From Bacteroidales bacterium (GTDB lineage Bacteria; Bacteroidota; Bacteroidia; Bacteroidales; UBA932), in the NCBI GenBank assembly GCA_017509755.1, contig JAFWOY010000040.1:1-64000 (forward strand): DNA of 64,000 bases, given 5' to 3'. Made by a program: the position numbers and the translations under genes. Position 1 is the first letter of the stretch. Each line of letters opens with the position of its first letter. The notes below the pieces were generated by a model. It was not told the origin of the DNA. It was given only the letters and a program-made list of their open reading frames with translations, and did not search any database. Positions 1 to 64,000 of this stretch are shown in pieces.

Positions 1-112
1 ATCAGAACTGGAAGATTATCTACATTACTACAATCACGATCGAATCAAGGCAAAACTAAACGGACTGAGTCCGGTACAATACCGAACTCATCACAATTAT
101 TCTTATTGTTAA
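1..112 (+). CDS. IS3-family transposase (OrfB), C-terminal end only
   Basis: Frame 2 from base 2 is open to a TAA at 110-112 and reads as the last 36 residues of an IS3-family (IS150-group-like) DDE transposase. The stretch [12 protein letters not shown] followed by GLSPVQYR is the usual C-terminal signature of the integrase core in these enzymes. The gene is cut by the window edge, so I cannot tell whether the element is intact. This is a family assignment from the tail only. Confidence 0.8.
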
Positions 113-143
113 ACCCGTCCAACAAAAGGGGCGCACTTCATAT
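1..143 (+). mobile_element. Right end of an IS3-family insertion sequence
   Basis: The transposase tail is followed directly by a short segment (about 111-143, beginning aacccgtccaac and containing ggggcgcactt) that resembles the terminal inverted repeat of Bacteroidota IS3 elements. The exact right boundary is inferred. The left end lies outside the window, so neither the inverted repeat nor a target duplication can be confirmed. Confidence 0.6.
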
Positions 144-151
144 TTTGGCAT

Positions 152-183
152 CCGTCCATAAAAACGACACAATTTATGGACGG
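152..183. repeat. 11-bp inverted repeat beside the IS end
   Basis: CCGTCCATAAA (152-162) is the exact reverse complement of TTTATGGACGG (173-183), with a 10-base spacer. It lies between the IS end and tRNA-Leu. It has no T-run, so it does not look like a standard intrinsic terminator. Its function is unknown. Confidence 0.6.
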
Positions 184-249
184 CTCTGATATCCCCCAAA
201 GGCCGAGAGGCGCGGGGATTGGGGCAGCGCCCCAGTCAAAAAGTTCATC

Positions 250-334
250 TGGTACGGGTGGCGAGACTCGAACTCGCACGCCTTTCGGCACCAGATCCTA
301 AGTCTGGCTTGGCTACCAATTACAACACACCCGC
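250..334 (-). tRNA. tRNA-Leu (anticodon TAG)
   Basis: The minus strand folds as a class II tRNA. The acceptor stem is GCGGGTG paired with CACCCGT. The D arm contains TTGGTAGCC. The anticodon stem CCAGA/TCTGG encloses a CTTAGGA loop (anticodon TAG). A short variable arm (TGCCGAAAGGCGT) and a T arm with GTTCGAGTC follow. The 3' CCA is encoded (250-252 on the plus strand). The long variable arm and UAG anticodon identify leucine. No TAnnTTTG box is obvious upstream. Confidence 0.95.
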
Positions 335-375
335 TTGTGTTTACGGGGCTCTGCCCCGAACCCCGCCGCTTCGGC

Positions 376-418
376 TAAAAAAACGCCGCCTTCTTTCCGA
401 GGACAAAAAAGGCGGCGT
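376..418 (-). terminator. Intrinsic terminator after the rubrerythrin gene
   Basis: Read on the minus strand, ACGCCGCCTT pairs with AAGGCGGCGT and is followed by a run of seven T. It starts 27 bases beyond the rubrerythrin stop codon. This is a classical rho-independent terminator. Confidence 0.85.
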
Positions 419-444
419 AAAGTTACGAAAAAAACTGAGAATGA

Positions 445-1095
445 TCAGAAGTTCTCGGCTTTCAGTTCAAAATAGGACTGGGGATGGGCGCAGACGGGGC
501 AGACTTCGGGGGCTTTCTTGCCGACTACGACGTGGCCGCAGTTGCGGCAGACCCAGATGCAGTCGCCTTCGCGGGAGAAGACCACGGCGTCTTCAATATT
601 CTTCAGGAGTTTGCGATAGCGTTCCTCATGGTGCTTCTCGATGGCACCGACCATTTCGAACTTGTCGGCAATCTCGTCAAAGCCTTCCTCGCGGGCTTCA
701 CGGGCCATGCGGGCATACATATCGGTCCACTCGGCATTCTCGCCGGCAGCTGCAGCGGCCAGATTCTCGACAGTCGTCGGGATGTCGCCACCACAGAGAT
801 ACTTGAACCAGAGTTTAGCGTGTTCGCGCTCGTTGAGGGCCGTCTCCTCGAAGATGGCCGCAATCTGCTCATAGCCCTCTTTCTTGGCCTTGGAAGCAAA
901 GTAGGTGTATTTGTTGCGCGCCTGCGATTCGCCGGCGAAGGCTTCCATCAGGTTCTGCTCGGTCTTGGTGCCTTTGAGCTCCTTCTTCATTTCTTTGAAC
1001 TTGCTCTGGGGGGCATTGCATTTCGGGCACTTCGCGGGTGCCGCATCACCTTCATGGACATAGCCACAAACGGTGCAGACGAATTTTTTGCTCAT
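445..1095 (-). CDS. rbr: Rubrerythrin with two rubredoxin-like ends
   Basis: 216 residues. Rubrerythrins are non-haem diiron peroxidases that remove hydrogen peroxide in anaerobes. An N-terminal rubredoxin-like zinc ribbon (Cys7, Cys10, Cys23, Cys26) precedes a ferritin-like four-helix domain carrying Glu and ExxH ligands ([27 protein letters not shown]). A second rubredoxin motif closes the protein (CRNC...CPVC). The ordinary family member has only the C-terminal rubredoxin, so the extra N-terminal knuckle is a variant. I chose the ATG at 1095 because it starts directly on the rubredoxin domain. A longer open frame upstream has no family similarity. The gene is monocistronic with its own terminator. 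Confidence 0.93.
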
Positions 1096-1226
1096 ATACA
1101 AACGTTTTAAATGATATGCTTTGGAAAATCCTGCACAAAATAGTAATTCCCCTTCGAATTTCCAAGAATAATGCGATCTTTGTAGCAAACTAAGCGATTG
1201 AACGATGCTGAACCTCTGCACTTTGA

Positions 1227-2108
1227 CAAGTCTTTTCCTCCTTTCGGCAACGCCGCTCCCGCGCGAAGACGGGCTTAAGAAAAGCTTCCTCGATGTTGGG
1301 CGAGGCCATTCCACCGGAGTTTGCATTGGATGCCCAGGCATTGGAAGAAGATCGCGCAGACATGGCGCTGTTCGTAATCGGCCGGCAAGCAGGTGAAGGA
1401 GGCGACCGGCGGCTGGAAGACGATTTCCTGCTCTCGGACATCGAGCGCAAGAACCTCGAAGCCGTCACGACGGCCTACCATCGGGCTGGCAAGAAAGTCA
1501 TTGTCGTGCTCAATATTGGAGGCGTCATTGAAACCGCCTCCTGGAAGGACTTGGCCGACGCCATCGTCGTGGACTGGCAACCAGGCCAGGAAGGGGCGGC
1601 TGCCCTGGTTGACATCCTGACCGGAACCGTCAACCCCTCCGGCCGGCTCGCGATGACCTTTCCCATCGACTACTTCGATATCCCTTCTTCCGCCAACTTC
1701 CCCTACGATTCCCAAGGCAAAGGGTCGATGAACACCTTCCGCAAAGTCCGCGACCGCGGGCGGCGCAATGTGGATTTTACCGAATATGCCGAAGGCATGG
1801 ATGTCGGCTACCGGTATTTCAACAGGACCGGGGCACCGGTCTCCTACCCTTTTGGTTTCGGCTTGTCTTATACGGAGTTTACGCGAAGTGAAATCCAGCA
1901 GGCGGAAGAAAGTGACGGATCGGTCATAGTCTGCGTTACCGTCAAAAACACAGGCCATGCGCCGGGAAAGGAGGTCGTGATGGTTTATGGAGACGGTGTG
2001 CTGAAAGGGTTCGCGAAAACCAAAAGGCTCGAACCGGGCGAAACGGAAACTGTCCGCATCCGCATCGCGCCTTACTTGAGGCCCCGCTCCTTCTTGATGG
2101 TCTCGTAG
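1227..2108 (+). pseudogene. Remnant of a GH3 beta-glucosidase (C-terminal part)
   Basis: The open frame (ATG at 1293, in frame from 1227) encodes part of a glycoside hydrolase family 3 enzyme. It has the second alpha/beta domain ([38 protein letters not shown]) and the start of the fibronectin-III-like domain (YPFGFGLSYTEF, GKEVVMVY). The N-terminal TIM barrel with the nucleophile is absent. A stretch just before LKGFAKT appears deleted compared with normal GH3 tails. The frame loses GH3 character at about 2075, exactly at the stop codon of the opposing gene. It therefore looks like a decayed, doubly truncated gene rather than a working enzyme. An IS end lies 1.1 kb away and may be related to the damage. 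Confidence 0.8.
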
Positions 2109-2884
2109 GCGTCCTGGATCTGGCGGAACTTCTCGGCGGCCGCTTTCTGGACTTCGGGGCCGAGGGTGGCGACCTTGTCGGGATGATTCTTCATCGCCAT
2201 GCGGCGGTAGGCGCTGCGGACTTCGTCGTCCGTGGCGGAAGGAGAGATTTCCAGCACGGCATAGGCCGAGTTGGCGTCTTTGTAGAACATCGCGATGACG
2301 GATGCCACATCGGTAGAAGTCAAACGGATGGCTCCGCCGATGGCTTCGATGACATCCTTCTCCGCCTTGTTGAAATCGCTGTCTGCGCGTGCAATCTGCA
2401 CCAGATAGTGCAGGAGCTGCAGGCGCTGCGAATAGTTCATGTTGGCGGCAATCTGCGCACCGACCTCATAGATATTGATCTGTTTGCCGCTGAGTTCGTT
2501 CAGGATACGCACCGCATCGCTGACGGCGCTTTCGCCAAAGTTGCGCCGGATGAAATCCTTAACCACTTCCACCTCGGCCTGCAGCGTCCGCCCGTCTGCC
2601 CGGATGACCGCTGAAGACAAAACCAAAAGGCTGACGAAGAAACTGTTGCGCTGTTCATTGGCCGTGTAGGTCGTCCGACCTGTCGAACGCTGGTAATTCC
2701 CGGTCGTTCCTCGCTGGTATCCGCCCGGCCGGGATTCTGTCTCGTCGGAGCCCATTCCGGTCAGTCGTTTGGCCACATCGATGGTGCCGTCCACCATGGC
2801 GCCCATAAAGAAACCCAGCAAAGCACCGATCGGGCCGAAAGACACCCACCCGAGGAATCCGCCAATCCATTTGATAGAACCCAT
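2072..2884 (-). CDS. TerB-like / J-domain co-chaperone (DjlA-like)
   Basis: 270 residues. A hydrophobic, glycine-rich N-terminus (about residues 3-32, FLGWVSFGPIGALLGFFMG) may insert in the membrane. A linker follows, then a TerB-like helical domain (VLSSAVIRADG, about residues 85-190) and a C-terminal J domain with the HPDK motif (about residues 205-268). This is the layout of DjlA-type proteins, which stimulate DnaK ATPase near the membrane. I chose the ATG at 2884 because it starts the conserved glycine-rich segment. A TAtcTTTG box and a small hairpin lie just upstream. Confidence 0.85.
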   Translation of the reverse strand: MGSIKWIGGFLGWVSFGPIGALLGFFMGAMVDGTIDVAKRLTGMGSDETESRPGGYQRGTTGNYQRSTGRTTYTANEQRNSFFVSLLVLSSAVIRADGRTLQAEVEVVKDFIRRNFGESAVSDAVRILNELSGKQINIYEVGAQIAANMNYSQRLQLLHYLVQIARADSDFNKAEKDVIEAIGGAIRLTSTDVASVIAMFYKDANSAYAVLEISPSATDDEVRSAYRRMAMKNHPDKVATLGPEVQKAAAEKFRQIQDAYETIKKERGLK

Positions 2885-2889
2885 TGCCT

Positions 2890-2919
2890 GTCGATTTGGT
2901 AAAAATCGACGCAAAGATA
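2890..2919 (-). promoter_or_regulatory. Promoter box and 5'-leader hairpin of the TerB/J gene
   Basis: On the minus strand, TATCTTTG (2919-2912) matches the Bacteroidota -7 element. I see no good -33 element. Between it and the start codon is a perfect 8-bp inverted repeat (2890-2910, arms GTCGATTT and AAATCGAC, 5-base loop), which ends five bases before the ATG. Confidence 0.5.
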
Positions 2920-2941
2920 ACAAAATAATCGCTTGCCTTAC

Positions 2942-5314
2942 TTACATCCGGTTGCGGGTATCGCTGCCTGCCCCAGTACCTTTGTATTTGCTGCGGGCCG
3001 TGTTGAAGTTGTACCGCAGGGATAACTTGACGAGCTGGGTATCCATGCGGTTGGTCTGGCTTATGGTATGGCTGCCGAAGTCGGATTCTGCATCGAAATG
3101 GGCAGCACCGGCGAGGTCATTGCCCTCCAGGCGGACGACGAGCGAGCCGTCAGGCAGCAGCGTCTTCTGCACGGCGGCCGTGACATCGCAATACCAGTTG
3201 CGCATATACAGGTTCTGGGTATAGCCAGGCGTCATCACGGTAGCGCCCAATTCGAACTGCCAGCCATTCTTGACCGTAAAGGTATTGAAGAGCTGCGCGA
3301 TGCCGATGGGTTTGCCGTTGAACCGGGTGACGCGGATGCCGCTGGCCTCGCGGGCATCCGGCGCATTGATGGTGAACCACTGCGGCTGAATGCCCAGCGT
3401 GTAGTTTATGTTCCAACATCCGACAGTGGGCGTCAGATTGACAAAAGCGGACATATTCCGGAAGGGCGTGTCGATATTGCGCGGCTGCACCAGGACGACA
3501 CCCTCATCTCCATAGGGCGAAGACCAGGTCACGATGGCATGGTCGGTGCGGGCATAGTTCACGATCAAAGTGACAAATTTCCAAACAGCCGTAGCACTGA
3601 AATTCTGCGAAAGGTCGGGCTGCAACTGTGCGTTGCCGCTCTGCCAGATATACCGGCTGTTGTAGCGGATGACGCTGGAGAGATTGGCATAATTGGGGCG
3701 CTGGGTCCGTGCACTATAATTGAGCATCAGCTGGACCGGACCCACTACGCCCGCATAGGAGAGCGTCGGGAACCAGTTGCCATAATCACGCTGCAGATTG
3801 CTGGCGGGTGCCAAAGCATCTTCATAACGGTAATGCACGTACTCATAGCGCACGCCGGCGCTGAACTGTCCGGCTTTCTCCAGCCAGAACCCGTAGGAAG
3901 CGAAGCCGGCATATTTGTCTTCCGTCACCTTTGCAGACGAGCCGGGAATGTCAATCCCCGAAATCGCATAACTGTCCTGGCGGTGCAGGAATGTTTCTTC
4001 AGTTCCGGCCTGCAGTTGCCCTTTCCACAGCGGATAGGAAAGGACGGCCTTGGCGGCATACATCCGGCCATCGCTCTGACTGACACTGCGGATAAGGGCA
4101 TCATGCGTCATCGTGCTGGATTCTTTGGAAACAGAGGTCGTGGGCATGTCGTTGCCGTAATAATCCAAGTTGACATCCAAACCCAGTTTCTCCCCGATGA
4201 CACCATTGTAATAGAGATTCGCTCCCAGGTTATAGTAGCTCCCCTCTCCGCGGGTGTCGTCCGAAGTCGTTGTCAGTTTATCAAACGGATTTCCGTCCAG
4301 CCACACATTATCATTCACGACAGTGTGGACATCATACTGCAACTGCGTGCCCCATTCGACCTTGCCGCCGAGGAAATGTTTGTCGGCGAGCTGCCAGTTG
4401 ACACCGGCATTGCCATACAGTGACTGCCCGAAATACGTATTCAGCAAGTCGCCTTTGTTCTCCAGCAGATAATCTTTCCCGAAGGTCATTTTCTCAAGAT
4501 AGCTTTCCTGGCGGGATGTGTTGCGGGCATAATTGATGCCGGCGAAAACATCCACGCCTCCGGTCCGGTAATTCATGTTCAAAGCCCCGGATGGATCATT
4601 GCCGCTGCGCCAGCGAAGCGACTGGGCATCCGAAGCATCCAAGCTGAAGCCGAAACCGTCACCTTGGCGCCGGACAGTACGGATGCGGACTACGCTGCGT
4701 ACCGTGGCATCGTACTGTGCGCCGGGGTTGGTAATAACCTCGACACTTTGGATCTCATTGCTCTGCAGCCGCTCCAACTCGCTGGAATCGGTGACTTTAC
4801 GGCCGTTGATATAGACAAGCGGTGCTCCTTTTCCGATTACTTCCAGGCCGTTCTGACCTTGTATCAAACCGGGCGTCTTGGCCAGGACGTCTTTGGCCGA
4901 ACCGACATTCTCCAGCACGGAGCCGCGTACGCTGGTCTGCAGTCCTTCGCCGGTCAATTTGGTCTTCGGCATGACAGCGCTGACGACAGCTCCTTCCAAC
5001 ATGGCGGCATCCTCCACCAGGCGGACGAGGACGCCGTCCACGGGCGGCAAATACTGCGTCTGGTATCCCAACATCACCACCATCATGATCCCGTCTTTTA
5101 CATCGGTCACGATGTGGAAGCTACCGTCCTCTTCCGTGACAGCGCCACAAACCACGCTGGAATCCACCGGAGAAAGGACGGCCACATTGGCGTATGCCAC
5201 CGGTTCTCCTTTCTCATCCACGACCTTTCCTTTCCAGTCATTTTTGGCGGATACAAAGGTGGATACCATTAATAAAAGAATGAGAGCAATGCGTTTTTCC
5301 ATCGTTTTGTCCAT
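2942..5314 (-). CDS. TonB-dependent outer-membrane barrel receptor
   Basis: 790 residues. Signal peptide (MEKRIALILLL...VSA), then a carboxypeptidase-regulatory-like domain (about residues 25-105, KGKVVDEKGEPVAYANV), a plug domain (about 120-220, with VYINGRKV and IQSVEVITNPGAQYDA) and a large C-terminal barrel. This is the outer-membrane beta-barrel group common in Bacteroidota, distinct from SusC. The ligand is unknown and no SusD partner is adjacent. Two start codons (5314 and 5302) are plausible. With the promoter at 5327-5359, the first would leave a leader of only a few bases. Confidence 0.85.
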   Translation of the reverse strand: MDKTMEKRIALILLLMVSTFVSAKNDWKGKVVDEKGEPVAYANVAVLSPVDSSVVCGAVTEEDGSFHIVTDVKDGIMMVVMLGYQTQYLPPVDGVLVRLVEDAAMLEGAVVSAVMPKTKLTGEGLQTSVRGSVLENVGSAKDVLAKTPGLIQGQNGLEVIGKGAPLVYINGRKVTDSSELERLQSNEIQSVEVITNPGAQYDATVRSVVRIRTVRRQGDGFGFSLDASDAQSLRWRSGNDPSGALNMNYRTGGVDVFAGINYARNTSRQESYLEKMTFGKDYLLENKGDLLNTYFGQSLYGNAGVNWQLADKHFLGGKVEWGTQLQYDVHTVVNDNVWLDGNPFDKLTTTSDDTRGEGSYYNLGANLYYNGVIGEKLGLDVNLDYYGNDMPTTSVSKESSTMTHDALIRSVSQSDGRMYAAKAVLSYPLWKGQLQAGTEETFLHRQDSYAISGIDIPGSSAKVTEDKYAGFASYGFWLEKAGQFSAGVRYEYVHYRYEDALAPASNLQRDYGNWFPTLSYAGVVGPVQLMLNYSARTQRPNYANLSSVIRYNSRYIWQSGNAQLQPDLSQNFSATAVWKFVTLIVNYARTDHAIVTWSSPYGDEGVVLVQPRNIDTPFRNMSAFVNLTPTVGCWNINYTLGIQPQWFTINAPDAREASGIRVTRFNGKPIGIAQLFNTFTVKNGWQFELGATVMTPGYTQNLYMRNWYCDVTAAVQKTLLPDGSLVVRLEGNDLAGAAHFDAESDFGSHTISQTNRMDTQLVKLSLRYNFNTARSKYKGTGAGSDTRNRM

Positions 5315-5326
5315 ATTTTTCAACTG

Positions 5327-5359
5327 CAAAGGTAGCGGGATTCCAACGGCCCTGCAAAA
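5327..5359 (-). promoter_or_regulatory. Bacteroidota-type promoter of the barrel receptor
   Basis: On the minus strand TTTTG (5359-5355), a 20-base spacer and TACCTTTG (5334-5327) match the -33/-7 consensus used by the primary sigma factor of this phylum. The -7 box is 12 bases from the first ATG. Confidence 0.8.
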
Positions 5360-5465
5360 ATCAATATGGACATTATAAAATTGTTAAAAATCTATTAATT
5401 AATACATTAAGAAAAATCCATGTGGACATTGTACCCCCGAAGCAGGCGGTTTCTACAGATTTTCC

Positions 5466-5473
5466 TATCTTTG
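5466..5473 (+). promoter_or_regulatory. -7 box of the TetR/HTH regulator
   Basis: TATCTTTG matches the TAnnTTTG element and lies 24 bases before the ATG at 5498. There is no convincing -33 element, which suits a weakly expressed regulator. Confidence 0.55.
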
Positions 5474-5497
5474 TAATCGATAACATATGTTCCGCCT

Positions 5498-6463
5498 ATG
5501 CCCAAAGTCTCGAACCTGACAAGAGAAAGCCTGTTGGCCGCTGCGCTGGACCTGGTCCGGCAGGGTGGGCCTGCGGCACTCACAGCCCGCAACCTGTCGG
5601 CTGCCCTCCATTGCGGGCTCAATCCCATTTTTACGGCCTTCGGTTCGATGGAAAGCCTCCTGCTGGCGGTCAAGGCGGAAGCCAGAAAGCTCTTTGACGC
5701 ACGTCTGCAAGACGGTTTCCGACTGAATCCGCCCTTCAAAGGCTTCGGCATCGCTTTTCTCTGGTTCGCCATGGATGAGCCGGAACTCTACAAACTGATC
5801 ATGCGCCAGACCGTGCCGACAGCCTCTTTCCAGGATTACATCGAAAAGACTGTGGGCTACAAAACCGAATGCAAGGCCGTCATCATCCAGACTTTCGGCC
5901 TGAAGGAAAAAGAAGCAGAAGCACTTTATTTCCAGATGCTCTATCTGGCCCTGGGGCTCGCCGGCATCATGATCACAGGATCTTTCCCCCATCCCCTTCA
6001 GGCAGCCGCCGAAATCTTCGGCAAGAGTATCCGGGCTTTTGTAATGGAAATCAAAGCCGGCTCCGATGCGCGCGAAGCTTTCATCCCTTCTGCAGGGCCG
6101 GGGCCCAAGGGTTCAGTCGGCTCCTATATCGACAGCGGGGCCATGATGCACGCCCTGGTCAGCCAGAACCATCTGCTGGCCTCTCTCCATGAAACGCCCC
6201 GCTATATCACTGACGAACAATGGACGCAGATCGAACGGGTGACCCAGATGACTTTTGAGCTCTCGGCCGAATCCCTCCGCAAACAGTATCCGGCCGTCAC
6301 GAAGGGCGACTTACGGCTGCTGATCCTTTCCAAATTCCATTTTTCCGTGGCGGACGCGGCCGTCCTGCTGGGCATTTCCCCCACCTCGGTCACGAAAGCC
6401 CGTCAGCGGCTGAAGCGGAAACTGGGCATCGACAACATAGAAACATTCACAGAGAAACTATAA
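5498..6463 (+). CDS. TetR-type regulator with C-terminal sigma4/LuxR-like HTH
   Basis: 321 residues. The first 60 residues form a TetR/AcrR DNA-binding domain (LTRESLLAAALDLVRQGG, then LTARNLSAALHCG). A TetR-like helical ligand/dimer domain follows to about residue 185. The last about 75 residues contain a second helix-turn-helix of the sigma-region-4 / LuxR type (FHFSVADAAVLLGISPTSVTKARQRLKRKLGI). The protein thus carries two DNA-binding heads, one at each end. It is divergent from the barrel receptor and shares its 180-base intergenic region, so that gene is a candidate target. Both the ligand and the targets are unknown. Confidence 0.8.
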   Translation: MPKVSNLTRESLLAAALDLVRQGGPAALTARNLSAALHCGLNPIFTAFGSMESLLLAVKAEARKLFDARLQDGFRLNPPFKGFGIAFLWFAMDEPELYKLIMRQTVPTASFQDYIEKTVGYKTECKAVIIQTFGLKEKEAEALYFQMLYLALGLAGIMITGSFPHPLQAAAEIFGKSIRAFVMEIKAGSDAREAFIPSAGPGPKGSVGSYIDSGAMMHALVSQNHLLASLHETPRYITDEQWTQIERVTQMTFELSAESLRKQYPAVTKGDLRLLILSKFHFSVADAAVLLGISPTSVTKARQRLKRKLGIDNIETFTEKL

Positions 6464-7501
6464 GACCGCGTCGCCCCACTGTCCAAAACCGATCCTGATC
6501 TGGTCGCTGTGGAGGACGTCGTTCAACTGGCGGTCGCGAAGCAGTGTCTTGCGGTCATACAGATTGTATTTGACCAGTTGCGCCTCGGGGGTGACATTGG
6601 GCATGATGACATTGGCGCCGGACAGGAGCCCGAGCACACGACCGCGCGGACTGAATACTTCCAGCGAGGTGGCTGCCGCGATGTTGATGTCGGGCATCAA
6701 GAGCCGGAGCAAAGCGATCATTTTCAACCCCAGGGAGAAACGAGCTTCGTCTGAAGGATAGGAAGCTCCGCTGCGGGTCAGCGGCGTCTCGGCATTGGGA
6801 TGATACGGTCCCATGCCGATCATAGGGCCACCAAAGCGCCGGAAAAAAAGCAGATCGTCGGCCAAGTCGGCCGCCGTCTGGAACGGCATACCGATCATGA
6901 CGCCCGTACCGGCCTGATAACCGATGGCCTTGAGATCATACAGCGCCTCCAACCGCCGTTCATAACTATGCAGCCCATCCTGCGGATGAATCTTCCGGTA
7001 CAGGTCGGGATTGGAAGATTCGATGCGCAGCAGATAGCGATGGGCTCCGGCATCGAACCATTCGGCATACACATCGCGGGACTGCTCGCCCAGGGATAGC
7101 GTGATGCCCAACGGCAAGCCGTTTTCAGTCCCGATCTGCTTGAGCGCCTTGACAAGCCGCGTAATCTTTTGGATAAAAGCCGTATCGGAACGCTCACCCC
7201 CTTGGATCACCACCGAGCCGAAGCGCTGCCGCGCCGCATAAGTAGCCGCAGCGAGCACTTCCTCATCCGAGAGTTCGTAACGCGGGCATGCCGCATTTCC
7301 CCGTCGGATACCGCAATACAGGCAGTCTTTGCGGCAGCGATTGGAAATCTCGATCAAGCCGCGGAGATAGACATTTTTTCCGACATGCGCGACCTTGACC
7401 CGATATGCCTCCTGCCGAAGCGCTTCCTCAAAAGCAGGGTCGGTACATTCCAGGGCGGCAATCAGCCCGTCGCGGTCAAGTGTCAGATCGGAAAGGGTCA
7501 C
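6458..7501 (-). CDS. hydE: [FeFe]-hydrogenase H-cluster radical SAM maturase HydE
   Basis: 347 residues with a radical-SAM CxxxCxxC motif (Cys56, Cys60, Cys63 in NRCRKDCLYCGI). Other HydE features are EISNRC, VIQGGERSD, TGVMIGMPFQ and the C-terminal GLLSGANVIMPN. HydE works with HydF and HydG to build the diiron cluster of [FeFe]-hydrogenase, so a hydrogenase is expected elsewhere in the genome. None of the partners is in this window. The start is GTG at 7501, overlapping the stop of the upstream protease gene (GTGA). The 3' end overlaps the convergent regulator gene by six bases. Confidence 0.9.
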   Translation of the reverse strand: MTLSDLTLDRDGLIAALECTDPAFEEALRQEAYRVKVAHVGKNVYLRGLIEISNRCRKDCLYCGIRRGNAACPRYELSDEEVLAAATYAARQRFGSVVIQGGERSDTAFIQKITRLVKALKQIGTENGLPLGITLSLGEQSRDVYAEWFDAGAHRYLLRIESSNPDLYRKIHPQDGLHSYERRLEALYDLKAIGYQAGTGVMIGMPFQTAADLADDLLFFRRFGGPMIGMGPYHPNAETPLTRSGASYPSDEARFSLGLKMIALLRLLMPDINIAAATSLEVFSPRGRVLGLLSGANVIMPNVTPEAQLVKYNLYDRKTLLRDRQLNDVLHSDQIRIGFGQWGDAVL

Positions 7502-8313
7502 GAGGCAGTATTCCGGGTGCGTTTGAGAATCCGATAAATAAACCAGGCAGAGAGCGCGGCGCCCAGCACGACGGCAACGATGGATGCCTCGGCACCGAAA
7601 GCGCCACCCGTGACGATTTCCGGACCTTGGAAACTGGTACGGAAGAAGGAAGGTCCCGCATCACCACCCGAGACTGCGATGCCGAAGACATTGCCCTGGA
7701 CAAAATTCCAAGCCCAATGGATGCCGATCGGAAGCCAGAGCGTCCCTGTCCACTTGTAGGCAGCCCCCAGCAGCAGGCCTGCCTCGATCGCGATAGCCAG
7801 GCTCGACCACACAGTGGCATTGGGCTGCATGATATGCATGAATCCGAAAATGGCAGAAGACACGATGAGCGCGGGCCACAGCCCGAAGCGCTCATCAATC
7901 CAGCGGAAAAGCACCCCCCGGAACATGACTTCCTCCGCAACGGCGATGCAAAGGAAAAAAATGAAAACCGTCAACTGCTCCCTCCACTGAAAAGGTGTGG
8001 AGGCAATGGACGCACAACCCACAGCCGCGATTACGCCGACAACACAGGCCATGAACACCGCCCCAATCAGCAGACCCAATCCCGTGTCAGGCAGCAATCG
8101 CTTGAAAGGAAGGTCGGAAGGGATACGCATTTCAATCACACGCACACCCCCGTAATACAATAGGACAAGGGCCGCGGCACCCAGAACCATCAGGAAAGGA
8201 TGACCGGAAGGGCTGGCCAGCATCTCCAGGAGAGCCATGCCCACGAAAGCCAGGAAAAGGGCCAGCAAAAGCAGCAGGACCCACTTCCAGAGACGGATCT
8301 TATTCTTGTCCAT
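7498..8313 (-). CDS. CPBP-family intramembrane (CAAX-like) protease
   Basis: 271 residues with about eight membrane segments. The CPBP/Abi motifs are present: the glutamate pair Glu127-Glu128 in EEVMFRG, then FGFMH and a C-terminal HWAWNF motif, which together form the active site of type II CAAX prenyl endopeptidases. In bacteria the substrates are mostly unknown. The gene precedes hydE with overlapping stop and start codons, so the two are probably translationally coupled. Whether this reflects a shared function is unclear. Confidence 0.85.
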   Translation of the reverse strand: MDKNKIRLWKWVLLLLLALFLAFVGMALLEMLASPSGHPFLMVLGAAALVLLYYGGVRVIEMRIPSDLPFKRLLPDTGLGLLIGAVFMACVVGVIAAVGCASIASTPFQWREQLTVFIFFLCIAVAEEVMFRGVLFRWIDERFGLWPALIVSSAIFGFMHIMQPNATVWSSLAIAIEAGLLLGAAYKWTGTLWLPIGIHWAWNFVQGNVFGIAVSGGDAGPSFFRTSFQGPEIVTGGAFGAEASIVAVVLGAALSAWFIYRILKRTRNTAS

Positions 8314-8333
8314 TCAACGCATTTTTAGCAGGG

Positions 8334-8371
8334 CAAAGATAACGCTTTCGGATAAAAAATTAGTACCTTTA
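8334..8371. promoter_or_regulatory. Divergent -7 boxes between the CPBP protease and rmuC
   Basis: On the minus strand TATCTTTG (8341-8334) precedes the protease gene. On the plus strand TACCTTTA (8364-8371), one base off consensus, precedes rmuC. No clear -33 elements are visible. Confidence 0.45.
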
Positions 8372-8389
8372 TGCGTTAAAAGAAATGGT

Positions 8390-9766
8390 ATGGATAATCC
8401 GCTCATCTGGTTCGTTATCGGTTTTGTCATCCTGATCATCATCGCCATCGTGGTGACGCGGGCGCTGGTCAAGTCACGCCTGACCGCACAGTATCATGCG
8501 GAAGCCGTGCGGCTTGAAAAAGACCTGGAACACCTCCAATCCGACAAAGAAGGGCTCGAAACGGAACTCACTGCTGTACGGGAACGCATTCCCGACCAGA
8601 TTGCGCAGGCCGTGGCGCAAGCCGAAAAAGCCAAGGATGCCGTGATTGAGGCGCGTGAGCAGGCCCATGCGGATGCCATGGCCACGCTCAAGGAGAATTT
8701 CACGGCAACGATGGAGCAGATGAAAGCCCAGGTCAAAGCGGATACCGATGCGTTGCTCAAACAACGCCAGCAGGAATTCAAGGAATCCGGGACCGAAGCC
8801 ATCGGCCACCTCCTGGAGCCGTTCAAAACACGGCTCGAAGACCTCCGGAAGGAGATGTCCGACAACAGCGACCAGCACAAGACATCCCGCGAAGCCATCA
8901 AGACCGACGTGGATAACCTGATGAAATTCACGGCGAAGGTCTCCACAAGTGCTGAACACCTGGCAGCCGCCTTCAAATACGGCAACAAGATCCAGGGCAC
9001 CTGGGGCGAGACGATCCTGGAGGAGCTTCTCTCTTCCCAGGGGCTCACGAAAGGCATCCATTTCGACGTGCAGCCGACCATTTCCGGAGCCGACAGCACG
9101 CTGCGGCCCGATGTGATCATCCACCTCGACCGGCGGCGCGAAGTCATCGTCGATGCAAAGGTTTCCCTTTCCGCTTACGTCAATTACGTCAATGCCGCGA
9201 CCGAAGAGGACCGGCAACGCTACCTGAAAGCGCATATCGACAGCATCAAGACCCACGTCAAGGAACTGGTGAAGAAGGATTACGCTTCCTACATCAAGCC
9301 GCCGAAAGTGTCGGCCGGTTACGTCATCATGTTCGTTCCCAATATGGGAGCCCTCTGGGCTGCCCTCAACGCCGAGCCGGACCTCTGGCGCCGCGCCGCC
9401 GAGCAGAATGTCTATATCGCTGACGAGCAGTCACTGTATGGTGCCATCCGCATCGTCCAACTTACCTGGACGCAAGTGCAGCAGGCCGAAAACCATGAAA
9501 AAGTCTTCGAGCTGGCCGACGAGATGATCGGCCGGGTGGACCGATTCCTGGAAAGTTACGAATCCATCGGCAAAGCCATCAACTCCCTCGGTAAAGCCTA
9601 TGAAGAAGGGCACAAGAAACTCGAACCCGGCGGGCAAAGCATCAAGACCACAGCCGTGAAACTCGTCAAGATGGGCGCCAGGAAAGGCAAGTTCATCGAC
9701 AGCACGATGCTCGACATCGACCAGATCCCCCAACTGGAGGAACAAGATAATCCTCTTAACCCATAA
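8390..9766 (+). CDS. rmuC: DNA recombination protein RmuC
   Basis: 458 residues. An N-terminal membrane helix (IWFVIGFVILIIIAIVV) is followed by a long coiled coil (about residues 35-190). The conserved RmuC nuclease-like domain comes next, with KYGNKIQGTWGE, LLSSQGLTKG, RPDVIIHL and VDAKVSL. RmuC limits inversions at short repeats and is thought to be membrane-anchored. I chose the ATG at 8390 because it precedes the transmembrane helix. The next gene starts 13 bases downstream and is probably co-transcribed. Confidence 0.92.
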   Translation: MDNPLIWFVIGFVILIIIAIVVTRALVKSRLTAQYHAEAVRLEKDLEHLQSDKEGLETELTAVRERIPDQIAQAVAQAEKAKDAVIEAREQAHADAMATLKENFTATMEQMKAQVKADTDALLKQRQQEFKESGTEAIGHLLEPFKTRLEDLRKEMSDNSDQHKTSREAIKTDVDNLMKFTAKVSTSAEHLAAAFKYGNKIQGTWGETILEELLSSQGLTKGIHFDVQPTISGADSTLRPDVIIHLDRRREVIVDAKVSLSAYVNYVNAATEEDRQRYLKAHIDSIKTHVKELVKKDYASYIKPPKVSAGYVIMFVPNMGALWAALNAEPDLWRRAAEQNVYIADEQSLYGAIRIVQLTWTQVQQAENHEKVFELADEMIGRVDRFLESYESIGKAINSLGKAYEEGHKKLEPGGQSIKTTAVKLVKMGARKGKFIDSTMLDIDQIPQLEEQDNPLNP

Positions 9767-9779
9767 AACGTTTTTCACC

Positions 9780-10871
9780 ATGCGCAAGTCTTTGATTTAT
9801 ATGGTGGCCGCTCTGTGTTGCCTGTCCGCCTGTACCGGGAAGCAGCCTTCCCAGGAAGAACTCGGAACCCGCCACGGGGATCCGGCTGAGAAAATCCTGC
9901 TGGCCTATGTGTTCAGGATGCAGGAACTGCCTGACGCCACGTACCTCACCCACATCAACTATGCGTTCGGCCATGTCAATGACAGTTTCAACGGCGTCCG
10001 CATCGACAATCCGAAGGAACTGCACCAGTTGGTCAGCATCAAACGCACCTATCCGCACGTCCGCATCCTCATTTCAATCGGCGGTTGGGGCAGTGGCAAT
10101 TTCAGCGAAATGTGCGGCGACGAGGCGCTCCGCAGCGCCTTTGCGAAAGACTGCCGCCGGGTCGTGGATGAATTCAAACTGGACGGTATCGATATCGACT
10201 GGGAGTATCCCGGGGAGGATGTCGCCCAGATTTCGGCCTCGGAAAACGACATCGACAACTACACGCTGCTCATGCGTGATATCCGCGCCGCCATCGGCCC
10301 GGACAAGTTGCTGACGCACGCCACGGCCGGTTCAGGCAAGTTCTACGATTTCGCAGCCCTCGACGAATACCTGGACTGGACCAACGTCATGTCGTATGAC
10401 CTGGGAAACGCGCCGTATCACAATGCCCCCCTCTACCCTTCCGAACTGCTGGAACCGGAATCAATGTCTGTTTCCGAGTGCATCCAGGCCCATCTGGACA
10501 AGGGAATTCCGCCGGAGAAACTCGTACTGGGCCTGCCTTTTTACGGAAGGGGCAAGGAAGGGTTCCCGCGCGGGATCGATGTTACCAAAGCACATCTGCT
10601 GCCGGATTATACCTACCATTGGCACAGCGTTTCCCAGGTCCCGTACCTGACCAGCGATGAAACCGGCGAAATCGTCTTTGGTTTCGATGACGAGAAATCT
10701 CTCCGCATCAAAGCGCTCTATGCCCTGGACAAAGGGCTCAAAGGCTGCATGTACTGGGCCTACAACGGAGACAATGCGGCCGGTGACCTTCGCCGGACTG
10801 TCTATCAGACCTTGAACGGAACACTCAAAACACCCGGCCTGCGACAGCGGCCACGGTCTCAGAATCAATAA
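9780..10871 (+). CDS. GH18 chitinase-like lipoprotein
   Basis: 363 residues. A lipoprotein signal ends at Cys18 (LSAC), so the enzyme should be anchored in the envelope. The GH18 active-site motif DGIDIDWE is intact (Asp135, Asp138, Asp140, Glu142 as acid). Other GH18 landmarks are SIGGWG, MSYDLG and a late YWAYNGD. Family members cleave beta-1,4-linked GlcNAc chains or the chitobiose core of N-glycans by substrate-assisted catalysis, and the sequence does not decide between these. It follows rmuC closely and ends seven bases into the convergent prmA gene. Confidence 0.88.
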   Translation: MRKSLIYMVAALCCLSACTGKQPSQEELGTRHGDPAEKILLAYVFRMQELPDATYLTHINYAFGHVNDSFNGVRIDNPKELHQLVSIKRTYPHVRILISIGGWGSGNFSEMCGDEALRSAFAKDCRRVVDEFKLDGIDIDWEYPGEDVAQISASENDIDNYTLLMRDIRAAIGPDKLLTHATAGSGKFYDFAALDEYLDWTNVMSYDLGNAPYHNAPLYPSELLEPESMSVSECIQAHLDKGIPPEKLVLGLPFYGRGKEGFPRGIDVTKAHLLPDYTYHWHSVSQVPYLTSDETGEIVFGFDDEKSLRIKALYALDKGLKGCMYWAYNGDNAAGDLRRTVYQTLNGTLKTPGLRQRPRSQNQ

Positions 10872-11734
10872 GCCTTGGGGCTGCCAGCATCCAGGACCAG
10901 CAGGGCCCAGTCATCACGGGTACGGCGACCGCTTTCCTGCAGGCCAAGGGCTGCGGCGGCATCCAGCAGCATCGGAATATCCGCGGTATAGAACCCGCTG
11001 AGGAAAACCCTGCCACCCTGCGGCTTGAGGGCGCGCACATACGAAGCCAGGTCGGCCAGCAGGATATTCCGGTTGATGTTGGCAAGGATCAGATCGTACT
11101 GTCCCCGGATCAGGACGGAGGCGTCGCCGCATACGGTGATGAGTTTGTGGGGTATGCGGTTGCGACGCGCATTGGCCTGGGTGGATCGGGCGCAACGGGG
11201 ATCGATATCCACGGCATGGACGGGTATGGCAGCGCCCAACTTGGCTGCCACGATGGCGAGGATGCCGGTACCGCAGCCCATATCCAATACGGCCTTCCCT
11301 TTCAGGTATTTCCGGTCGGCAAGCAACTGTTCGATCATCATCGTCGTGGTCTGGTGGTGGCCGCTGCCGAAACTCATCTGGGGATCGATGACGATGTTAT
11401 AGCGTGTACGCGGCAGGTCCTTGTGATAGACCGCCCGCACCGTTATCTGGTCACCCACGACAACCGGCTCGAAATCACTCTCCCACACGGCATTCCAGTT
11501 CTGCTCCTTGACGAGCTCGACGGTGTGGGACACGGTGAAATCTCCCCCGTTGAAGCCGCTGAGCACCGTTTTCAGATTCGGCTCCGAGAACTGTTCCTGC
11601 GGAATGAAGGCATTGAGCAGCGGTTCCTCCACGGTAAAACTGTCGAAGCCCAGATCCGCAATCTCGGCCTCCACGATTTCGGCCCGTTCCTCGCTGAACG
11701 GCGTAATCGTTATGTGAACAGCAATATAGTCCAT
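10865..11734 (-). CDS. prmA: Ribosomal protein L11 methyltransferase
   Basis: 289 residues. PrmA trimethylates L11 of the 50S subunit. Seen are the N-terminal substrate-recognition domain, the SAM-binding motif VLDMGCGTGIL, the FGSGHHQTT segment and LANINRNIL, all typical of the family. I chose the ATG at 11734. A TTG two codons upstream is also in frame. The gene lies 20 bases downstream of dpp11 in the tpiA-dpp11-prmA run. Confidence 0.93.
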   Translation of the reverse strand: MDYIAVHITITPFSEERAEIVEAEIADLGFDSFTVEEPLLNAFIPQEQFSEPNLKTVLSGFNGGDFTVSHTVELVKEQNWNAVWESDFEPVVVGDQITVRAVYHKDLPRTRYNIVIDPQMSFGSGHHQTTTMMIEQLLADRKYLKGKAVLDMGCGTGILAIVAAKLGAAIPVHAVDIDPRCARSTQANARRNRIPHKLITVCGDASVLIRGQYDLILANINRNILLADLASYVRALKPQGGRVFLSGFYTADIPMLLDAAAALGLQESGRRTRDDWALLVLDAGSPKAY

Positions 11735-11754
11735 ATCCAAGCCAGGATGGCCGC

Positions 11755-13827
11755 CTAATCGGCAAAACTCATTTCATCGAACAGATAGGAGGCGTGCCCG
11801 ATCTTGTCGACGATGAAGAGCAGGTAGCGGATGTCGAGCGAGATGTTGCGGCAGTATTCGGGATCGAAGACAATGTCGCTCATCGTCCCTTCCCACACAC
11901 GGTCGAAATTGATGCCGATGAGGTTGCCGTCGGCATTGATCACCGGGCTGCCGGAATTGCCGCCGGAGGTGTGGTTCGTAGCCAGGAAGCAGACGGGCTG
12001 CTTTTCGTGGCCGCCTTCGGCATAGACGTCGCGCAAGGTCTGCGGGATGTTGTAGTCGAAAATGTCGGGATTGTCTTTCTCGATGATACCCTTGAGCGTG
12101 GACACGGGCCTGTAGTCGATGCCGTCGGCCGGAGAGTAACCTTCCACATGCCCGTAAGCCACCCGAAGCGTGAGGTTCGCATCGGGATAGAAGATCTTGT
12201 CAGGCTCGAACTCCATCTGGCCCTGCATGTAGTCGCGGTAGGCAAGATTGATCTCTCCAATAAGGCGTTGGACTACGGGGCGGATGTCGTCGGCGAACCA
12301 GGTGGCAAAGGCATTGGCCAACTGGAGGGCCGGGTCGGCCGCGATGCGGTCGGCATCGGCAGGCGTCAGGGCGACAACCTTCGCCTTGTCTGTAAACAAC
12401 GACTGGGCGTAGATCTCATCCCGCCAGGCTGCCAGGCTGCCGTGGGCAGCCAGTTGTTCCTTGAAATAGGCCGGTTTGAATGTATCCGGCATATGCTCGT
12501 CAAATGCCTGCAGCATCGCTACGAAAATCTCCTCGTCGATGGGCTGGTAATAATCCTTGAAGAATGTTTCGGCAAGGTCTTCGACCGGGCGGTCGGCGCG
12601 AAGCCGGCTCTGGACATTCGTAGCAAAAGTCAGGAGTTCGATGGAACGCACCGTCTCGGTGTTGTACTCGCTGGCCAGATAGTAAGGATTCCGCAGGGCG
12701 TAGAGCGAATCGAGCCGTTCCACAAGGCCGTCATAGCGGGTTCCCTTCGCCCATTCCTTGAAGCGGGCCTCATAGGCCTTCTTGGCTGCCACGGTACCCA
12801 GACGCTTGATGCCGCCCGACTCACCCTGCCACTTCTTCCAGGCGTTGGCCACGGAGGCAAATTTCGATGAATACTGGATGCGCACGGCCTGTGACTGCAT
12901 CATGTACTTCTTCTGGATGTCGAGCCGCTGTGTACGGAGCGCAATCTTCTGCGGGTCAGAAACATCGCCTACATAGCGGACCTCTTCGGCGGTCACATAC
13001 TCCTTCGTGCTGCCAGGGCAGCCATAAACGAAAGTGAAATCGCCCGCCTGCACGCCGGCGCGGGAGATGCGGAAGAAGCGTTTGGGACGGTACGGTACAT
13101 TGTCGGGCGAATAGTCTGCCGGTTCGTTGTCCTTGCCGGCATAGATGCGGAAGATGGAGAAGTCACCGGTGTGACGGGGCCACATCCAATTGTCGGTCTC
13201 GCCACCGAACTTACCGATGGAGGACGGGGGTGCGCCCACCAGACGGACATCGCGATACACCTTGTACACGAAAAGGAAATACTGGTTGCCGTAGTACAGG
13301 GCTTCGACTCGGGCGGTAAGGCCTTTGCCTGCCTGGGTTACCTGTTTGACCAGCTTGTCCGTATTCTTCCGGATCAAGGTGTCGCGCCGGGCTTCGCTCA
13401 TGCTGGGCTTATAGCCTTTCAGGATAATCCCGGTGACGTCCTCCATCCGTTCGAGAAAACTGACCGTCAGCCCCTTGTTGGGCAACTCCTCAGCCTTGGA
13501 CATCGCCCAGAAACCATCTCTCAGGTAGTCGTGTTCCACGCTGCTGTGCCGCTGGATATAGCTGTAGCCGCAATGGTGGTTGGTCAGCAGCAAGCCTTCG
13601 TCGGACACCAGTTCGCCGGTGCAACCGCCGCCGAACAGGAGGACGGCGTCTTTCAGCGATGCCTGGTTGACACTGTAGATATCTTCGGCCGTAAGCCGGA
13701 AACCGTTTTGCTGCATGTCCCCGATGCGTTGTGAGATCAAGGCCGGCAGCCACATGCCTTCGTCCGCCCGCAGCGGAGCCAGGTTGACGAAGAGCAGGAA
13801 TGCGATGAGGAGATGGATCCGTTTCAT
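11755..13827 (-). CDS. dpp11: Asp/Glu-specific dipeptidyl-peptidase 11 (peptidase S46)
   Basis: 690 residues with a signal peptide. S46 enzymes release dipeptides from oligopeptides in the periplasm. The catalytic histidine is His85 (TNHHCGY) and the catalytic serine is Ser625 in GNSGSPV. Eighteen residues later, at 643, is arginine (INFDRVWEG). In characterised S46 enzymes the residue at this position separates DPP11 (Arg, prefers Asp or Glu at P1) from DPP7 (Gly, hydrophobic). I therefore call it DPP11. It starts two bases after tpiA. Confidence 0.9.
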   Translation of the reverse strand: MKRIHLLIAFLLFVNLAPLRADEGMWLPALISQRIGDMQQNGFRLTAEDIYSVNQASLKDAVLLFGGGCTGELVSDEGLLLTNHHCGYSYIQRHSSVEHDYLRDGFWAMSKAEELPNKGLTVSFLERMEDVTGIILKGYKPSMSEARRDTLIRKNTDKLVKQVTQAGKGLTARVEALYYGNQYFLFVYKVYRDVRLVGAPPSSIGKFGGETDNWMWPRHTGDFSIFRIYAGKDNEPADYSPDNVPYRPKRFFRISRAGVQAGDFTFVYGCPGSTKEYVTAEEVRYVGDVSDPQKIALRTQRLDIQKKYMMQSQAVRIQYSSKFASVANAWKKWQGESGGIKRLGTVAAKKAYEARFKEWAKGTRYDGLVERLDSLYALRNPYYLASEYNTETVRSIELLTFATNVQSRLRADRPVEDLAETFFKDYYQPIDEEIFVAMLQAFDEHMPDTFKPAYFKEQLAAHGSLAAWRDEIYAQSLFTDKAKVVALTPADADRIAADPALQLANAFATWFADDIRPVVQRLIGEINLAYRDYMQGQMEFEPDKIFYPDANLTLRVAYGHVEGYSPADGIDYRPVSTLKGIIEKDNPDIFDYNIPQTLRDVYAEGGHEKQPVCFLATNHTSGGNSGSPVINADGNLIGINFDRVWEGTMSDIVFDPEYCRNISLDIRYLLFIVDKIGHASYLFDEMSFAD

Positions 13828-13829
13828 GA

Positions 13830-14582
13830 TCAGCTCTTCGCAATGGCGATGAAATCGTCGGCCTTGAGGGAGGCGCCGCCGATGAGGCCGCCGTCGATGT
13901 CGGGGCAGGCGAAGAGTTCCTGGGCGTTGGACGGCTTGCAGCTGCCACCGTAGAGGATTGACATCGCTTCGCCCGTTTCTTCGCCGAAATGGGCGCTGAT
14001 CGTCTGGCGGATGAATGCGTGCATTTCCTGCGCTTGTTCGGCCGTCGCCGTGACACCGGTACCGATGGCCCAGACAGGTTCGTAAGCGACGACGATTCGC
14101 TTGATCTCTGCACGCGTCAGTCCGAAGAGTACCGAAGAAATCTGTTCGCTGACTACGTCGAAGTGCTTGCCCTCTTCCCGCTCGTTCAACTTCTCACCGA
14201 CACAGTAGATCACCCGCAGGCCGCTCTCCAATGCCAGCGCCATCTTCTTTTCCAGCTTTTCGGAATTCTCTCCGTAGTACTCGCGCCGCTCGGAGTGACC
14301 GAGGATCGTGTAAGCACAACCTATACCTTTCAGCATGGACGCAGCCACTTCACCCGTGTACGCACCTTTCGGCTGGTCAGCGCAGTTCTGTGCAGACAGC
14401 ATGACGGCGCTGTCCTTCAGCACCTCGGCCACACTGGTCAGATGGGTAAACGGCGGGGCGACGATCAACGTCACACCTGCAGGGACTTCATTCACTTTAG
14501 CGACAATGGCCTTGGCCAGTTCCACACCTTCTGCAACCGTGGTATTCATCTTCCAGTTGCCGGCTACGATTTTCTTTCTCAT
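13830..14582 (-). CDS. tpiA: Triosephosphate isomerase
   Basis: 250 residues, normal length. It interconverts dihydroxyacetone phosphate and glyceraldehyde 3-phosphate. Catalytic residues are visible: Lys11 in NWKMN, the histidine of LGHSERR and the glutamate of YEPVWAIGTG, with a phosphate-binding LYGGS motif near the end. It is the first gene of the tpiA-dpp11-prmA transcription unit. Confidence 0.97.
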   Translation of the reverse strand: MRKKIVAGNWKMNTTVAEGVELAKAIVAKVNEVPAGVTLIVAPPFTHLTSVAEVLKDSAVMLSAQNCADQPKGAYTGEVAASMLKGIGCAYTILGHSERREYYGENSEKLEKKMALALESGLRVIYCVGEKLNEREEGKHFDVVSEQISSVLFGLTRAEIKRIVVAYEPVWAIGTGVTATAEQAQEMHAFIRQTISAHFGEETGEAMSILYGGSCKPSNAQELFACPDIDGGLIGGASLKADDFIAIAKS

Positions 14583-14672
14583 TTTTATAATAGTTTAATA
14601 GTTCTTACGCTGTATCTCCGACGGGCTGCTTATGCGTAGCAGCGGAGCATAAGCCATCGGTCTGTAATCCTG

Positions 14673-14701
14673 CAAATATAACGAAAAATATTGTATTTTT
14701 G
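14673..14701. promoter_or_regulatory. Divergent -7 boxes between tpiA and marC-like gene
   Basis: TATATTTG on the minus strand (14680-14673) serves tpiA. TATTTTTG on the plus strand (14694-14701) serves the MarC gene. The two boxes are 13 bases apart, so polymerases at the two sites should interfere. -33 elements are weak. Confidence 0.6.
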
Positions 14702-14751
14702 CCGCACAAAACTATCGCGTCTTTCGGCGGCGTAAAAAAACGACAACCGTT

Positions 14752-15327
14752 ATGAGTTTCAGCTTCAAAGAGATCATCAGCGCCTTCATCGTGCTGTTCG
14801 CCATCATAGACATCACAGGTTCCCTGCCCATCATCATCGACCTGCGCAGCAAAGGCGCCAAGATCGGCCCCCTCAAAGTGGCCCTCATCTCGTTCGTCAT
14901 CCTGGTGGCCTTCCTCTTTGCCGGAGAAGGACTCCTTTCCCTTTTCGGCGTAGATGTGCATTCATTCGCCGTGGCCGGCGCCATCATCATCTTCATCTAC
15001 GGCATGGAGATGACCCTCGGCGTCGAGATCATGAAAAACGACGGACCTGCCACGGCCGCCAATGTCGTTCCTATCATTTTCCCGCTGATCGCCGGTGCCG
15101 GCGTGCTGACGACCCTCATCTCGATGCGTGCCGAATACGCCATGCAGAACATCATCGTAGCCATCGCCCTCAACATGGTGGTGGTCTTCTTCATGCTCAA
15201 ATACGTCGATTGGGTCGAGCGGAAGCTCGGCCCAACCGTCATTTACATACTCCGGAAAGTCTTCGGAATCATCCTGCTGGCCATGGCCGTCAAACTCTTC
15301 ACGGCCAACATCGCAACGATGCTCTAG
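14752..15327 (+). CDS. MarC-family integral membrane protein
   Basis: 191 residues with six predicted membrane segments. The family features are an early FAIIDITGSLPIIIDL and a central PLIAGAGVLTTL segment. MarC proteins were once tied to multiple antibiotic resistance, but no transport function is established. The gene ends four bases inside the convergent aminotransferase gene. Confidence 0.88.
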   Translation: MSFSFKEIISAFIVLFAIIDITGSLPIIIDLRSKGAKIGPLKVALISFVILVAFLFAGEGLLSLFGVDVHSFAVAGAIIIFIYGMEMTLGVEIMKNDGPATAANVVPIIFPLIAGAGVLTTLISMRAEYAMQNIIVAIALNMVVVFFMLKYVDWVERKLGPTVIYILRKVFGIILLAMAVKLFTANIATML

Positions 15328-16520
15328 TTGCCGTATTTGGCGTAGAGCTGCCGGATGGCATTGGCCAGGCGCTTGACACCTTCCACGATCTTTTCGTCGG
15401 TCGCGAAGGAGAAGTTCAGGCGCATGGTGTTCTTGCCGGAACCGTCGCTGTGGAACGCTTCGCCGATGACGAAGGCCACATTTTCCTTGATGGCGATGTC
15501 AAACAGTTCGCGGGTATCGTATTTCTTGGGCAGTTTCAGGAAGAGGAAGAGGCCGCCTTCCGGGTTCGTCCATTTGACACCTTCCGGCATATATTCTTCG
15601 AACGACTTGACCATGAGATCCTTCTTGCGTTTGTAAAGGGCGCAGGTCTTTTTCAGGTTCTCATCGTACGCACCCGAAGCCAGGTATTTGGCAGCCACCA
15701 ACTGGGAGAAGGCAGGTGTACAAAGGTCAGCCGACTGCTTGGCCACGTTGATACGGTCCAGGATAGTAGGCTCAGCAACGATCCAGCCCAAGCGGAAGCC
15801 CGGAACAAACGTCTTGGAGAAGGTACCGAGCATCATCACGCGCTCGGGCGCCATCGAATACATAGAAGGCAGTTTCTCACCGGAGAATCGGATGTTCTTG
15901 TACGGTGTATCCTCGACGATCAGCAAGTCGTATTTGCGGGCCACTTCAACCACATACTCCCGCTCTTCGAGCGTCATCGTCTCACCGGAAGGATTCTGGA
16001 AATCCGGGATCGAATAGAGGAACTTCGGTTTCTTGCCCGTAGCGCACAATACGTTGCAGGCTTCGTCCAAACCGTTGTTGTGGCGCAGGCCGTACGGCTG
16101 TCCCTGATAAGACCAGAAAGCCTGGAGGGCGCCCAGATAAGAAGGCAGACCGCAGACGACGACATCACCCGGATTGATGAAAATACGGGAAATCAAGTCG
16201 AGTGCCTGCTGGGAAGCGGTCGTGATCTGGATATGATCGACCGGAATGTCCAGGTTCTCCTCCCGTTTGTAGAGTTTGGAAATCTCCTGGCGCAGCGAAA
16301 TGACACCGTCGGTAGAACCATACTGTAAAGCGGCATTGCCATCCTTTTCCAATACTTCCTGGACAATCTCCTTCAGCTCTTCCAGCGGAAAAGTGTCAGG
16401 GTTGGGGAAGCCACCGGCAAATGAAATGATTTCAGGACGGGTCGCAACGCTGAGAAGATCACGGATCTGCGACCGGCGCATGCTGAGCGCATTGTTAGAA
16501 AGAAGCGGTTTAATATCCAT
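15324..16520 (-). CDS. PLP-dependent class I/II aminotransferase
   Basis: 398 residues. The PLP lysine is in GTFSKTFVPGFRLGW, and SFAGGFPNPDTFP and the asparagine of DFQNPSG are also conserved. The sequence is closest in pattern to the 2-aminoadipate / aromatic aminotransferase branch (LysN- and MocR-aminotransferase-like). The amino donor and acceptor cannot be read from the sequence. I chose the ATG at 16520 because the upstream extension is unconserved and overlaps the -7 region. Confidence 0.85.
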   Translation of the reverse strand: MDIKPLLSNNALSMRRSQIRDLLSVATRPEIISFAGGFPNPDTFPLEELKEIVQEVLEKDGNAALQYGSTDGVISLRQEISKLYKREENLDIPVDHIQITTASQQALDLISRIFINPGDVVVCGLPSYLGALQAFWSYQGQPYGLRHNNGLDEACNVLCATGKKPKFLYSIPDFQNPSGETMTLEEREYVVEVARKYDLLIVEDTPYKNIRFSGEKLPSMYSMAPERVMMLGTFSKTFVPGFRLGWIVAEPTILDRINVAKQSADLCTPAFSQLVAAKYLASGAYDENLKKTCALYKRKKDLMVKSFEEYMPEGVKWTNPEGGLFLFLKLPKKYDTRELFDIAIKENVAFVIGEAFHSDGSGKNTMRLNFSFATDEKIVEGVKRLANAIRQLYAKYGN

Positions 16521-16551
16521 ATTGGTTTCGATAATGATTTCAACAGTTATG

Positions 16552-16559
16552 CAAATATA
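16552..16559 (-). promoter_or_regulatory. -7 box of the aminotransferase gene
   Basis: TATATTTG on the minus strand lies about 30 bases upstream of the ATG at 16520. The -33 element is not obvious. Confidence 0.5.
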
Positions 16560-16639
16560 ACAATTCAAAAGAAATAAAACGAATAATTTGTATTTTTTTT
16601 AACTCGAATAATAGCAGTAGCAGCGAAGAAAAAAAAGCT

Positions 16640-16647
16640 TATATTTG
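16640..16647 (+). promoter_or_regulatory. -7 box of polA with almost no leader
   Basis: TATATTTG ends only six bases before the polA ATG at 16654. If transcription starts a few bases after the box, as in this phylum, the mRNA would be leaderless or nearly so. Confidence 0.55.
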
Positions 16648-16653
16648 TAGGTT

Positions 16654-19203
16654 ATGAATACATTGTACCTGATTGACGGGCATTCGCTGATTTTCCGGAT
16701 GTACTACGCTTTCCTGCGCAGGCCGATGATCAATTCGAAGGGCGAGGATACTTCCATCCTTTACGGGTTCACCAAATACCTGCTGGAGTTAATCGCCCGG
16801 GAACAGCCGACCCATCTGGCCGTGATGTTCGACCCGCCTGCCAAAACGTTCCGGCATGAGATGTATCCGGAATACAAAGCGACGCGGACCGCCGCACCCG
16901 AGCTGGTCAAGGCCGCCCTTGAGCCCCTGACGGAAATCGTCACCGCCCTCAACATCCCCGTGCTGATGAAACCCGGCTTCGAGGCGGACGACGTCATCGG
17001 AACCGTCGCCAAGGATTTCGCCAGCCGCGGCTTCGACGTCTATATGGTCACGCCCGACAAAGACCTGGGACAGGTCGTCGATGACCACATCTTCCAGTAC
17101 AAGCCCGGCAAGGCCGGTGCCGACAAGGAAATCCTTTCCAAGGAAGCCATCTGCAGCCAGTATGGCATTTCCGACCCGCGACAGGTCATCGACATCCTGG
17201 CCATCTGGGGCGATGCGGCCGACAATGTAAAGGGGGTGGCTGGCGTCGGAGAAGTCGGTGCCCGCAAACTGGTCGCCAAATATGGCTCGCTTGAAGGCAT
17301 AGAAGCCCATCTGGACGAACTGCCCGCCAAGCAGCAGGCCGCTTTCCGCGAAGCACTGCCCCACCTCGGCATGAGCAAGGATCTGGTCACCATCCGCACG
17401 GACGTGGACATTCCGGTTGAAGAATCCGACCTGCGCATCGGCCAGCCGCACGAAGAAGAAGTAGCCCGGCTTTTCAACGCCTACGAATTCCCTTCCCTGC
17501 GCAGTCTGGTACCCCAGCTGGAAACCGTAGCCGCACCGCAGCGTGTCACGCTGGACTGCACCAGCGTCCCGGTAAGCGCCATTCTGCAGGAAGCCCGTAC
17601 TGCCGGTCGTGTCGCGGTCCGGCTCTCCGACCGTGTGATCCTCGCCTCCGGAAACAACTATTGCTCGGTCACCTATACAGAAGCCGCGCCCCTGCTGGCC
17701 GACGAGACCATCGAAAAGTGGGGCTTCGGGCTCAAGCATACCGCGCTCAAAGGCCCGCTTTACGACATCGAGATCATGCATTATCTGCTCAATCCCGAAC
17801 GGAGCCACAAACTCGAGACGCTGGCGGCCGCTTATCTGGACGCGGAACTGGCCGAGAGCGCCCAGGACGGACAGCTGATGCTGTTCGATTTCGAGGACAA
17901 AGCAGGAGGCCGGGAATGCGTGGCGGCCGGCCTCATCGAGCCGCTGTTGCGGAAAGAATTGCAGGAGCAGCACTTGTGGGAGCTCTACACCCGCATTGAG
18001 ATGCCGCTCATCTCCATTCTGGCCCAAATGGAGTCCACCGGAGTCCGCATCGACCCCAAGATGCTGGGCGAATACAGCCGTGTCCTTACTAAAGAACTTG
18101 CCGGTATCGAGCAGGAAGCCCGGGAGATGGCCGGAGAGCCAACCCTCAATCTCTCCTCCCCCAGACAGATTGGTACTGTGCTCTATGAGAAACTGGATCT
18201 CAATCCACGCGCCAAGAAGAAAAAAGACAGCTATCCGACCGACGAGGAGACCTTGAACGAGATTGCCGACCGGCATCCCATCGTCGGCAAGATCCTTGAA
18301 TTCCGCGCCGTCAAGAAACTGCTCTCCACCTATATCGACCCGCTGCCGGCCTTGATCAGCCCGACTGACGGCAAAGTGCACACCACTTTCACGCAGGCAC
18401 TTACTGCAACAGGCCGGCTGAGCAGCCTCAAGCCGAACCTGCAGAATATCCCCATCCGGACGGAGCGCGGCATGAAAATCCGCGAAGCCTTCGTCCCGAG
18501 CGATCCGGACGGCTGGATCGTCTCGGCCGACTATTCCCAGATCGAACTCCGCCTGATGGCACACCTGAGCGGCGATCCGCATCTGGTAGCCGGCTTCGCC
18601 CACGGAGCGGACGTCCACCGTTCCACGGCTGCCCGCATCTTCCACATCGCGCCGGAAGACGTTACAGCCGAACAGCGGCGCCATGCCAAAGTGGCCAATT
18701 TCGGCATCATCTACGGGATCTCGGCTTTCGGCCTTTCGCAGCGGATGGGCATCTCCCGCACCGAGGCGAAAACCTTCATCGAAGAGTATTTCCGGAGCTA
18801 CCCGGGCGTGAAAGACTACATGGACCGCGTCGTGGCGGAAGCCCGCGAAAAGGGATACGTGGAGACACTCTTCGGCCGCAAGCGTTTCCTCCCCGACATC
18901 AACAGCCGGAATGCCGTGGCCCGCGGCCTGGCCGAACGGAACGCCATCAACGCCCCCATCCAGGGCGGGGCCGCTGACATCATCAAGTTGGCCATGATTG
19001 CTGTCAGCCGGCGCCTGGACGCCGAAGGGCTCCGCAGTCGCATGGTGCTCCAGGTCCACGATGAACTGGTGTTCGACGTGGTGCCGGATGAGCGCGACCG
19101 TATCGTAGAAATCGTCAAACAGGAGATGGAAAGTGTCTGTACGCTGAAAGTCCCGCTAATTACCGAGTGCAACTATGGCAAAAACTGGCGAGAAGCCCAC
19201 TAA
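16654..19203 (+). CDS. polA: DNA polymerase I, apparently without proofreading residues
   Basis: 849 residues. The N-terminal 5' nuclease domain (about 1-290) is intact, with YLIDGHSLIFR, EADDVIGT and DKDLGQ. The C-terminal polymerase domain has DYSQIELRLMAHLSGD, the KVANFGIIYG O-helix segment and HDELVFDV. The middle 3'-5' exonuclease domain is short and degenerate: the DxE metal-binding motif is missing where VRLSDR stands, although a YDIEIMHYLLN segment persists. Proofreading is therefore probably absent, as in several bacterial PolA proteins. The last 29 bases overlap the next gene. Confidence 0.95.
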   Translation: MNTLYLIDGHSLIFRMYYAFLRRPMINSKGEDTSILYGFTKYLLELIAREQPTHLAVMFDPPAKTFRHEMYPEYKATRTAAPELVKAALEPLTEIVTALNIPVLMKPGFEADDVIGTVAKDFASRGFDVYMVTPDKDLGQVVDDHIFQYKPGKAGADKEILSKEAICSQYGISDPRQVIDILAIWGDAADNVKGVAGVGEVGARKLVAKYGSLEGIEAHLDELPAKQQAAFREALPHLGMSKDLVTIRTDVDIPVEESDLRIGQPHEEEVARLFNAYEFPSLRSLVPQLETVAAPQRVTLDCTSVPVSAILQEARTAGRVAVRLSDRVILASGNNYCSVTYTEAAPLLADETIEKWGFGLKHTALKGPLYDIEIMHYLLNPERSHKLETLAAAYLDAELAESAQDGQLMLFDFEDKAGGRECVAAGLIEPLLRKELQEQHLWELYTRIEMPLISILAQMESTGVRIDPKMLGEYSRVLTKELAGIEQEAREMAGEPTLNLSSPRQIGTVLYEKLDLNPRAKKKKDSYPTDEETLNEIADRHPIVGKILEFRAVKKLLSTYIDPLPALISPTDGKVHTTFTQALTATGRLSSLKPNLQNIPIRTERGMKIREAFVPSDPDGWIVSADYSQIELRLMAHLSGDPHLVAGFAHGADVHRSTAARIFHIAPEDVTAEQRRHAKVANFGIIYGISAFGLSQRMGISRTEAKTFIEEYFRSYPGVKDYMDRVVAEAREKGYVETLFGRKRFLPDINSRNAVARGLAERNAINAPIQGGAADIIKLAMIAVSRRLDAEGLRSRMVLQVHDELVFDVVPDERDRIVEIVKQEMESVCTLKVPLITECNYGKNWREAH

Positions 19204-19765
19204 GATCGAGGACATCGCCCTCGTTGAACTGGCCCTGCAGCGCGACCAGGGGGCATTCGCGCTCCTGCTGGAGAAATACCGCGCCTCCTTGATTACCCAT
19301 ATCATGAAATATGTGGGTGTCGTGGAAGATGCGGAAGACATCTGCCAGCGGAGCTTCGAGAAGGCTTTCATGAACATCGACCGTTACAATTCACAGTACG
19401 CCTTCTCCACCTGGCTCTACAACATCGCCCAGAACGAAGCGATCGACCACTTGCGTCGCAGTCGCGCTTCCATCAATTCCGTTCCCATTTCGGAGGAACG
19501 GGAAGCACTCGACGTGATGGCCGCCAGCACACCGGAAGACGAGCTCATCATCGACCAGGCTGTCAGCGAATTGATTTCCGGCATCCAGAGCCTGCCCGAG
19601 AGCTACCGGAAGGTGGCGGAACTGCGCTTCATCAAGGACTATGCCTACGAAGATGTCGCCCGTGCGCTGGACCTGCCCCTGGGAACCGTCAAGACCCGGA
19701 TCAGCCGCGCCCGCAAGATGCTTGAAAAAATCGTGGAGAATCCCGCCGATGGAAAGAATGACTGA
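19175..19765 (+). CDS. ECF-type RNA polymerase sigma factor
   Basis: 196 residues. Region 2 (LLEKYRASLITHIM, DAEDICQRSFEKAF, STWLYNIAQNEAIDHLRR) and region 4 (LPESYRKVAELRFIKDYAYEDVARALDLPLGTVKTRISRARK) are both complete. No anti-sigma factor follows: the next gene is rsmG, which overlaps its end. It overlaps polA at its start, so all three are probably one transcription unit. Confidence 0.9.
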   Translation: MAKTGEKPTKIEDIALVELALQRDQGAFALLLEKYRASLITHIMKYVGVVEDAEDICQRSFEKAFMNIDRYNSQYAFSTWLYNIAQNEAIDHLRRSRASINSVPISEEREALDVMAASTPEDELIIDQAVSELISGIQSLPESYRKVAELRFIKDYAYEDVARALDLPLGTVKTRISRARKMLEKIVENPADGKND

Positions 19766-20366
19766 CTTTTTCCCCGGTCTGACTGACATCCAGCAGACGC
19801 AATTCGAAGCGATGGACGCGCTCTACCGCCTGTGGAACGCACGGATCAATGTGATCTCCCGAAAAGATATGGACAATCTGATGACCCATCATGTCCTGCA
19901 TTCGCTGGCCATCGCCAAAGTCATCGATTTTCCGAAGGGAAGCACGATTCTCGACGTCGGGACCGGCGGCGGCTTCCCCGGCATTCCACTGGCCGTGCTG
20001 TTTCCGGAATGTCGCTTTACGCTCTGTGATTCCATCGGCAAAAAGATCAAAGTGGCCCAAGCCGTGGCCGAAGGCCTGCAACTGGACAATGTAAACTGCG
20101 TCAATGCCCGCGCCGAAGCCCTTCCCGGGCGCTTTGACTACGTTGTTTCCCGGGCCGTCACCGACCTGACCACCTTCTGGCCCTGGGTCAAGGACAAGTT
20201 CGGCAAAGCCGTGTTCTATCTCAAGGGCGGAGACCTGGATGCGGAGATCGAGGCTTGTGCGAAACGCTGGCACCTCGATCCGGCAAGATTCTATCAGGCA
20301 AAGATTTCCGCCTGGTTTGACGATCCGTGGTTTGCCGAAAAGAAGATCGTGATAATTTCGAAATAA
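19749..20366 (+). CDS. rsmG: 16S rRNA (guanine-527-N7) methyltransferase
   Basis: 205 residues. RsmG methylates G527 of 16S rRNA, and its loss gives low-level streptomycin resistance. Family motifs are LYRLWNARINVISRKD, the SAM site LDVGTGGGFPGIPLAV and the later VVSRAVTDL. I chose ATG 19749 because it gives the spacing to FFPGLT usual for Bacteroidales RsmG. ATG 19758 is the alternative. It overlaps the sigma factor gene by 17 bases. Confidence 0.93.
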   Translation: MERMTDFFPGLTDIQQTQFEAMDALYRLWNARINVISRKDMDNLMTHHVLHSLAIAKVIDFPKGSTILDVGTGGGFPGIPLAVLFPECRFTLCDSIGKKIKVAQAVAEGLQLDNVNCVNARAEALPGRFDYVVSRAVTDLTTFWPWVKDKFGKAVFYLKGGDLDAEIEACAKRWHLDPARFYQAKISAWFDDPWFAEKKIVIISK

Positions 20367-20369
20367 AAT

Positions 20370-20400
20370 TTGCAGATTGCCGGAAAAGCATTACCTTTGC
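20370..20400 (+). promoter_or_regulatory. Bacteroidota-type promoter of rpmH
   Basis: TTTG (20370-20373), a 19-base spacer and TACCTTTG (20393-20400) fit the consensus exactly. They sit just after the rsmG stop and 33 bases before the rpmH ATG. Confidence 0.85.
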
Positions 20401-20433
20401 GTTCCCAAAAATGAAATATAAAATCTGACTATA

Positions 20434-20586
20434 ATGAAACGCACATTTCAACCTTCCCAGCGCAAGCGTCGCAACAAACACGGGTTCCGTGAAAGAATGT
20501 CCACGCCCAACGGACGCCGCGTCCTTGCCGCACGCCGCCGTCACGGCCGTAAGAAATTGACCGTCAGCTCCGAGGATCTTTGGTAA
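20434..20586 (+). CDS. rpmH: 50S ribosomal protein L34
   Basis: 50 residues, very basic. It starts [19 protein letters not shown] and contains [21 protein letters not shown], the invariant L34 pattern, with a short Bacteroidota-type tail. It has its own promoter and terminator. Confidence 0.98.
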
Positions 20587-20619
20587 AAACCGACTGCACG
20601 AGCTGTAGGAACTTGAAGG

Positions 20620-20657
20620 AACGCCGCTGCCTTGTCGCAGGCGGCGTTTTCTTTTTC
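20620..20657 (+). terminator. Intrinsic terminator of rpmH
   Basis: AACGCCGCTGC pairs with GCAGGCGGCGTT (one bulged base) around a CTTGTC loop and runs into TTTTCTTTTT. The T-run coincides with the TTTT that serves as a poor -33 element for the next promoter. Confidence 0.85.
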
Positions 20658-20670
20658 CAAGAATTATTCG

Positions 20671-20678
20671 TAACTTTG
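20671..20678 (+). promoter_or_regulatory. -7 box of the PASTA gene, near-leaderless
   Basis: TAACTTTG ends seven bases before the ATG at 20686. TTTT stands 20 bases upstream, where TTTG would be expected. Confidence 0.6.
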
Positions 20679-20685
20679 TCCAGTT

Positions 20686-21483
20686 ATGGAAGTAGACAAA
20701 GAAAACAAACCCACCGGACGCTGGATCCTCCGGAATGTCATATTGGCGGCCCTGTTCTTCATCGCCCTGCTCGTTGTCACCCAACTGAGCCTCAAGGCGA
20801 TTACCCGGCACAATCAAGTCATCACCGTTCCCGACCTCACCAACCTCAGCGTGGCCGATGCGAAAATCGTGGCCCGACGGCACGACATCCGCACCGAGGT
20901 GGTCGATTCAGTCTATGTGAAACGCATGGAGAAAGGCCACGTCTTTTCCCAGAATCCGGCGGCCGGCAGCAAAGTCAAGAAGAACCGTACCATCAAGCTG
21001 ACCATCAATTCCAGCCAGACCCGGATGGTCAAGATGCCCAACCTCGTGGGCTATTCGCTCCGCCAGGCCAAGACCGAAATCCTGTCCAGCGGCCTGACGG
21101 TCGGCAAACTCGCCTACCGCGAAGACCTCGCGACCAACAATGTGCTCGACCAGTTCATCAAGGGCAAATACGTGGCCCCCGGCACCGAGGTCGAAGCCGA
21201 AACCCCCGTGGACTTGTTACTCGGTCTCTCCCCGGAAGACAACCAGACTTTCATTCCTTCCCTGGTCGGCTTTACGCTCCCCGTGGCGCGGGACAACATC
21301 TTCGAGAATTCGCTGAACCTGGGCAATGTCTCCTATGACGAGACGGTCCAGACTTACCAGGATACGCTCAATGCCGTCGTCTATCAGCAGACGCCCGCCT
21401 ACCATGTCGGCGCGCCTGCAGCGATGGGCACTTCCATCCATTTGAAGCTTACCACGAGCCAGGCCAAGATCGCCGCACGATGA
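20686..21483 (+). CDS. Membrane-anchored PASTA-domain protein
   Basis: 265 residues. One N-terminal transmembrane helix (about 18-38) is followed by three PASTA repeats. They begin near VPDLTNLSVADAK, MPNLVGYSLRQAK and IPSLVGFTLPVAR. PASTA modules outside the Bacteroidota often bind muropeptides or lipid II, but there is no kinase or transpeptidase domain here. The extracytoplasmic portion would face the periplasm. The gene overlaps rluD by four bases (ATGA), a pairing often seen in Bacteroidales. Confidence 0.88.
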   Translation: MEVDKENKPTGRWILRNVILAALFFIALLVVTQLSLKAITRHNQVITVPDLTNLSVADAKIVARRHDIRTEVVDSVYVKRMEKGHVFSQNPAAGSKVKKNRTIKLTINSSQTRMVKMPNLVGYSLRQAKTEILSSGLTVGKLAYREDLATNNVLDQFIKGKYVAPGTEVEAETPVDLLLGLSPEDNQTFIPSLVGFTLPVARDNIFENSLNLGNVSYDETVQTYQDTLNAVVYQQTPAYHVGAPAAMGTSIHLKLTTSQAKIAAR

Positions 21484-22559
21484 GCGACGAAGCCAAAGAC
21501 CTGGACCTTTGCGACGACGGACTCTTGCCGGAGGACGACGAGCAGCAGGAAATGTACGAGCATTTCCGGCTGGAGGCCGACCGCGGGCAAAGCCCGCTCC
21601 GGGTCGATAAATTCTTGGCAGAGCATCTTTCGGACACGTCCCGCCACCGTGTCCAACTGGCCATCGACGCCGAGTATGTCCGGGTGAACGGGCAGGTCGT
21701 CAAGGCCAGCTACAAAGTCCGGCCGCTGGATGTCATCACCCTTGTGATGCCCTACCAGCGCCGTGGCGTGGAGATCAAACCGGAGCCCATTCCCCTCGAC
21801 ATCGTCTATGAAGATGACGACCTGCTGGTTGTAAACAAGCCCGCGGGCCTGGTGGTTCACCCGGGGCATGGCAACTATTCCGGCACGCTGGTCAATGCGC
21901 TGGCTTATTACCTGGGACGGGAATCCGTTCCCGGAGAAACCGACGAACGGCTCGGCCTGCTTGTGCACCGCATCGACAAGGACACATCCGGCCTGCTGGT
22001 GGTGGCCAAGACCGATGTAGCCCAGATTGACCTGGCTCGACAGTTCTTCCACCACACCATCGAACGGAGATACTGGGCGCTGGTCTGGGGCAATATCGCC
22101 GAGGATTCCGGCACCATCGATGCCAACATCGGCCGCGACCCCAATGACCGGCTGCGCTTCAAAGTCTGCAGCGACCCTTCCCAGGGGAAAACGGCCGTCA
22201 CTCACTTCCGGGTCCTGGAACGGCTGGGTTATGTAACCCTTGTGGAATGCGTGCTGGAAACGGGCCGCACCCACCAGATCCGCGTGCACATGAATTCCAT
22301 CGGGCATCCCCTCTTCAATGACGCCCGCTACGGCGGCGACCGGATTCTCAAGGGAACCCTCTATACCAAATACAAACAATTCATCGACAACTGCTTTGCG
22401 CTTTGCCCGCGCCAGGCCCTCCACGCCAAGACGCTGGGCTTCATCCACCCGGTTACAAAAGAAAAGATCTCACTCGACAGTGAGATCCCTTCCGATATGG
22501 CTGCGTTGCTGGAAAAATGGCGGCGCTACGCAGGTAACAACGTTCTTGAAGAAGAATAA
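21480..22559 (+). CDS. rluD: 23S rRNA pseudouridine synthase, RluD type
   Basis: 359 residues. An acidic N-terminal extension precedes an S4 domain (PLRVDKFLAEHL...DAEYVRVNGQVVK). The RluA-family catalytic domain follows, with the aspartate in HRIDKDTSGLLVVAK and GRTHQIRVHM near the C-terminus. RluD modifies U1911, U1915 and U1917 in helix 69. Assignment to RluD rather than RluC rests on the S4 domain and general pattern. Confidence 0.88.
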   Translation: MSDEAKDLDLCDDGLLPEDDEQQEMYEHFRLEADRGQSPLRVDKFLAEHLSDTSRHRVQLAIDAEYVRVNGQVVKASYKVRPLDVITLVMPYQRRGVEIKPEPIPLDIVYEDDDLLVVNKPAGLVVHPGHGNYSGTLVNALAYYLGRESVPGETDERLGLLVHRIDKDTSGLLVVAKTDVAQIDLARQFFHHTIERRYWALVWGNIAEDSGTIDANIGRDPNDRLRFKVCSDPSQGKTAVTHFRVLERLGYVTLVECVLETGRTHQIRVHMNSIGHPLFNDARYGGDRILKGTLYTKYKQFIDNCFALCPRQALHAKTLGFIHPVTKEKISLDSEIPSDMAALLEKWRRYAGNNVLEEE

Positions 22560-22562
22560 GTT

Positions 22563-22590
22563 GCCCGGTCCAAGCCGGGCATGACGTTTT
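22563..22590 (+). terminator. Possible terminator between rluD and the convergent receptor gene
   Basis: GCCCGG and CCGGGC form a 6-bp stem four bases after the rluD stop, followed after a short gap by TTTT. The T-run is short, so this is tentative. Confidence 0.4.
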
Positions 22591-25528
22591 AGAAGCGGCG
22601 TCCACCCCAACCGCCAGGTCGTCCGCCAGGACCACCGGGACGGCCGCCGGGGCCACCAGGACCGCGCATGCCGCCACGCTGTCCGCCGAAGTTGCCGAAG
22701 CGGTAAGTCAGGCTGACCATGATGTAGCGGCCGAGGGTGTTGTTCTGGGTATCCTGCACGTAGTTATCCGTAGTCTGCCGATAAGTGTTGCGCGACTGGT
22801 TCAGGATGTCGTACACCTTGACGGCCAGTGTAAAGCGGTTCTTGAAGATCTGTTTGCTGATTTCAGCGTTCCACACAAGCCTCGGATCGTTGTAGCCGGC
22901 ATTGTAGCCATTATAGAAGGTATAGCGGGCATCCGTGGAAACATTGACCACATCAGGGATCTTGGCGATGAAACGGCCTTCCACATTGCTCGTCCAAGTG
23001 GCCGGATGGTTGTTCTTGCTGATCGTGTACCAACTCTGGGAGTAGCGGGTACCGCCGCCCACCGAGGCCTCGACGATGTCGTCACGATACACAAGCCGGA
23101 GATTCTCGCCCACGGAAACCGTCTGGTTACCGTTCTGCGTATAATTGGCGATGTTCAGATAGGAACGTTCATCCTTGCCGTCGATGCTGGCATCGCCTAC
23201 GAGCGAAACGCCGGTCGAGTAGTTGGCATTGGTAAAGGTCATCACCGAGAACTTGCTCTTTCCGATCGGCGTGTTGTACATGACGAACGTACGGGCCGAC
23301 CAGGCGCCTTTGTCGTTGTTCATCGGCACAGTGTACTGCACGCCGTTGTCATCGTACCAACTTGCATTGACGATGTTGTTGGTCCGGTAGCTGAAGTTCA
23401 CATTGGCGTTGAACGAAGCGTAGGTCTTCATGTTCGTATTGTTGAACATCGCAGAGAAGTTGTGCGAGAACGAAGGGTTCAAGCCCATGTTACCGAGGGT
23501 AACACGCTGCGGGTTCGAATTGTCGGGCACCGGCATCATCTGGTTCAGGCTCGGCTGGCTGCTCTGCCCGCGATAATTGAGGCGAAGCATCCGGTAGTCA
23601 CTGAAATTGAAGTCAATGCGGGCGTTCGGCGACCAGTTGAGTACCTTGAGCGTCAAGGTCGTATCAATACCGCCCCGCTTGGTCTGGTTGATGGTGGTCT
23701 GCGGCTGCAGGCTGGCGCCCACCGTGATGTTGTACTTCTCTTCCTGCTTGCGAAGGTTGAAGCCGGCATTCTGGCGGTGTACCTGGCTTGAGATGTTGCT
23801 GCTGTAATAGTCGTCCAGCACATCATAGCCGCCGACGCCTTTGTCATAGGTATTCTTGGTGGAGGTATTCTTGCTGTAATTGTATGAATAATTAGCTTCC
23901 AAGTAGAAATTCTTGCCCAAGGGTTCGGTGTATGAAATACGGCCGTTCGCACTCATCGATTTCGACTTGGTGATGTATTTCTGGTCGATGACCGTCGAAT
24001 CACTCCAATACACGGGATCGCCATTCAAATAGGATTCGCCAATCTGATTGTAGGTCCGGGTGACCGACTGGTTGAAGCCTTCCAGGTCACTGTTGTTGAT
24101 TCCATAACGGGCATTGACGGAAAGGGTGCGGCCCGGCTTGCCCAGACGCTGGCGCCAGAGGATGCGGCCGTTGGCCCGCTGACTGTGGCTGTCGCCGAAA
24201 GAAGCGCTCGAACCGTCATTCACCTTGCTGACAGCCCCGTTCTCACCCCGGTCCGTGTAGAAAACGCTCCGGTCTTCAAAATCGCCCCAGCCCAGGTTGA
24301 AGTTCGGTTCAAAAAGCAGGGAGGCATTCTTCGAGATCTTCCAGTCAGCACGGGCACCAGCGCGGACACCCCAGGTGCTGGTACGCGTGAAGCCCTCGTC
24401 ACCGGTATAGAGGGTAGAACCGTCTTTCTGGAAGGTCTGGCGGGCAGTTTTCTCCTCGACGTAACGCTCGTTGCCGTTGAACATCGCGTTGCCCACGATT
24501 TCAGACTTGTCCTTCCAGGTATAGCCGCCGTTGAAACCGGCCATGTAGGAACTGGAGATACCGTTGCCTCCCCAGCCGCCGCCCATACCGCCCTGGCCGC
24601 CGCGGAATCCGCCGCCGCGCATGCCGCCCATGGCGCTGGCCGCCATATCGTTGAAACCGCGGTTATTGGTATTGTTGGCATTGCCGATGAAGGCCAGCTG
24701 CTTGTTTTCAGTAAAATTAGCCACCATCGCGGCCGCCTGGTAACGGGGATCGTTGACAGCGCCCGCTCCCTGCAGATCGTAGCCGCCGCCGCCCATCAGA
24801 TTGCCGAACCAGCCGTTCATCATGCCTTTGCGGATGCCCAGGTCCAGCACGGTCTCCTCTTCACCGTCGTCGATGCCGGTGAACTCCGCCTGTTCCGATT
24901 TCTTGTCCACGACGCTGACGCGTTCGATGATGTTGGCGGGCAAGTTCTTGCTGGCGATGGAAGGATCGTCGAGGAAGAACTGCTTGCCATCAATCTGGAT
25001 CTTGCTGATGGTCTTGCCATTGGCAGTGATCGTACCATCGGAGGAAACCTCAACGCCCGGAAGCTTCTTCAAAAGGTCTTCCAGCACGTCGTTGTCGGCC
25101 GACTTGATCAGGGTCACGTTATGGGTGATGGTATCTTTCTTCACGGTAATGGGGTTGCCGACATCCGTCACCGTCGCCCCTTCCAGGAAATTGGCCTGCA
25201 CATTCATTTCCTTCGTGCCCAGGTCCACATCCTTGTTGATTTCGACGGTCTCCTCATAGTTGTCGTAACCCATCAGCATCGCCGACACTTTGTACTTGCC
25301 GGCAGGAATTCCCTTGATCTCGGCTTTGCCGTCGCCGTCGCTCTGGGTGTACTTGAACACATCCGTCTTGCCGTCACGGGTAACCGCCACAGTGGCATAG
25401 CCCACCGGTTCTCCGCTGCTCTTGTCCTGCAATTTGATTTTTAAACTGTAACTCTGAGCCTGGGCATTGAGAGCCCCTCCCACAAAAAGAAGCAGCAACA
25501 ACGCTGCCTTACAAAAATGATATTTCAT
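22589..25528 (-). CDS. TonB-dependent receptor with glycine-rich segments
   Basis: 979 residues. Signal peptide, a carboxypeptidase-regulatory-like domain (about 28-110), a plug (about 120-220) and a C-terminal outer-membrane beta-barrel. Two glycine-rich stretches are unusual: one in an early loop (MGGMRGGGFRGGQGGMGGG) and one as the last about 35 residues, made of Gly, Pro and Arg repeats. The tail lies after the last barrel strand (VSLTYRFGNFG), so the normal C-terminal signal for barrel assembly is displaced. The ligand is unknown. I chose the ATG at 25528 because it starts the signal peptide. Confidence 0.85.
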   Translation of the reverse strand: MKYHFCKAALLLLLFVGGALNAQAQSYSLKIKLQDKSSGEPVGYATVAVTRDGKTDVFKYTQSDGDGKAEIKGIPAGKYKVSAMLMGYDNYEETVEINKDVDLGTKEMNVQANFLEGATVTDVGNPITVKKDTITHNVTLIKSADNDVLEDLLKKLPGVEVSSDGTITANGKTISKIQIDGKQFFLDDPSIASKNLPANIIERVSVVDKKSEQAEFTGIDDGEEETVLDLGIRKGMMNGWFGNLMGGGGYDLQGAGAVNDPRYQAAAMVANFTENKQLAFIGNANNTNNRGFNDMAASAMGGMRGGGFRGGQGGMGGGWGGNGISSSYMAGFNGGYTWKDKSEIVGNAMFNGNERYVEEKTARQTFQKDGSTLYTGDEGFTRTSTWGVRAGARADWKISKNASLLFEPNFNLGWGDFEDRSVFYTDRGENGAVSKVNDGSSASFGDSHSQRANGRILWRQRLGKPGRTLSVNARYGINNSDLEGFNQSVTRTYNQIGESYLNGDPVYWSDSTVIDQKYITKSKSMSANGRISYTEPLGKNFYLEANYSYNYSKNTSTKNTYDKGVGGYDVLDDYYSSNISSQVHRQNAGFNLRKQEEKYNITVGASLQPQTTINQTKRGGIDTTLTLKVLNWSPNARIDFNFSDYRMLRLNYRGQSSQPSLNQMMPVPDNSNPQRVTLGNMGLNPSFSHNFSAMFNNTNMKTYASFNANVNFSYRTNNIVNASWYDDNGVQYTVPMNNDKGAWSARTFVMYNTPIGKSKFSVMTFTNANYSTGVSLVGDASIDGKDERSYLNIANYTQNGNQTVSVGENLRLVYRDDIVEASVGGGTRYSQSWYTISKNNHPATWTSNVEGRFIAKIPDVVNVSTDARYTFYNGYNAGYNDPRLVWNAEISKQIFKNRFTLAVKVYDILNQSRNTYRQTTDNYVQDTQNNTLGRYIMVSLTYRFGNFGGQRGGMRGPGGPGGRPGGPGGRPGGWGGRRF

Positions 25529-25612
25529 AGATACGTATTGTCTGCTAGGAATCAATCAACGCTCTTTAGACTCTGAGACGGACAGAAAGTTAAACCGCCG
25601 CGGCAAAAAAAT

Positions 25613-26194
25613 TTATTTTTTATCAGCACCGATTCCTTCCTGTACCCGCCCCGGGTGTGCTTCGATGAATGACTTCCAGTTTCGGGAGGAAGCCGTATCC
25701 GTCAACGGGCTGGTCAACTGGTAAAAATGACACATCGCAATGGCCAGTGCATCAGAGGCATCGAGGAACTTCGCGTCCAGGGTCACCTTGAGTGTTTTCT
25801 CCATCAACAGCTTCACCTGTTCCTTGGAAGCATCGCCCCGGCCGGTAATGGCCATCTTCACTTTTCGGGGTGCATACTCGAAAACAGGAATCTGCCGATG
25901 CAGGCCGGCGGCGATAGCCGCTCCCTGCGCCCGCCCCAGTTTGAGCATGGACTGCACGTTCTTGCCGTAAAAAGGGGCCTCAATGGCCAGGTCATCGGGG
26001 GCATAGCGGTCCATCAAGGCCCCTACACCCTCGAAAATCCGACTGAGTTTCAGGAAATGATCCTTCTCCTTCCGGAGGTCGATCACGCCCATATCCACAT
26101 AATGGACGCTCTTTTTATCTACGAGAATGACCCCGTAACCAAGGAGATTGGTTCCGGGGTCGATGCCGAGTATGATCCGCTGCGCCGCTGCCAT
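25613..26194 (-). CDS. ruvC: Crossover junction endodeoxyribonuclease RuvC
   Basis: 193 residues. RuvC resolves Holliday junctions. The acidic residues of the RNase-H fold are visible in LGIDPGTNLLGYG, AIEAPFYGKNVQS and the C-terminal DASDALAIA. The start codon overlaps the serS stop by one base (TGATG), so the two genes are coupled. Length is slightly above average because of a polar tail. Confidence 0.95.
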   Translation of the reverse strand: MAAAQRIILGIDPGTNLLGYGVILVDKKSVHYVDMGVIDLRKEKDHFLKLSRIFEGVGALMDRYAPDDLAIEAPFYGKNVQSMLKLGRAQGAAIAAGLHRQIPVFEYAPRKVKMAITGRGDASKEQVKLLMEKTLKVTLDAKFLDASDALAIAMCHFYQLTSPLTDTASSRNWKSFIEAHPGRVQEGIGADKK

Positions 26195-27465
26195 CAGATC
26201 AGGTCGAAGCCGGTGTACTTGCGCAACACCTCCGGGACCACGATGTGGCCGTCGGGGGTCTGGTAGTTCTCGATGATCGTGGCGAGGATGCGCGGCAAGG
26301 CCAGGGAACTGCCGTTCAGCGTGTGCGCCAGCTGCGTCTTGCCATTCTCATCTTTATAGCGGAGTTTCAGGCGGTTGGCCTGATACGATTCGAAATTCGA
26401 GACCGAACTGACCTCAAGCCAGCGCTGCTGGGCGGCCGAGAAGACCTCGAAGTCATAAGTGATGGCGGAAGTGAAGCTCATGTCGCCGCCGCAGAGACGA
26501 AGGATCCGATACGGCAAGCCGAGGGCTTGGACGAGCGTCTCCACATGCGCGACCATCTCGTCCAGCGCCGCGTACGAGTTCTCGGGCAGTTCGAGGCGGA
26601 CAATCTCCACCTTGTCGAACTGGTGCAGGCGGTTCAGGCCACGCACATCCTTGCCATAGGAACCGGCTTCCCGGCGCCAGCACGGCGTGTAGGCGGTCAT
26701 CTTCACCGGGAAATCTTCTCGTTTGAGGATCACGTCCCGGTAGATGTTGGTCACCGGCACTTCCGCGGTGGGAATCATATAAAACCCGTCGAGCGGGGCA
26801 AAGTACATCTGTCCTTCCTTGTCAGGCAACTGACCGGTGCCGAAGCCGGAATCTGCGTTGACCATATACGGCGGCTGGTATTCGAGATAACCGGCATCCG
26901 TGTTCTTTTCCAGGAACCAGGAGATCAGCGCGCGCTGGATCTTCGCACCCTTGCCCTTATAGACGGGGAAACCCGCGCCCGTGAGTTTCACGCCCAGGTC
27001 AAAATCAATGATATCGAGATTCTTGACGAGTTCCCAGTGTGGAAGGGCATGCTCCGGCAGATGCGGCTCGGGGCCACCCATTTTCACCACAAGGTTGTCT
27101 TCCGCCGTACGGCCTTCCGGCACGAGGGCGCAAGGAAGGTTCGGAAGCAGAACAACCAGGGACTGCTGCTTCTGCTCGCACTCCGACATCCTCTCTTCCA
27201 GCGCCTTGGATTTCTCCTTCAATTCGGCCACGATCTTTTTGACCGCTTCAGCCTCATCGCGGCGTCCCTGCTTCATCAGGCCGCCGATCTCGGCAGCTTT
27301 CGACTTCTGCTGGGCCAGGCAAGCGTCCAGTTCGGTCTGGGCCGCCCGGCGCTGCTTATCCATATCGAGGATTTGATAGACAATATCTTTGGCATCGAAA
27401 TGCTTGACCTGCAAGCGTTCAATGACGAATTCGGGGTTCTCGCGGAGGAGTTTGAGGGTCAACAT
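26194..27465 (-). CDS. serS: Seryl-tRNA synthetase
   Basis: 423 residues, standard length. The N-terminal coiled-coil arm (about 1-105) binds the long variable arm of tRNA-Ser. Class II motifs are seen as TAEVPVTNIYRD (motif 1 region), CWRREAGSYGKDVRGLNRLHQF (motif 2) and LNGSSLALPRILATIIENYQ (motif 3). Confidence 0.97.
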   Translation of the reverse strand: MLTLKLLRENPEFVIERLQVKHFDAKDIVYQILDMDKQRRAAQTELDACLAQQKSKAAEIGGLMKQGRRDEAEAVKKIVAELKEKSKALEERMSECEQKQQSLVVLLPNLPCALVPEGRTAEDNLVVKMGGPEPHLPEHALPHWELVKNLDIIDFDLGVKLTGAGFPVYKGKGAKIQRALISWFLEKNTDAGYLEYQPPYMVNADSGFGTGQLPDKEGQMYFAPLDGFYMIPTAEVPVTNIYRDVILKREDFPVKMTAYTPCWRREAGSYGKDVRGLNRLHQFDKVEIVRLELPENSYAALDEMVAHVETLVQALGLPYRILRLCGGDMSFTSAITYDFEVFSAAQQRWLEVSSVSNFESYQANRLKLRYKDENGKTQLAHTLNGSSLALPRILATIIENYQTPDGHIVVPEVLRKYTGFDLI

Positions 27466-27489
27466 CTGTCATTCATTTTATTTATCCGG

Positions 27490-27529
27490 CAAATATAGAA
27501 AAAAACATGCATCCTTTTTCGTAAATTTG
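27490..27529. promoter_or_regulatory. Divergent -7 boxes between serS and the C69 dipeptidase
   Basis: TATATTTG on the minus strand (27497-27490) lies 24 bases before serS. TAAATTTG on the plus strand (27522-27529) lies 20 bases before the dipeptidase gene. -33 elements are not clear in either direction. Confidence 0.55.
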
Positions 27530-27549
27530 TAACGCTAACTCGAAAGATT

Positions 27550-29196
27550 ATGAAACGAATCCTCTATGTAACCTTGCTTGCTGCCGGTTTGCTGGCTTCT
27601 GTCATCCAGACCCCGGCCTGCACCAACATTCTCGTAACCAAAGGCGCCTCGGCCGACGGCTCCTGCATGATCAGCTATCTGGCTGACTCGCACCAACTGT
27701 ACGGAGAGCTCTATTACTGGCCCGCGGCCAACTGGCCGGCCGGCGCGATGACTGATATCTACGACTGGGACAGTGGCCGTTACCTGGGCCGGATCCCGCA
27801 AGTTCCCCACACTTTCCAGGTGACGGGCAATATCAATGAACACCAGCTCATCATCGGCGAGACCACCTTTGGCGGCCGGGAAGGACTGACCAATCCCGGC
27901 GGCCTGATCGATTACGGCTCGTTAATCTACCTCACCCTGCAGCGAGCCCGCACCGCCCGCGAAGCCATCGCCACGATTGGCGACCTGCTGGCCAGATACG
28001 GCTATGCGTCGGAGGGAGAAAGCTTCTCGATTGCCGATACGGAAGAGTGCTGGATCATGGAAATCATCGGAAAAGGTGAAGAAAAAGGAGCTGTCTGGGT
28101 GGCTGTAAGGATTCCCGACGGGGAAATCTCCGCACACGCCAATTGCAGCCGCATCCACCACTTCCCGCTCCACGACCCTGAAAACTGTCTCTACGCCCCT
28201 GACGTGATCTCTTTCGCCCGCAAGATGGGATTCTTTACGGGCCGCGATGAAGACTTCAGCTTCTGCGACGCCTATGCCCCTGCCAGCCACGATACGCTCC
28301 GCGGCTGCGAGACGCGTACCTGGGCCGCCTTCCGCATCCTGGGCGGTGAGAATTTCGATGCCAACCGCTACCTCGACTTTGCCGCCGGCGACAACCCGGC
28401 CAACAAGATGCCGCTTTCCATCCGGCCGAAACGGAAACTCACAGTCAAGGACGTAGCTGATGCCCAACGCGACCATTTCGAGGGAACGCCCTTCGACTTT
28501 TCGGAAGATGTCGGTGCCGGTGAATTCCGTCGCCCCTACCGCTGGCGTCCGATGGGTTTCGAAGTGGACGGCAAGGAATATGAATTCGAACGTTCGGCCG
28601 GCACGCAGCAGACGGGCTTCTGGTTCGTCGCCCAGGCCCGCGGCTGGCTGCCCGACACCGTCGGTGCGCTCAACTGGTTCGGCGTGGACGACTCCGCCAC
28701 TTCCGTCCTCACCCCGATCTATGTCTGTACGCAGCAGGTTCCGCAGTGCTTCGCTGTGGGCAACGGCGATATGATGACCTGGAGCGACTCGGCTGCCTTC
28801 TGGCTCTTCAACCGCGTGACGCACCTGGCATACCTCTTCTACGACCGGGTCGCGCCGGAACTTCGCGCAGCCCAGGAGAACTTCGAGCAGCAGAGTCAGG
28901 TGCTCGTCCAGGAGATGGACCGCCAGGCTGTCCGCATGATTGAAGCCGGCAATGCGAAATCCGCCGTCACCCGCCTGACCGAGTTCTCCGTCAACCGTGC
29001 CCAAACCCTGTTCAACGACTGGAAAGCGCTGGGCGACTACCTGATGGTCAAATACATGGACGGCAACGTGAAACAAGTGGACGAAAACGGCAACTTCCTC
29101 GACAATGGCAGCGGCAAGCATATCCCTGCTTCGCCGCTTCACCCGAAGTTCCGCGAACGCTGGCTGCGGTCCGTCGCAGCGGACTTGAAAAAATAA
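27550..29196 (+). CDS. C69-family dipeptidase (Ntn hydrolase)
   Basis: 548 residues. The signal peptide ends right before Cys24 (TPA|CTNILVTKGAS). Cys24 becomes the N-terminal nucleophile after processing, as in PepD/C69 enzymes. The family body is conserved (SADGSCMISYLADSH, ITEFSVNRAQ near the end). It should cleave dipeptides in the periplasm. Together with dpp11 it fits stepwise peptide use. It is followed by a strong terminator. Confidence 0.9.
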   Translation: MKRILYVTLLAAGLLASVIQTPACTNILVTKGASADGSCMISYLADSHQLYGELYYWPAANWPAGAMTDIYDWDSGRYLGRIPQVPHTFQVTGNINEHQLIIGETTFGGREGLTNPGGLIDYGSLIYLTLQRARTAREAIATIGDLLARYGYASEGESFSIADTEECWIMEIIGKGEEKGAVWVAVRIPDGEISAHANCSRIHHFPLHDPENCLYAPDVISFARKMGFFTGRDEDFSFCDAYAPASHDTLRGCETRTWAAFRILGGENFDANRYLDFAAGDNPANKMPLSIRPKRKLTVKDVADAQRDHFEGTPFDFSEDVGAGEFRRPYRWRPMGFEVDGKEYEFERSAGTQQTGFWFVAQARGWLPDTVGALNWFGVDDSATSVLTPIYVCTQQVPQCFAVGNGDMMTWSDSAAFWLFNRVTHLAYLFYDRVAPELRAAQENFEQQSQVLVQEMDRQAVRMIEAGNAKSAVTRLTEFSVNRAQTLFNDWKALGDYLMVKYMDGNVKQVDENGNFLDNGSGKHIPASPLHPKFRERWLRSVAADLKK

Positions 29197-29202
29197 AAAA
29201 GA

Positions 29203-29238
29203 AACGGAGGCCTCAACGGTCTCCGTTCTTCTTTCAGT
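29203..29238. terminator. Bidirectional terminator between C69 gene and rpmA
   Basis: AACGGAGGCC pairs with GGTCTCCGTT around a TCAAC loop. T-rich sequence follows on the plus strand (TTCTTTC) and a long A-rich tract precedes it, which becomes TTTTTTATTTTTT on the minus strand. It can therefore serve both converging genes. Confidence 0.85.
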
Positions 29239-29250
29239 CTGGAATAAAAA

Positions 29251-29520
29251 CTAAGCTTCGGCCTGCTGTACCGGGACTACCGACACATAGGACTTGTTGC
29301 CTACTTTCTTCTTGAAGGTCACGACGCCATCCACCAGGGCGAACAGGGTGTGGTCTTTACCCATACCTACGTTCTCACCGGGATTGTGGACAGTGCCTCT
29401 CTGACGGACGAGGATATTGCCGGCTTTGCAATACTGGCCACCGAACAATTTGACGCCCAAACGTTTGCTCTGTGATTCACGGCCGTTCTTCGAACTACCT
29501 ACACCTTTTTTGTGTGCCAT
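29251..29520 (-). CDS. rpmA: 50S ribosomal protein L27
   Basis: 89 residues. It starts [16 protein letters not shown], the conserved N-terminus that reaches the peptidyl-transferase centre, and contains [21 protein letters not shown]. No cleavable N-terminal extension is present. It is second in the rplU-rpmA operon. Confidence 0.98.
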
Positions 29521-29545
29521 AGCTTGTTCTTGTTTTAATGGTTAG

Positions 29546-29854
29546 TTAAGCAATCCCCTCGATCTGGAGTTTCGTAAGATACTGACGGTGGCCGTTCTTC
29601 TTCTGATAACCCTTGCGGCGTTTCTTCTTGAAGATGATCACTTTGTCTGCTTTGCAATGCTCGACGACGGTCGCCTTGACGGCGGCACCATCGATGTACG
29701 GAGCACCGACTTTTACGTCACCCTCGTTGTCGAGAAGCAACACCTTGTCAAAAGAGAGCGCATCACCGACCTCGGCAGCCTGCCGGTTGACGAAGATCTG
29801 CTTGCCCGCTTCCACTTTGAACTGCTGTCCTGCAATGTCTACAATTGCGTACAT
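29546..29854 (-). CDS. rplU: 50S ribosomal protein L21
   Basis: 102 residues. The sequence starts MYAIVDIAGQQFKVEAGK and has the basic KKKRRKGYQKKNGHRQ segment typical of L21. It is the first gene of the rplU-rpmA operon, with a leader of about 90 bases. Confidence 0.98.
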   Translation of the reverse strand: MYAIVDIAGQQFKVEAGKQIFVNRQAAEVGDALSFDKVLLLDNEGDVKVGAPYIDGAAVKATVVEHCKADKVIIFKKKRRKGYQKKNGHRQYLTKLQIEGIA

Positions 29855-29950
29855 AAATAAATTTTTAAAAAATTTACAACCGTAAGCGGATAGCCTTTAA
29901 CTATCTCTTAATCACTAGCTTAACGATTTTCTAACATCCTTTTAGGGATG

Positions 29951-29982
29951 CAAAGATACATAAATAATTGATTCCCACAAAG
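29951..29982 (-). promoter_or_regulatory. Bacteroidota-type promoter of rplU-rpmA
   Basis: On the minus strand CTTTG (29982-29978), a 19-base spacer and TATCTTTG (29958-29951) fit the consensus. The remaining leader to the ATG at 29854 is AT-rich, and I found no clear structure in it. Confidence 0.8.
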
Positions 29983-30039
29983 AAAAAAAAAAGAATCTTT
30001 CACCGCCCGCGGCCACCCCGCTACCAGACACCCGCGGTG
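29983..30039 (-). terminator. Probable terminator of the 12-gene locus
   Basis: On the minus strand the end of the last gene contains CACCGC (30039-30034), which can pair with GCGGTG (30006-30001). After a short gap this is followed by TTCTTTTTTTTTTC. The stem includes the stop codon region. The same T-rich tract lies next to the rplU promoter. Confidence 0.5.
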
Positions 30040-30962
30040 AATTCCGTAACGGACTTGGCGAAGGCGGCGGCGGCGCGGACGCGTTCTTCGTAGGTGTCGC
30101 GGTAGGAGTAGCGGAATTCGCATTGGATGGCATCGACGACCCCGCCGCCGTAGGATCCGTATTGGCGCGTGGTGTAGCCGCCATAGAAATACGGCGTGGA
30201 ACCTGGTGAGAGGTTGCCGGGGCGCGGGACACATTCGAGGCCGTTCTTGTAGAGGATGCTGCCGAAGGATTTTTCACCCCGCAGCAGTTGGGCGAAACTG
30301 AGACCGGCCTTGTTCGTCCGGGTCAGGTATGCTATACTCGAGGAGGCAGCGTAAGTGCCGCTGTTGAGCGTTTCGTCTGACTTGTCAAGGGTAGAAACGG
30401 GCAGCAGGTATCCCAGGTCAATCTGTTCGGAATGGCTCTGGCCATGGATGTCGAGCAGGAGACCATGGCCGTATTGTTGCGAGACGGCATTGCGTGCCTC
30501 CGTGACGTAGGCGTGGTAGGCATCGTAGATCTTGCCGGCGTTCTCGTCGCCAGCCGGAATCGCGTAGCTACGCTTGCGGTTGAAATCCACATGATTGCGC
30601 TTGATCAGGGAGATGATCATGTAGGGATGCCTGCCGGTCTGCTGATAGAAGGCCTTGTCGATCTCGTCGGCCAGTTCCCGGGTATTGTAATCCAGGTCGG
30701 TGGCGAAGTCCGGGTCGGGGCAGTTGCTCGTATTGCGGAGCGTCAGGAAAGACTCGACGATCGTCCCGCCGTGCGGTACCGTCAGGATGATGGGGCAGTT
30801 CCCCTCCCGGTATTCAACATACTTTTCAATCTTGAGGGTCTGTTCCTGTTTGTACTTTTCAATCTCTTCGGGTGTCAGATGACGCGGGCCATCGTCGGGC
30901 CGGTTGCAGGCAGCCAGACCCGACAGGATTGCCAATAAGAGAACCAGAACCTTACTCCGCAT
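30021..30962 (-). CDS. N-formylglutamate-amidohydrolase-like lipoprotein
   Basis: 313 residues. A lipoprotein signal ends at Cys19 (LAAC). The body resembles the N-formylglutamate amidohydrolase superfamily: VPHGGT at 62-67, an RNHVDFNR segment and LLLDIHGQS, which would supply zinc ligands. Classical members are cytoplasmic and act on N-formylglutamate, whereas this one is exported. Its place at the end of a murein-type locus makes an amide hydrolase acting on muropeptides conceivable, but this is inference. The start overlaps the preceding gene by 11 bases. Confidence 0.7.
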   Translation of the reverse strand: MRSKVLVLLLAILSGLAACNRPDDGPRHLTPEEIEKYKQEQTLKIEKYVEYREGNCPIILTVPHGGTIVESFLTLRNTSNCPDPDFATDLDYNTRELADEIDKAFYQQTGRHPYMIISLIKRNHVDFNRKRSYAIPAGDENAGKIYDAYHAYVTEARNAVSQQYGHGLLLDIHGQSHSEQIDLGYLLPVSTLDKSDETLNSGTYAASSSIAYLTRTNKAGLSFAQLLRGEKSFGSILYKNGLECVPRPGNLSPGSTPYFYGGYTTRQYGSYGGGVVDAIQCEFRYSYRDTYEERVRAAAAFAKSVTEFTAGVW

Positions 30963-33405
30963 CTTCTACCCAATTACGGACATCCCAGCCCCAGATGACA
31001 TCGCCCTGGTGGACGAACAGCACCTCGAACGACTTGCCGGAAGCCTGGTCCGTCACGTGGTAACGGGCCATCCGCTCCGAGCCACCAACTTGTTCATACG
31101 GACCCAAATCCAGCGCTGGATAGGCTTTCTTCCCTTCGTCAGGTGCCATGCCGTTGACGCTTTGGGCATGAATGGCTTCGCCAGCCGCCAGACGCTGGAT
31201 GCTGCGCTCCACCACGGCCATCAGACCGGGATGGGCAAAGGGATCCAGATCAGCCGCCGGTGCCGCTTCAAACGGGATCCATCCCCCATTTGCGGCCCTT
31301 TCAGCCCGCATCCGGTTGGCATAGGCTTTGAACTGCCGGCGAAGGACCGGCGATGCCAGCCCTTCCGAAGTATAGAGCGAAATCCCCTGTGCACCAGCCC
31401 GGAAGGCATTGTCCATCTTGTCAAAGATGGCCTCTGCCGGCCCGCCGAGTTCCGTATCGAGCCCGCAGAACAGGACTGTACGCGGGTTCTTGTCCCGGTT
31501 GTTCATCACGGTGGCATCATACGCAAATTGCGGGTCCTGTGTATAGAAATCCGTATAGACCATCGGAAACACAAAGTCGAGGTCCCAGTCGTGGAAACGC
31601 TGGAACACCATGAATTCCGCTACCTTTTCGGTGGCAAACGGCGAAGCCGTCACTTTCTTACCGCAGGCATGGGCCTCATGGGCCAGGCGATTGGCCACTT
31701 CCGTGACCACGTCGCAACGGAAACGGCACCAGACGGAGTCACGGGAAGGATCTTCCTTCGTACGGGGATCGTACCCATATTTCTGCTTGAAACGGGCAAG
31801 CATGGCCGGATGATAGCCATAGTCATATTCCGGCTGCACCTCGCCGTCCTGCAGGATCCCATAGATGTGGGAAAGCGACATCGGCAGCACACAGTCCACC
31901 AAACGACAATAATCGATGCAGATACCTTCGATGCCGTCGATAGCACAGATGGTGCGGACTTTTTCAGCCAGATAGTCCTGTACCTCAGGCAACGCAGGAC
32001 TCAGGAACTTGTAGGAACTGACATAGGCCTTGTGGTCGGCCAGGCTCTCCCCTCTCCGGTTCTGGTCGAACCAGTCGGGATGCGCCTCCAACAAGCCGGC
32101 CCGGTCTTCGTAAGGGGGCTTGAGCGTCCAGACCCAGGCATAGACAGCGATGCCATGGCGGCGGGCCATCTCGATATAACGTTTATACGCTTCAACGGAA
32201 GGCGCATGCAGCATCACGGCATCGAGGCCAGCCTCTTCCATGTGGGCAAAGGCCTGTTCCATGTCACGTCCTTCCTCTTCTTCCATCCAGGTCCAGAACA
32301 TCGGCAGCGCAGGTTCTTCGATGCAGTCCATCAGCAGGTGGCGTCCTTCCGAAGGGAGATAGTCGCAATGATACTCCCACCAGAAAACGCCGCCGAAGCC
32401 CATCTCCTGGACCCACGCCATCTTGGCTGCAATGGAGCGGGCATTGTCGGCTGATACGAAAGCAGACCGATCGGGTGCAAAGTAGTACGGACACTGCGCC
32501 TCCTCGTCCCACTCCTCCGTCCAGCCAGCCTGCAGCAACGAAGGCAGGTCCGGATAGAAGAAATCGCGGGCGTGATCCGACAGGCGCTCATCTTCTGCCG
32601 GTTCCTCACCCGGTGCAAGGCCTTCGTAATAATAGCCGTAGCTGGCCAGGCCGATATGGATCTTCTTCGGATCGAAACGGCTCCAGTTGGCTTCGAAATT
32701 CGCCTTGATGCCGGGCAGCGGGGTGTTGTGCGTGCCGCACTTGCCCCACCAGCCGCCGCCCATGTCGTAGTACATGATGTTCACCCAGTCACAGCAAGCG
32801 GAGAGCGCATCTGCCTCTTCCTGGGAGTAATCGTGTTCACTGTTGAGTGCCGTCGTCAAGCCGTAGCGGCGCCCGTCCAGCGCCCCGAGGCTGTCGAGAG
32901 CCGCCCGGATATCCTGCATCAGGGCCAGATGCATCTCCTTGGTTACGGTATGCTCCCAGTCTAGCTCCAACCCGTCAAAATGATGGTGCCGGGCAAAGGC
33001 AGCCATGTACCTGGCAAATTTCGCGCGCCGGGCCGGATCTTCGGCAATCTGGTTATAGCGGGTACCCGAGAACGAAAGATAGATCTGGTTGCCGGCCTCA
33101 TGGATCAGGCCGATATAGCGGTCGATCGTTTCCTGGGCGCCGTCACTGTACTGGTGGTTGTCCACCTTTTCGCGCAGGATGTCTTCCAGCGGCGCATCGA
33201 ATTCCGCCGGTTGCCAGGAGGGCATCGCCTGGAAATAATAATACTGATAGTTTTTGAGCTGGTCAACCGTCATTTCCTGGGGGACAAGACGGGAATAGAC
33301 CGAATAAGTGGCATGGATCAATGGAGCCGGCGCTTCCTTTTCCGGCTGGCAGCCGGCGGCCAACACCAGCAGCAGGCTCAAGACAGCAAAGAAACGGGTT
33401 TTCAT
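30952..33405 (-). CDS. GH18-like / GHL10-like fusion lipoprotein
   Basis: 817 residues, signal ending at Cys19 (AAGC). The first half (about 30-370) is a GH18-like barrel with DGLELDWE at 144-151. The family DxxDxDxE motif is kept except that its second Asp is Glu, and the acid Glu151 is present. MYYDMGGGWWG and GGVFWWEYHCDY follow. The second half (about 370-690) resembles the GHL10 group of putative glycoside hydrolases (AVYAWVWTL, HPDWF, GICIDYCRL, FVFPMVYTDFY). A beta-rich tail ends the protein. Two unrelated catalytic barrels on one envelope protein suggest successive cuts on one glycan. It starts 19 bases after the Ntn/C1B fusion gene. Confidence 0.78.
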   Translation of the reverse strand: MKTRFFAVLSLLLVLAAGCQPEKEAPAPLIHATYSVYSRLVPQEMTVDQLKNYQYYYFQAMPSWQPAEFDAPLEDILREKVDNHQYSDGAQETIDRYIGLIHEAGNQIYLSFSGTRYNQIAEDPARRAKFARYMAAFARHHHFDGLELDWEHTVTKEMHLALMQDIRAALDSLGALDGRRYGLTTALNSEHDYSQEEADALSACCDWVNIMYYDMGGGWWGKCGTHNTPLPGIKANFEANWSRFDPKKIHIGLASYGYYYEGLAPGEEPAEDERLSDHARDFFYPDLPSLLQAGWTEEWDEEAQCPYYFAPDRSAFVSADNARSIAAKMAWVQEMGFGGVFWWEYHCDYLPSEGRHLLMDCIEEPALPMFWTWMEEEEGRDMEQAFAHMEEAGLDAVMLHAPSVEAYKRYIEMARRHGIAVYAWVWTLKPPYEDRAGLLEAHPDWFDQNRRGESLADHKAYVSSYKFLSPALPEVQDYLAEKVRTICAIDGIEGICIDYCRLVDCVLPMSLSHIYGILQDGEVQPEYDYGYHPAMLARFKQKYGYDPRTKEDPSRDSVWCRFRCDVVTEVANRLAHEAHACGKKVTASPFATEKVAEFMVFQRFHDWDLDFVFPMVYTDFYTQDPQFAYDATVMNNRDKNPRTVLFCGLDTELGGPAEAIFDKMDNAFRAGAQGISLYTSEGLASPVLRRQFKAYANRMRAERAANGGWIPFEAAPAADLDPFAHPGLMAVVERSIQRLAAGEAIHAQSVNGMAPDEGKKAYPALDLGPYEQVGGSERMARYHVTDQASGKSFEVLFVHQGDVIWGWDVRNWVEDAE

Positions 33406-33424
33406 ATACAGACAAATGACAGGA

Positions 33425-35911
33425 TCAATAATTCGGATACCAGGCCGGAAGGACTTCGACAGGTCCGTCCAGCAACTTCAGCAGTTCAGGCGCGACGAAG
33501 CGCTTCTCCACCACCAGGCGGTAGAGGTACTTGCACAACCAGGGATCGGTGGCGGCCACATAGCCGCCCCAGCCGCGGACCAGGCCGTAGCTGTTCTCAA
33601 TCACCCATTTGACCGGTTCGCCGGCAGCATCGAGTTGGACACCGGCCACCGCGATGGCATGGACGGAGTGCGTCTCGTTGCTCCGCACAAGTTCTTCTTT
33701 CGACATCTGCGTATGGATGTCCAGCAGGGAATCCAGGACAAACAGTTCGGTGTCGTAGATGCCTTCCGTCATCAAGTAGTCGTGCATCGTATCGGCAGAG
33801 ATATAGAAACGCCGGCCACCGGCCAGCGAGGCAACGCCCATCTTGCGGATCTCGTCCATCGGGACATTCAGGAAGCGCCAGTTGGCATATTCATAACAGT
33901 TGCGGCTTTCAGCCACTTCGTACATCCGGTAATACGGCAGCGTGGGATCGTCCATGAAGATGGCGTAATCCGCTTCCAGGTCGTGGGGAATGAACGTATC
34001 ACGGAACGACTGCGGGGTGTAATGCGCCACGGAAAGCACACGCCCCGTGCTGTCGCGCAATGTCCAGTCGAACGATTGCGGAGGCTCGCCCAGCGTGGCG
34101 ACCAGCAGACGGTAAATATCCTGCAGAGCCGCTTCCTTCACAGATTGGACATCCACCGCGGGCGCTTCACGCAACTGCAGCCCATACCGGCGCAAAAGCC
34201 GGGTAACGGTTTTCATCAGCGACACATTGTCGGTACTGCTGAAGCGCTCCGGCATCACATCCTGCGGAACCATGCCATACTTGGCAATGATATGCGCGGC
34301 ATTGGCGAAATGGCCACCATCGCCGATGGGTTTGTTGAACAGCCAGGTGTTGTAGCGGCTTTCCAGCGGCTCGTCCCGATGGGAAATGACGTTCTCCAAA
34401 GCACGGTTCGCCTTCTCCAGCACATCGTAGAACTGCCCGAAGGTCTGGGAGAACTGGAACGGGCCCATGGCATAACGATCGATCATCTCGGCCCGCAGGA
34501 TATTCAGCGTCGAGAAAAGCCAGCAGCGGCCGGACTCATCCTGGTCCGTAATTCCTTTGGACGGGACGAAGATCGTGCAAGTCGTATCCATGGCAGCGGC
34601 AACGGCGGCGTCCAGCGCGACCTTATAGATATCTTCCGAAAGGAAACGGTCGCTGACACGTGCCGGTACATCCGCAGCTCCTGCAGCCAGACGCGCAAGC
34701 AGAGAAGGCGTCAACGACCGGACGCGCGCCTGCGGCGTACCCGGCTTGACCGCTTCCCGGAAAGCTTTGAACCGCTGCTCCGCCTCCCGGTTGTAGGCGC
34801 GGACAGCATTTGCGTCAAAACCCTCCTTCCGGAAACGAGCCTCCAATGCACGGCCTGCCTCCCTTTCGACAGCCTCGGCGGTACGGACAGCTGCAAGGAT
34901 CGGATTGAGCAGACGGAAATCAATGTACTTCTCCGCCGCATCCCGATCAGCGGGGTGCACACGCAGTTTGAGTTCTTCCGCCAGCAGATTGGCAGGCGCG
35001 GATCGAGTGGGCTCGGAAGGGTCAGCCTGCAGGAAGTCAGGAATCTGGTCGCCTGCGGCCAACCATACCGGAACGGCATAGCTGCCAGGCGTATAACCGA
35101 TTGCCGTCCAGAGAACCGAAGAAGCCGGATCATCGCCCGGACCTACGCCCTCGATCACGACACTGGAAACCGATGAAAAGCGCGGAATGAAGTCCAGATC
35201 AACGGCCACACCGGCCGGAGCAGCGGCCAGCATGTCGGCCCCCAACTGGACATTATAGAAACTGCGGCCCAAACTGTCGATCAGGAATTCCGGCGTATAC
35301 GGGCCACTGTGCTGTGCCATCAGGTATTCAGCTGTCTCATACCGGGCCATGCCGGAGCCTTCCCCGTCGCGGCCCGAAAGCGAGAAATTGGTCCGGACCA
35401 GCCAACTGCCGGGCGCGACGTCGAAGCGGGTCACCTTCGTATCGCCCACTTCAAAATAGGCTGCGCCGCCGAAGGCATCGATCACGCCGAAATTGGCTTC
35501 GAGTGCACGCGGGGCCGGCCATTCCGCCAGCAGGCGTTCAAAGTCTGCGAGTGTCTGGCAACTAGCCAGCGCTGCGTTGATTACCTTGCTGTTGTCCCAC
35601 TCGTCATACTCGTTTTCCGCCAGGTTGTAAGAGGCATTGTTCATAATGGCGAACCCGGTCTGGTTGACGCCGGTGAACGCGCGCTTGCGCGCTTTGTCCG
35701 ATGCACTGAAGACGGCCGTGTAGGCGTATTTTCCCCCGGTGATATGCTCCAGCACATTGTATGGATTGTCCGTGTCACGCTGTTTCCACAGCAGCGGCCG
35801 TCCGCTGGCGCTGGCACCGGCAGATATGATCGCTGTCGTGCAGGCATCGGCCCCCGGGGCACAGAAACAAAAGCCCAGCGCGGTCAGGAGAAGGAAGGAT
35901 AAACGTCTCAT
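33425..35911 (-). CDS. Fusion of an Ntn-type cysteine hydrolase and a C1B (bleomycin-hydrolase-like) peptidase
   Basis: 828 residues. The signal peptide ends at ADA|Cys24, leaving Cys24-Thr-Thr as a mature N-terminus, as in Ntn hydrolases of the C45/C69/acyl-transferase type (domain about 24-400, with TGVNQTGFAIMNNASYN and FGVIDAFGGAAYFEV). From about 430 a complete papain-fold C1B peptidase follows: Gln457, Cys463 in SGRCWLFSTLN, His751 and Asn773 in VIENSYG. C1B enzymes are usually cytoplasmic aminopeptidases. Here the domain is exported behind an amidase-like domain. It overlaps the permease gene by four bases. Confidence 0.8.
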   Translation of the reverse strand: MRRLSFLLLTALGFCFCAPGADACTTAIISAGASASGRPLLWKQRDTDNPYNVLEHITGGKYAYTAVFSASDKARKRAFTGVNQTGFAIMNNASYNLAENEYDEWDNSKVINAALASCQTLADFERLLAEWPAPRALEANFGVIDAFGGAAYFEVGDTKVTRFDVAPGSWLVRTNFSLSGRDGEGSGMARYETAEYLMAQHSGPYTPEFLIDSLGRSFYNVQLGADMLAAAPAGVAVDLDFIPRFSSVSSVVIEGVGPGDDPASSVLWTAIGYTPGSYAVPVWLAAGDQIPDFLQADPSEPTRSAPANLLAEELKLRVHPADRDAAEKYIDFRLLNPILAAVRTAEAVEREAGRALEARFRKEGFDANAVRAYNREAEQRFKAFREAVKPGTPQARVRSLTPSLLARLAAGAADVPARVSDRFLSEDIYKVALDAAVAAAMDTTCTIFVPSKGITDQDESGRCWLFSTLNILRAEMIDRYAMGPFQFSQTFGQFYDVLEKANRALENVISHRDEPLESRYNTWLFNKPIGDGGHFANAAHIIAKYGMVPQDVMPERFSSTDNVSLMKTVTRLLRRYGLQLREAPAVDVQSVKEAALQDIYRLLVATLGEPPQSFDWTLRDSTGRVLSVAHYTPQSFRDTFIPHDLEADYAIFMDDPTLPYYRMYEVAESRNCYEYANWRFLNVPMDEIRKMGVASLAGGRRFYISADTMHDYLMTEGIYDTELFVLDSLLDIHTQMSKEELVRSNETHSVHAIAVAGVQLDAAGEPVKWVIENSYGLVRGWGGYVAATDPWLCKYLYRLVVEKRFVAPELLKLLDGPVEVLPAWYPNY

Positions 35912-37104
35912 TTTGTCCGGATTTTATACCCGTAATAGGCGTAATACAAGATCAGCAGATAGAACGGCAGGCAGATCCAATAAGCGGACTGGCTGCCGAC
36001 GGCATCTTTCAAGGCGCCGAAAAGCAAGGGAATCAGGGCACCGCCACCAATCGACGCGACCAGCAGCGAAGACCCCTTTTTGGTAAATTTACCCAAATCC
36101 GTGATGGCCAGCGGCCAGATGGCCGGATACATCAGCGAGCAAGCGAAACTCAGGAGCGCCACGCACCAGATCGAGACCGTGGGCGGCGTGAGTACGATCA
36201 GCAGCGAATCGAGCACCGCCAGCCAGGTGCAGGCGCGCAAAGCATTGACCTGGGAAAGATACTTGGGAATCAAAAGGATGCCCAAAATATAGCCGGCGGC
36301 CATGCCGATTCCCGGAAATAGCGTATAGCGCTCGGGATTGGGCAGGCCCAGGTCCTGGGCATAATCGAGTACGGTGAGCAGGGCGAGGTTCTCAACGCCC
36401 ACATAGACAAAGAGTGCCAAGGCACCCAGCAGCAGATGAGGAAACTGCCAGAGTGACTTCTTGCCCGCTGCGTAAGGACAGTCTTCTTCATTCTCTTCAC
36501 CGGCCGCCTTGATCTCTTCCAGCGGCGCGAAAAACGTCAGGATACCCAGCAGGACCAGCGCCGCAATGATGATCAGGAAAGGCTTGTCGAGGTCGCCCAA
36601 GGCCACCTGATCGATGTTCTTACGCGTCACGGCCGCGAGGAAAACCGAAGGAAGACTCAGGGCCAGTGAGTTGCAGATACCCATGATGCTGATGCGCCGG
36701 GCTGCGCTGTCGATGGGGCCCAGGATCGTGACATAGGGATTGATGGCCGCCTGCAGGATCGTATTGGCGGTTCCACTCAGGAAACACGCCAACAGATACA
36801 GGGCAAAACTCGCCAACCGTGCGGCCGGAATAAACAGGGCGAAAGCGATGGCAAAGAGGAAAAACGACAGTGCCATCGTCCGCTTGTAGCCGATGCGGCC
36901 GATAATGGCGGAAGCCGGAAAACTGAAGACCAGGAAAGCGATGAAAGTCGCCGCTATCACCAGATAACTCTGTGACGAACTCAGATGCAGGTTGTTCTCG
37001 AGAAACGGTACAAAGTAGCCGTTGATCCCGGTAGCGAATCCCACCGTGAAGAACATCATCCCGATGAAACAGAGCGGAAGCAGGTATTTGTTCTTGGCAG
37101 CCAT
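35908..37104 (-). CDS. MFS sugar permease, candidate MurNAc/GlcNAc transporter
   Basis: 398 residues with twelve predicted membrane segments. It belongs to the fucose-permease-like branch of the major facilitator superfamily (FTVGFATGINGYFVPFLE at the N-terminus, GTANTILQAAINPYVT). Lying three bases after the kinase gene and next to murQ, it matches the murT-murK-murQ set of Tannerella forsythia, where the transporter carries N-acetylmuramic acid. MurNAc or GlcNAc as substrate is therefore likely but not proven. Confidence 0.78.
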   Translation of the reverse strand: MAAKNKYLLPLCFIGMMFFTVGFATGINGYFVPFLENNLHLSSSQSYLVIAATFIAFLVFSFPASAIIGRIGYKRTMALSFFLFAIAFALFIPAARLASFALYLLACFLSGTANTILQAAINPYVTILGPIDSAARRISIMGICNSLALSLPSVFLAAVTRKNIDQVALGDLDKPFLIIIAALVLLGILTFFAPLEEIKAAGEENEEDCPYAAGKKSLWQFPHLLLGALALFVYVGVENLALLTVLDYAQDLGLPNPERYTLFPGIGMAAGYILGILLIPKYLSQVNALRACTWLAVLDSLLIVLTPPTVSIWCVALLSFACSLMYPAIWPLAITDLGKFTKKGSSLLVASIGGGALIPLLFGALKDAVGSQSAYWICLPFYLLILYYAYYGYKIRTK

Positions 37105-37106
37105 CC

Positions 37107-37946
37107 CTAATCTTCTTTATGATAACGGATCAGGCCTTCCATCGGGGTACGGAGCAGTGTTCCCACGCGCATCCCGTAACGTTCGACGACCGGTTTCAGG
37201 ATATCCTGGAAATACCAGCCCACGGAACCCACGCAGTTGAAGGCATAGGACCGATAGTCGGGATAGAGCGAAATGATCTGCTCGAAAAGCTGGCAGAAGG
37301 AATCCTCGGCCAGGTCGTGGAAATACGGGATGGACAGATGGTCACAGATCAGCCGGCCATACTGCCCGCAGAAGCGGTTCGGGAAAGGCTTGGTGTAGAT
37401 GATGTCGATGATCTCGTCTCCATTGTAAGGGACGGCAGACTCGATGACGCGCCGCGCCTCTTCGGAGACCCGCCTGCGGACATAATCCACGAGCATCCGT
37501 TTGCCCATATACGCACCGCTTCCCTCGTCGCCGAGGATAAAGCCAAGGGAGTCAATGTTCAGGGTAATCTTTTCTCCGTCATAGAGACAACTGTTGGTTC
37601 CGGTACCCAGGATGGCAGCAAACCCGGCCTCCCGACCCAACAGTGCACGGGCGGAAGCGAGCAAGTCCATGGCAACAAAGGTATCGGCATTCGGCATGAC
37701 ATGCGCAATCGCTTCCCGCACAAAACCGTACTGCAGTTCCGTCACCCCAGCCCCGTAGAAAAAGACGTGATCCACTGCTGCCGGATTGAAGTCCGCCGGC
37801 AGCGCCTTCCGGATATCCGCTACCATGTAGTCGAGCGTGATATAATTGGGATTGTACCCTTCACTCTCAAACTGGGCACAGACCGTTCCCCGGTCCAGGG
37901 CACACCAGGTCGTGGTAGTAGCTCCGCTGTCGGCGATCAGGATCAT
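37107..37946 (-). CDS. BadF/BcrA-family amino-sugar kinase (MurK/GlcNAc-kinase-like)
   Basis: 279 residues. ASKHA-fold ATPase motifs are visible: DSGATTTTW (phosphate 1), ILGTGTNSCL (phosphate 2) and GDEGSGAYMG. This family includes N-acetylglucosamine kinases and the MurNAc kinase MurK. Placement between murQ and the permease points to phosphorylation of MurNAc, giving the MurNAc 6-phosphate that MurQ needs. It overlaps murQ by four bases. Confidence 0.85.
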   Translation of the reverse strand: MILIADSGATTTTWCALDRGTVCAQFESEGYNPNYITLDYMVADIRKALPADFNPAAVDHVFFYGAGVTELQYGFVREAIAHVMPNADTFVAMDLLASARALLGREAGFAAILGTGTNSCLYDGEKITLNIDSLGFILGDEGSGAYMGKRMLVDYVRRRVSEEARRVIESAVPYNGDEIIDIIYTKPFPNRFCGQYGRLICDHLSIPYFHDLAEDSFCQLFEQIISLYPDYRSYAFNCVGSVGWYFQDILKPVVERYGMRVGTLLRTPMEGLIRYHKED

Positions 37947-38767
37947 AGCTTACCCTCCTCCTTCAGGTAAGCTTCAGCCTTTTTGACGGTTCCGGTCTTG
38001 ATGATGATTTCCTTGACGAAATCGTAATCGGTAATGGATGGATTGCGTTCCATGAACATCCGCACGGAACGGTCCACAACTTTGTCGTTGATGAGCCGGA
38101 CATTGACCATCCGGTTGCCCTCAATGCGTCCAAGACGGATCAGGACGGTTGTGCTGATCATGTCACAGATCATCTTCTGGGACGTACCACACTTCATCCG
38201 GGTACTGCCGGTGATATACTCCGTCCCCGTGATGACCTCGACGGGATAATCGGAGTATTCCGAAATCGGAGACTGTGGATTGTTGACAAAACTGCCGGTC
38301 GGTATCCCATTTTCCCGGCAATGCCGCAGGGTGTGGAGCACATACGGGGTCGTGCCGCTGGCGGAAATGCCCACCACGATATCCTTCGGCGTGACGTGGT
38401 GCTTTTCCACCAGCGTACGCCATCCTTCCTCGATATCATCCTCCGCCTCTTCCAGCGCCAGCACCAGGTTTTCCACCCCGCCCGCCAGGACGGTCTGGAT
38501 CATTTCCGGATCAATGCCGTAGGTATTTGGAAGTTCTACCACGTCCAGGACGGAAAGCCGTCCTCCCGTGCCGCAGCCCACATAGAACATGCGGCCGCCG
38601 GCCCGCAACTGCTTCTCGATGGCCGTGATGAGTCGTTCAAGGTCGGGTAATACTTTTTCGATGGCGAAGGCCACTGTCTTGTCTTCGTTGTTGATGTCCG
38701 TGATGATCTCCATCACGGTTTTCTTTTCCAAGTTGTCGTACTTAGAAGGCTGTTCCGTAAGTCTCAT
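37943..38767 (-). CDS. murQ: N-acetylmuramic acid 6-phosphate etherase
   Basis: 274 residues. A SIS-fold sugar-phosphate enzyme that cleaves the lactyl ether of MurNAc 6-phosphate to GlcNAc 6-phosphate and D-lactate. Visible signatures: RLTEQPS at the start, the phosphate site GCGTGGRLSVLD, GISASGTTPYVL and GSTRMKCGTSQKM. The start overlaps the end of the giant GH20 gene by 26 bases. MurQ is the most specific marker for muramic acid use in this locus. Confidence 0.93.
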   Translation of the reverse strand: MRLTEQPSKYDNLEKKTVMEIITDINNEDKTVAFAIEKVLPDLERLITAIEKQLRAGGRMFYVGCGTGGRLSVLDVVELPNTYGIDPEMIQTVLAGGVENLVLALEEAEDDIEEGWRTLVEKHHVTPKDIVVGISASGTTPYVLHTLRHCRENGIPTGSFVNNPQSPISEYSDYPVEVITGTEYITGSTRMKCGTSQKMICDMISTTVLIRLGRIEGNRMVNVRLINDKVVDRSVRMFMERNPSITDYDFVKEIIIKTGTVKKAEAYLKEEGKL

Positions 38768-41700
38768 CTTGATATGCTGTTACATTCCAATTACCACAAT
38801 AGTTGACACCCGCGGCGTCCAGCCGCTGGAAATGCCGTTCCATCCGTTTTACAAATCCGTCGAAATCCTTGGCATGGCCCCGCGTCCAACCCGCTTCGGC
38901 AATCGCCAGGGCTCGCGGAAAGGCCATGTATTCCGCCCGTTCCGGTGTCTTGATGTATTCGGTCCAGACCGTTCCTTCGACACCCATGATATAGGCCGCT
39001 TCTTCTTCCGTCAGCACGGCAGGGACCGGCTCGTAGTCATACACCACCTTGAGCGGGACCAGATGGCCCATCGAGATATTGTCTTCGGTCGGATCGACCT
39101 GATAATAGTCCAGATAATACCGCTGGTACGGACACATCACCACGTTGTGGTGCTGGCGTGCGGCAGCGATGCCTCCCTGTTCCCCAAGCCAGGACATCAC
39201 GGCGGCATTCGGCGCCAGCCCGCCCTGCAGGATCTCATCCCAACCGATGATGTTGCGTCCCTTGCTGTTGATGAAACGCTCGATGCGACGGATGAACCAA
39301 CTCTGCAATTCCTCTTCATTTTTCAGTCCCTCGCGTCGCATCAGTTGCTGGCAGAAGTCACTGTGCGCCCAGTTGTACTTCGGGCACTCGTCCCCGCCGA
39401 TGTGGATCAGCGGCGAAGGAAACAGATCCATCACTTCGGTCAGGACGTCTTCCAGGAAGGCGAAAGTCTCTTCGCGCGGGCAATAGACATCGCGGAAAAC
39501 GCCCCACTTGGTTGCCAGCGTATGTTCCTGCTCAGGGAAACAGCTGAGTTCCGGGAAACAAGTAATGGCCGCCCGGGCATGGCCCGGCATCTCGATCTCA
39601 GGCAACACCGTAATATATCTCTCTGCCGCATACCGGACGATCTCCCGAATCTGGTCCTGGGTATAAAAACCGCCATGAGGCGTCCCGTCGTTGATCGGCG
39701 AGTGCAGGTCGCCGACCACCGTATAGGGCCGGACAGAGCCTACTTCCGTGAGTTTCGGGTATTTCTTGATCTCGATGCGCCAGCCCTGGTCTTCGGTCAG
39801 ATGCCAGTGGAAGACATTGAACTTATGCATCGCCAGTTCGTCCAGATATTTCTTGATGAAATCCACGCCGAAGAAATGGCTGCAGACATCCAGGTGCAAG
39901 CCGCGATACGCGAAGCGCGGCGCATCCTCGATCCGGCAGCACGGGATATCGGCCCGGCCGGAGAAGCGGTCCGCATAGACCGCATCAGGCATCAACTGAA
40001 ACAGTGTCTGGAGGGCATAGAAGGCGCCGTTGGGGGCCGAGCTGGTGATCGTGATGCCCGCCGGCGTGATCTGCATGACATACGCTTCGACACCCATCCG
40101 CGCGTCGTGTTGAAAACGGATGTAATTCTTTTCAGGCCGGGATTCTGCCCGATGCAGCGCGACCCGCCCGTCCAGATAACGAAGCAGCGCATGAAGGCTC
40201 GTATCGCCCGGCTCAGTCCAAACGACGGTCGAGGGGCTCAGCCGGAATGTGCCCTCCCATACATCCACCTTCTCCGGTTGGGGCATGAGGCCGGCGATGC
40301 CGAAAGTCTTCACAGCCTCTTTCCCGACCTTGCGGCCGGTAGCCCGGTCAAAGCCCTGGGCCCGGACCCGCGTTCCCGGATCGATCCTGACAGTCGGACC
40401 GGTGTAAAGCAGTGACTTCCGTGTAGGTGCCGTGCCGTCGGTCGTGTAGCGGATCTCTGCACCCGGGTAATCCAGCTGCAGGTTCAGCCGCGTCTCGTCA
40501 TAGCGGTCCTCCTCGAAATCGTCATGCATGAAGAGCACATTCTCGTAAGCCCGGCTGTAACGGACATCCTTCGCATCCAGGCGCTGCAGGTCGGGAACGA
40601 GCCGCCGGCAGAAATCGGCATAGTCCCGGTCGTATTTGGGAGTCCAGCCCGTCTCAGCCAGCGCGAGCGCACGCGGGAAGAGCATGTGTTCAAAATGTTC
40701 CGGTGTCTGGACGAATTCCGTCCAGAGGCAGCCCTCAACCCCGAGAATCCGCGGACGGACATCCGCCGCGACCGTATCGCTGACGGGATAGTAGTTATAG
40801 ACTTTGGACAGGGGCAGGAAATAGGGCTGGGACGGATAGCCGTCCCCTTCCTCTTGATAATAATCCAGATAGCACCAGCGGTTCGGGGTGAAGACGGTCC
40901 GCATCCCTTTTTCCAGGGCGCGGCGTCCCGGTGCATGCCCGCGGTAAGACAGCGCGATGGTGCCGGGTGTGGCGCCGCGGTCCACCACCTCGTCCCATGC
41001 TATCACTTCCTTGCCATGCGCCTGCAGGAATTCCGTGATGCGGACGATGAAAGCGGCCTGGCTGCCGTCATCTTCCGGACATTCATCACCGCCGATATGA
41101 TAATAGGGTGAAGGAAATATATCGAAGAGTTCTTCGAAAAGGGTCGTAAAGAATGTATAGGTCGTGTCGCTCGGACAAAAGATTTCATCATAAATGCCCA
41201 GCTCGGTAGCGATGTGGATCGTCGAGTCGGGATGGTAGGAGAAGACCGGATAGGCCGAAAGGGCCGCCAGGGCATGGCCGGGAAGTTCCACTTCCGGCAC
41301 GACCGTGACATAGCGGCGACGGGCGTATTCCACCACTTCGCGCAGGTCCTCCTGGGTATAATAGGGCCCGGCTTTCACCAGGTCAGGATAATGCTTGCTT
41401 TCAATCCGCCAGCCCTGGTCGTCGGTCAGGTGCCAGTGGAACGTATTGATCTTGTGCAGTGCCAGGATGTCGATGACTTTCTCGATCTCTTCCTTGGACT
41501 GGAAATGGCGCGCCACATCGGCCATGATAGCCCGGTACGGCATCACGGGCGCGTCCTCGATGCGGCAACAGGGTACCGCCGTGCCGCGTGCGCCCCGGGA
41601 AAGGACGTCAGGCGGCAAAAGTTGCAGCACGCTCCGCGTGCCGTAGAAAGCCCCGTTCGGGGCAGAAGCCTCTATCACAATGGATTCAGGCGTTACAGTC

Positions 41701-43292
41701 AGCTGGTAGGCCTCTTTGTCCAGTCCGGCTACCTGGCGAATCAGGATTTCGCCGGAAGGAGCAGCGGGCAGGCCCAGGACGGCGGCGAAATCGTCCGCCA
41801 CTTCCCGGAAAAGCGGATCCGCAGCCTCTACGGCCACCCCACAGGCCTTCCCAAAATGAAAAAAGCCCTCGGAGCTTTGGAAGCTCCGGGGCTTGGGAAT
41901 GATCAGGGAAGTGAGTCCCTCTTTGGCGGGACTGAGGACTTCCCTTACAATGTCTGTGATGCCGTCCAGATAGACATCCGGCATCCGCTCGGACAGCGGA
42001 TACGGTGCGCCGATATAGACATGCATCTGTTTGACCTCATAGTCGTACTTGCCGCTCGTATCCTCGAAGGCCGTCTTGCTCGGCAAATAGGAGTTCTGGC
42101 CGTTGGTGTAGGCAATGAACAGCAGCGGCGTGCCGGGGAAGCGCTCGCGAAGCGCAACTTGATACTCCATGAAAGGCTCGCCCTGTGTAAAGAACAGCAC
42201 AACGCCGCCCAGATTGAGAGCCTCGACGTAGAACGGCAACGTGTTCTCCACAAGGCCGGCCTCGATATCCTCGATGGTGTATTTGGCCCAGTAGTTCACA
42301 TCATCCACCCAGGAGGCGGACACCGTGTTCTTCCACTGCGTGACCTCAGCCACATGCTGGCGGATCAGGTCCACCGTGATGGTATCAGCCCGATAAGGCA
42401 AGTCGATGCGGGTGTTCTTCAGGGTGAAGCTTCCGTCGAAAGGGATCTTCTGGAAGGAGATGTCCTTCAAGTCCGTAGCCAGTTGCCAGCCATTGCGTTC
42501 CGCAGCCTCGACATCCTTCTTGATGCCGTATGCCGGATCGGCATTGCCACTGGCGCTGGTGAAATGGACCACTTCCCCGCCCCACGCTTTGGAAAGCGAG
42601 TCGCAGGAAAAGCCCGGGAAATCGGTCGACACCTTGTAGCTGCCGGGGCCGAGGCTCACAGGATGGCAGGAATAGTTGACCAGCGAGACCATGGGCTTAT
42701 GGGTCTTGGGATCCACCAGCCGGAGCACATACGCGTCCTTGTTGCAGAAGCCATCTTTGTCGCAGCGATTGTAGTTGATGTCGCTCGTGCCGTGGCCGAA
42801 TTCCATCTCAAACGGGCGGAAAGCGGCATCATCCAAAATGGCAGCTACGGCATTTTCCACCACCACGCGGCGCACCTTCTGGGCATACGCGTAGTTGGGC
42901 TTGCCTTCCTCAGCACACCAACCGCCCGTCCGGGGGGCGGAGTGCGTATGGATGCAATGCATCAGGATGTGGTCCATCGGCAGGCCGGATTTCTCGGCAA
43001 TAGCGGCACGGATCTCGTCGGCCGTCTCGATACCGACCTCCATCAGGTCATTGGAAATGATGCAGATCTTCTCGGGGCCTTTCTGAAGGACCAGGCAGTG
43101 GCTCATCAGGTCGCGGTGCACACCGTCCGACAGGCCGTTCCTGGCCGCAAACCCGGCCAGGACGGTACTGTCGGTGGTCGATATCTCTGCAACCCGGTAG
43201 TTGCAGAGATACCGTTCACCTTGCGGCTTGCAGGAAAGGAGAGCCGCCGCCAGCAGGCAGAGCACTCCCAGTTTTGCGGCAATCCTTCCCAT
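38742..43292 (-). CDS. Giant lipoprotein: ceramidase-like domain plus two GH20 hexosaminidases
   Basis: 1516 residues from the ATG at 43292, which starts a lipoprotein signal (LLSC, Cys21). About 27-455: neutral/alkaline-ceramidase-like domain with HTH (His115, His117) and His210 in NYSCHPVSLG as likely zinc ligands. About 460-910: GH20b plus GH20 catalytic domain with HIGGDE (Asp736, Glu737). About 930-1000: chitobiase-type beta domain (IRYTTDGTAPT). About 1005-1500: a second GH20b plus GH20 domain with its own HIGGDE (Asp1301, Glu1302). GH20 enzymes remove terminal beta-GlcNAc or GalNAc with the substrate acetamido group as nucleophile. Both active sites look intact. The gene starts two bases after the upstream lipoprotein gene. 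Confidence 0.88.
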   Translation of the reverse strand: MGRIAAKLGVLCLLAAALLSCKPQGERYLCNYRVAEISTTDSTVLAGFAARNGLSDGVHRDLMSHCLVLQKGPEKICIISNDLMEVGIETADEIRAAIAEKSGLPMDHILMHCIHTHSAPRTGGWCAEEGKPNYAYAQKVRRVVVENAVAAILDDAAFRPFEMEFGHGTSDINYNRCDKDGFCNKDAYVLRLVDPKTHKPMVSLVNYSCHPVSLGPGSYKVSTDFPGFSCDSLSKAWGGEVVHFTSASGNADPAYGIKKDVEAAERNGWQLATDLKDISFQKIPFDGSFTLKNTRIDLPYRADTITVDLIRQHVAEVTQWKNTVSASWVDDVNYWAKYTIEDIEAGLVENTLPFYVEALNLGGVVLFFTQGEPFMEYQVALRERFPGTPLLFIAYTNGQNSYLPSKTAFEDTSGKYDYEVKQMHVYIGAPYPLSERMPDVYLDGITDIVREVLSPAKEGLTSLIIPKPRSFQSSEGFFHFGKACGVAVEAADPLFREVADDFAAVLGLPAAPSGEILIRQVAGLDKEAYQLTVTPESIVIEASAPNGAFYGTRSVLQLLPPDVLSRGARGTAVPCCRIEDAPVMPYRAIMADVARHFQSKEEIEKVIDILALHKINTFHWHLTDDQGWRIESKHYPDLVKAGPYYTQEDLREVVEYARRRYVTVVPEVELPGHALAALSAYPVFSYHPDSTIHIATELGIYDEIFCPSDTTYTFFTTLFEELFDIFPSPYYHIGGDECPEDDGSQAAFIVRITEFLQAHGKEVIAWDEVVDRGATPGTIALSYRGHAPGRRALEKGMRTVFTPNRWCYLDYYQEEGDGYPSQPYFLPLSKVYNYYPVSDTVAADVRPRILGVEGCLWTEFVQTPEHFEHMLFPRALALAETGWTPKYDRDYADFCRRLVPDLQRLDAKDVRYSRAYENVLFMHDDFEEDRYDETRLNLQLDYPGAEIRYTTDGTAPTRKSLLYTGPTVRIDPGTRVRAQGFDRATGRKVGKEAVKTFGIAGLMPQPEKVDVWEGTFRLSPSTVVWTEPGDTSLHALLRYLDGRVALHRAESRPEKNYIRFQHDARMGVEAYVMQITPAGITITSSAPNGAFYALQTLFQLMPDAVYADRFSGRADIPCCRIEDAPRFAYRGLHLDVCSHFFGVDFIKKYLDELAMHKFNVFHWHLTEDQGWRIEIKKYPKLTEVGSVRPYTVVGDLHSPINDGTPHGGFYTQDQIREIVRYAAERYITVLPEIEMPGHARAAITCFPELSCFPEQEHTLATKWGVFRDVYCPREETFAFLEDVLTEVMDLFPSPLIHIGGDECPKYNWAHSDFCQQLMRREGLKNEEELQSWFIRRIERFINSKGRNIIGWDEILQGGLAPNAAVMSWLGEQGGIAAARQHHNVVMCPYQRYYLDYYQVDPTEDNISMGHLVPLKVVYDYEPVPAVLTEEEAAYIMGVEGTVWTEYIKTPERAEYMAFPRALAIAEAGWTRGHAKDFDGFVKRMERHFQRLDAAGVNYCGNWNVTAYQDETYGTAF

Positions 43293-43294
43293 CT

Positions 43295-44701
43295 TTAGTA
43301 ATAGACTTCCGTTACGTCGTAATACATGCGCCACCAGCCATCATCCCCGTCGCCGAAGGTCAGGATACCGCGTGAAGGGGTCTCCATCCAGACGTACCAG
43401 GTGATGGAGGTACCGCCGTCCGGCGTCATGTCCATCGTGTACGGGCCCGTACCGATGTTGGCGTCCACCTTGTTGTACTTCGGGTTCGGGTCGATCCAGA
43501 AGGTGACAGGCTCGCCTTCGTAGATGATGGTGCTCGGGATCTTGATGTACTGCTCTTGGTCGTACGGGCAGAGTGTCGTCTCATTGAGCAGATAGACCAC
43601 ACCGTCGGAAGCCAGCGTGAAGTCGAGGTCGATGTCGGAGTTCATCGCATTCTTGATGCGGTAGCGGGTCGGGTCGTACTTGTTGACCAGCAGGGTCGAA
43701 TGCCACACCTTTTCAGAGGTGACGCTCGCATTCATCTTGCCCTGGTAGAATTCGACCTTGCCCAGCTTCATGAAGTCGGCATCCGGATTCGGGCGCGGGC
43801 TCTTGTTGACCACGTCGTAGTACATGCGCCACCAGCCGTCGTCCCCGTCGCCGAAGGTCAGGATGCCCCGCGAAGCGGTCTCCATCCAGACGTACCAGGT
43901 GATGGACGTACCACCGTCCGGTGTCATGTCCATCGTGTACTCGCCGGTACCGATGTTGGCGTCCACCTTGTTGTACTTCGGGTTCGGGTCGATCCAGAAG
44001 GTGACCAGTTCGCCCTCATACTCGATGGTGCTCGGGACCTTGATGTACTGCTCGCCGTCATACGGGCATTCTTCCGTTTCGTTAAGCAGATAGACCACGC
44101 CGTCGGAAGCCAGCGTGAAGTCGAGATCGACGCCCGAGTTCATCGCATTGCGGATCCGGTACTTGGTCTTGTCATACTTGGAAACCTGGAGCGTAGCATA
44201 CAGTTCATCATACAGATGGACGGAACTGTTCATCTTGCCCTGATAGAATTCCACCGTGGCATAGTCCACGAATTCCGAATCGTCGCCGCCAGGCATCGTC
44301 AGGGTGCCGGAGAAGGTGTTCCAGCCGGCGGGAGAGACTTTCGCTTCATCGAACGAGACGGTAAAGCTGTAGGCTTCGCCCGCTTCAGCCTGATCTGCGT
44401 CATACCCGACACGGACGGTTGAAGTCGATTCGCCGGCGGCGAAATGCACCTGGGCCGGCGTTTCCAGGGAGAAGAGGCCGTCGCCGGCAAGGGTCAGATT
44501 GACCGTCAGATCCGTATTGATGACACCTCGGATGAGTTGGAACTCGATCACGGGTTCATCCGTGAACAGCCAGGCCCCGCTGTTGGCGCTGAAGGTCAGG
44601 CATTCGTTGGTCGGTTGATAGAGATAGCTGGTCTGTTCGCAGGAAACAAGTGCGAAGAGGGCTACCATCCAAACGGATAAAGAAGTAAGTAACTTTTTCA
44701 T
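43295..44701 (-). CDS. SusE/F-position surface lipoprotein with a duplicated module
   Basis: 468 residues. A lipoprotein signal (LVSC, Cys21) is followed by a beta-rich domain resembling Calx-beta / DUF1735-type folds (about 30-140). Two tandem copies of a 166-residue module follow, each opening with VEFYQGKMN and closing with DGDDGWWRMYYDV. The module has no family I recognise. Its position directly after susD matches the SusE/SusF surface glycan-binding proteins, so ligand binding is the likely role. The exposed Trp/Tyr-rich ends of each module would suit carbohydrate stacking. Confidence 0.8.
   Translation of the reverse strand: MKKLLTSLSVWMVALFALVSCEQTSYLYQPTNECLTFSANSGAWLFTDEPVIEFQLIRGVINTDLTVNLTLAGDGLFSLETPAQVHFAAGESTSTVRVGYDADQAEAGEAYSFTVSFDEAKVSPAGWNTFSGTLTMPGGDDSEFVDYATVEFYQGKMNSSVHLYDELYATLQVSKYDKTKYRIRNAMNSGVDLDFTLASDGVVYLLNETEECPYDGEQYIKVPSTIEYEGELVTFWIDPNPKYNKVDANIGTGEYTMDMTPDGGTSITWYVWMETASRGILTFGDGDDGWWRMYYDVVNKSPRPNPDADFMKLGKVEFYQGKMNASVTSEKVWHSTLLVNKYDPTRYRIKNAMNSDIDLDFTLASDGVVYLLNETTLCPYDQEQYIKIPSTIIYEGEPVTFWIDPNPKYNKVDANIGTGPYTMDMTPDGGTSITWYVWMETPSRGILTFGDGDDGWWRMYYDVTEVYY
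43312..44264 (-). repeat. Tandem duplication of 498 bp inside the lipoprotein gene
   Basis: Segments 43312-43766 and 43810-44264 are offset by exactly 498 bp (166 codons) and are nearly identical over long stretches, for example around 43400-43510 and 43898-44008. Divergence is highest at the start of each module. This implies a recent or gene-converted duplication. Confidence 0.85.
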
Positions 44702-44719
44702 AGCACACTGTTTTCACTG

Positions 44720-46225
44720 TTAATAACCTGCATTCTGCTGCGAACGGATCTGGGGATTGGAATCGATCTCGGCCTGCGGGATTGGCCATACGAAGAACGG
44801 ATCGGAAGCCGTGCGGCTCATCAGTTCAGTGTACGTGCTGCCGGCATCGATGACCAGGTTCTTGTCCTGGGCTTCGCTGCGGGCGAATCCTTCATTCCAA
44901 CGCTTGAGATCCTTGAAGCGGAAGCCTTCGCCGTAAAGTTCCTTGGCGCGTTCCATCTTGATCTGGGCCATCAGCTCGTCACCCGTGTAGTGGCGGTCGG
45001 CATAGCCCGGAATACGGCTGGCACGCAGCCGGTTGAGATAGGTGCAGGCTTGCTCGGGCTGGTTCGACATCGCATAGGCCTCTGCAGCGATCAGATACTG
45101 CTCCGCAATGCGGAACGGCTTGATCTTGTGCATATAGGTCGAAGCGGTCGTTGAGGCCATCAGTTCCGGGTTGCCGGGGAACTTGAAGCAGAGATACACC
45201 GTACCCGAGAAGTTGCCCAGGTTCACCTGCGTGCGGCGGAACCAGGTCGTGAAACGGAGGTCATTGCGGTCGTACGCATCCACGATCCATTTCTCCGGGA
45301 TGTAGTTCGGCGCATAGAGGCCGCCCGTGAACTGGATGTAGCCGTAGTCGTTGGTGTTCGGCGTGGAAAGGATGCTCGCCCAGAACTGGGTGATGCACTC
45401 CTTGCCGCTGTCGTTGTTCCAAAGGGCCGTGAACTCATCCTGCGTGGTGAGCAGCGGGTAGCGGCCGTTGTCGGCCAGCGAAGCGGCCAGGCTGGCGGCC
45501 TTGCTGTAATCACCCTTGGTCAGTGCGACACGGGCTTGCATGGCCTTGACGGCATCGGAGGTAATGTAGATGGCGCCTTCCTCACCCGCGACCGATCCGA
45601 GCAGCTGCTCGGCTTTCGCCAGGTTCCGTTCAATGTAATCATACGTCTCCGTCAGCGTGCTGCGGCCCACATAGGTGGACTGGTCACTCGGCGTCGCGAA
45701 GGTCTTGTCCGAAAGCATCACGCCATAGTCGGACGATGCACTGGACGAATAGTTCTTGCAGAACAGTTCGGTCAGGATGAACATCGCATAGGCTTTGGCG
45801 AAAGCACTTTCACCGAGGATCACATCGTACTGCGCCTTTTCAGAGGCCGTGGCCTCGGCCTGGAGGGCTGGGATCCCTTCCTCGAGGAAATTGCCCAGCA
45901 TGACCAGGTAGTAGGCGCTCGACCAGAGCGATTCGACATTGCCGAAAGTGGAACGCATCTCCCATTTGTAGTATTCACCATTGCGGTTACCGTAGGTGAT
46001 GGAGCCGTGGAACGAGTCGGACATCAGCTCCATCAGATAAACCGGAGCACCTGACGTCAGGCTGTTGCGCATCGTGATATAGAGGTCGCGACGGAGTTTC
46101 TGCGCGTCATCCATGGAGCGGAGCGCTTCTTCCGTCGAGATGGAACTCGTCGGTTTCAGGTCCAGGTTGCAACCCGAGACGAACATCATAGCGAGGGCAC
46201 AAAGGCTGAATATAATCTTTTTCAT
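44720..46225 (-). CDS. susD: SusD/RagB-family nutrient-binding lipoprotein
   Basis: 501 residues with a lipoprotein signal (VSGC, Cys19) and the helical TPR-like SusD fold. Typical features are the N-terminal LDLKPTSSIS segment, mid-protein NVESLWSSAYYLVMLGNFLEE, and the C-terminal RAKELYGEGFRFKDLKRW and DPFFVWPIPQAEIDSNP. SusD forms the lid over the SusC transporter and defines ligand capture. It starts 16 bases after susC. Confidence 0.95.
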   Translation of the reverse strand: MKKIIFSLCALAMMFVSGCNLDLKPTSSISTEEALRSMDDAQKLRRDLYITMRNSLTSGAPVYLMELMSDSFHGSITYGNRNGEYYKWEMRSTFGNVESLWSSAYYLVMLGNFLEEGIPALQAEATASEKAQYDVILGESAFAKAYAMFILTELFCKNYSSSASSDYGVMLSDKTFATPSDQSTYVGRSTLTETYDYIERNLAKAEQLLGSVAGEEGAIYITSDAVKAMQARVALTKGDYSKAASLAASLADNGRYPLLTTQDEFTALWNNDSGKECITQFWASILSTPNTNDYGYIQFTGGLYAPNYIPEKWIVDAYDRNDLRFTTWFRRTQVNLGNFSGTVYLCFKFPGNPELMASTTASTYMHKIKPFRIAEQYLIAAEAYAMSNQPEQACTYLNRLRASRIPGYADRHYTGDELMAQIKMERAKELYGEGFRFKDLKRWNEGFARSEAQDKNLVIDAGSTYTELMSRTASDPFFVWPIPQAEIDSNPQIRSQQNAGY

Positions 46226-46241
46226 AGTGGATCCTCCTTGA

Positions 46242-49226
46242 TTAGAAAGTCAACTCGACACCGAATACCATCTGGCGCGTGTTCGGGTAGTTACCCATGG
46301 CGGTGATGGCGTCGATCTCCGGGTCCCAGCCCGTGTACTTGGTAAATGTCAACAGGTTACGTCCGGAAACATAGATCTTCGCACCGCCGATGAAGCCGGA
46401 GCGGTCCATCAGTTTCTTCGGGAACGTGTAGGACAGCTGCACATTCTTCAGGCGGACGAACGAAGCGTTGTCGATGAAGCGGCTGTCATGACGCACCGCC
46501 TCGCCGGCCTTCGGGATGTCGGTGATCTGGCCCGGCGTGGTCCAGATGTTCTTCATCCGCTTGGTCATGTTCGACTCGTCGGCGAAGCTCGGGTTCTCCA
46601 CGAAATAGCGGTCGTAGTTCTCCATGTATTTGCCGACCACGCCCGAGAAGGTCGCATTGAACGAAAGACCCTTCCAGCTGGCATCGACCGAAGCGCCGCC
46701 CGACCAGGGGGCGAAACGGTTCTTGCCGAGGAAGACGGCATTGCTCTCGGTATAGGTGCTCGTCAGGGTTCCGTCCGCATTGCGCCAGAGCGATTTGCCG
46801 TTGGCCGGGTCCACACCTGCGAAGTCAACGAGGAAGAATTCACCGTAAGCGTGGCCGACCTGGAATTTCAGGCCGGAGCTGCCGTCCACGAATTCGTCGC
46901 GGCCGTCATACAGCTCGGTGATGACGTTCTTGTTGTAGTTCATGTTGAAGCCAAGGCCGAAGTACCAGTCTTTCGTGTTGACCACGTCGAGCTTCAGTTC
47001 CACATCCACACCGCGGTTGCGCATCGAGCCCACGTTGCCCCAGCCGCCGGAGAAACCGGAGATGTAGGAGTACGGGATATACATGAGCATGTCCTTGGTG
47101 TTCTTGTTGTAGAATTCCACATTGAAGGTCAAGCGGTTCCACAGACGGCCGTTGATGCCGGCATTGAGGGCCTCCAGGGTCTCCCAGGTCAGGTTCGGAT
47201 TGCTGAGCGAGGAGATGTACCAGGAAGACTGGCCGTCATAAAGACGTCCGGAGGAGGTAAGACCGTAAGCCCGGTAATTGCTGATGCCGGAGTTACCCAT
47301 CGTACCATAAGAGGCTTTCAGCTGGAGGTTGTCGATCCAGTCCACTCCTTCGAGGAAGTGCTCCTTCTTGAGGTTCCACATCGCACCGACCGACCAGAAG
47401 CTGGCGTAGCGGCGGTTCGCGCCGAAGAGCGAGGAACCGTCGATACGGTAGGTAAGGTCCAGATAATACTTGTCGGCGAAGTCGTAGGACAGGCGCGAGA
47501 AGAAGGAGTTGTAGGCGACCTCCGAGAAGGTGTACGAAGGAAGGTTGGCCTGCGTACCGTGGTTGACGTTCGTCAGGCGTTCATCTGTCTGGCCGTTGGT
47601 CCAGGTGGAGAAATACTCATCGTTCGAATAGATGGACTCATGACCGGCCAGCAGCACGAAGTGATGGTCGCGTGCGATGGCGAATTTGTATTCAGCCGTA
47701 TTGGTGGAAGTCAGGCGGTAGAAACGCTCGAAGGACTCTTCCGTCACCGTGGCGAGGTTGATGTGGTTGGGCAGCACCTTGCCGGTATAGCGGTAATCCG
47801 AGCCCTCGATGGCCTGCACGGCACGGAGCGTCAAGCCCTTGAACGGGGTGATTTCCTGATAGAGATTGCCGTTCAGACGGGCCGTGGTCCGTTTCGTCGG
47901 CTGGGCCTCCATCCGGCGGAAATAGTTCCACATGCCCAGGTCGGTGATGTAATCCGGTTCGTCGCCGTAGCCCACGAAATTGCCGGAAGCATCCGTGATG
48001 ATTTCATAAGGCGTGGCATACGGAAGGCCCCAGGCCACGATGTTCATCGGGTTGTAGTAACCCGTGCTGGTGGTCGAATAACCCGCCGTATGGTGGGACT
48101 GCCAGGTCAGGTTGAGATTGATACCGATCTTGAGCCATTCGGCGATCTTGCTGTTGACGTTCGAACGGATCGAGTAGCGTTCCATGTCGGAGAAAGGCTC
48201 GATACCGGTCCGGTCGAAAGCGCCCAGCGAAATATAATAATCGCTGCGCTCGCTGCGGCCCGAAACGCTGAGGTCGGCCTTCCAGGTCGGAGCGTTCTCG
48301 TTGAGGATCCATTTGCGCCAGTCAGTCTCAATGTGGTTCTTCAGACGGAAATCCTTGAGTTCCTGGAACTGGGCGTTCTGCTTCAGGCTGGGATCCGCCA
48401 GTTCGCGGAACTCGAACCATTCCTGTGCATTCATCAGTTCCATCGGGAACTGGGCCATGTTGGAGATACCGTACGAACCGCTGACCGTCACGGTCGGCTT
48501 CTCGCCGGCACCTTTCTTGGTCGTGATGTAGATCACACCGTTGGCGGCGCGGGAACCGTAGATAGCGGTGGAGGAAGCGTCCTTCATCACCGTCACGTTC
48601 TCGATATTGTTGGGGTTCAATGCGGTGAAGATCGCTACATCCACCGGCGTACCGTCGAGGATGAACAGCGGCGTGTTCGACGCATTGATGGAGTTGACAC
48701 CGCGCAGACGCATCGAAACCGAAGCGCTCGGCTCACCGGAGCTGGTGTACACCTGAAGGCCGGCCACCTTTCCCTGCAGGGCGTCACCGGCGCTGGCCGC
48801 AGGAATCTTGGTGAAAGCGTCCGACCGGACCAGCGTCGAAGCGCCGACCACGGAGCTGATCTTCTTGGCAGTACCGTAACCGACCACGATGGTCTCCTCC
48901 AGCATCTCGGTATCGTCACTCATGATGATGTTGACGACACTGCGGCCGGACACCTGCACGGTCTGCGTGATCATACCAATATACGTGAAAGTCAACCGGT
49001 CATCGGCCCCGGCGCGGATGGTATATTCACCTGCCGCGCCCGTAGTCGTGTACTGGCCGGATGCTTCATTGTGGACGGTAACACCGACCAGAGGTTCATT
49101 CCGGGTATCGGTCACTGTGCCGGACACTGAGCGCGCGCCCTGCGCAAAGACCGAGACCGGGACGAGCAACAGGACTGTCAGGACGACAGCCCAGCCTCTC
49201 CATAGAATCGTTTTTTTCATCGGCAT
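46242..49226 (-). CDS. susC: SusC/RagA-family TonB-linked outer-membrane transporter
   Basis: 994 residues. Signal peptide, then a carboxypeptidase-regulatory-like domain (about 27-105), the SusC signature region (EETIVVGYGTAKK), a plug (about 120-230, GDALQGKVAGLQV, LRGVNSIN, LFILDGTPVD, KDASSTAIYGSRAANGVI) and a 22-strand barrel ending QMVFGVELTF. It imports oligomers with SusD. I chose the ATG at 49226. The open frame runs further upstream, but only inside the aminotransferase gene. It begins 20 bases after that gene, so there is no room for a separate standard promoter. Confidence 0.95.
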   Translation of the reverse strand: MPMKKTILWRGWAVVLTVLLLVPVSVFAQGARSVSGTVTDTRNEPLVGVTVHNEASGQYTTTGAAGEYTIRAGADDRLTFTYIGMITQTVQVSGRSVVNIIMSDDTEMLEETIVVGYGTAKKISSVVGASTLVRSDAFTKIPAASAGDALQGKVAGLQVYTSSGEPSASVSMRLRGVNSINASNTPLFILDGTPVDVAIFTALNPNNIENVTVMKDASSTAIYGSRAANGVIYITTKKGAGEKPTVTVSGSYGISNMAQFPMELMNAQEWFEFRELADPSLKQNAQFQELKDFRLKNHIETDWRKWILNENAPTWKADLSVSGRSERSDYYISLGAFDRTGIEPFSDMERYSIRSNVNSKIAEWLKIGINLNLTWQSHHTAGYSTTSTGYYNPMNIVAWGLPYATPYEIITDASGNFVGYGDEPDYITDLGMWNYFRRMEAQPTKRTTARLNGNLYQEITPFKGLTLRAVQAIEGSDYRYTGKVLPNHINLATVTEESFERFYRLTSTNTAEYKFAIARDHHFVLLAGHESIYSNDEYFSTWTNGQTDERLTNVNHGTQANLPSYTFSEVAYNSFFSRLSYDFADKYYLDLTYRIDGSSLFGANRRYASFWSVGAMWNLKKEHFLEGVDWIDNLQLKASYGTMGNSGISNYRAYGLTSSGRLYDGQSSWYISSLSNPNLTWETLEALNAGINGRLWNRLTFNVEFYNKNTKDMLMYIPYSYISGFSGGWGNVGSMRNRGVDVELKLDVVNTKDWYFGLGFNMNYNKNVITELYDGRDEFVDGSSGLKFQVGHAYGEFFLVDFAGVDPANGKSLWRNADGTLTSTYTESNAVFLGKNRFAPWSGGASVDASWKGLSFNATFSGVVGKYMENYDRYFVENPSFADESNMTKRMKNIWTTPGQITDIPKAGEAVRHDSRFIDNASFVRLKNVQLSYTFPKKLMDRSGFIGGAKIYVSGRNLLTFTKYTGWDPEIDAITAMGNYPNTRQMVFGVELTF

Positions 49227-49246
49227 TATGTTTAGAATAGTGTGTG

Positions 49247-50446
49247 CTAACGTGTGCGGCCGGGATACGTCTCGAGCGCTTTCTCGAGGCAGACCAGCGC
49301 GTGCTTGAGGTCTTCTTCCTTGAGCACGTACGCCAGGCGGATCTGGTTGCGGCCCAGGCCGGGCGTCGCATAGAAACCGGCCATCGGGGCGACCATCACC
49401 GTTTCCCCGTTGTAGTTGAAGTCTTCGAGCAGCCACTTGGCAAAGGCCTCGCTGTCATCGACCGGCAGTTGGGCGGCCGCATAGAACGCGCCCATCGGAC
49501 GCGGCGCAATCACGCCTTTCATCTTCTGCAGGCCGTCGATCAGTACGTCGCGGCGATGGATATACTCATCCCGGACAGCCTTGAAATAGGAAGCAGGCGC
49601 ATCCAGCGCTCCCTCAGCAGCAATCTGTCCATAGGAAGGCGAGCAAAGGCGGGCCTGGGCATAGCGCATCACAGCCGCCATCACTTCCTTGTTCCGGGAG
49701 ACGAGATAACCGATACGGGCGCCGCAGAGGCTGTAGCGCTTCGACACGGAGTCAAGCAGGATGACATGCTGCTCCAGGCCGGGGATGTGCATGCAGGAGA
49801 AGTGCGGAGCATCGGTATAGCAGAATTCACGGTACACCTCGTCGGCGTAGATGAAAAGACCGTATTTCTTGGCAATCTCACCCAGCTCGAGAAGGGCTTC
49901 CTTCGTGTAGAGGCAGCCCGTCGGGTTACCTGGGTTGCAGATGACCACACCCTTGGTCTTCGGGGTGATGTGTTTCTCGACCTCGCTCATCGGCGGAAGG
50001 GCAAAGCCGTCCTCGATGTGCGTGGTGATGGGCACCAGTTTCACGTCGTTCTGCAGGGCGAAGGAATTGTAATTGGTATAGAACGGCTCGAAGACAATCA
50101 CTTCGTCATCCGGATCGCAGGTCACCGAAAGGGCAATCTGCAGGGCTTCGCTGCCACCGTTGGTAATGTTGATATCAGCTGCTTCCACGTTGATGCCGAT
50201 ACCCTTGTAGTAGCGGGAGAGACCCTCGCGCAGCGAATCGTTACCGCCGCTCTTGGCGTATGCCACCACCTTGAGTTTGTTGTTCTTCACGGCGTCGAGC
50301 GCTTCCTGGGGAGACTCGATGTCAGGCTGACCGATATTCAGGTGATACACCTTGATCCCGCGTTTCTTGGCCGCATCCGCAAAGGGGACGAGTTTGCGGA
50401 TCGGGGATGCAGGCATGGCCTGCGCCTTTTTGGATAATGTAAGCAT
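49247..50446 (-). CDS. Class I aminotransferase (aspartate-aminotransferase-like)
   Basis: 399 residues. The PLP lysine is in SVSKRYSLCGARIGY. NIGQPDIESP, CNPGNPTG and the C-terminal IRLAYVL carrying the substrate arginine match the AspC/AspB branch. There is no signal peptide, so it is cytoplasmic. It stands between dacB (24-base gap) and susC (20-base gap) in the same direction. A role in handling amino acids such as Ala, Asp or Glu released from peptides is plausible, but it could be a housekeeping enzyme that the locus has joined. Confidence 0.87.
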   Translation of the reverse strand: MLTLSKKAQAMPASPIRKLVPFADAAKKRGIKVYHLNIGQPDIESPQEALDAVKNNKLKVVAYAKSGGNDSLREGLSRYYKGIGINVEAADINITNGGSEALQIALSVTCDPDDEVIVFEPFYTNYNSFALQNDVKLVPITTHIEDGFALPPMSEVEKHITPKTKGVVICNPGNPTGCLYTKEALLELGEIAKKYGLFIYADEVYREFCYTDAPHFSCMHIPGLEQHVILLDSVSKRYSLCGARIGYLVSRNKEVMAAVMRYAQARLCSPSYGQIAAEGALDAPASYFKAVRDEYIHRRDVLIDGLQKMKGVIAPRPMGAFYAAAQLPVDDSEAFAKWLLEDFNYNGETVMVAPMAGFYATPGLGRNQIRLAYVLKEEDLKHALVCLEKALETYPGRTR

Positions 50447-50470
50447 TATTGGGATGGATTATAGTTGTTG

Positions 50471-51967
50471 TTATAGTTTTGCTCCATATTTGGCCAGTTC
50501 TTCCAGGAAGCCCTCGACCTTGGGCATCATCCGGCTCGTCGGGGCGTCGTAGTTGTTGAGCATGATGGCGAAGCGGATCAGCCCGCGCTGGGAATCAACA
50601 TACCCGGCATAGCAGCGCACATTCGAGAGCGAACCGCTCTTGGCATAGATGGTTTTCTTCAGTTCGGGATCAGCGTTATTGAGCACGGTCCGGAGCGTGC
50701 CAGGCCGGCCGGGGCCCGGAAAACTCGCGAGATACTCCTCGAAATCCGGATTTTCCGCCATCATCGCATAGAAACGCGTGAAGAAACGCGGGGATACGTA
50801 ATTCTGGCGGGAAAGGCCGCTGCCATCATCCTGTGTATAGCCGTAGGTGGAAACGCCCTTCTCCTTGAGATACTCCTTGATGACATGACTGGCACGGCCA
50901 TAAGTGATGCCGAGGAATTCCTGGCCGGTCTCCCGTTCCACCAGTTTTTTGCCGACCATCTTGAAGATGGTCTCGGCGAAGAAGTTGTTGCTGATGGTAT
51001 TGGTTACCTTGACAATCCGGCGAAGTTCGGGAGAGAAGGTTTCCGCGATATAGGTCAGGTCTTTCTGGGAAGGGGCGATGAAGTCGTACTCCATCTGGCG
51101 GATGTCGGAAACGCCTTTGCATCCGATGCCTTTCTTTTCACTGAGGAATCTGGCAAACTCGGCCGCGCAGGTCACCGGCCCGTATTTGTTGGACATGGCC
51201 AGCTTCCGGGGCTTGGCATCCACACCATAGGTCCCGACAAATTTGCCGACCGTTGCGATACTTGAAGCGTAATACTCCGTATTGTCCCCGGATCCCCGCT
51301 TGCCGGTAATGGCTTCATTGATATAGGTAATGTAAGGAGACTGAGGTCCGAGCGGCGTGATGCGGACCGGATCGCCTTCCGACAGGCCGGCCTCGATCTG
51401 GAAAAGACTCTGGTTCTCACAGAACGACAATCCGGAGGTACCGCTGCCCCAGTCGTAGCCGATATTGCCGTAGGCCCAGCTCGCGGGAATGTTCTCTTCT
51501 TCAAAGATCCGGTCATCCCCGATGATGCGGCCTTTGATGCGGCGGATGCCGGCTTTCTGAACAGCCTTGGCCCAGACGCCGAAGATTGAATCTATCGGGA
51601 ATGCGATCGTATCCCGGGAGCCAAGCGTCGGATCGGCGCCGCCGACGATATACAGGTTGCCGTTGAGCACCCCATCGACGATCTTGCCGTCATACGCAAT
51701 CCGGGTGGAGAACCGGTAACCGGGGCCGAGGACTTCATAGCCAAGGCCCGTCGTGATGGTTTTCATCGTCGATGCCGTCAGCAACGGCATATCCGGATTC
51801 CAGGAAGCGATCTCCCGGCCGTCAGCGTCAACGGCGAGGATACCGACCACAGCGTTGATCAGCAGCGAGTCAGTCTTCATCTGCCGGTCTATGTAATTCT
51901 GGACACGATTCTGGCCGAAACCCATCAACGGGATGAGCACCAGGGCCATTAGAAAATGCTTTTTCAT
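50471..51967 (-). CDS. dacB: D-alanyl-D-alanine carboxypeptidase, PBP4 / DacB type (S13)
   Basis: 498 residues with a signal peptide. Penicillin-binding protein motifs are visible: Ser66-x-x-Lys69 (STMK), SNN in TISNNFFAE and KSG in IYAKSGSLSNVR. PBP4 enzymes remove the terminal D-Ala from murein stem peptides or open cross-links in the periplasm. It is the first gene of the minus-strand series, with its promoter at 51989-52020. Confidence 0.93.
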   Translation of the reverse strand: MKKHFLMALVLIPLMGFGQNRVQNYIDRQMKTDSLLINAVVGILAVDADGREIASWNPDMPLLTASTMKTITTGLGYEVLGPGYRFSTRIAYDGKIVDGVLNGNLYIVGGADPTLGSRDTIAFPIDSIFGVWAKAVQKAGIRRIKGRIIGDDRIFEEENIPASWAYGNIGYDWGSGTSGLSFCENQSLFQIEAGLSEGDPVRITPLGPQSPYITYINEAITGKRGSGDNTEYYASSIATVGKFVGTYGVDAKPRKLAMSNKYGPVTCAAEFARFLSEKKGIGCKGVSDIRQMEYDFIAPSQKDLTYIAETFSPELRRIVKVTNTISNNFFAETIFKMVGKKLVERETGQEFLGITYGRASHVIKEYLKEKGVSTYGYTQDDGSGLSRQNYVSPRFFTRFYAMMAENPDFEEYLASFPGPGRPGTLRTVLNNADPELKKTIYAKSGSLSNVRCYAGYVDSQRGLIRFAIMLNNYDAPTSRMMPKVEGFLEELAKYGAKL

Positions 51968-51973
51968 CTCGGA

Positions 51974-52020
51974 TTTCTTTATATCCTACAAATTTAATAA
52001 ATTTGCCGTCTAAACGCAAA
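51974..52020. promoter_or_regulatory. Palindromic back-to-back promoters of dacB and the racemase
   Basis: CAAATTTAATAAATTTG (51989-52005) is a perfect palindrome apart from its central base. Each arm is a TAAATTTG -7 box, one per strand. For dacB, a TTTG -33 (52020-52017) stands 20 bases away. For the racemase, TTTC (51974-51977) stands 20 bases upstream. Each promoter's -33 lies in the other's transcribed region, so the two promoters should exclude each other. The palindrome could also bind a dimeric regulator. Confidence 0.75.
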
Positions 52021-52023
52021 AAA

Positions 52024-53526
52024 ATGCTGAACAGGTTTTCGCTCTCCGGACTCGTCGCCGCCCTGTTGCTCCTGCTGCTTTTTCCGGCAGGTTGCCGCAA
52101 GATAGAAATACCGGTCGACAATATGGCTGTCGTCAACAAGGCACTTTATGACACGGCCTCCAATTTCTATGTCGAATTCAATGAATACCCCAACGAGATG
52201 CGCAGTCTTCCCATCGGGGTTTTCGATTCGGGAACCGGCGGACTGACTGTACTCGAGAAACTGCTCAGCCTCGACCACTTCGACAACATCACCGGGCTGG
52301 AAGGCCGCGACAGCATCCTGGATTTTGCGGGCGAGCATTTCGTCTATCTGGCCGACCAGGCCAATATGCCCTACGGCAACTATGACGCCGAAGGCAACAG
52401 CGAATACCTGCGGGAACTCGCCTTGAAAGACGCGCTCTTCCTGCTGGACGACGACTATTTCGCCAACGCTATCGAGGAAACGCCCACGGGCCGGAAACCC
52501 CGGGCCAAGATCATTGTCGTGGCTTGCAACACGGCTACCGCCTATGCGCTCGACCTGATCAAGTCGATGCTTGAACAGACACATACCGGAGTCAAGGTGA
52601 TCGGTGTGATCAATGCCGGCGTGACCGCCACGCTCGACGAGCTGGATCTCAAAGGCAATGAAGCGCCCTTCGCCATCGGCGTGCTGGCTACGCCCGGCAC
52701 CATCGCGTCCGGCGCGTATGAACGGACCCTCCGCGAAGAACTGGCCGCCCGCGGCATCGCCACGACGGTAGATATCGTCAACCAGAGCGGCTACGGATTC
52801 GCCGAAGCCGTGGATTCCGATCCCGACTACGTCAATCCCCTCCTCTTCGCCCCGCGTGCCGGCTACCGCGGCCCGGCACTCGGTGAGTCCGACGGCAGCA
52901 TCCGCCAGGAGCTGCTGAAAGCATACAATTTCGATTTCACCGAGAACCGGATGCTGGCCCGCCGCAGCCCTGCCGGCGGCTATGCGTCCCTCCAACTCAA
53001 CAGCGCCGAAAACTATGCGCGTTTCAACATGGTCTCGCTGCTGGAGCGCCACCGTCAGAGCGGCAAGGGCACTCCGATCCGCGCAATCATCCTGGGCTGC
53101 ACCCATTATCCTTTCCACCTGGAGACCCTCAATGAGACCCTGGCCGAACTCCGGGAATACCGCGAGGACGGACGCTACCCGTATCGCGACCTGATCGCCG
53201 ACGAGATCACCTTCATCGATCCGGCGGTCTATACGGCCATCGAATGCTACAATACCCTGCGCGAAGACGGCAACCTGGCGTACCGCATCACGCCCACCAA
53301 GGTTGAAGCCTATATTTCCGTACCCAGCAACCTGCTCGAAGACGAATACCTGACCCAGGAAGGCCTCCTCACCCACGAATTCAAGTACGGACGCAAGACC
53401 GGCACCGAAGACCAGACCACCAAACAGGTTCCTTTTTCCCACAACAACCTGGACCAGAACAACCTGAAACGGATCGAGGAACTCCTGCCCTACACCTACG
53501 CGCTGATCGCCCCTACCCTCCGCTAG
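52024..53526 (+). CDS. Exported lipoprotein homologous to glutamate racemase
   Basis: 500 residues, nearly twice the usual MurI length. The N-terminus is a lipoprotein signal (hydrophobic run, then PAGC, Cys24). The Asp/Glu racemase core is conserved: GVFDSGTGGLT at 65-75, the first catalytic cysteine Cys168 in ACNTAT and the second, Cys359, in LGCTHYP. The extra length comes from insertions (about 90-105, 265-320) and a C-terminal extension. MurI makes D-Glu in the cytoplasm for murein synthesis. An envelope-anchored version cannot do that directly. Divergence from a murein-use locus suggests converting D-Glu from murein peptides to L-Glu, which is inference. I chose the ATG at 52024; an upstream TTG lies inside the promoter palindrome. 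Confidence 0.8.
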   Translation: MLNRFSLSGLVAALLLLLLFPAGCRKIEIPVDNMAVVNKALYDTASNFYVEFNEYPNEMRSLPIGVFDSGTGGLTVLEKLLSLDHFDNITGLEGRDSILDFAGEHFVYLADQANMPYGNYDAEGNSEYLRELALKDALFLLDDDYFANAIEETPTGRKPRAKIIVVACNTATAYALDLIKSMLEQTHTGVKVIGVINAGVTATLDELDLKGNEAPFAIGVLATPGTIASGAYERTLREELAARGIATTVDIVNQSGYGFAEAVDSDPDYVNPLLFAPRAGYRGPALGESDGSIRQELLKAYNFDFTENRMLARRSPAGGYASLQLNSAENYARFNMVSLLERHRQSGKGTPIRAIILGCTHYPFHLETLNETLAELREYREDGRYPYRDLIADEITFIDPAVYTAIECYNTLREDGNLAYRITPTKVEAYISVPSNLLEDEYLTQEGLLTHEFKYGRKTGTEDQTTKQVPFSHNNLDQNNLKRIEELLPYTYALIAPTLR

Positions 53527-53527
53527 C

Positions 53528-54115
53528 ATGTTTCAAGAGACCATTACGCCTGAAGAGATAGAACAGATGGAACTGGCTGCCTTCCCCGGCAGCATCCACG
53601 TCATCACCGGTCCCGGCCATGAACTCGACTACGCCGTCGCGCACCTTTCCGCCCAGCGTTTCATCGGCTTCGATACCGAGACGAAACCAGTCTTCCAAGC
53701 CCATCAACCCCGGAACCATACGGCGCTGCTGCAACTCTCCAGCGAGACGGAAGCCTTCCTTTTCCGCCTGCGGGAACTCGGCTTGCCGCAAGCCGTGGCC
53801 GACATCATGGCCAATCCCCATATCACCAAGATCGGTGCCGCCATCTATGAAGATATCCACGGACTGCAGTACTATTGTTCCTTCGAGCCGCACCGCTTCA
53901 TGGACCTCCAGTCCTTCGGCGGCCAGTTCGGCATCAAGGAAAAGAGCGTCCGCAAGATGGCCGCCATCATCCTCGGCCAGAAAGTTTCCAAGGCACAGCA
54001 GTGTTCCAACTGGGAGGCCGAACCTCTTTCAGACGCCCAGCAGCTCTACGCCGCCACAGATGCCTGGATCTGTGTCAAAATGTACAAAGCCCTGCTTGCC
54101 TCTCCGCGCCCATGA
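53528..54115 (+). CDS. DEDD-family 3'-5' exonuclease (RNase D-like)
   Basis: 195 residues. Exonuclease motifs: FIGFDTET (Exo I, DxE), an Exo II aspartate in AAIYEDIH and a C-terminal YAATDAWICVKMY (Exo III, Y-x3-D, DEDDy type). There is no HRDC domain, so it is a minimal exonuclease rather than full RNase D. It begins one base after the racemase stop and overlaps rlmI by four bases. Confidence 0.88.
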   Translation: MFQETITPEEIEQMELAAFPGSIHVITGPGHELDYAVAHLSAQRFIGFDTETKPVFQAHQPRNHTALLQLSSETEAFLFRLRELGLPQAVADIMANPHITKIGAAIYEDIHGLQYYCSFEPHRFMDLQSFGGQFGIKEKSVRKMAAIILGQKVSKAQQCSNWEAEPLSDAQQLYAATDAWICVKMYKALLASPRP

Positions 54116-55323
54116 CCCGCCTCTATCTCAAGAAAGGCCGCGATGAATCGCTGCGGCGTTTCCACCCCTGGGTTTTCTCAGGAGCCGTCGGCGGCATTGA
54201 AGGGCCGGATCCGGCTGAAGGCGACGCCGTAGCCGTGTATTCGGCCGGAAAGGAATTCCTGGGCTGGGGACATTTCCAGATCGGTTCGATTGCCGTGCGG
54301 ATCCTCAGTTTTGCCGATGACATGCCTGCGGGCGGACCGGACGCTGCTTTCTGGGCCGACCGGCTTCAACGCTGCCTGGCCGCGCGGCAGGCGTTCGGGC
54401 TGACCGACAATCCGGCCACCAACTGCTACCGGCTCGTCCACGGAGAAGGCGACAGACTTCCGGGCCTGATTATCGACTGGTACGACGGCGTCTGCGTATT
54501 GCAGGCGCATTCAGCCGGCATGTTCCGCGCCAGCGAAGCCATCGCCGCGGCGCTTCGGACCGTCTATGGGGACAAACTGCGTGCTGTCTATGATAAGAGT
54601 GCCGGAACGGCGCCTTTCAAAGCCGGCCTCAATCTGGGCGACGGTTATCTTTGGCGCGCGGAAGGCACCTCGTCGCTCTGCCCGCGTCCCGTGCTGGAAA
54701 ACGGACACCGATTCCTGGTAGATTGGGAGAACGGGCAGAAGACCGGTTTCTTCCTCGACCAGCGGGAGAACCGCGCCCTCGTGGAGCGTTATGCCCAGGG
54801 GCGGAACGTGCTCAATCTATTCTGCTATACCGGCGGTTTCAGTATCTATGCGCTGGCCGGCGGAGCGCGTTCCGTGGATTCCGTGGACAGTTCAGCCCGG
54901 GCCGTAGAACTGGTAAAAGAGAATATCACGCTGAATTTCGGTCCCGCGGCACCGCATCGCGCCTTGTGCTGCGACGCCATCGATTTTGTCAAGGCCGCCC
55001 CCAAGGATGCCTATGACCTGATGATCGTCGATCCGCCGGCCTTCGCCAAACACCGCGGCGCCCTCAACAATGCGTTGCGCGCCTACCAGCGCCTCAACGC
55101 CGCCGCCATCGGCGCCGTAGCACCGGGCGGGATTATCTTTACTTTCAGTTGCTCGCAAGTGGTGGACCGCGAAACGTTCGCCCTGGCGGTCTTCAGCGCT
55201 GCCGCCGAGACCGGCCGCAGTGTCCGCATCATAGACCGGCTGAACCAGCCCGCCGACCATGCCGTGAACATCTATCATCCGGAAGGTGCCTACCTCAAGG
55301 GGCTGGTCCTCTATGTTGAATAA
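54112..55323 (+). CDS. rlmI: 23S rRNA (cytosine-5) methyltransferase, RlmI type
   Basis: 403 residues. An N-terminal PUA domain (LYLKKGRDESLRRFHPWVFSGAV) is followed by an EEHEE-like middle part and a Rossmann methyltransferase. Motifs include QKTGFFLDQRENR, VLNLFCYTGGFSIYA, the catalytic-type DLMIVDPPAFAKH and FSCSQVV. RlmI methylates C1962 in E. coli. I chose the ATG at 54112, which overlaps the exonuclease stop. Its end overlaps the following gene by 11 bases. Confidence 0.88.
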   Translation: MTRLYLKKGRDESLRRFHPWVFSGAVGGIEGPDPAEGDAVAVYSAGKEFLGWGHFQIGSIAVRILSFADDMPAGGPDAAFWADRLQRCLAARQAFGLTDNPATNCYRLVHGEGDRLPGLIIDWYDGVCVLQAHSAGMFRASEAIAAALRTVYGDKLRAVYDKSAGTAPFKAGLNLGDGYLWRAEGTSSLCPRPVLENGHRFLVDWENGQKTGFFLDQRENRALVERYAQGRNVLNLFCYTGGFSIYALAGGARSVDSVDSSARAVELVKENITLNFGPAAPHRALCCDAIDFVKAAPKDAYDLMIVDPPAFAKHRGALNNALRAYQRLNAAAIGAVAPGGIIFTFSCSQVVDRETFALAVFSAAAETGRSVRIIDRLNQPADHAVNIYHPEGAYLKGLVLYVE

Positions 55324-56593
55324 TCCCTTCTGCTACACGCCGTCCCCTGACATTGTGCAAGCTGCCCGCGAGCTGGCTGCCCGCATCGATGCCTCGCCCG
55401 CGCTTCGGGCCCGCTTTGCGGAAGGCAAAATGATGGGCATCCTGAAACTGGAAGACCACTCTTTCCTGTATGCCTTTTCCGGCATGGCAGGCGGCAGCGC
55501 CTTCGTAGAGGGATTCGTACCACCCATCTTTGCCTGGTCGCCGGATGACATCCGCAGCACCTCTCCGGAAGAATCCCGGCGGCTGCAAGAGTGGCTGTTT
55601 GACCAGTATGTCGTACGGAACGGCAGGGGCGAACGCCGTTCCATCCGGCAGATTTTCGCGGACCGCGGATTGGTGCCACCCGGCGGAACGGGTGACTGTG
55701 CCGCGCCCAAACTCCTGCACTACGCGCTGGAGCACGGTTTGAAACCCTTGGCCATCGGAGAATTCTGGTACGGGGCCTCCCCTGCCCGCGAAGTACGGCA
55801 CGCCGGCGCTTTTTACCCCGCTTGCACCGGGAAATGCGGTCCCCTGCTGACCTGGATGATGCAGGGCCTGGAAGTGATGCCCAATCCGCTGGAAAGCGAT
55901 GCCCACTGGGTCATCTCGGAACCCGTCGTGCGGCATGAAGATGCCTGGCTGGTCGTAGCCGAAAAACCGGCCGGCATGCTGGCCGTTCCGGGACGCCCCA
56001 TTCCGGGCGTGCCTAAGCGACAGTCGCTGCAAGACTGGCTGACGGATTTTTGCGGCACACCCATCGTGGCCTGCCACCGGCTTGACATGGGCACTTCCGG
56101 ATTGATGGTATTTGCCAAGATTCCGGAAGCGCAAGTCGCGCTGCAGCAGCAATTCGAGCAACGCGAAGTGACGAAAGCCTATCTCGCCCGTGTGGCGGCA
56201 CCTGCCGGTAGTGCCAGCGCATCTGCCTTACAAGCAGGCAGCCGCGGTAAGATTCTTCTTCCCCTTGCCCCTGACTGGTATGACCGCCCGCGGCAGCAAG
56301 TCGATCCGGACCATGGCAAACCCGCCGTCACGGAATACGAAGTACTGGAAGCATCTGAGTCCGGTGAAGCCTTCCTCCGCCTGATTCCCTTCACGGGCCG
56401 CACACACCAGCTCCGCGTCCATTGCGCCCACCCGGCCGGTCTGGGACGGCCGATTGTCGGAGACCGTCTCTACGGCGGCGCGCCAGCCAGCCGGCTGATG
56501 CTCCACGCCGCCTATCTGTCGTTCCGGCATCCGGAAGACGGCAGGCGCATGCACTTCACTTCTCCAATTTTCCCAGCCGAACCCATTATCTAG
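55313..56593 (+). CDS. RluA-family pseudouridine synthase with N-terminal extension
   Basis: 426 residues. The last about 215 residues form the catalytic domain, with the aspartate in CHRLDMGTSGLMVFAK, YEVLEASESGE and GRTHQLRVHCAHPAG. There is no S4 domain. The first about 200 residues are an additional domain with conserved-looking Cys/Trp positions (CAAPKLLHYALEHGL, EFWYGASP, HAGAFYPACTGKCGP), which resembles the extension in some RluA-type enzymes of Bacteroidota. The RNA target is unknown. The eight-base 3' overlap with the convergent glycosyltransferase gene leaves no terminator space. Confidence 0.85.
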   Translation: MLNNPFCYTPSPDIVQAARELAARIDASPALRARFAEGKMMGILKLEDHSFLYAFSGMAGGSAFVEGFVPPIFAWSPDDIRSTSPEESRRLQEWLFDQYVVRNGRGERRSIRQIFADRGLVPPGGTGDCAAPKLLHYALEHGLKPLAIGEFWYGASPAREVRHAGAFYPACTGKCGPLLTWMMQGLEVMPNPLESDAHWVISEPVVRHEDAWLVVAEKPAGMLAVPGRPIPGVPKRQSLQDWLTDFCGTPIVACHRLDMGTSGLMVFAKIPEAQVALQQQFEQREVTKAYLARVAAPAGSASASALQAGSRGKILLPLAPDWYDRPRQQVDPDHGKPAVTEYEVLEASESGEAFLRLIPFTGRTHQLRVHCAHPAGLGRPIVGDRLYGGAPASRLMLHAAYLSFRHPEDGRRMHFTSPIFPAEPII

Positions 56594-58229
56594 ATAACCA
56601 TGCCTGAGGTGCTTCGGACGATGAAAGATACCAGATAATGCGGCTCCCGTGGACATGGTGCGGACGACCTTCCAAGGCCGGATCCGAGAAAGTATCACGG
56701 GTCAGCAAGACGCCTTCCGCCGGGACCGGCTCGCCAAAATGGACGACAACGACATCCTGACCCAGATACACATCCATGTTTTCCGGGCGACGGATATCCT
56801 CCATCACATAGACCTTTTCTCCGGCCGGCACGTCGCGGCAAATAGCGCCGTAGCCCAGGAATTCATTAGAGGGATGGATTAAAGGTGCAAGGGCCAGGAA
56901 ACCGACGAAGATCGTGAAGGCCAACGGGCGGATTTCCGGAAAAGCGCCACGCGTGCGGAAAGCGCACAGCAAGACAAACAGCCCGCCGAAGAAAACGAGG
57001 ACACCCGTAAAACCCATCCAGGGGCTGGCCGCGAAATCATACGGGGCCAGCGACGGAATCTGCTTGTTGAACACCGTTTCCAGAAAGAGGGCCAGGCCAA
57101 TCAGCATCCCTGCCGCCGCGGCGACAGCCAGCATCGCAAGGGTCCAGCGTTGCCATCCCTTGCGCCGGATATAAAGCGGCAGCAGATACACGGCAAACGG
57201 GAAGACGGGCAGCAGATACACGGGTAGTTTGCTGCTCGAAAGGCTGAGCATGAAGAAGGTTGCGAAAAAGGCACAGCGCATCAGTTTCTCAGCCCGGGCG
57301 GCCTCCGTCTGCGGAACGGCGGTATTCTCCCGTTTGATCAGTGAGGCCACACAGACAGGGACGGTAAAGAAACCCCACGGCAGCATGACAAGCCAGATGA
57401 ATTCCAGATAGTACCAGAAGGGTTGCTGATGGTGGGTAGCACGGACGGTCCGGTCCACTGTCTGGTGGAACAAGAGATTCTGGAGATAAGCAGAACCGCC
57501 ATCCAGCCAGGCGAAGGTAAACCAAACCGCACAGAGACCGCCGACCAGCAACAAGAAGCGCCAACCCAGGAAGCGGCCGAGCCGGTGCCTTGGATCCGGA
57601 TCCTTTGCCTTTCCCCGGATCCGACACGAAATCCAATAGACCGCAAGGGTCAGTGGCGGCATGAGGATTCCGACCGGTCCTTTGGTAAAAAGGGCCAGGA
57701 AGGTATAAAGGGCAAAAAGCCACGGCCGGTTGCGGAACCAGGCGTACAAGGCCAGGACGATGAACATCACCATCAGCATGTCCATCCGGAGGAAGAAAGT
57801 CAGGCCCAACCAGTAAATGGTCGAGCAGAGGATCAGGGCCACGCTCATCCGCTCGCGGGACCTGTCCGGACGATTCCTTTCGTCGGCCGGGCAAGCGCCA
57901 TACACCCAGCGGTCCATCACCCATACGATGACGACGGCCGGAATGAAAGAGAACAGCGATAGGACAAACGGGCAATGCTGACCGAAAAGGGCACGACAGA
58001 GCATCACCAGCCAAAGATAGAGCGGCGGTTTGTCGGCATAGGGTTCACCCTGGTTGAAAAACGCGAAGAAATGCCCGTCCCGGAGGGCCTCGTCCACAAT
58101 ACTCAGATAGCGAAGTTCATTGGAAGGGGTAAAGTCGCGCCAGATCATCCACGGCAGGACACAAAGGAACATCAGCACCAGCACGGTGCCGACAGGATAC
58201 CGGTCCCAAATGGCCTGTCTTTGCTGCAT
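56586..58229 (-). CDS. ArnT/PMT-family glycosyltransferase
   Basis: 547 residues with about twelve membrane segments. It has the N-terminal periplasmic motif of GT-C enzymes (WRDFTPSNELRYLSI, with an acidic residue before Arg), YADKPPLYLWL and FLRMDMLMV. Such proteins move sugars from undecaprenyl phosphate to lipid A or other envelope acceptors. The exact sugar is unknown. The ATG at 58229 is chosen because the promoter at 58260-58290 excludes the longer frame. Confidence 0.85.
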   Translation of the reverse strand: MQQRQAIWDRYPVGTVLVLMFLCVLPWMIWRDFTPSNELRYLSIVDEALRDGHFFAFFNQGEPYADKPPLYLWLVMLCRALFGQHCPFVLSLFSFIPAVVIVWVMDRWVYGACPADERNRPDRSRERMSVALILCSTIYWLGLTFFLRMDMLMVMFIVLALYAWFRNRPWLFALYTFLALFTKGPVGILMPPLTLAVYWISCRIRGKAKDPDPRHRLGRFLGWRFLLLVGGLCAVWFTFAWLDGGSAYLQNLLFHQTVDRTVRATHHQQPFWYYLEFIWLVMLPWGFFTVPVCVASLIKRENTAVPQTEAARAEKLMRCAFFATFFMLSLSSSKLPVYLLPVFPFAVYLLPLYIRRKGWQRWTLAMLAVAAAAGMLIGLALFLETVFNKQIPSLAPYDFAASPWMGFTGVLVFFGGLFVLLCAFRTRGAFPEIRPLAFTIFVGFLALAPLIHPSNEFLGYGAICRDVPAGEKVYVMEDIRRPENMDVYLGQDVVVVHFGEPVPAEGVLLTRDTFSDPALEGRPHHVHGSRIIWYLSSSEAPQAWLSR

Positions 58230-58259
58230 GACCTTACAGATACCTCGTTCTTGCAGGCT

Positions 58260-58290
58260 CAAAGTTACGGGTTTTCACCTTTTCTGCCAA
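58260..58290 (-). promoter_or_regulatory. Bacteroidota-type promoter of the glycosyltransferase gene
   Basis: TTG (58290-58288), 20 bases, then TAACTTTG (58267-58260) on the minus strand. It is divergent from the tRNA-Cys promoter, whose -33 starts 18 bases away. Confidence 0.75.
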
Positions 58291-58307
58291 CGCCTGCGCA
58301 AAAAAAG

Positions 58308-58337
58308 TTGGCATATCAAAAAAATTCCCTACCTTTG
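58308..58337 (+). promoter_or_regulatory. Bacteroidota-type promoter of tRNA-Cys
   Basis: TTG (58308-58310), a 19-base spacer and TACCTTTG (58330-58337) precede the mature tRNA by 13 bases. Confidence 0.8.
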
Positions 58338-58350
58338 TAGTCCTATCCAT

Positions 58351-58421
58351 GGTGCCTGGGCCGGGAGGTTAGGCGCTGGTCTGCAAAACCAGTTAGAGCA
58401 GTTCAATTCTGCTAGGCACCT
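58351..58421 (+). tRNA. tRNA-Cys (anticodon GCA)
   Basis: Acceptor stem GGTGCCT/AGGCACC. The D arm contains GGTTAGGC. The anticodon stem CTGGT/ACCAG encloses a CTGCAAA loop (anticodon GCA). The T stem AGCAG/CTGCT has a TTCAATT loop. The discriminator is T at 58421, the U73 required by cysteinyl-tRNA synthetase. CCA is not encoded (TCA follows). The 3' acceptor strand is also part of a long downstream inverted repeat. Confidence 0.95.
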
Positions 58422-58490
58422 CATAATAAAAGCGAAGCCGACGGCTTCGCTTTTATTATGAGGTGCCAGGGGCACCATTTTCTTTTTTTC
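58415..58490 (+). terminator. Long hairpin and terminator overlapping the tRNA-Cys 3' end
   Basis: Bases 58415-58440 are the exact reverse complement of 58442-58467, a 26-bp perfect inverted repeat with one central base. Its outer seven pairs (58415-58421) are the tRNA acceptor strand and discriminator. Right after it, GGTGCC (58462-58467) can instead pair with GGCACC (58471-58476), and ATTTTCTTTTTTTC follows as a T-rich run. Two mutually exclusive hairpins are therefore possible. Confidence 0.75.
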
Positions 58491-58636
58491 TGCGGCATCA
58501 GCCGCTAGCAGGGTCTTCTGGACGGTTAACGAAATTGCGGTCACCTTGGCAACGCCGGGCAACCTCAGGCCGTTGACCCCTACCAGCTTTTTTTCATCTG
58601 GCGAAAAGTGGATGCCTGAAAAATATTTAAAAATAA
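58491..58636. other. Intergenic stretch without recognisable gene
   Basis: This part of the 312-base gap between tRNA-Cys and the next gene has no convincing reading frame on either strand. It contains short GC-rich segments and a TTTTTTT run near 58589, which might mark the end of a small transcript. I see no homology to a known RNA. Confidence 0.4.
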
Positions 58637-58668
58637 TTTGGTTTATAAAATAAACTTGTTTACCTTTG
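58637..58668 (+). promoter_or_regulatory. Bacteroidota-type promoter of the membrane protein/HTH pair
   Basis: TTTG (58637-58640), a 20-base spacer and TACCTTTG (58661-58668) match the consensus. The leader to the ATG at 58734 is about 60 bases. Confidence 0.85.
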
Positions 58669-58733
58669 CACTGTGGTTAAGGCAGACTGCGCAGCTGTAC
58701 TTGGCCCGGCAAACAAGTTAAACAGTTGATATT

Positions 58734-59309
58734 ATGGAACAAAACAAAGAAATGACGGCTCAGGAGAGCCTTCAGCTCATCCGCGAAACGATGAACAACA
58801 GCCGGAAGGCAATCTTACGGAACAGTGCGAAGTACTTCCTCTTATGGGGAACCTTGCTCACTGTGATGTCTCTGGTCATCTACTTCCTGTGGCATGCCAC
58901 GGGCAAACCACAATGGAACTTCCTGTGGTTTGTATTGCCGGCCATCGGCTACCCGGTCGCAGGCATGATGCGTAAAAACGATGTGGCCGTTCCGCAGAAT
59001 GAGATCAGCAAGATGTTGAGCAGCGTCTGGTCCGTATTCGGCGCCTTCTCCGTCACGATCAGTGTCATCGCCATTTGCCTGGTTCCCATGAACGTATCCC
59101 TGATCATCGTCGTGCTCATGGGCCTGGCCGAATGCTTCTCGGGCGCGCTCCTCAAGAACTGGCCCATCATCATCTGCGGTTTCCTGCTGGGCGTCGGCGG
59201 CGCCGTAATCGCCATGCTGGTCAATAGCGAAGCGCAGCTGCTCATCTTCACGCTGGGCGGCGTCCTTCTCGCCTTGACGGGCCTCATCATGAAATTCCAG
59301 AACAAGTAG
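58734..59309 (+). CDS. Small multi-pass membrane protein of unknown function
   Basis: 191 residues. A polar N-terminus (about 30 residues) precedes about six membrane segments (around 34-53, 60-77, 97-117, 119-140, 142-160, 165-185). I do not recognise a named family. It is paired with a winged-helix regulator three bases downstream, a layout common in Bacteroidota where the small regulator controls its membrane partner. Confidence 0.7.
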   Translation: MEQNKEMTAQESLQLIRETMNNSRKAILRNSAKYFLLWGTLLTVMSLVIYFLWHATGKPQWNFLWFVLPAIGYPVAGMMRKNDVAVPQNEISKMLSSVWSVFGAFSVTISVIAICLVPMNVSLIIVVLMGLAECFSGALLKNWPIIICGFLLGVGGAVIAMLVNSEAQLLIFTLGGVLLALTGLIMKFQNK

Positions 59310-59312
59310 CCT

Positions 59313-59597
59313 ATGTTCCCGAAACTCGACCCGCTTCTGCATTCGGAACTGCGGCTGGCCGTCATGTCCATCCTGGCCGGGGTAGATGAAGCCGATTTCA
59401 CCTACCTCAGGAAACAGACAGGCGCCACCGCCGGCAACCTGAGCGTGCAGATCGACAAACTCGCCGCCGCGAACTACATCACGGTGGAGAAAGGATTCCA
59501 GGGCAAGATGCCCCGCACCACTTGCAGGATCACGCCTGACGGCCAGGAGGCATTCCAACAGTACGTGGACGCACTTCGGGAGTATTTCCCGCAATAG
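59313..59597 (+). CDS. Small winged-helix transcriptional regulator
   Basis: 94 residues. A MarR/PadR-like winged helix of the HTH_34 type: HSELRLAVMSILAG, then DFTYLRKQTGATAGNLSVQIDKLAAANYITVEKG, and a wing ending RTTCRITPDGQEAF. There is no ligand-binding domain. It is the second gene of a two-gene unit and is followed by a strong terminator. Confidence 0.88.
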   Translation: MFPKLDPLLHSELRLAVMSILAGVDEADFTYLRKQTGATAGNLSVQIDKLAAANYITVEKGFQGKMPRTTCRITPDGQEAFQQYVDALREYFPQ

Positions 59598-59606
59598 GAC
59601 AAGTTG

Positions 59607-59645
59607 GATTCGGGCGGCCGGCCGGTCGCCCGAATCTTATTTTGC
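59607..59645 (+). terminator. Intrinsic terminator after the winged-helix gene
   Basis: GATTCGGGCG (59607-59616) pairs with CGCCCGAATC (59627-59636) and TTATTTTG follows. The TTTG of this tail is also the -33 element of the next promoter. Confidence 0.85.
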
Positions 59646-59672
59646 TGTTTCAGCATTTTTCTTGTAACTTTG
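59641..59672 (+). promoter_or_regulatory. Bacteroidota-type promoter of dcuB-ftcD-hutU
   Basis: TTTG (59641-59644), 20 bases, TAACTTTG (59665-59672), 31 bases before the dcuB ATG. Confidence 0.85.
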
Positions 59673-59703
59673 AAGGATTGAAAGCTAATTCTCCGACAAA
59701 GTT

Positions 59704-61080
59704 ATGACCTTCACCATGATTATTGAGCTGCTGATCGTCCTGGCAGCACTCTATGTGGGCTCCCGGTATGGTTCGCTGGCACTCGGCGCCATTTCGGGCA
59801 TCGGACTGGCCATCCTCGTTTTCGGTTTCGGCCTCAAGCCGGGTACACCCCCGACCGACGTCATCTATATCATCATCGCCGCCGTTACTTGCGCGGGTAC
59901 GCTGCAGGCCTCAGGCGGTATGGACTGGATGATCCAGATTGCCGAAAAGATGCTCCGCAAGCATCCGGAGCATATCACCTTCCTCGGCCCGCTGGTGACG
60001 TTCTTCCTCACCGTTCTCGTGGGAACCGGTCACGTGGTTTATACCGTGATGCCGATCATCTGCGACATCGCCCTGAAAAAGAATATCCGGCCGGAACGTC
60101 CCTGCGCCGTCTCTTCCATCGCTTCGCAAGTCGGTATCACCTGCTCCCCCATCGCCGCCGCGGTCGTCGCATTCGTCACGATTTCCAACGCCAACGGCTA
60201 CATGGTCACCATCCCGCAAGTACTGATGGTCACCATCCCAGCCTGCCTCTGCGGCCTGATGTGCGCAGCCCTGGCTTCTTACAAACGGGGTAAGGACCTC
60301 GACAAGGATCCGGAGTTCATCCGCCGCAAATCCGATCCCGAGCAGTATGCCTACATGTACGGCAACAGCGCCACAACGCTCGACAAGGTCATCACCAAGG
60401 AAGCGAAAGCTTCTGTCTTCGTATTCCTGGGTTCCCTGCTGATCATCGTGGCCTTCGCTTTCTGCCAGATGATCCATTTGGCAGACGGACGCTCCGTAGC
60501 CGAATCCATCTCCCTGCCGAAGATGAACATCTGCATCCAGATCATCATGCTGATGGCTGCGGCCGCCAACATTATGTTCTGCAAGGCGTCACCCAAGAAA
60601 GCCGTGGCCGGCGCCGTCTGGCAGTCCGGCATGGTGGCCGTTGTGGCCATCTACGGCATCGCCTGGCTGGCCGACACCTATTTCGGCAACTACATGGAAG
60701 AGATGAAATCCATGCTGACCGGCCTTGTCACCCACTATCCCTGGGCCATCGCTTTTGTCTTCTTCATCGTCTCCGTGCTCATCAACTCGCAAGGGGCCGT
60801 AGTGGTAGCCATGCTGCCGCTGGCTTATGAACTGGGGATTGCCGGGCCCGTGCTGCTCGGCGTGCTTCCCAGCGTGTATGGCTATTTCTTCATCCCGAAC
60901 TACCCGTCGGATATCGCAACGGTCAACTTCGACCGTTCCGGCACGACCGTCATCGGAAAATACCTGCTCAACCACAGTTTCATGATGCCAGGCCTGATCT
61001 GCGTCGCTGTCTCGACGATTATCGGCTATCTGATGACCAACGTCCTGTTTGCCGGCTATTTCGCGAGTTTCATCCACTGA
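59704..61080 (+). CDS. dcuB: Anaerobic C4-dicarboxylate transporter, DcuA/DcuB family
   Basis: 458 residues with about ten to twelve membrane segments. Family features: LAALYVGSRYGSLALGAISGIGLAILVF, SSIASQVGITCSPIAAAVVAF and the C-terminal FFIPNYPSDIATVNFDRSGTT. These carriers exchange fumarate, malate, aspartate and succinate during fumarate respiration. DcuA and DcuB cannot be separated with certainty. The histidine-breakdown genes follow 24 bases later, so aspartate or other dicarboxylate exchange may be coupled to amino acid catabolism. Confidence 0.9.
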   Translation: MTFTMIIELLIVLAALYVGSRYGSLALGAISGIGLAILVFGFGLKPGTPPTDVIYIIIAAVTCAGTLQASGGMDWMIQIAEKMLRKHPEHITFLGPLVTFFLTVLVGTGHVVYTVMPIICDIALKKNIRPERPCAVSSIASQVGITCSPIAAAVVAFVTISNANGYMVTIPQVLMVTIPACLCGLMCAALASYKRGKDLDKDPEFIRRKSDPEQYAYMYGNSATTLDKVITKEAKASVFVFLGSLLIIVAFAFCQMIHLADGRSVAESISLPKMNICIQIIMLMAAAANIMFCKASPKKAVAGAVWQSGMVAVVAIYGIAWLADTYFGNYMEEMKSMLTGLVTHYPWAIAFVFFIVSVLINSQGAVVVAMLPLAYELGIAGPVLLGVLPSVYGYFFIPNYPSDIATVNFDRSGTTVIGKYLLNHSFMMPGLICVAVSTIIGYLMTNVLFAGYFASFIH

Positions 61081-61104
61081 TGAATCCTACATAAAACCCA
61101 TTAT

Positions 61105-62814
61105 ATGAAACAAATTGTCGAATGTGTCCCCAACTACAGTGAGGGACGCGATAAATCTGTTATTGACAGCATTGTGGCCGCCATCGCATCAGTCGAGGGC
61201 GTCAAAGTACTGGACGTCGATCCGGGCGTAGCCACCCACCGTACTGTCGTCACTTTCGTGGGAGAACCTGCCGCCGTATGCGAAGCCGCTTTCCGCGGCT
61301 CGGCCAAGGCCCAGGAGCTCATTGACATGCGACACCATCACGGAGCCCATCCCCGCTCGGGCGCCACGGACGTGCTTCCGCTTATCCCCGTGGCCGGTAT
61401 CACCCTGGAAGAATGCGCTTCGCTGGCAAGAGAGCTGGCGAAGCGTCTTTATGAAGAGTTGGGCATTCCGTGCTACTGTTATGAAGCCGCTGCCTACAAG
61501 CCTGAACGCAAGAACCTGGCCGTGTGCCGGGCCGGTGAATATGAGGCCCTGCCCGAGAAGATGGCCGATCCGGCGCGTCGCCCTGATTTCGGCCCGGATT
61601 GCTACAACGACACGGTGGCCCGCTGCGGCGCCACCAATGTGGGCGCCCGCAATTTCCTGGTGGCCGTGAACTACAACCTCAACACTACCTCGACCCGCCG
61701 CGCCATGGCCATTGCCTTCGACGTACGTGAAAAAGGCCGCAAGGCCCGCGAAGGCGGATCGCTGACCGGCAAGTTGCTGAAGGACGAAAACGGCGAACAG
61801 ATCTGGATTCCCGGCACGCTCAAGGGCTGCAAAGCCATCGGCTGGTATATCGATGAATATGGCATCGCCCAGGTATCGATGAACATCACCGACATTGAGG
61901 CGACGCCTCTTCATGTGGCCTATGAGGAAGTATCCCGGGCCGCCGCAGCGCGCGGGCTCCGCGTGACCGGCGCCGAAATTGTCGGCCTGGTCCCGAAAAA
62001 AGTGCTGCTCGAAGCGGGCAAATTCTATCTGGCCCGTCAGCAGCGTTCGCTGGGTATCGATGAAAGCGAGATCCTGAAGATTGCCGTCAAATCGATGTCG
62101 CTCGACGATCTCAAGCCATTCAATCCTAAAGAAAAAGTCATTGAATTCCTGATGCAGGACGAAGCGGAAGAGGCAGCCAAGCATAGGCTCGTCCGGATGA
62201 CTGCGGAAGGTTTCGCCCGCGAAACGGCGTCCGAATCACCCGCCCCGGGCGGCGGTTCGATTTCCGCGTACATGGGTGCTCTTTCAGCTGCACTCGGTAC
62301 GATGGTAGCCAATCTCTCTGCCCACAAACGCGGCTGGGATGACCGTTGGAAAGAATTCTCCGATGTGGCTGAGAAAGGCCAGGCCCTGATGCAGGAACTT
62401 CTTGACCTTGTGGACGAAGATACAGCCGCTTTCGACCGCATCATGGCCTGCTTCGGCATGCCGAAGGGGACTGAGGAAGAGAAGGCTGCCCGTGCTGCCG
62501 CGATTGAAGAGGCCACGCTCTATGCCGCTTCCGTGCCCCTCAAGACTATGGAAGCTTCCCTGAAGGCGCTTCCGCTGGCACTTGAAATGGCCCGCAAGGG
62601 CAATCCGGCCTCCGCATCCGACGCCGGGGTAGCCGCCCTGGCCGCCCGCGCTGCCTGCCGTGGTGCCGAACTCAATGTGCGCATCAATGCTTCCGGCTTG
62701 AAAGACAAAGCCCCGGCCGCGCCGCTCATCGCCCGTGCCGCCGCCATCCTGAAAGAGGCGGAAGCCCTGGAAGCAGAAGTACTGACCGCTGTTAACGGAC
62801 ACATTGAAAGCTAG
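61105..62814 (+). CDS. ftcD: Bifunctional glutamate formimidoyltransferase / formimidoyl-THF cyclodeaminase
   Basis: 569 residues, the full two-enzyme form. The N-terminal transferase (about 1-325) has VECVPNYSEGRD, HRTVVTFVG and HHHGAHPRSGATDVLPLIP. The C-terminal cyclodeaminase (about 345-569) has SPAPGGGSISAYMGALSAALGTMVANL. It transfers the formimino group of formiminoglutamate from histidine to tetrahydrofolate and yields glutamate. It stands directly before hutU in the operon. Confidence 0.95.
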   Translation: MKQIVECVPNYSEGRDKSVIDSIVAAIASVEGVKVLDVDPGVATHRTVVTFVGEPAAVCEAAFRGSAKAQELIDMRHHHGAHPRSGATDVLPLIPVAGITLEECASLARELAKRLYEELGIPCYCYEAAAYKPERKNLAVCRAGEYEALPEKMADPARRPDFGPDCYNDTVARCGATNVGARNFLVAVNYNLNTTSTRRAMAIAFDVREKGRKAREGGSLTGKLLKDENGEQIWIPGTLKGCKAIGWYIDEYGIAQVSMNITDIEATPLHVAYEEVSRAAAARGLRVTGAEIVGLVPKKVLLEAGKFYLARQQRSLGIDESEILKIAVKSMSLDDLKPFNPKEKVIEFLMQDEAEEAAKHRLVRMTAEGFARETASESPAPGGGSISAYMGALSAALGTMVANLSAHKRGWDDRWKEFSDVAEKGQALMQELLDLVDEDTAAFDRIMACFGMPKGTEEEKAARAAAIEEATLYAASVPLKTMEASLKALPLALEMARKGNPASASDAGVAALAARAACRGAELNVRINASGLKDKAPAAPLIARAAAILKEAEALEAEVLTAVNGHIES

Positions 62815-62819
62815 CAGCC

Positions 62820-64000
<1,181 letters not shown>

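Follow-up and report, generated by a model that had tools for sequence, protein, structure and literature searches.

Within the 64,000-nucleotide stretch of DNA analysed here (the window), from a gut bacterium of the Bacteroidales, the gene at 52,024-53,526 on the forward strand probably specifies a glutamate racemase that needs no cofactor and is exported and anchored to the membrane; this enzyme would turn D-glutamate (D-Glu) freed outside the cytoplasm into importable L-glutamate (L-Glu). We infer its activity, substrate and direction of flux from sequence, predicted structure and the gene partners of relatives. Whether it also belongs to a new subfamily of extracytoplasmic cofactor-independent racemases that front a racemising glutamate importer for D-Glu from peptidoglycan or other D-Glu polymers, in some species as one racemase-symporter polypeptide, we judge to be an even question. 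The protein is real and unusual, a known kind of enzyme in a new form, for which a new role is plausible. No prior report of an exported or lipoprotein glutamate racemase was found in open-licence PMC texts, a scope outside which most subscription journals fall.

A MurI-like protein with a full active site

The gene has an ATG start, encodes 500 amino acids followed by a stop codon, and is backed by profile matches and orthologues. Its product contains, all on the plus strand, GVFDSGTGG (residues 65-73; 52,216-52,242) with catalytic Asp68 and Ser69, the substrate motif ANMPYG (113-118, within ADQANMPYG; 52,360-52,377), ACNTAT (167-172; 52,522-52,539) with the first catalytic cysteine, Cys168, and GCTHYP (358-363; 53,095-53,112) with the second, Cys359, and His361. 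Both cysteine motifs and GVFDSGTGG had been picked out in a sequence-only reading of this DNA, and all are found in the open reading frame. Glu261 (52,804-52,806, plus strand), the counterpart of the MurI active-site glutamate, is a glutamate in 84 of 88 intact members. The MurI catalytic set (D68, C168, E261, C359 and H361) is complete in the window protein and invariant across an alignment of 18 relatives; of 104 non-redundant members, 88, the window protein included, retain D68, C168, C359 and H361 together.

Profile searches place the protein at some distance from canonical MurI. Pfam recovered PF01177 alone, at a marginal 31.7 bits against a cut-off of 31 (relatives fused to a transporter score 40.9-46 bits), and a PLP-dependent alanine-racemase domain of the BsrV type was not found by Pfam. 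The top NCBIfam models are glutamate racemases, with scores far under cut-off (81.4 versus 328 and 79.1 versus 146.65 bits), so that the protein falls below the curated equivalog cut-offs of the MurI models TIGR00067 and NF002035. A phmmer search of the PDB likewise matched glutamate racemases, the best at 6.6e-14. An AlphaFold model built with 63 sequences reached a pLDDT of 92.6 and a pTM of 0.88. In a structure search with this model, all 46 PDB matches at E<=1e-3 were glutamate racemases, the best being Bacillus subtilis RacE with D-Glu (TM 0.78 over the target). The window protein is thus predicted to have the glutamate-racemase fold. D-Asp, which had been raised as an alternative substrate, becomes less likely, as the aspartate racemase model TIGR00035 (asp_race) scores 20.3 bits against a cut-off of 93.1 and no aspartate racemase is among the 46 significant fold matches.

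The estimate of about 230 extra residues was borne out: the protein is 233 residues longer than the MurI of the same genome. Relative to MurI, the extra sequence comprises the signal and linker (residues 1-61), short insertions at about 83-104 and 143-160, and two large additions absent from MurI, namely a subfamily-specific insertion at about 265-330 (52,816-53,013, plus strand) and a C-terminal extension at about 437-500 (53,332-53,523, plus strand). Compared over 63 relatives, both large additions hold invariant residues; the insertion has invariant Y281, G283, P284, Y301, F303, Q324 and N326, and the extension has conserved K454, Y455, R457, P470, F471 and S472.

An export signal and a probable periplasm-facing position

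The N-terminus begins MLNRFSLSGLVAALLLLLLFPAGC. Residues 1-23 (MLNRFSLSGLVAALLLLLLFPAG; 52,024-52,092, plus strand) form a predicted signal peptide, and a signal or anchor is present in nearly all full-length orthologues. Cys24 (52,093-52,095, plus strand), the proposed lipidation site, is invariant in an alignment of relatives, and its column is a cysteine in 101 of 104 non-redundant members. The lipoprotein signal claimed in the sequence-only reading stands insofar as an export signal and Cys24 are present; its box (LFPAGC) is non-canonical, with an unusual proline at -3, while those of the orthologues are mostly canonical (LSSC, LAGC, LTGC and others). Lipidation of the window copy is therefore best described as presumptive. 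Members of the Prevotella branch carry Sec-type signals. One protein from the window's genus (L059:922-2406, minus strand) has an N-terminus that resembles a hydrophobic transmembrane anchor (LLIALLIVILIVRRCSS) and no classic lipobox.

Surface lipoproteins of Bacteroidota carry an acidic export signal (LES) of the K-(D/E)2 type after the cysteine (PMC5080379). The window protein instead has RKIEI after Cys24. Among 66 lipoboxes scored, 41 have no acidic residue at +2 to +6, and post-cysteine residues are mostly basic. Since the acidic surface-export signal is missing, the racemase more likely faces the periplasm than the cell surface.

The exported racemase is found alongside ordinary MurI

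A second, normal murI was sought in the same genome (46 contigs, 95% complete), and an ordinary cytoplasmic-type MurI of 267 amino acids was found near rpoC on contig C7; the proposition that the genome has no normal murI was thereby rejected. MurI of this ordinary (P0002-like) type occurs in at least 29 of 36 other genus genomes sampled. Because the genome has a separate ordinary MurI, the exported racemase appears to be an addition rather than the cell-wall biosynthetic enzyme. The genome's third PF01177 protein (L005:3153-3992, minus strand, on contig C31) is aspartate-racemase-like, with VTCNTAH and ACTELP motifs.

The exported racemase is near-universal in the genus, common in the family and sporadic across Bacteroidota. 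Full-length orthologues, 58-89% identical, occur in 32 of 37 genus genomes, the window genome counted; one further orthologue is cut by a contig end, and three other genomes hold degenerate relatives. A sample of the GTDB family gave a match in 182 of 249 genomes, about 71 of them near full length, the remainder being mostly weak and partial and largely from one sister genus (g26). Matches were found in 12 of 393 genomes of an order sample (family members included) and in 6 of 296 of a phylum sample. A scan of 84,980 genomes, from which the best 80 loci were kept, gave identities of 47-90%, and viral contigs yielded no relative.

In a phylogenetic tree, MurI and the exported racemases fall into different, cleanly separate clades; only this split was used, because degenerate members sit on long branches and leave the deeper branching order unreliable. 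Over 12 pairs, dN/dS was 0.06-0.11, which indicates purifying selection. By these sequence measures, the exported racemases constitute a distinct subfamily of long, exported proteins under purifying selection.

Not all members have kept the active site. Part of it is lost in about 15 of the 104 members, and catalytic residues or regions are missing from L063, L065, L067 and L068 (in the window's genus), L066, L165-L168 (sister genus g26), L170, L171, L172 and L175, most of which keep the signal and often the locus. Catalysis can therefore be claimed only for members with a full active site, among them the window protein. In the degenerate pair L067/L068, purifying selection persists (dN/dS 0.13), so such exported relatives may be functional pseudo-enzymes. 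In genome G043, the racemase (L066:7467-8402, minus strand) is without its middle part, including the first catalytic cysteine, and the neighbouring amidohydrolase (L066:6794-7294, minus strand) survives as a fragment, which looks like joint decay of the entire pathway.

Gene neighbourhoods in the window and in relatives

In the window, the racemase gene is flanked by a divergent Peptidase_S13 gene of the dacB/PBP4 type (50,471-51,967, minus strand; PF02113, 208.8 bits) and by a downstream 3'-5' exonuclease gene (53,528-54,115, plus strand; PF01612, 81.7 bits), which is conserved in synteny (cluster 0, 65 loci) with no obvious functional link. Other neighbours encode a class I aminotransferase and an RlmI-type methyltransferase, and sister genomes conserve the syntenic block together with glnN (glutamine synthetase III) and purM. 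Salvage of D-Glu had been suggested from the position next to dacB and the murein locus; as functional evidence we give dacB little weight: it lies near the racemase gene in only part of the relatives (40 loci), and the conserved synteny also includes the unrelated purM, glnN, exonuclease and methyltransferase genes. The block says little about racemase function and gives no direct link to uptake. Further along (59,704-64,000), the window holds a DcuA/DcuB-type transporter gene, then a formiminotransferase-cyclodeaminase (FtcD) gene, then a urocanate-hydratase-like open reading frame, which together look like a cluster for the use of histidine via glutamate, histidine-to-glutamate, 6 kb away from the racemase gene. 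A search of the organism's own genome for GltS found none, and two SDF-family symporters are present, so the importer used in this species is one that we infer. Genes for C26 and C69 proteins with signal-like N-termini lie elsewhere in the genome, away from the locus.

The relatives are more informative. Three independent Prevotella-type MAGs (L130, L137 and L143; rumen Prevotella) have a single open reading frame of 941-953 amino acids in which a Sec-type signal and the racemase are joined to a PF03616 domain of the Na+/glutamate symporter family (60-67 bits against a cut-off of 26); L138 shares this layout, its frame being interrupted. The fused domains are divergent PF03616 members, for which glutamate is a putative substrate. 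An assembly artefact was rejected as an explanation for the fusion, since the frames are continuous in three independent MAGs and a separate-gene version exists in L150 (Mediterranea). There, a symporter-family gene lies directly downstream, its product 68% identical to the fused domain; no NCBIfam model matched this protein. Canonical GltS (TIGR00210, 360 bits against a cut-off of 310.75) is encoded directly downstream in L139, and a homologue of it occupies the corresponding position in L134. By group, the gene that follows the exported racemase is of the GltS type in Mediterranea and in termite-gut Prevotellaceae. GltS-family genes are rare in this order, being present in 3 of 119 genomes.

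The operons of L130, L137 and L143 also encode Peptidase_C26 proteins of the gamma-glutamyl-hydrolase type and C69 dipeptidases, both with signal-like N-termini, and two Prevotella racemase operons include a 2-oxoacid:ferredoxin oxidoreductase. Around the racemase-symporter gene of L130, L137, L138 and L143 we observed C26, C69, BPL_N or AAT-type Ntn proteins and a KorAB-type oxidoreductase; by this gene content, the four operons look like a locus for D-glutamyl peptide utilisation.

In L226 and L177, the racemase gene directly adjoins one for a D-aminoacylase-like amidohydrolase (N-acyl-D-amino-acid deacylase type); three genes of the L226 locus overlap, each by a single base. These amidohydrolases score 193 (L226) and 219 bits (L177), under the cut-off of 340, against NF006560, which we take to be a D-glutamate deacylase model. 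The order in L230 is a NagK-like kinase, an AmpG-family permease, a NagZ-like GH3 protein fused to a serine hydrolase, and the racemase; the same GH3 protein is encoded upstream of the racemase in L229. An L-Ala-D/L-Glu-epimerase-like gene and a C69-type gene lie near the racemase in L176, and L227 has a D-amino-acid transaminase neighbour (276.3 against a cut-off of 277.45). Interpreted post hoc, and with several family assignments under curated NCBIfam cut-offs, the partner genes from several lineages point the same way. The idea of D-Glu salvage from stem peptides is thus largely upheld on new grounds, namely symporter fusion and adjacency and the murein-recycling and D-amino-acid operons of relatives, in place of dacB. 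In L161 (6132-8918, minus strand; the same as L127), the racemase domain follows a secreted SGNH/GDSL-hydrolase-like domain, judged by eye, in a frame of about 929 amino acids.

Discussion

In the mechanism that we propose, D-Glu would be freed outside the cytoplasm from peptidoglycan stem peptides, gamma-glutamyl peptides or N-acyl-D-Glu. The exported racemase would interconvert D-Glu and L-Glu there by the two-cysteine mechanism of MurI, and symporters would import L-Glu, such that uptake pulls the equilibrium from D to L and D-Glu becomes a usable source of carbon and nitrogen. For D-Glu auxotrophs of Escherichia coli and Vibrio fischeri at low D-Glu, wild-type GltS is insufficient and mutant gltS is needed (PMC12502697); since wild-type GltS handles D-Glu poorly, racemising ahead of uptake makes sense. 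An architectural precedent is the TAXI-GltS importer (BP0403 and Lachnospiraceae fusions; PMC12344293), where an extracytoplasmic L-Glu-binding lipoprotein-type domain is likewise fused N-terminally to GltS or encoded beside it; that partner binds L-Glu, whereas here the partner is a racemase-fold enzyme.

The exported racemase shares with MurI (TIGR00067; B. subtilis RacE, 1zuw) the fold, the two catalytic cysteines, the Asp, Glu and His residues, the PYG motif and presumably the chemistry. Unlike MurI, which has about 260-290 amino acids and no export signal, it has a signal and anchor, additional length and conserved insertions; it coexists with a normal MurI, scores far under MurI cut-offs, and has transporter and recycling partner genes. 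BsrV and BsrF (broad-spectrum) and RacK are periplasmic racemases, likewise exported from the cytoplasm. They depend on PLP, are of the alanine-racemase type, with a fold other than that of MurI, and make D-amino acids, whereas the window racemase probably consumes D-Glu. Another route from D-Glu or murein dipeptide to L-Glu is catabolism by L-Ala-D/L-Glu epimerase, for which a candidate gene lies near the L176 racemase, or by DgcN-DgcA. Those are cytoplasmic, enolase-superfamily enzymes; the window subfamily is predicted to be exported and cofactor-independent.

Other readings of the protein have to be weighed. The insertions might reshape the pocket of an exported MurI-fold racemase for another substrate, for example D-Asp, some other acidic D-amino acid or a gamma-D-glutamyl peptide. 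The many invariant positions of the extra residues, the DcuA_DcuB transporter 6 kb off and scores far under glutamate-racemase cut-offs would fit this, but the nearest models and folds are clearly those of glutamate racemase and L139 has canonical GltS as its next gene, and we think it unlikely. Racemisation is also reversible, and exported racemases producing wall D-amino acids exist in BsrV, BsrF and RacK (PMC12502697). With a D,D-carboxypeptidase gene adjoining the racemase, the enzyme could make D-Glu (or D-Asp) extracytoplasmically, either to edit peptidoglycan or for release as a D-amino acid, a role of the kind proposed for BsrV- and RacK-type periplasmic racemases. The relatives' partner genes lend this direction no support, being genes of uptake and degradation (symporter, D-aminoacylase-like, gamma-glutamyl hydrolase and AmpG/NagZ-like), and the periplasmic racemases known so far are generally known to be PLP enzymes of another fold; we hold it to be quite unlikely.

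That the protein is a former racemase now serving as a non-catalytic periplasmic binding or structural lipoprotein is suggested by relatives that lack catalytic residues and keep signal and locus, one pair of them under selection. The window copy and 87 other members retain the Asp, the His and the two cysteines, which makes this reading very unlikely. It is more improbable still that the hydrophobic N-terminus is not a working signal and the protein is a second cytoplasmic glutamate racemase. MurI enzymes are normally cytoplasmic and FPAGC is a non-canonical lipobox, but most orthologues have canonical lipoboxes, the Prevotella branch has Sec-type signals, and some relatives join the racemase domain to a symporter or, in L161, to a secreted SGNH-like domain.

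MurI is usually treated as a cytoplasmic cell-wall enzyme and antibacterial target. If our preferred reading of an exported, transporter-coupled racemase that consumes D-Glu is true, MurI annotation or inhibitor work in which these genes pass for ordinary glutamate racemases would need correction, and a new type of enzyme-transporter link would be added. Gut and environmental Bacteroidota would then have a direct means of feeding on D-Glu, which abounds in peptidoglycan yet is hard to import, and what becomes of the D-Glu released by cell-wall turnover in gut and rumen could be tested directly.
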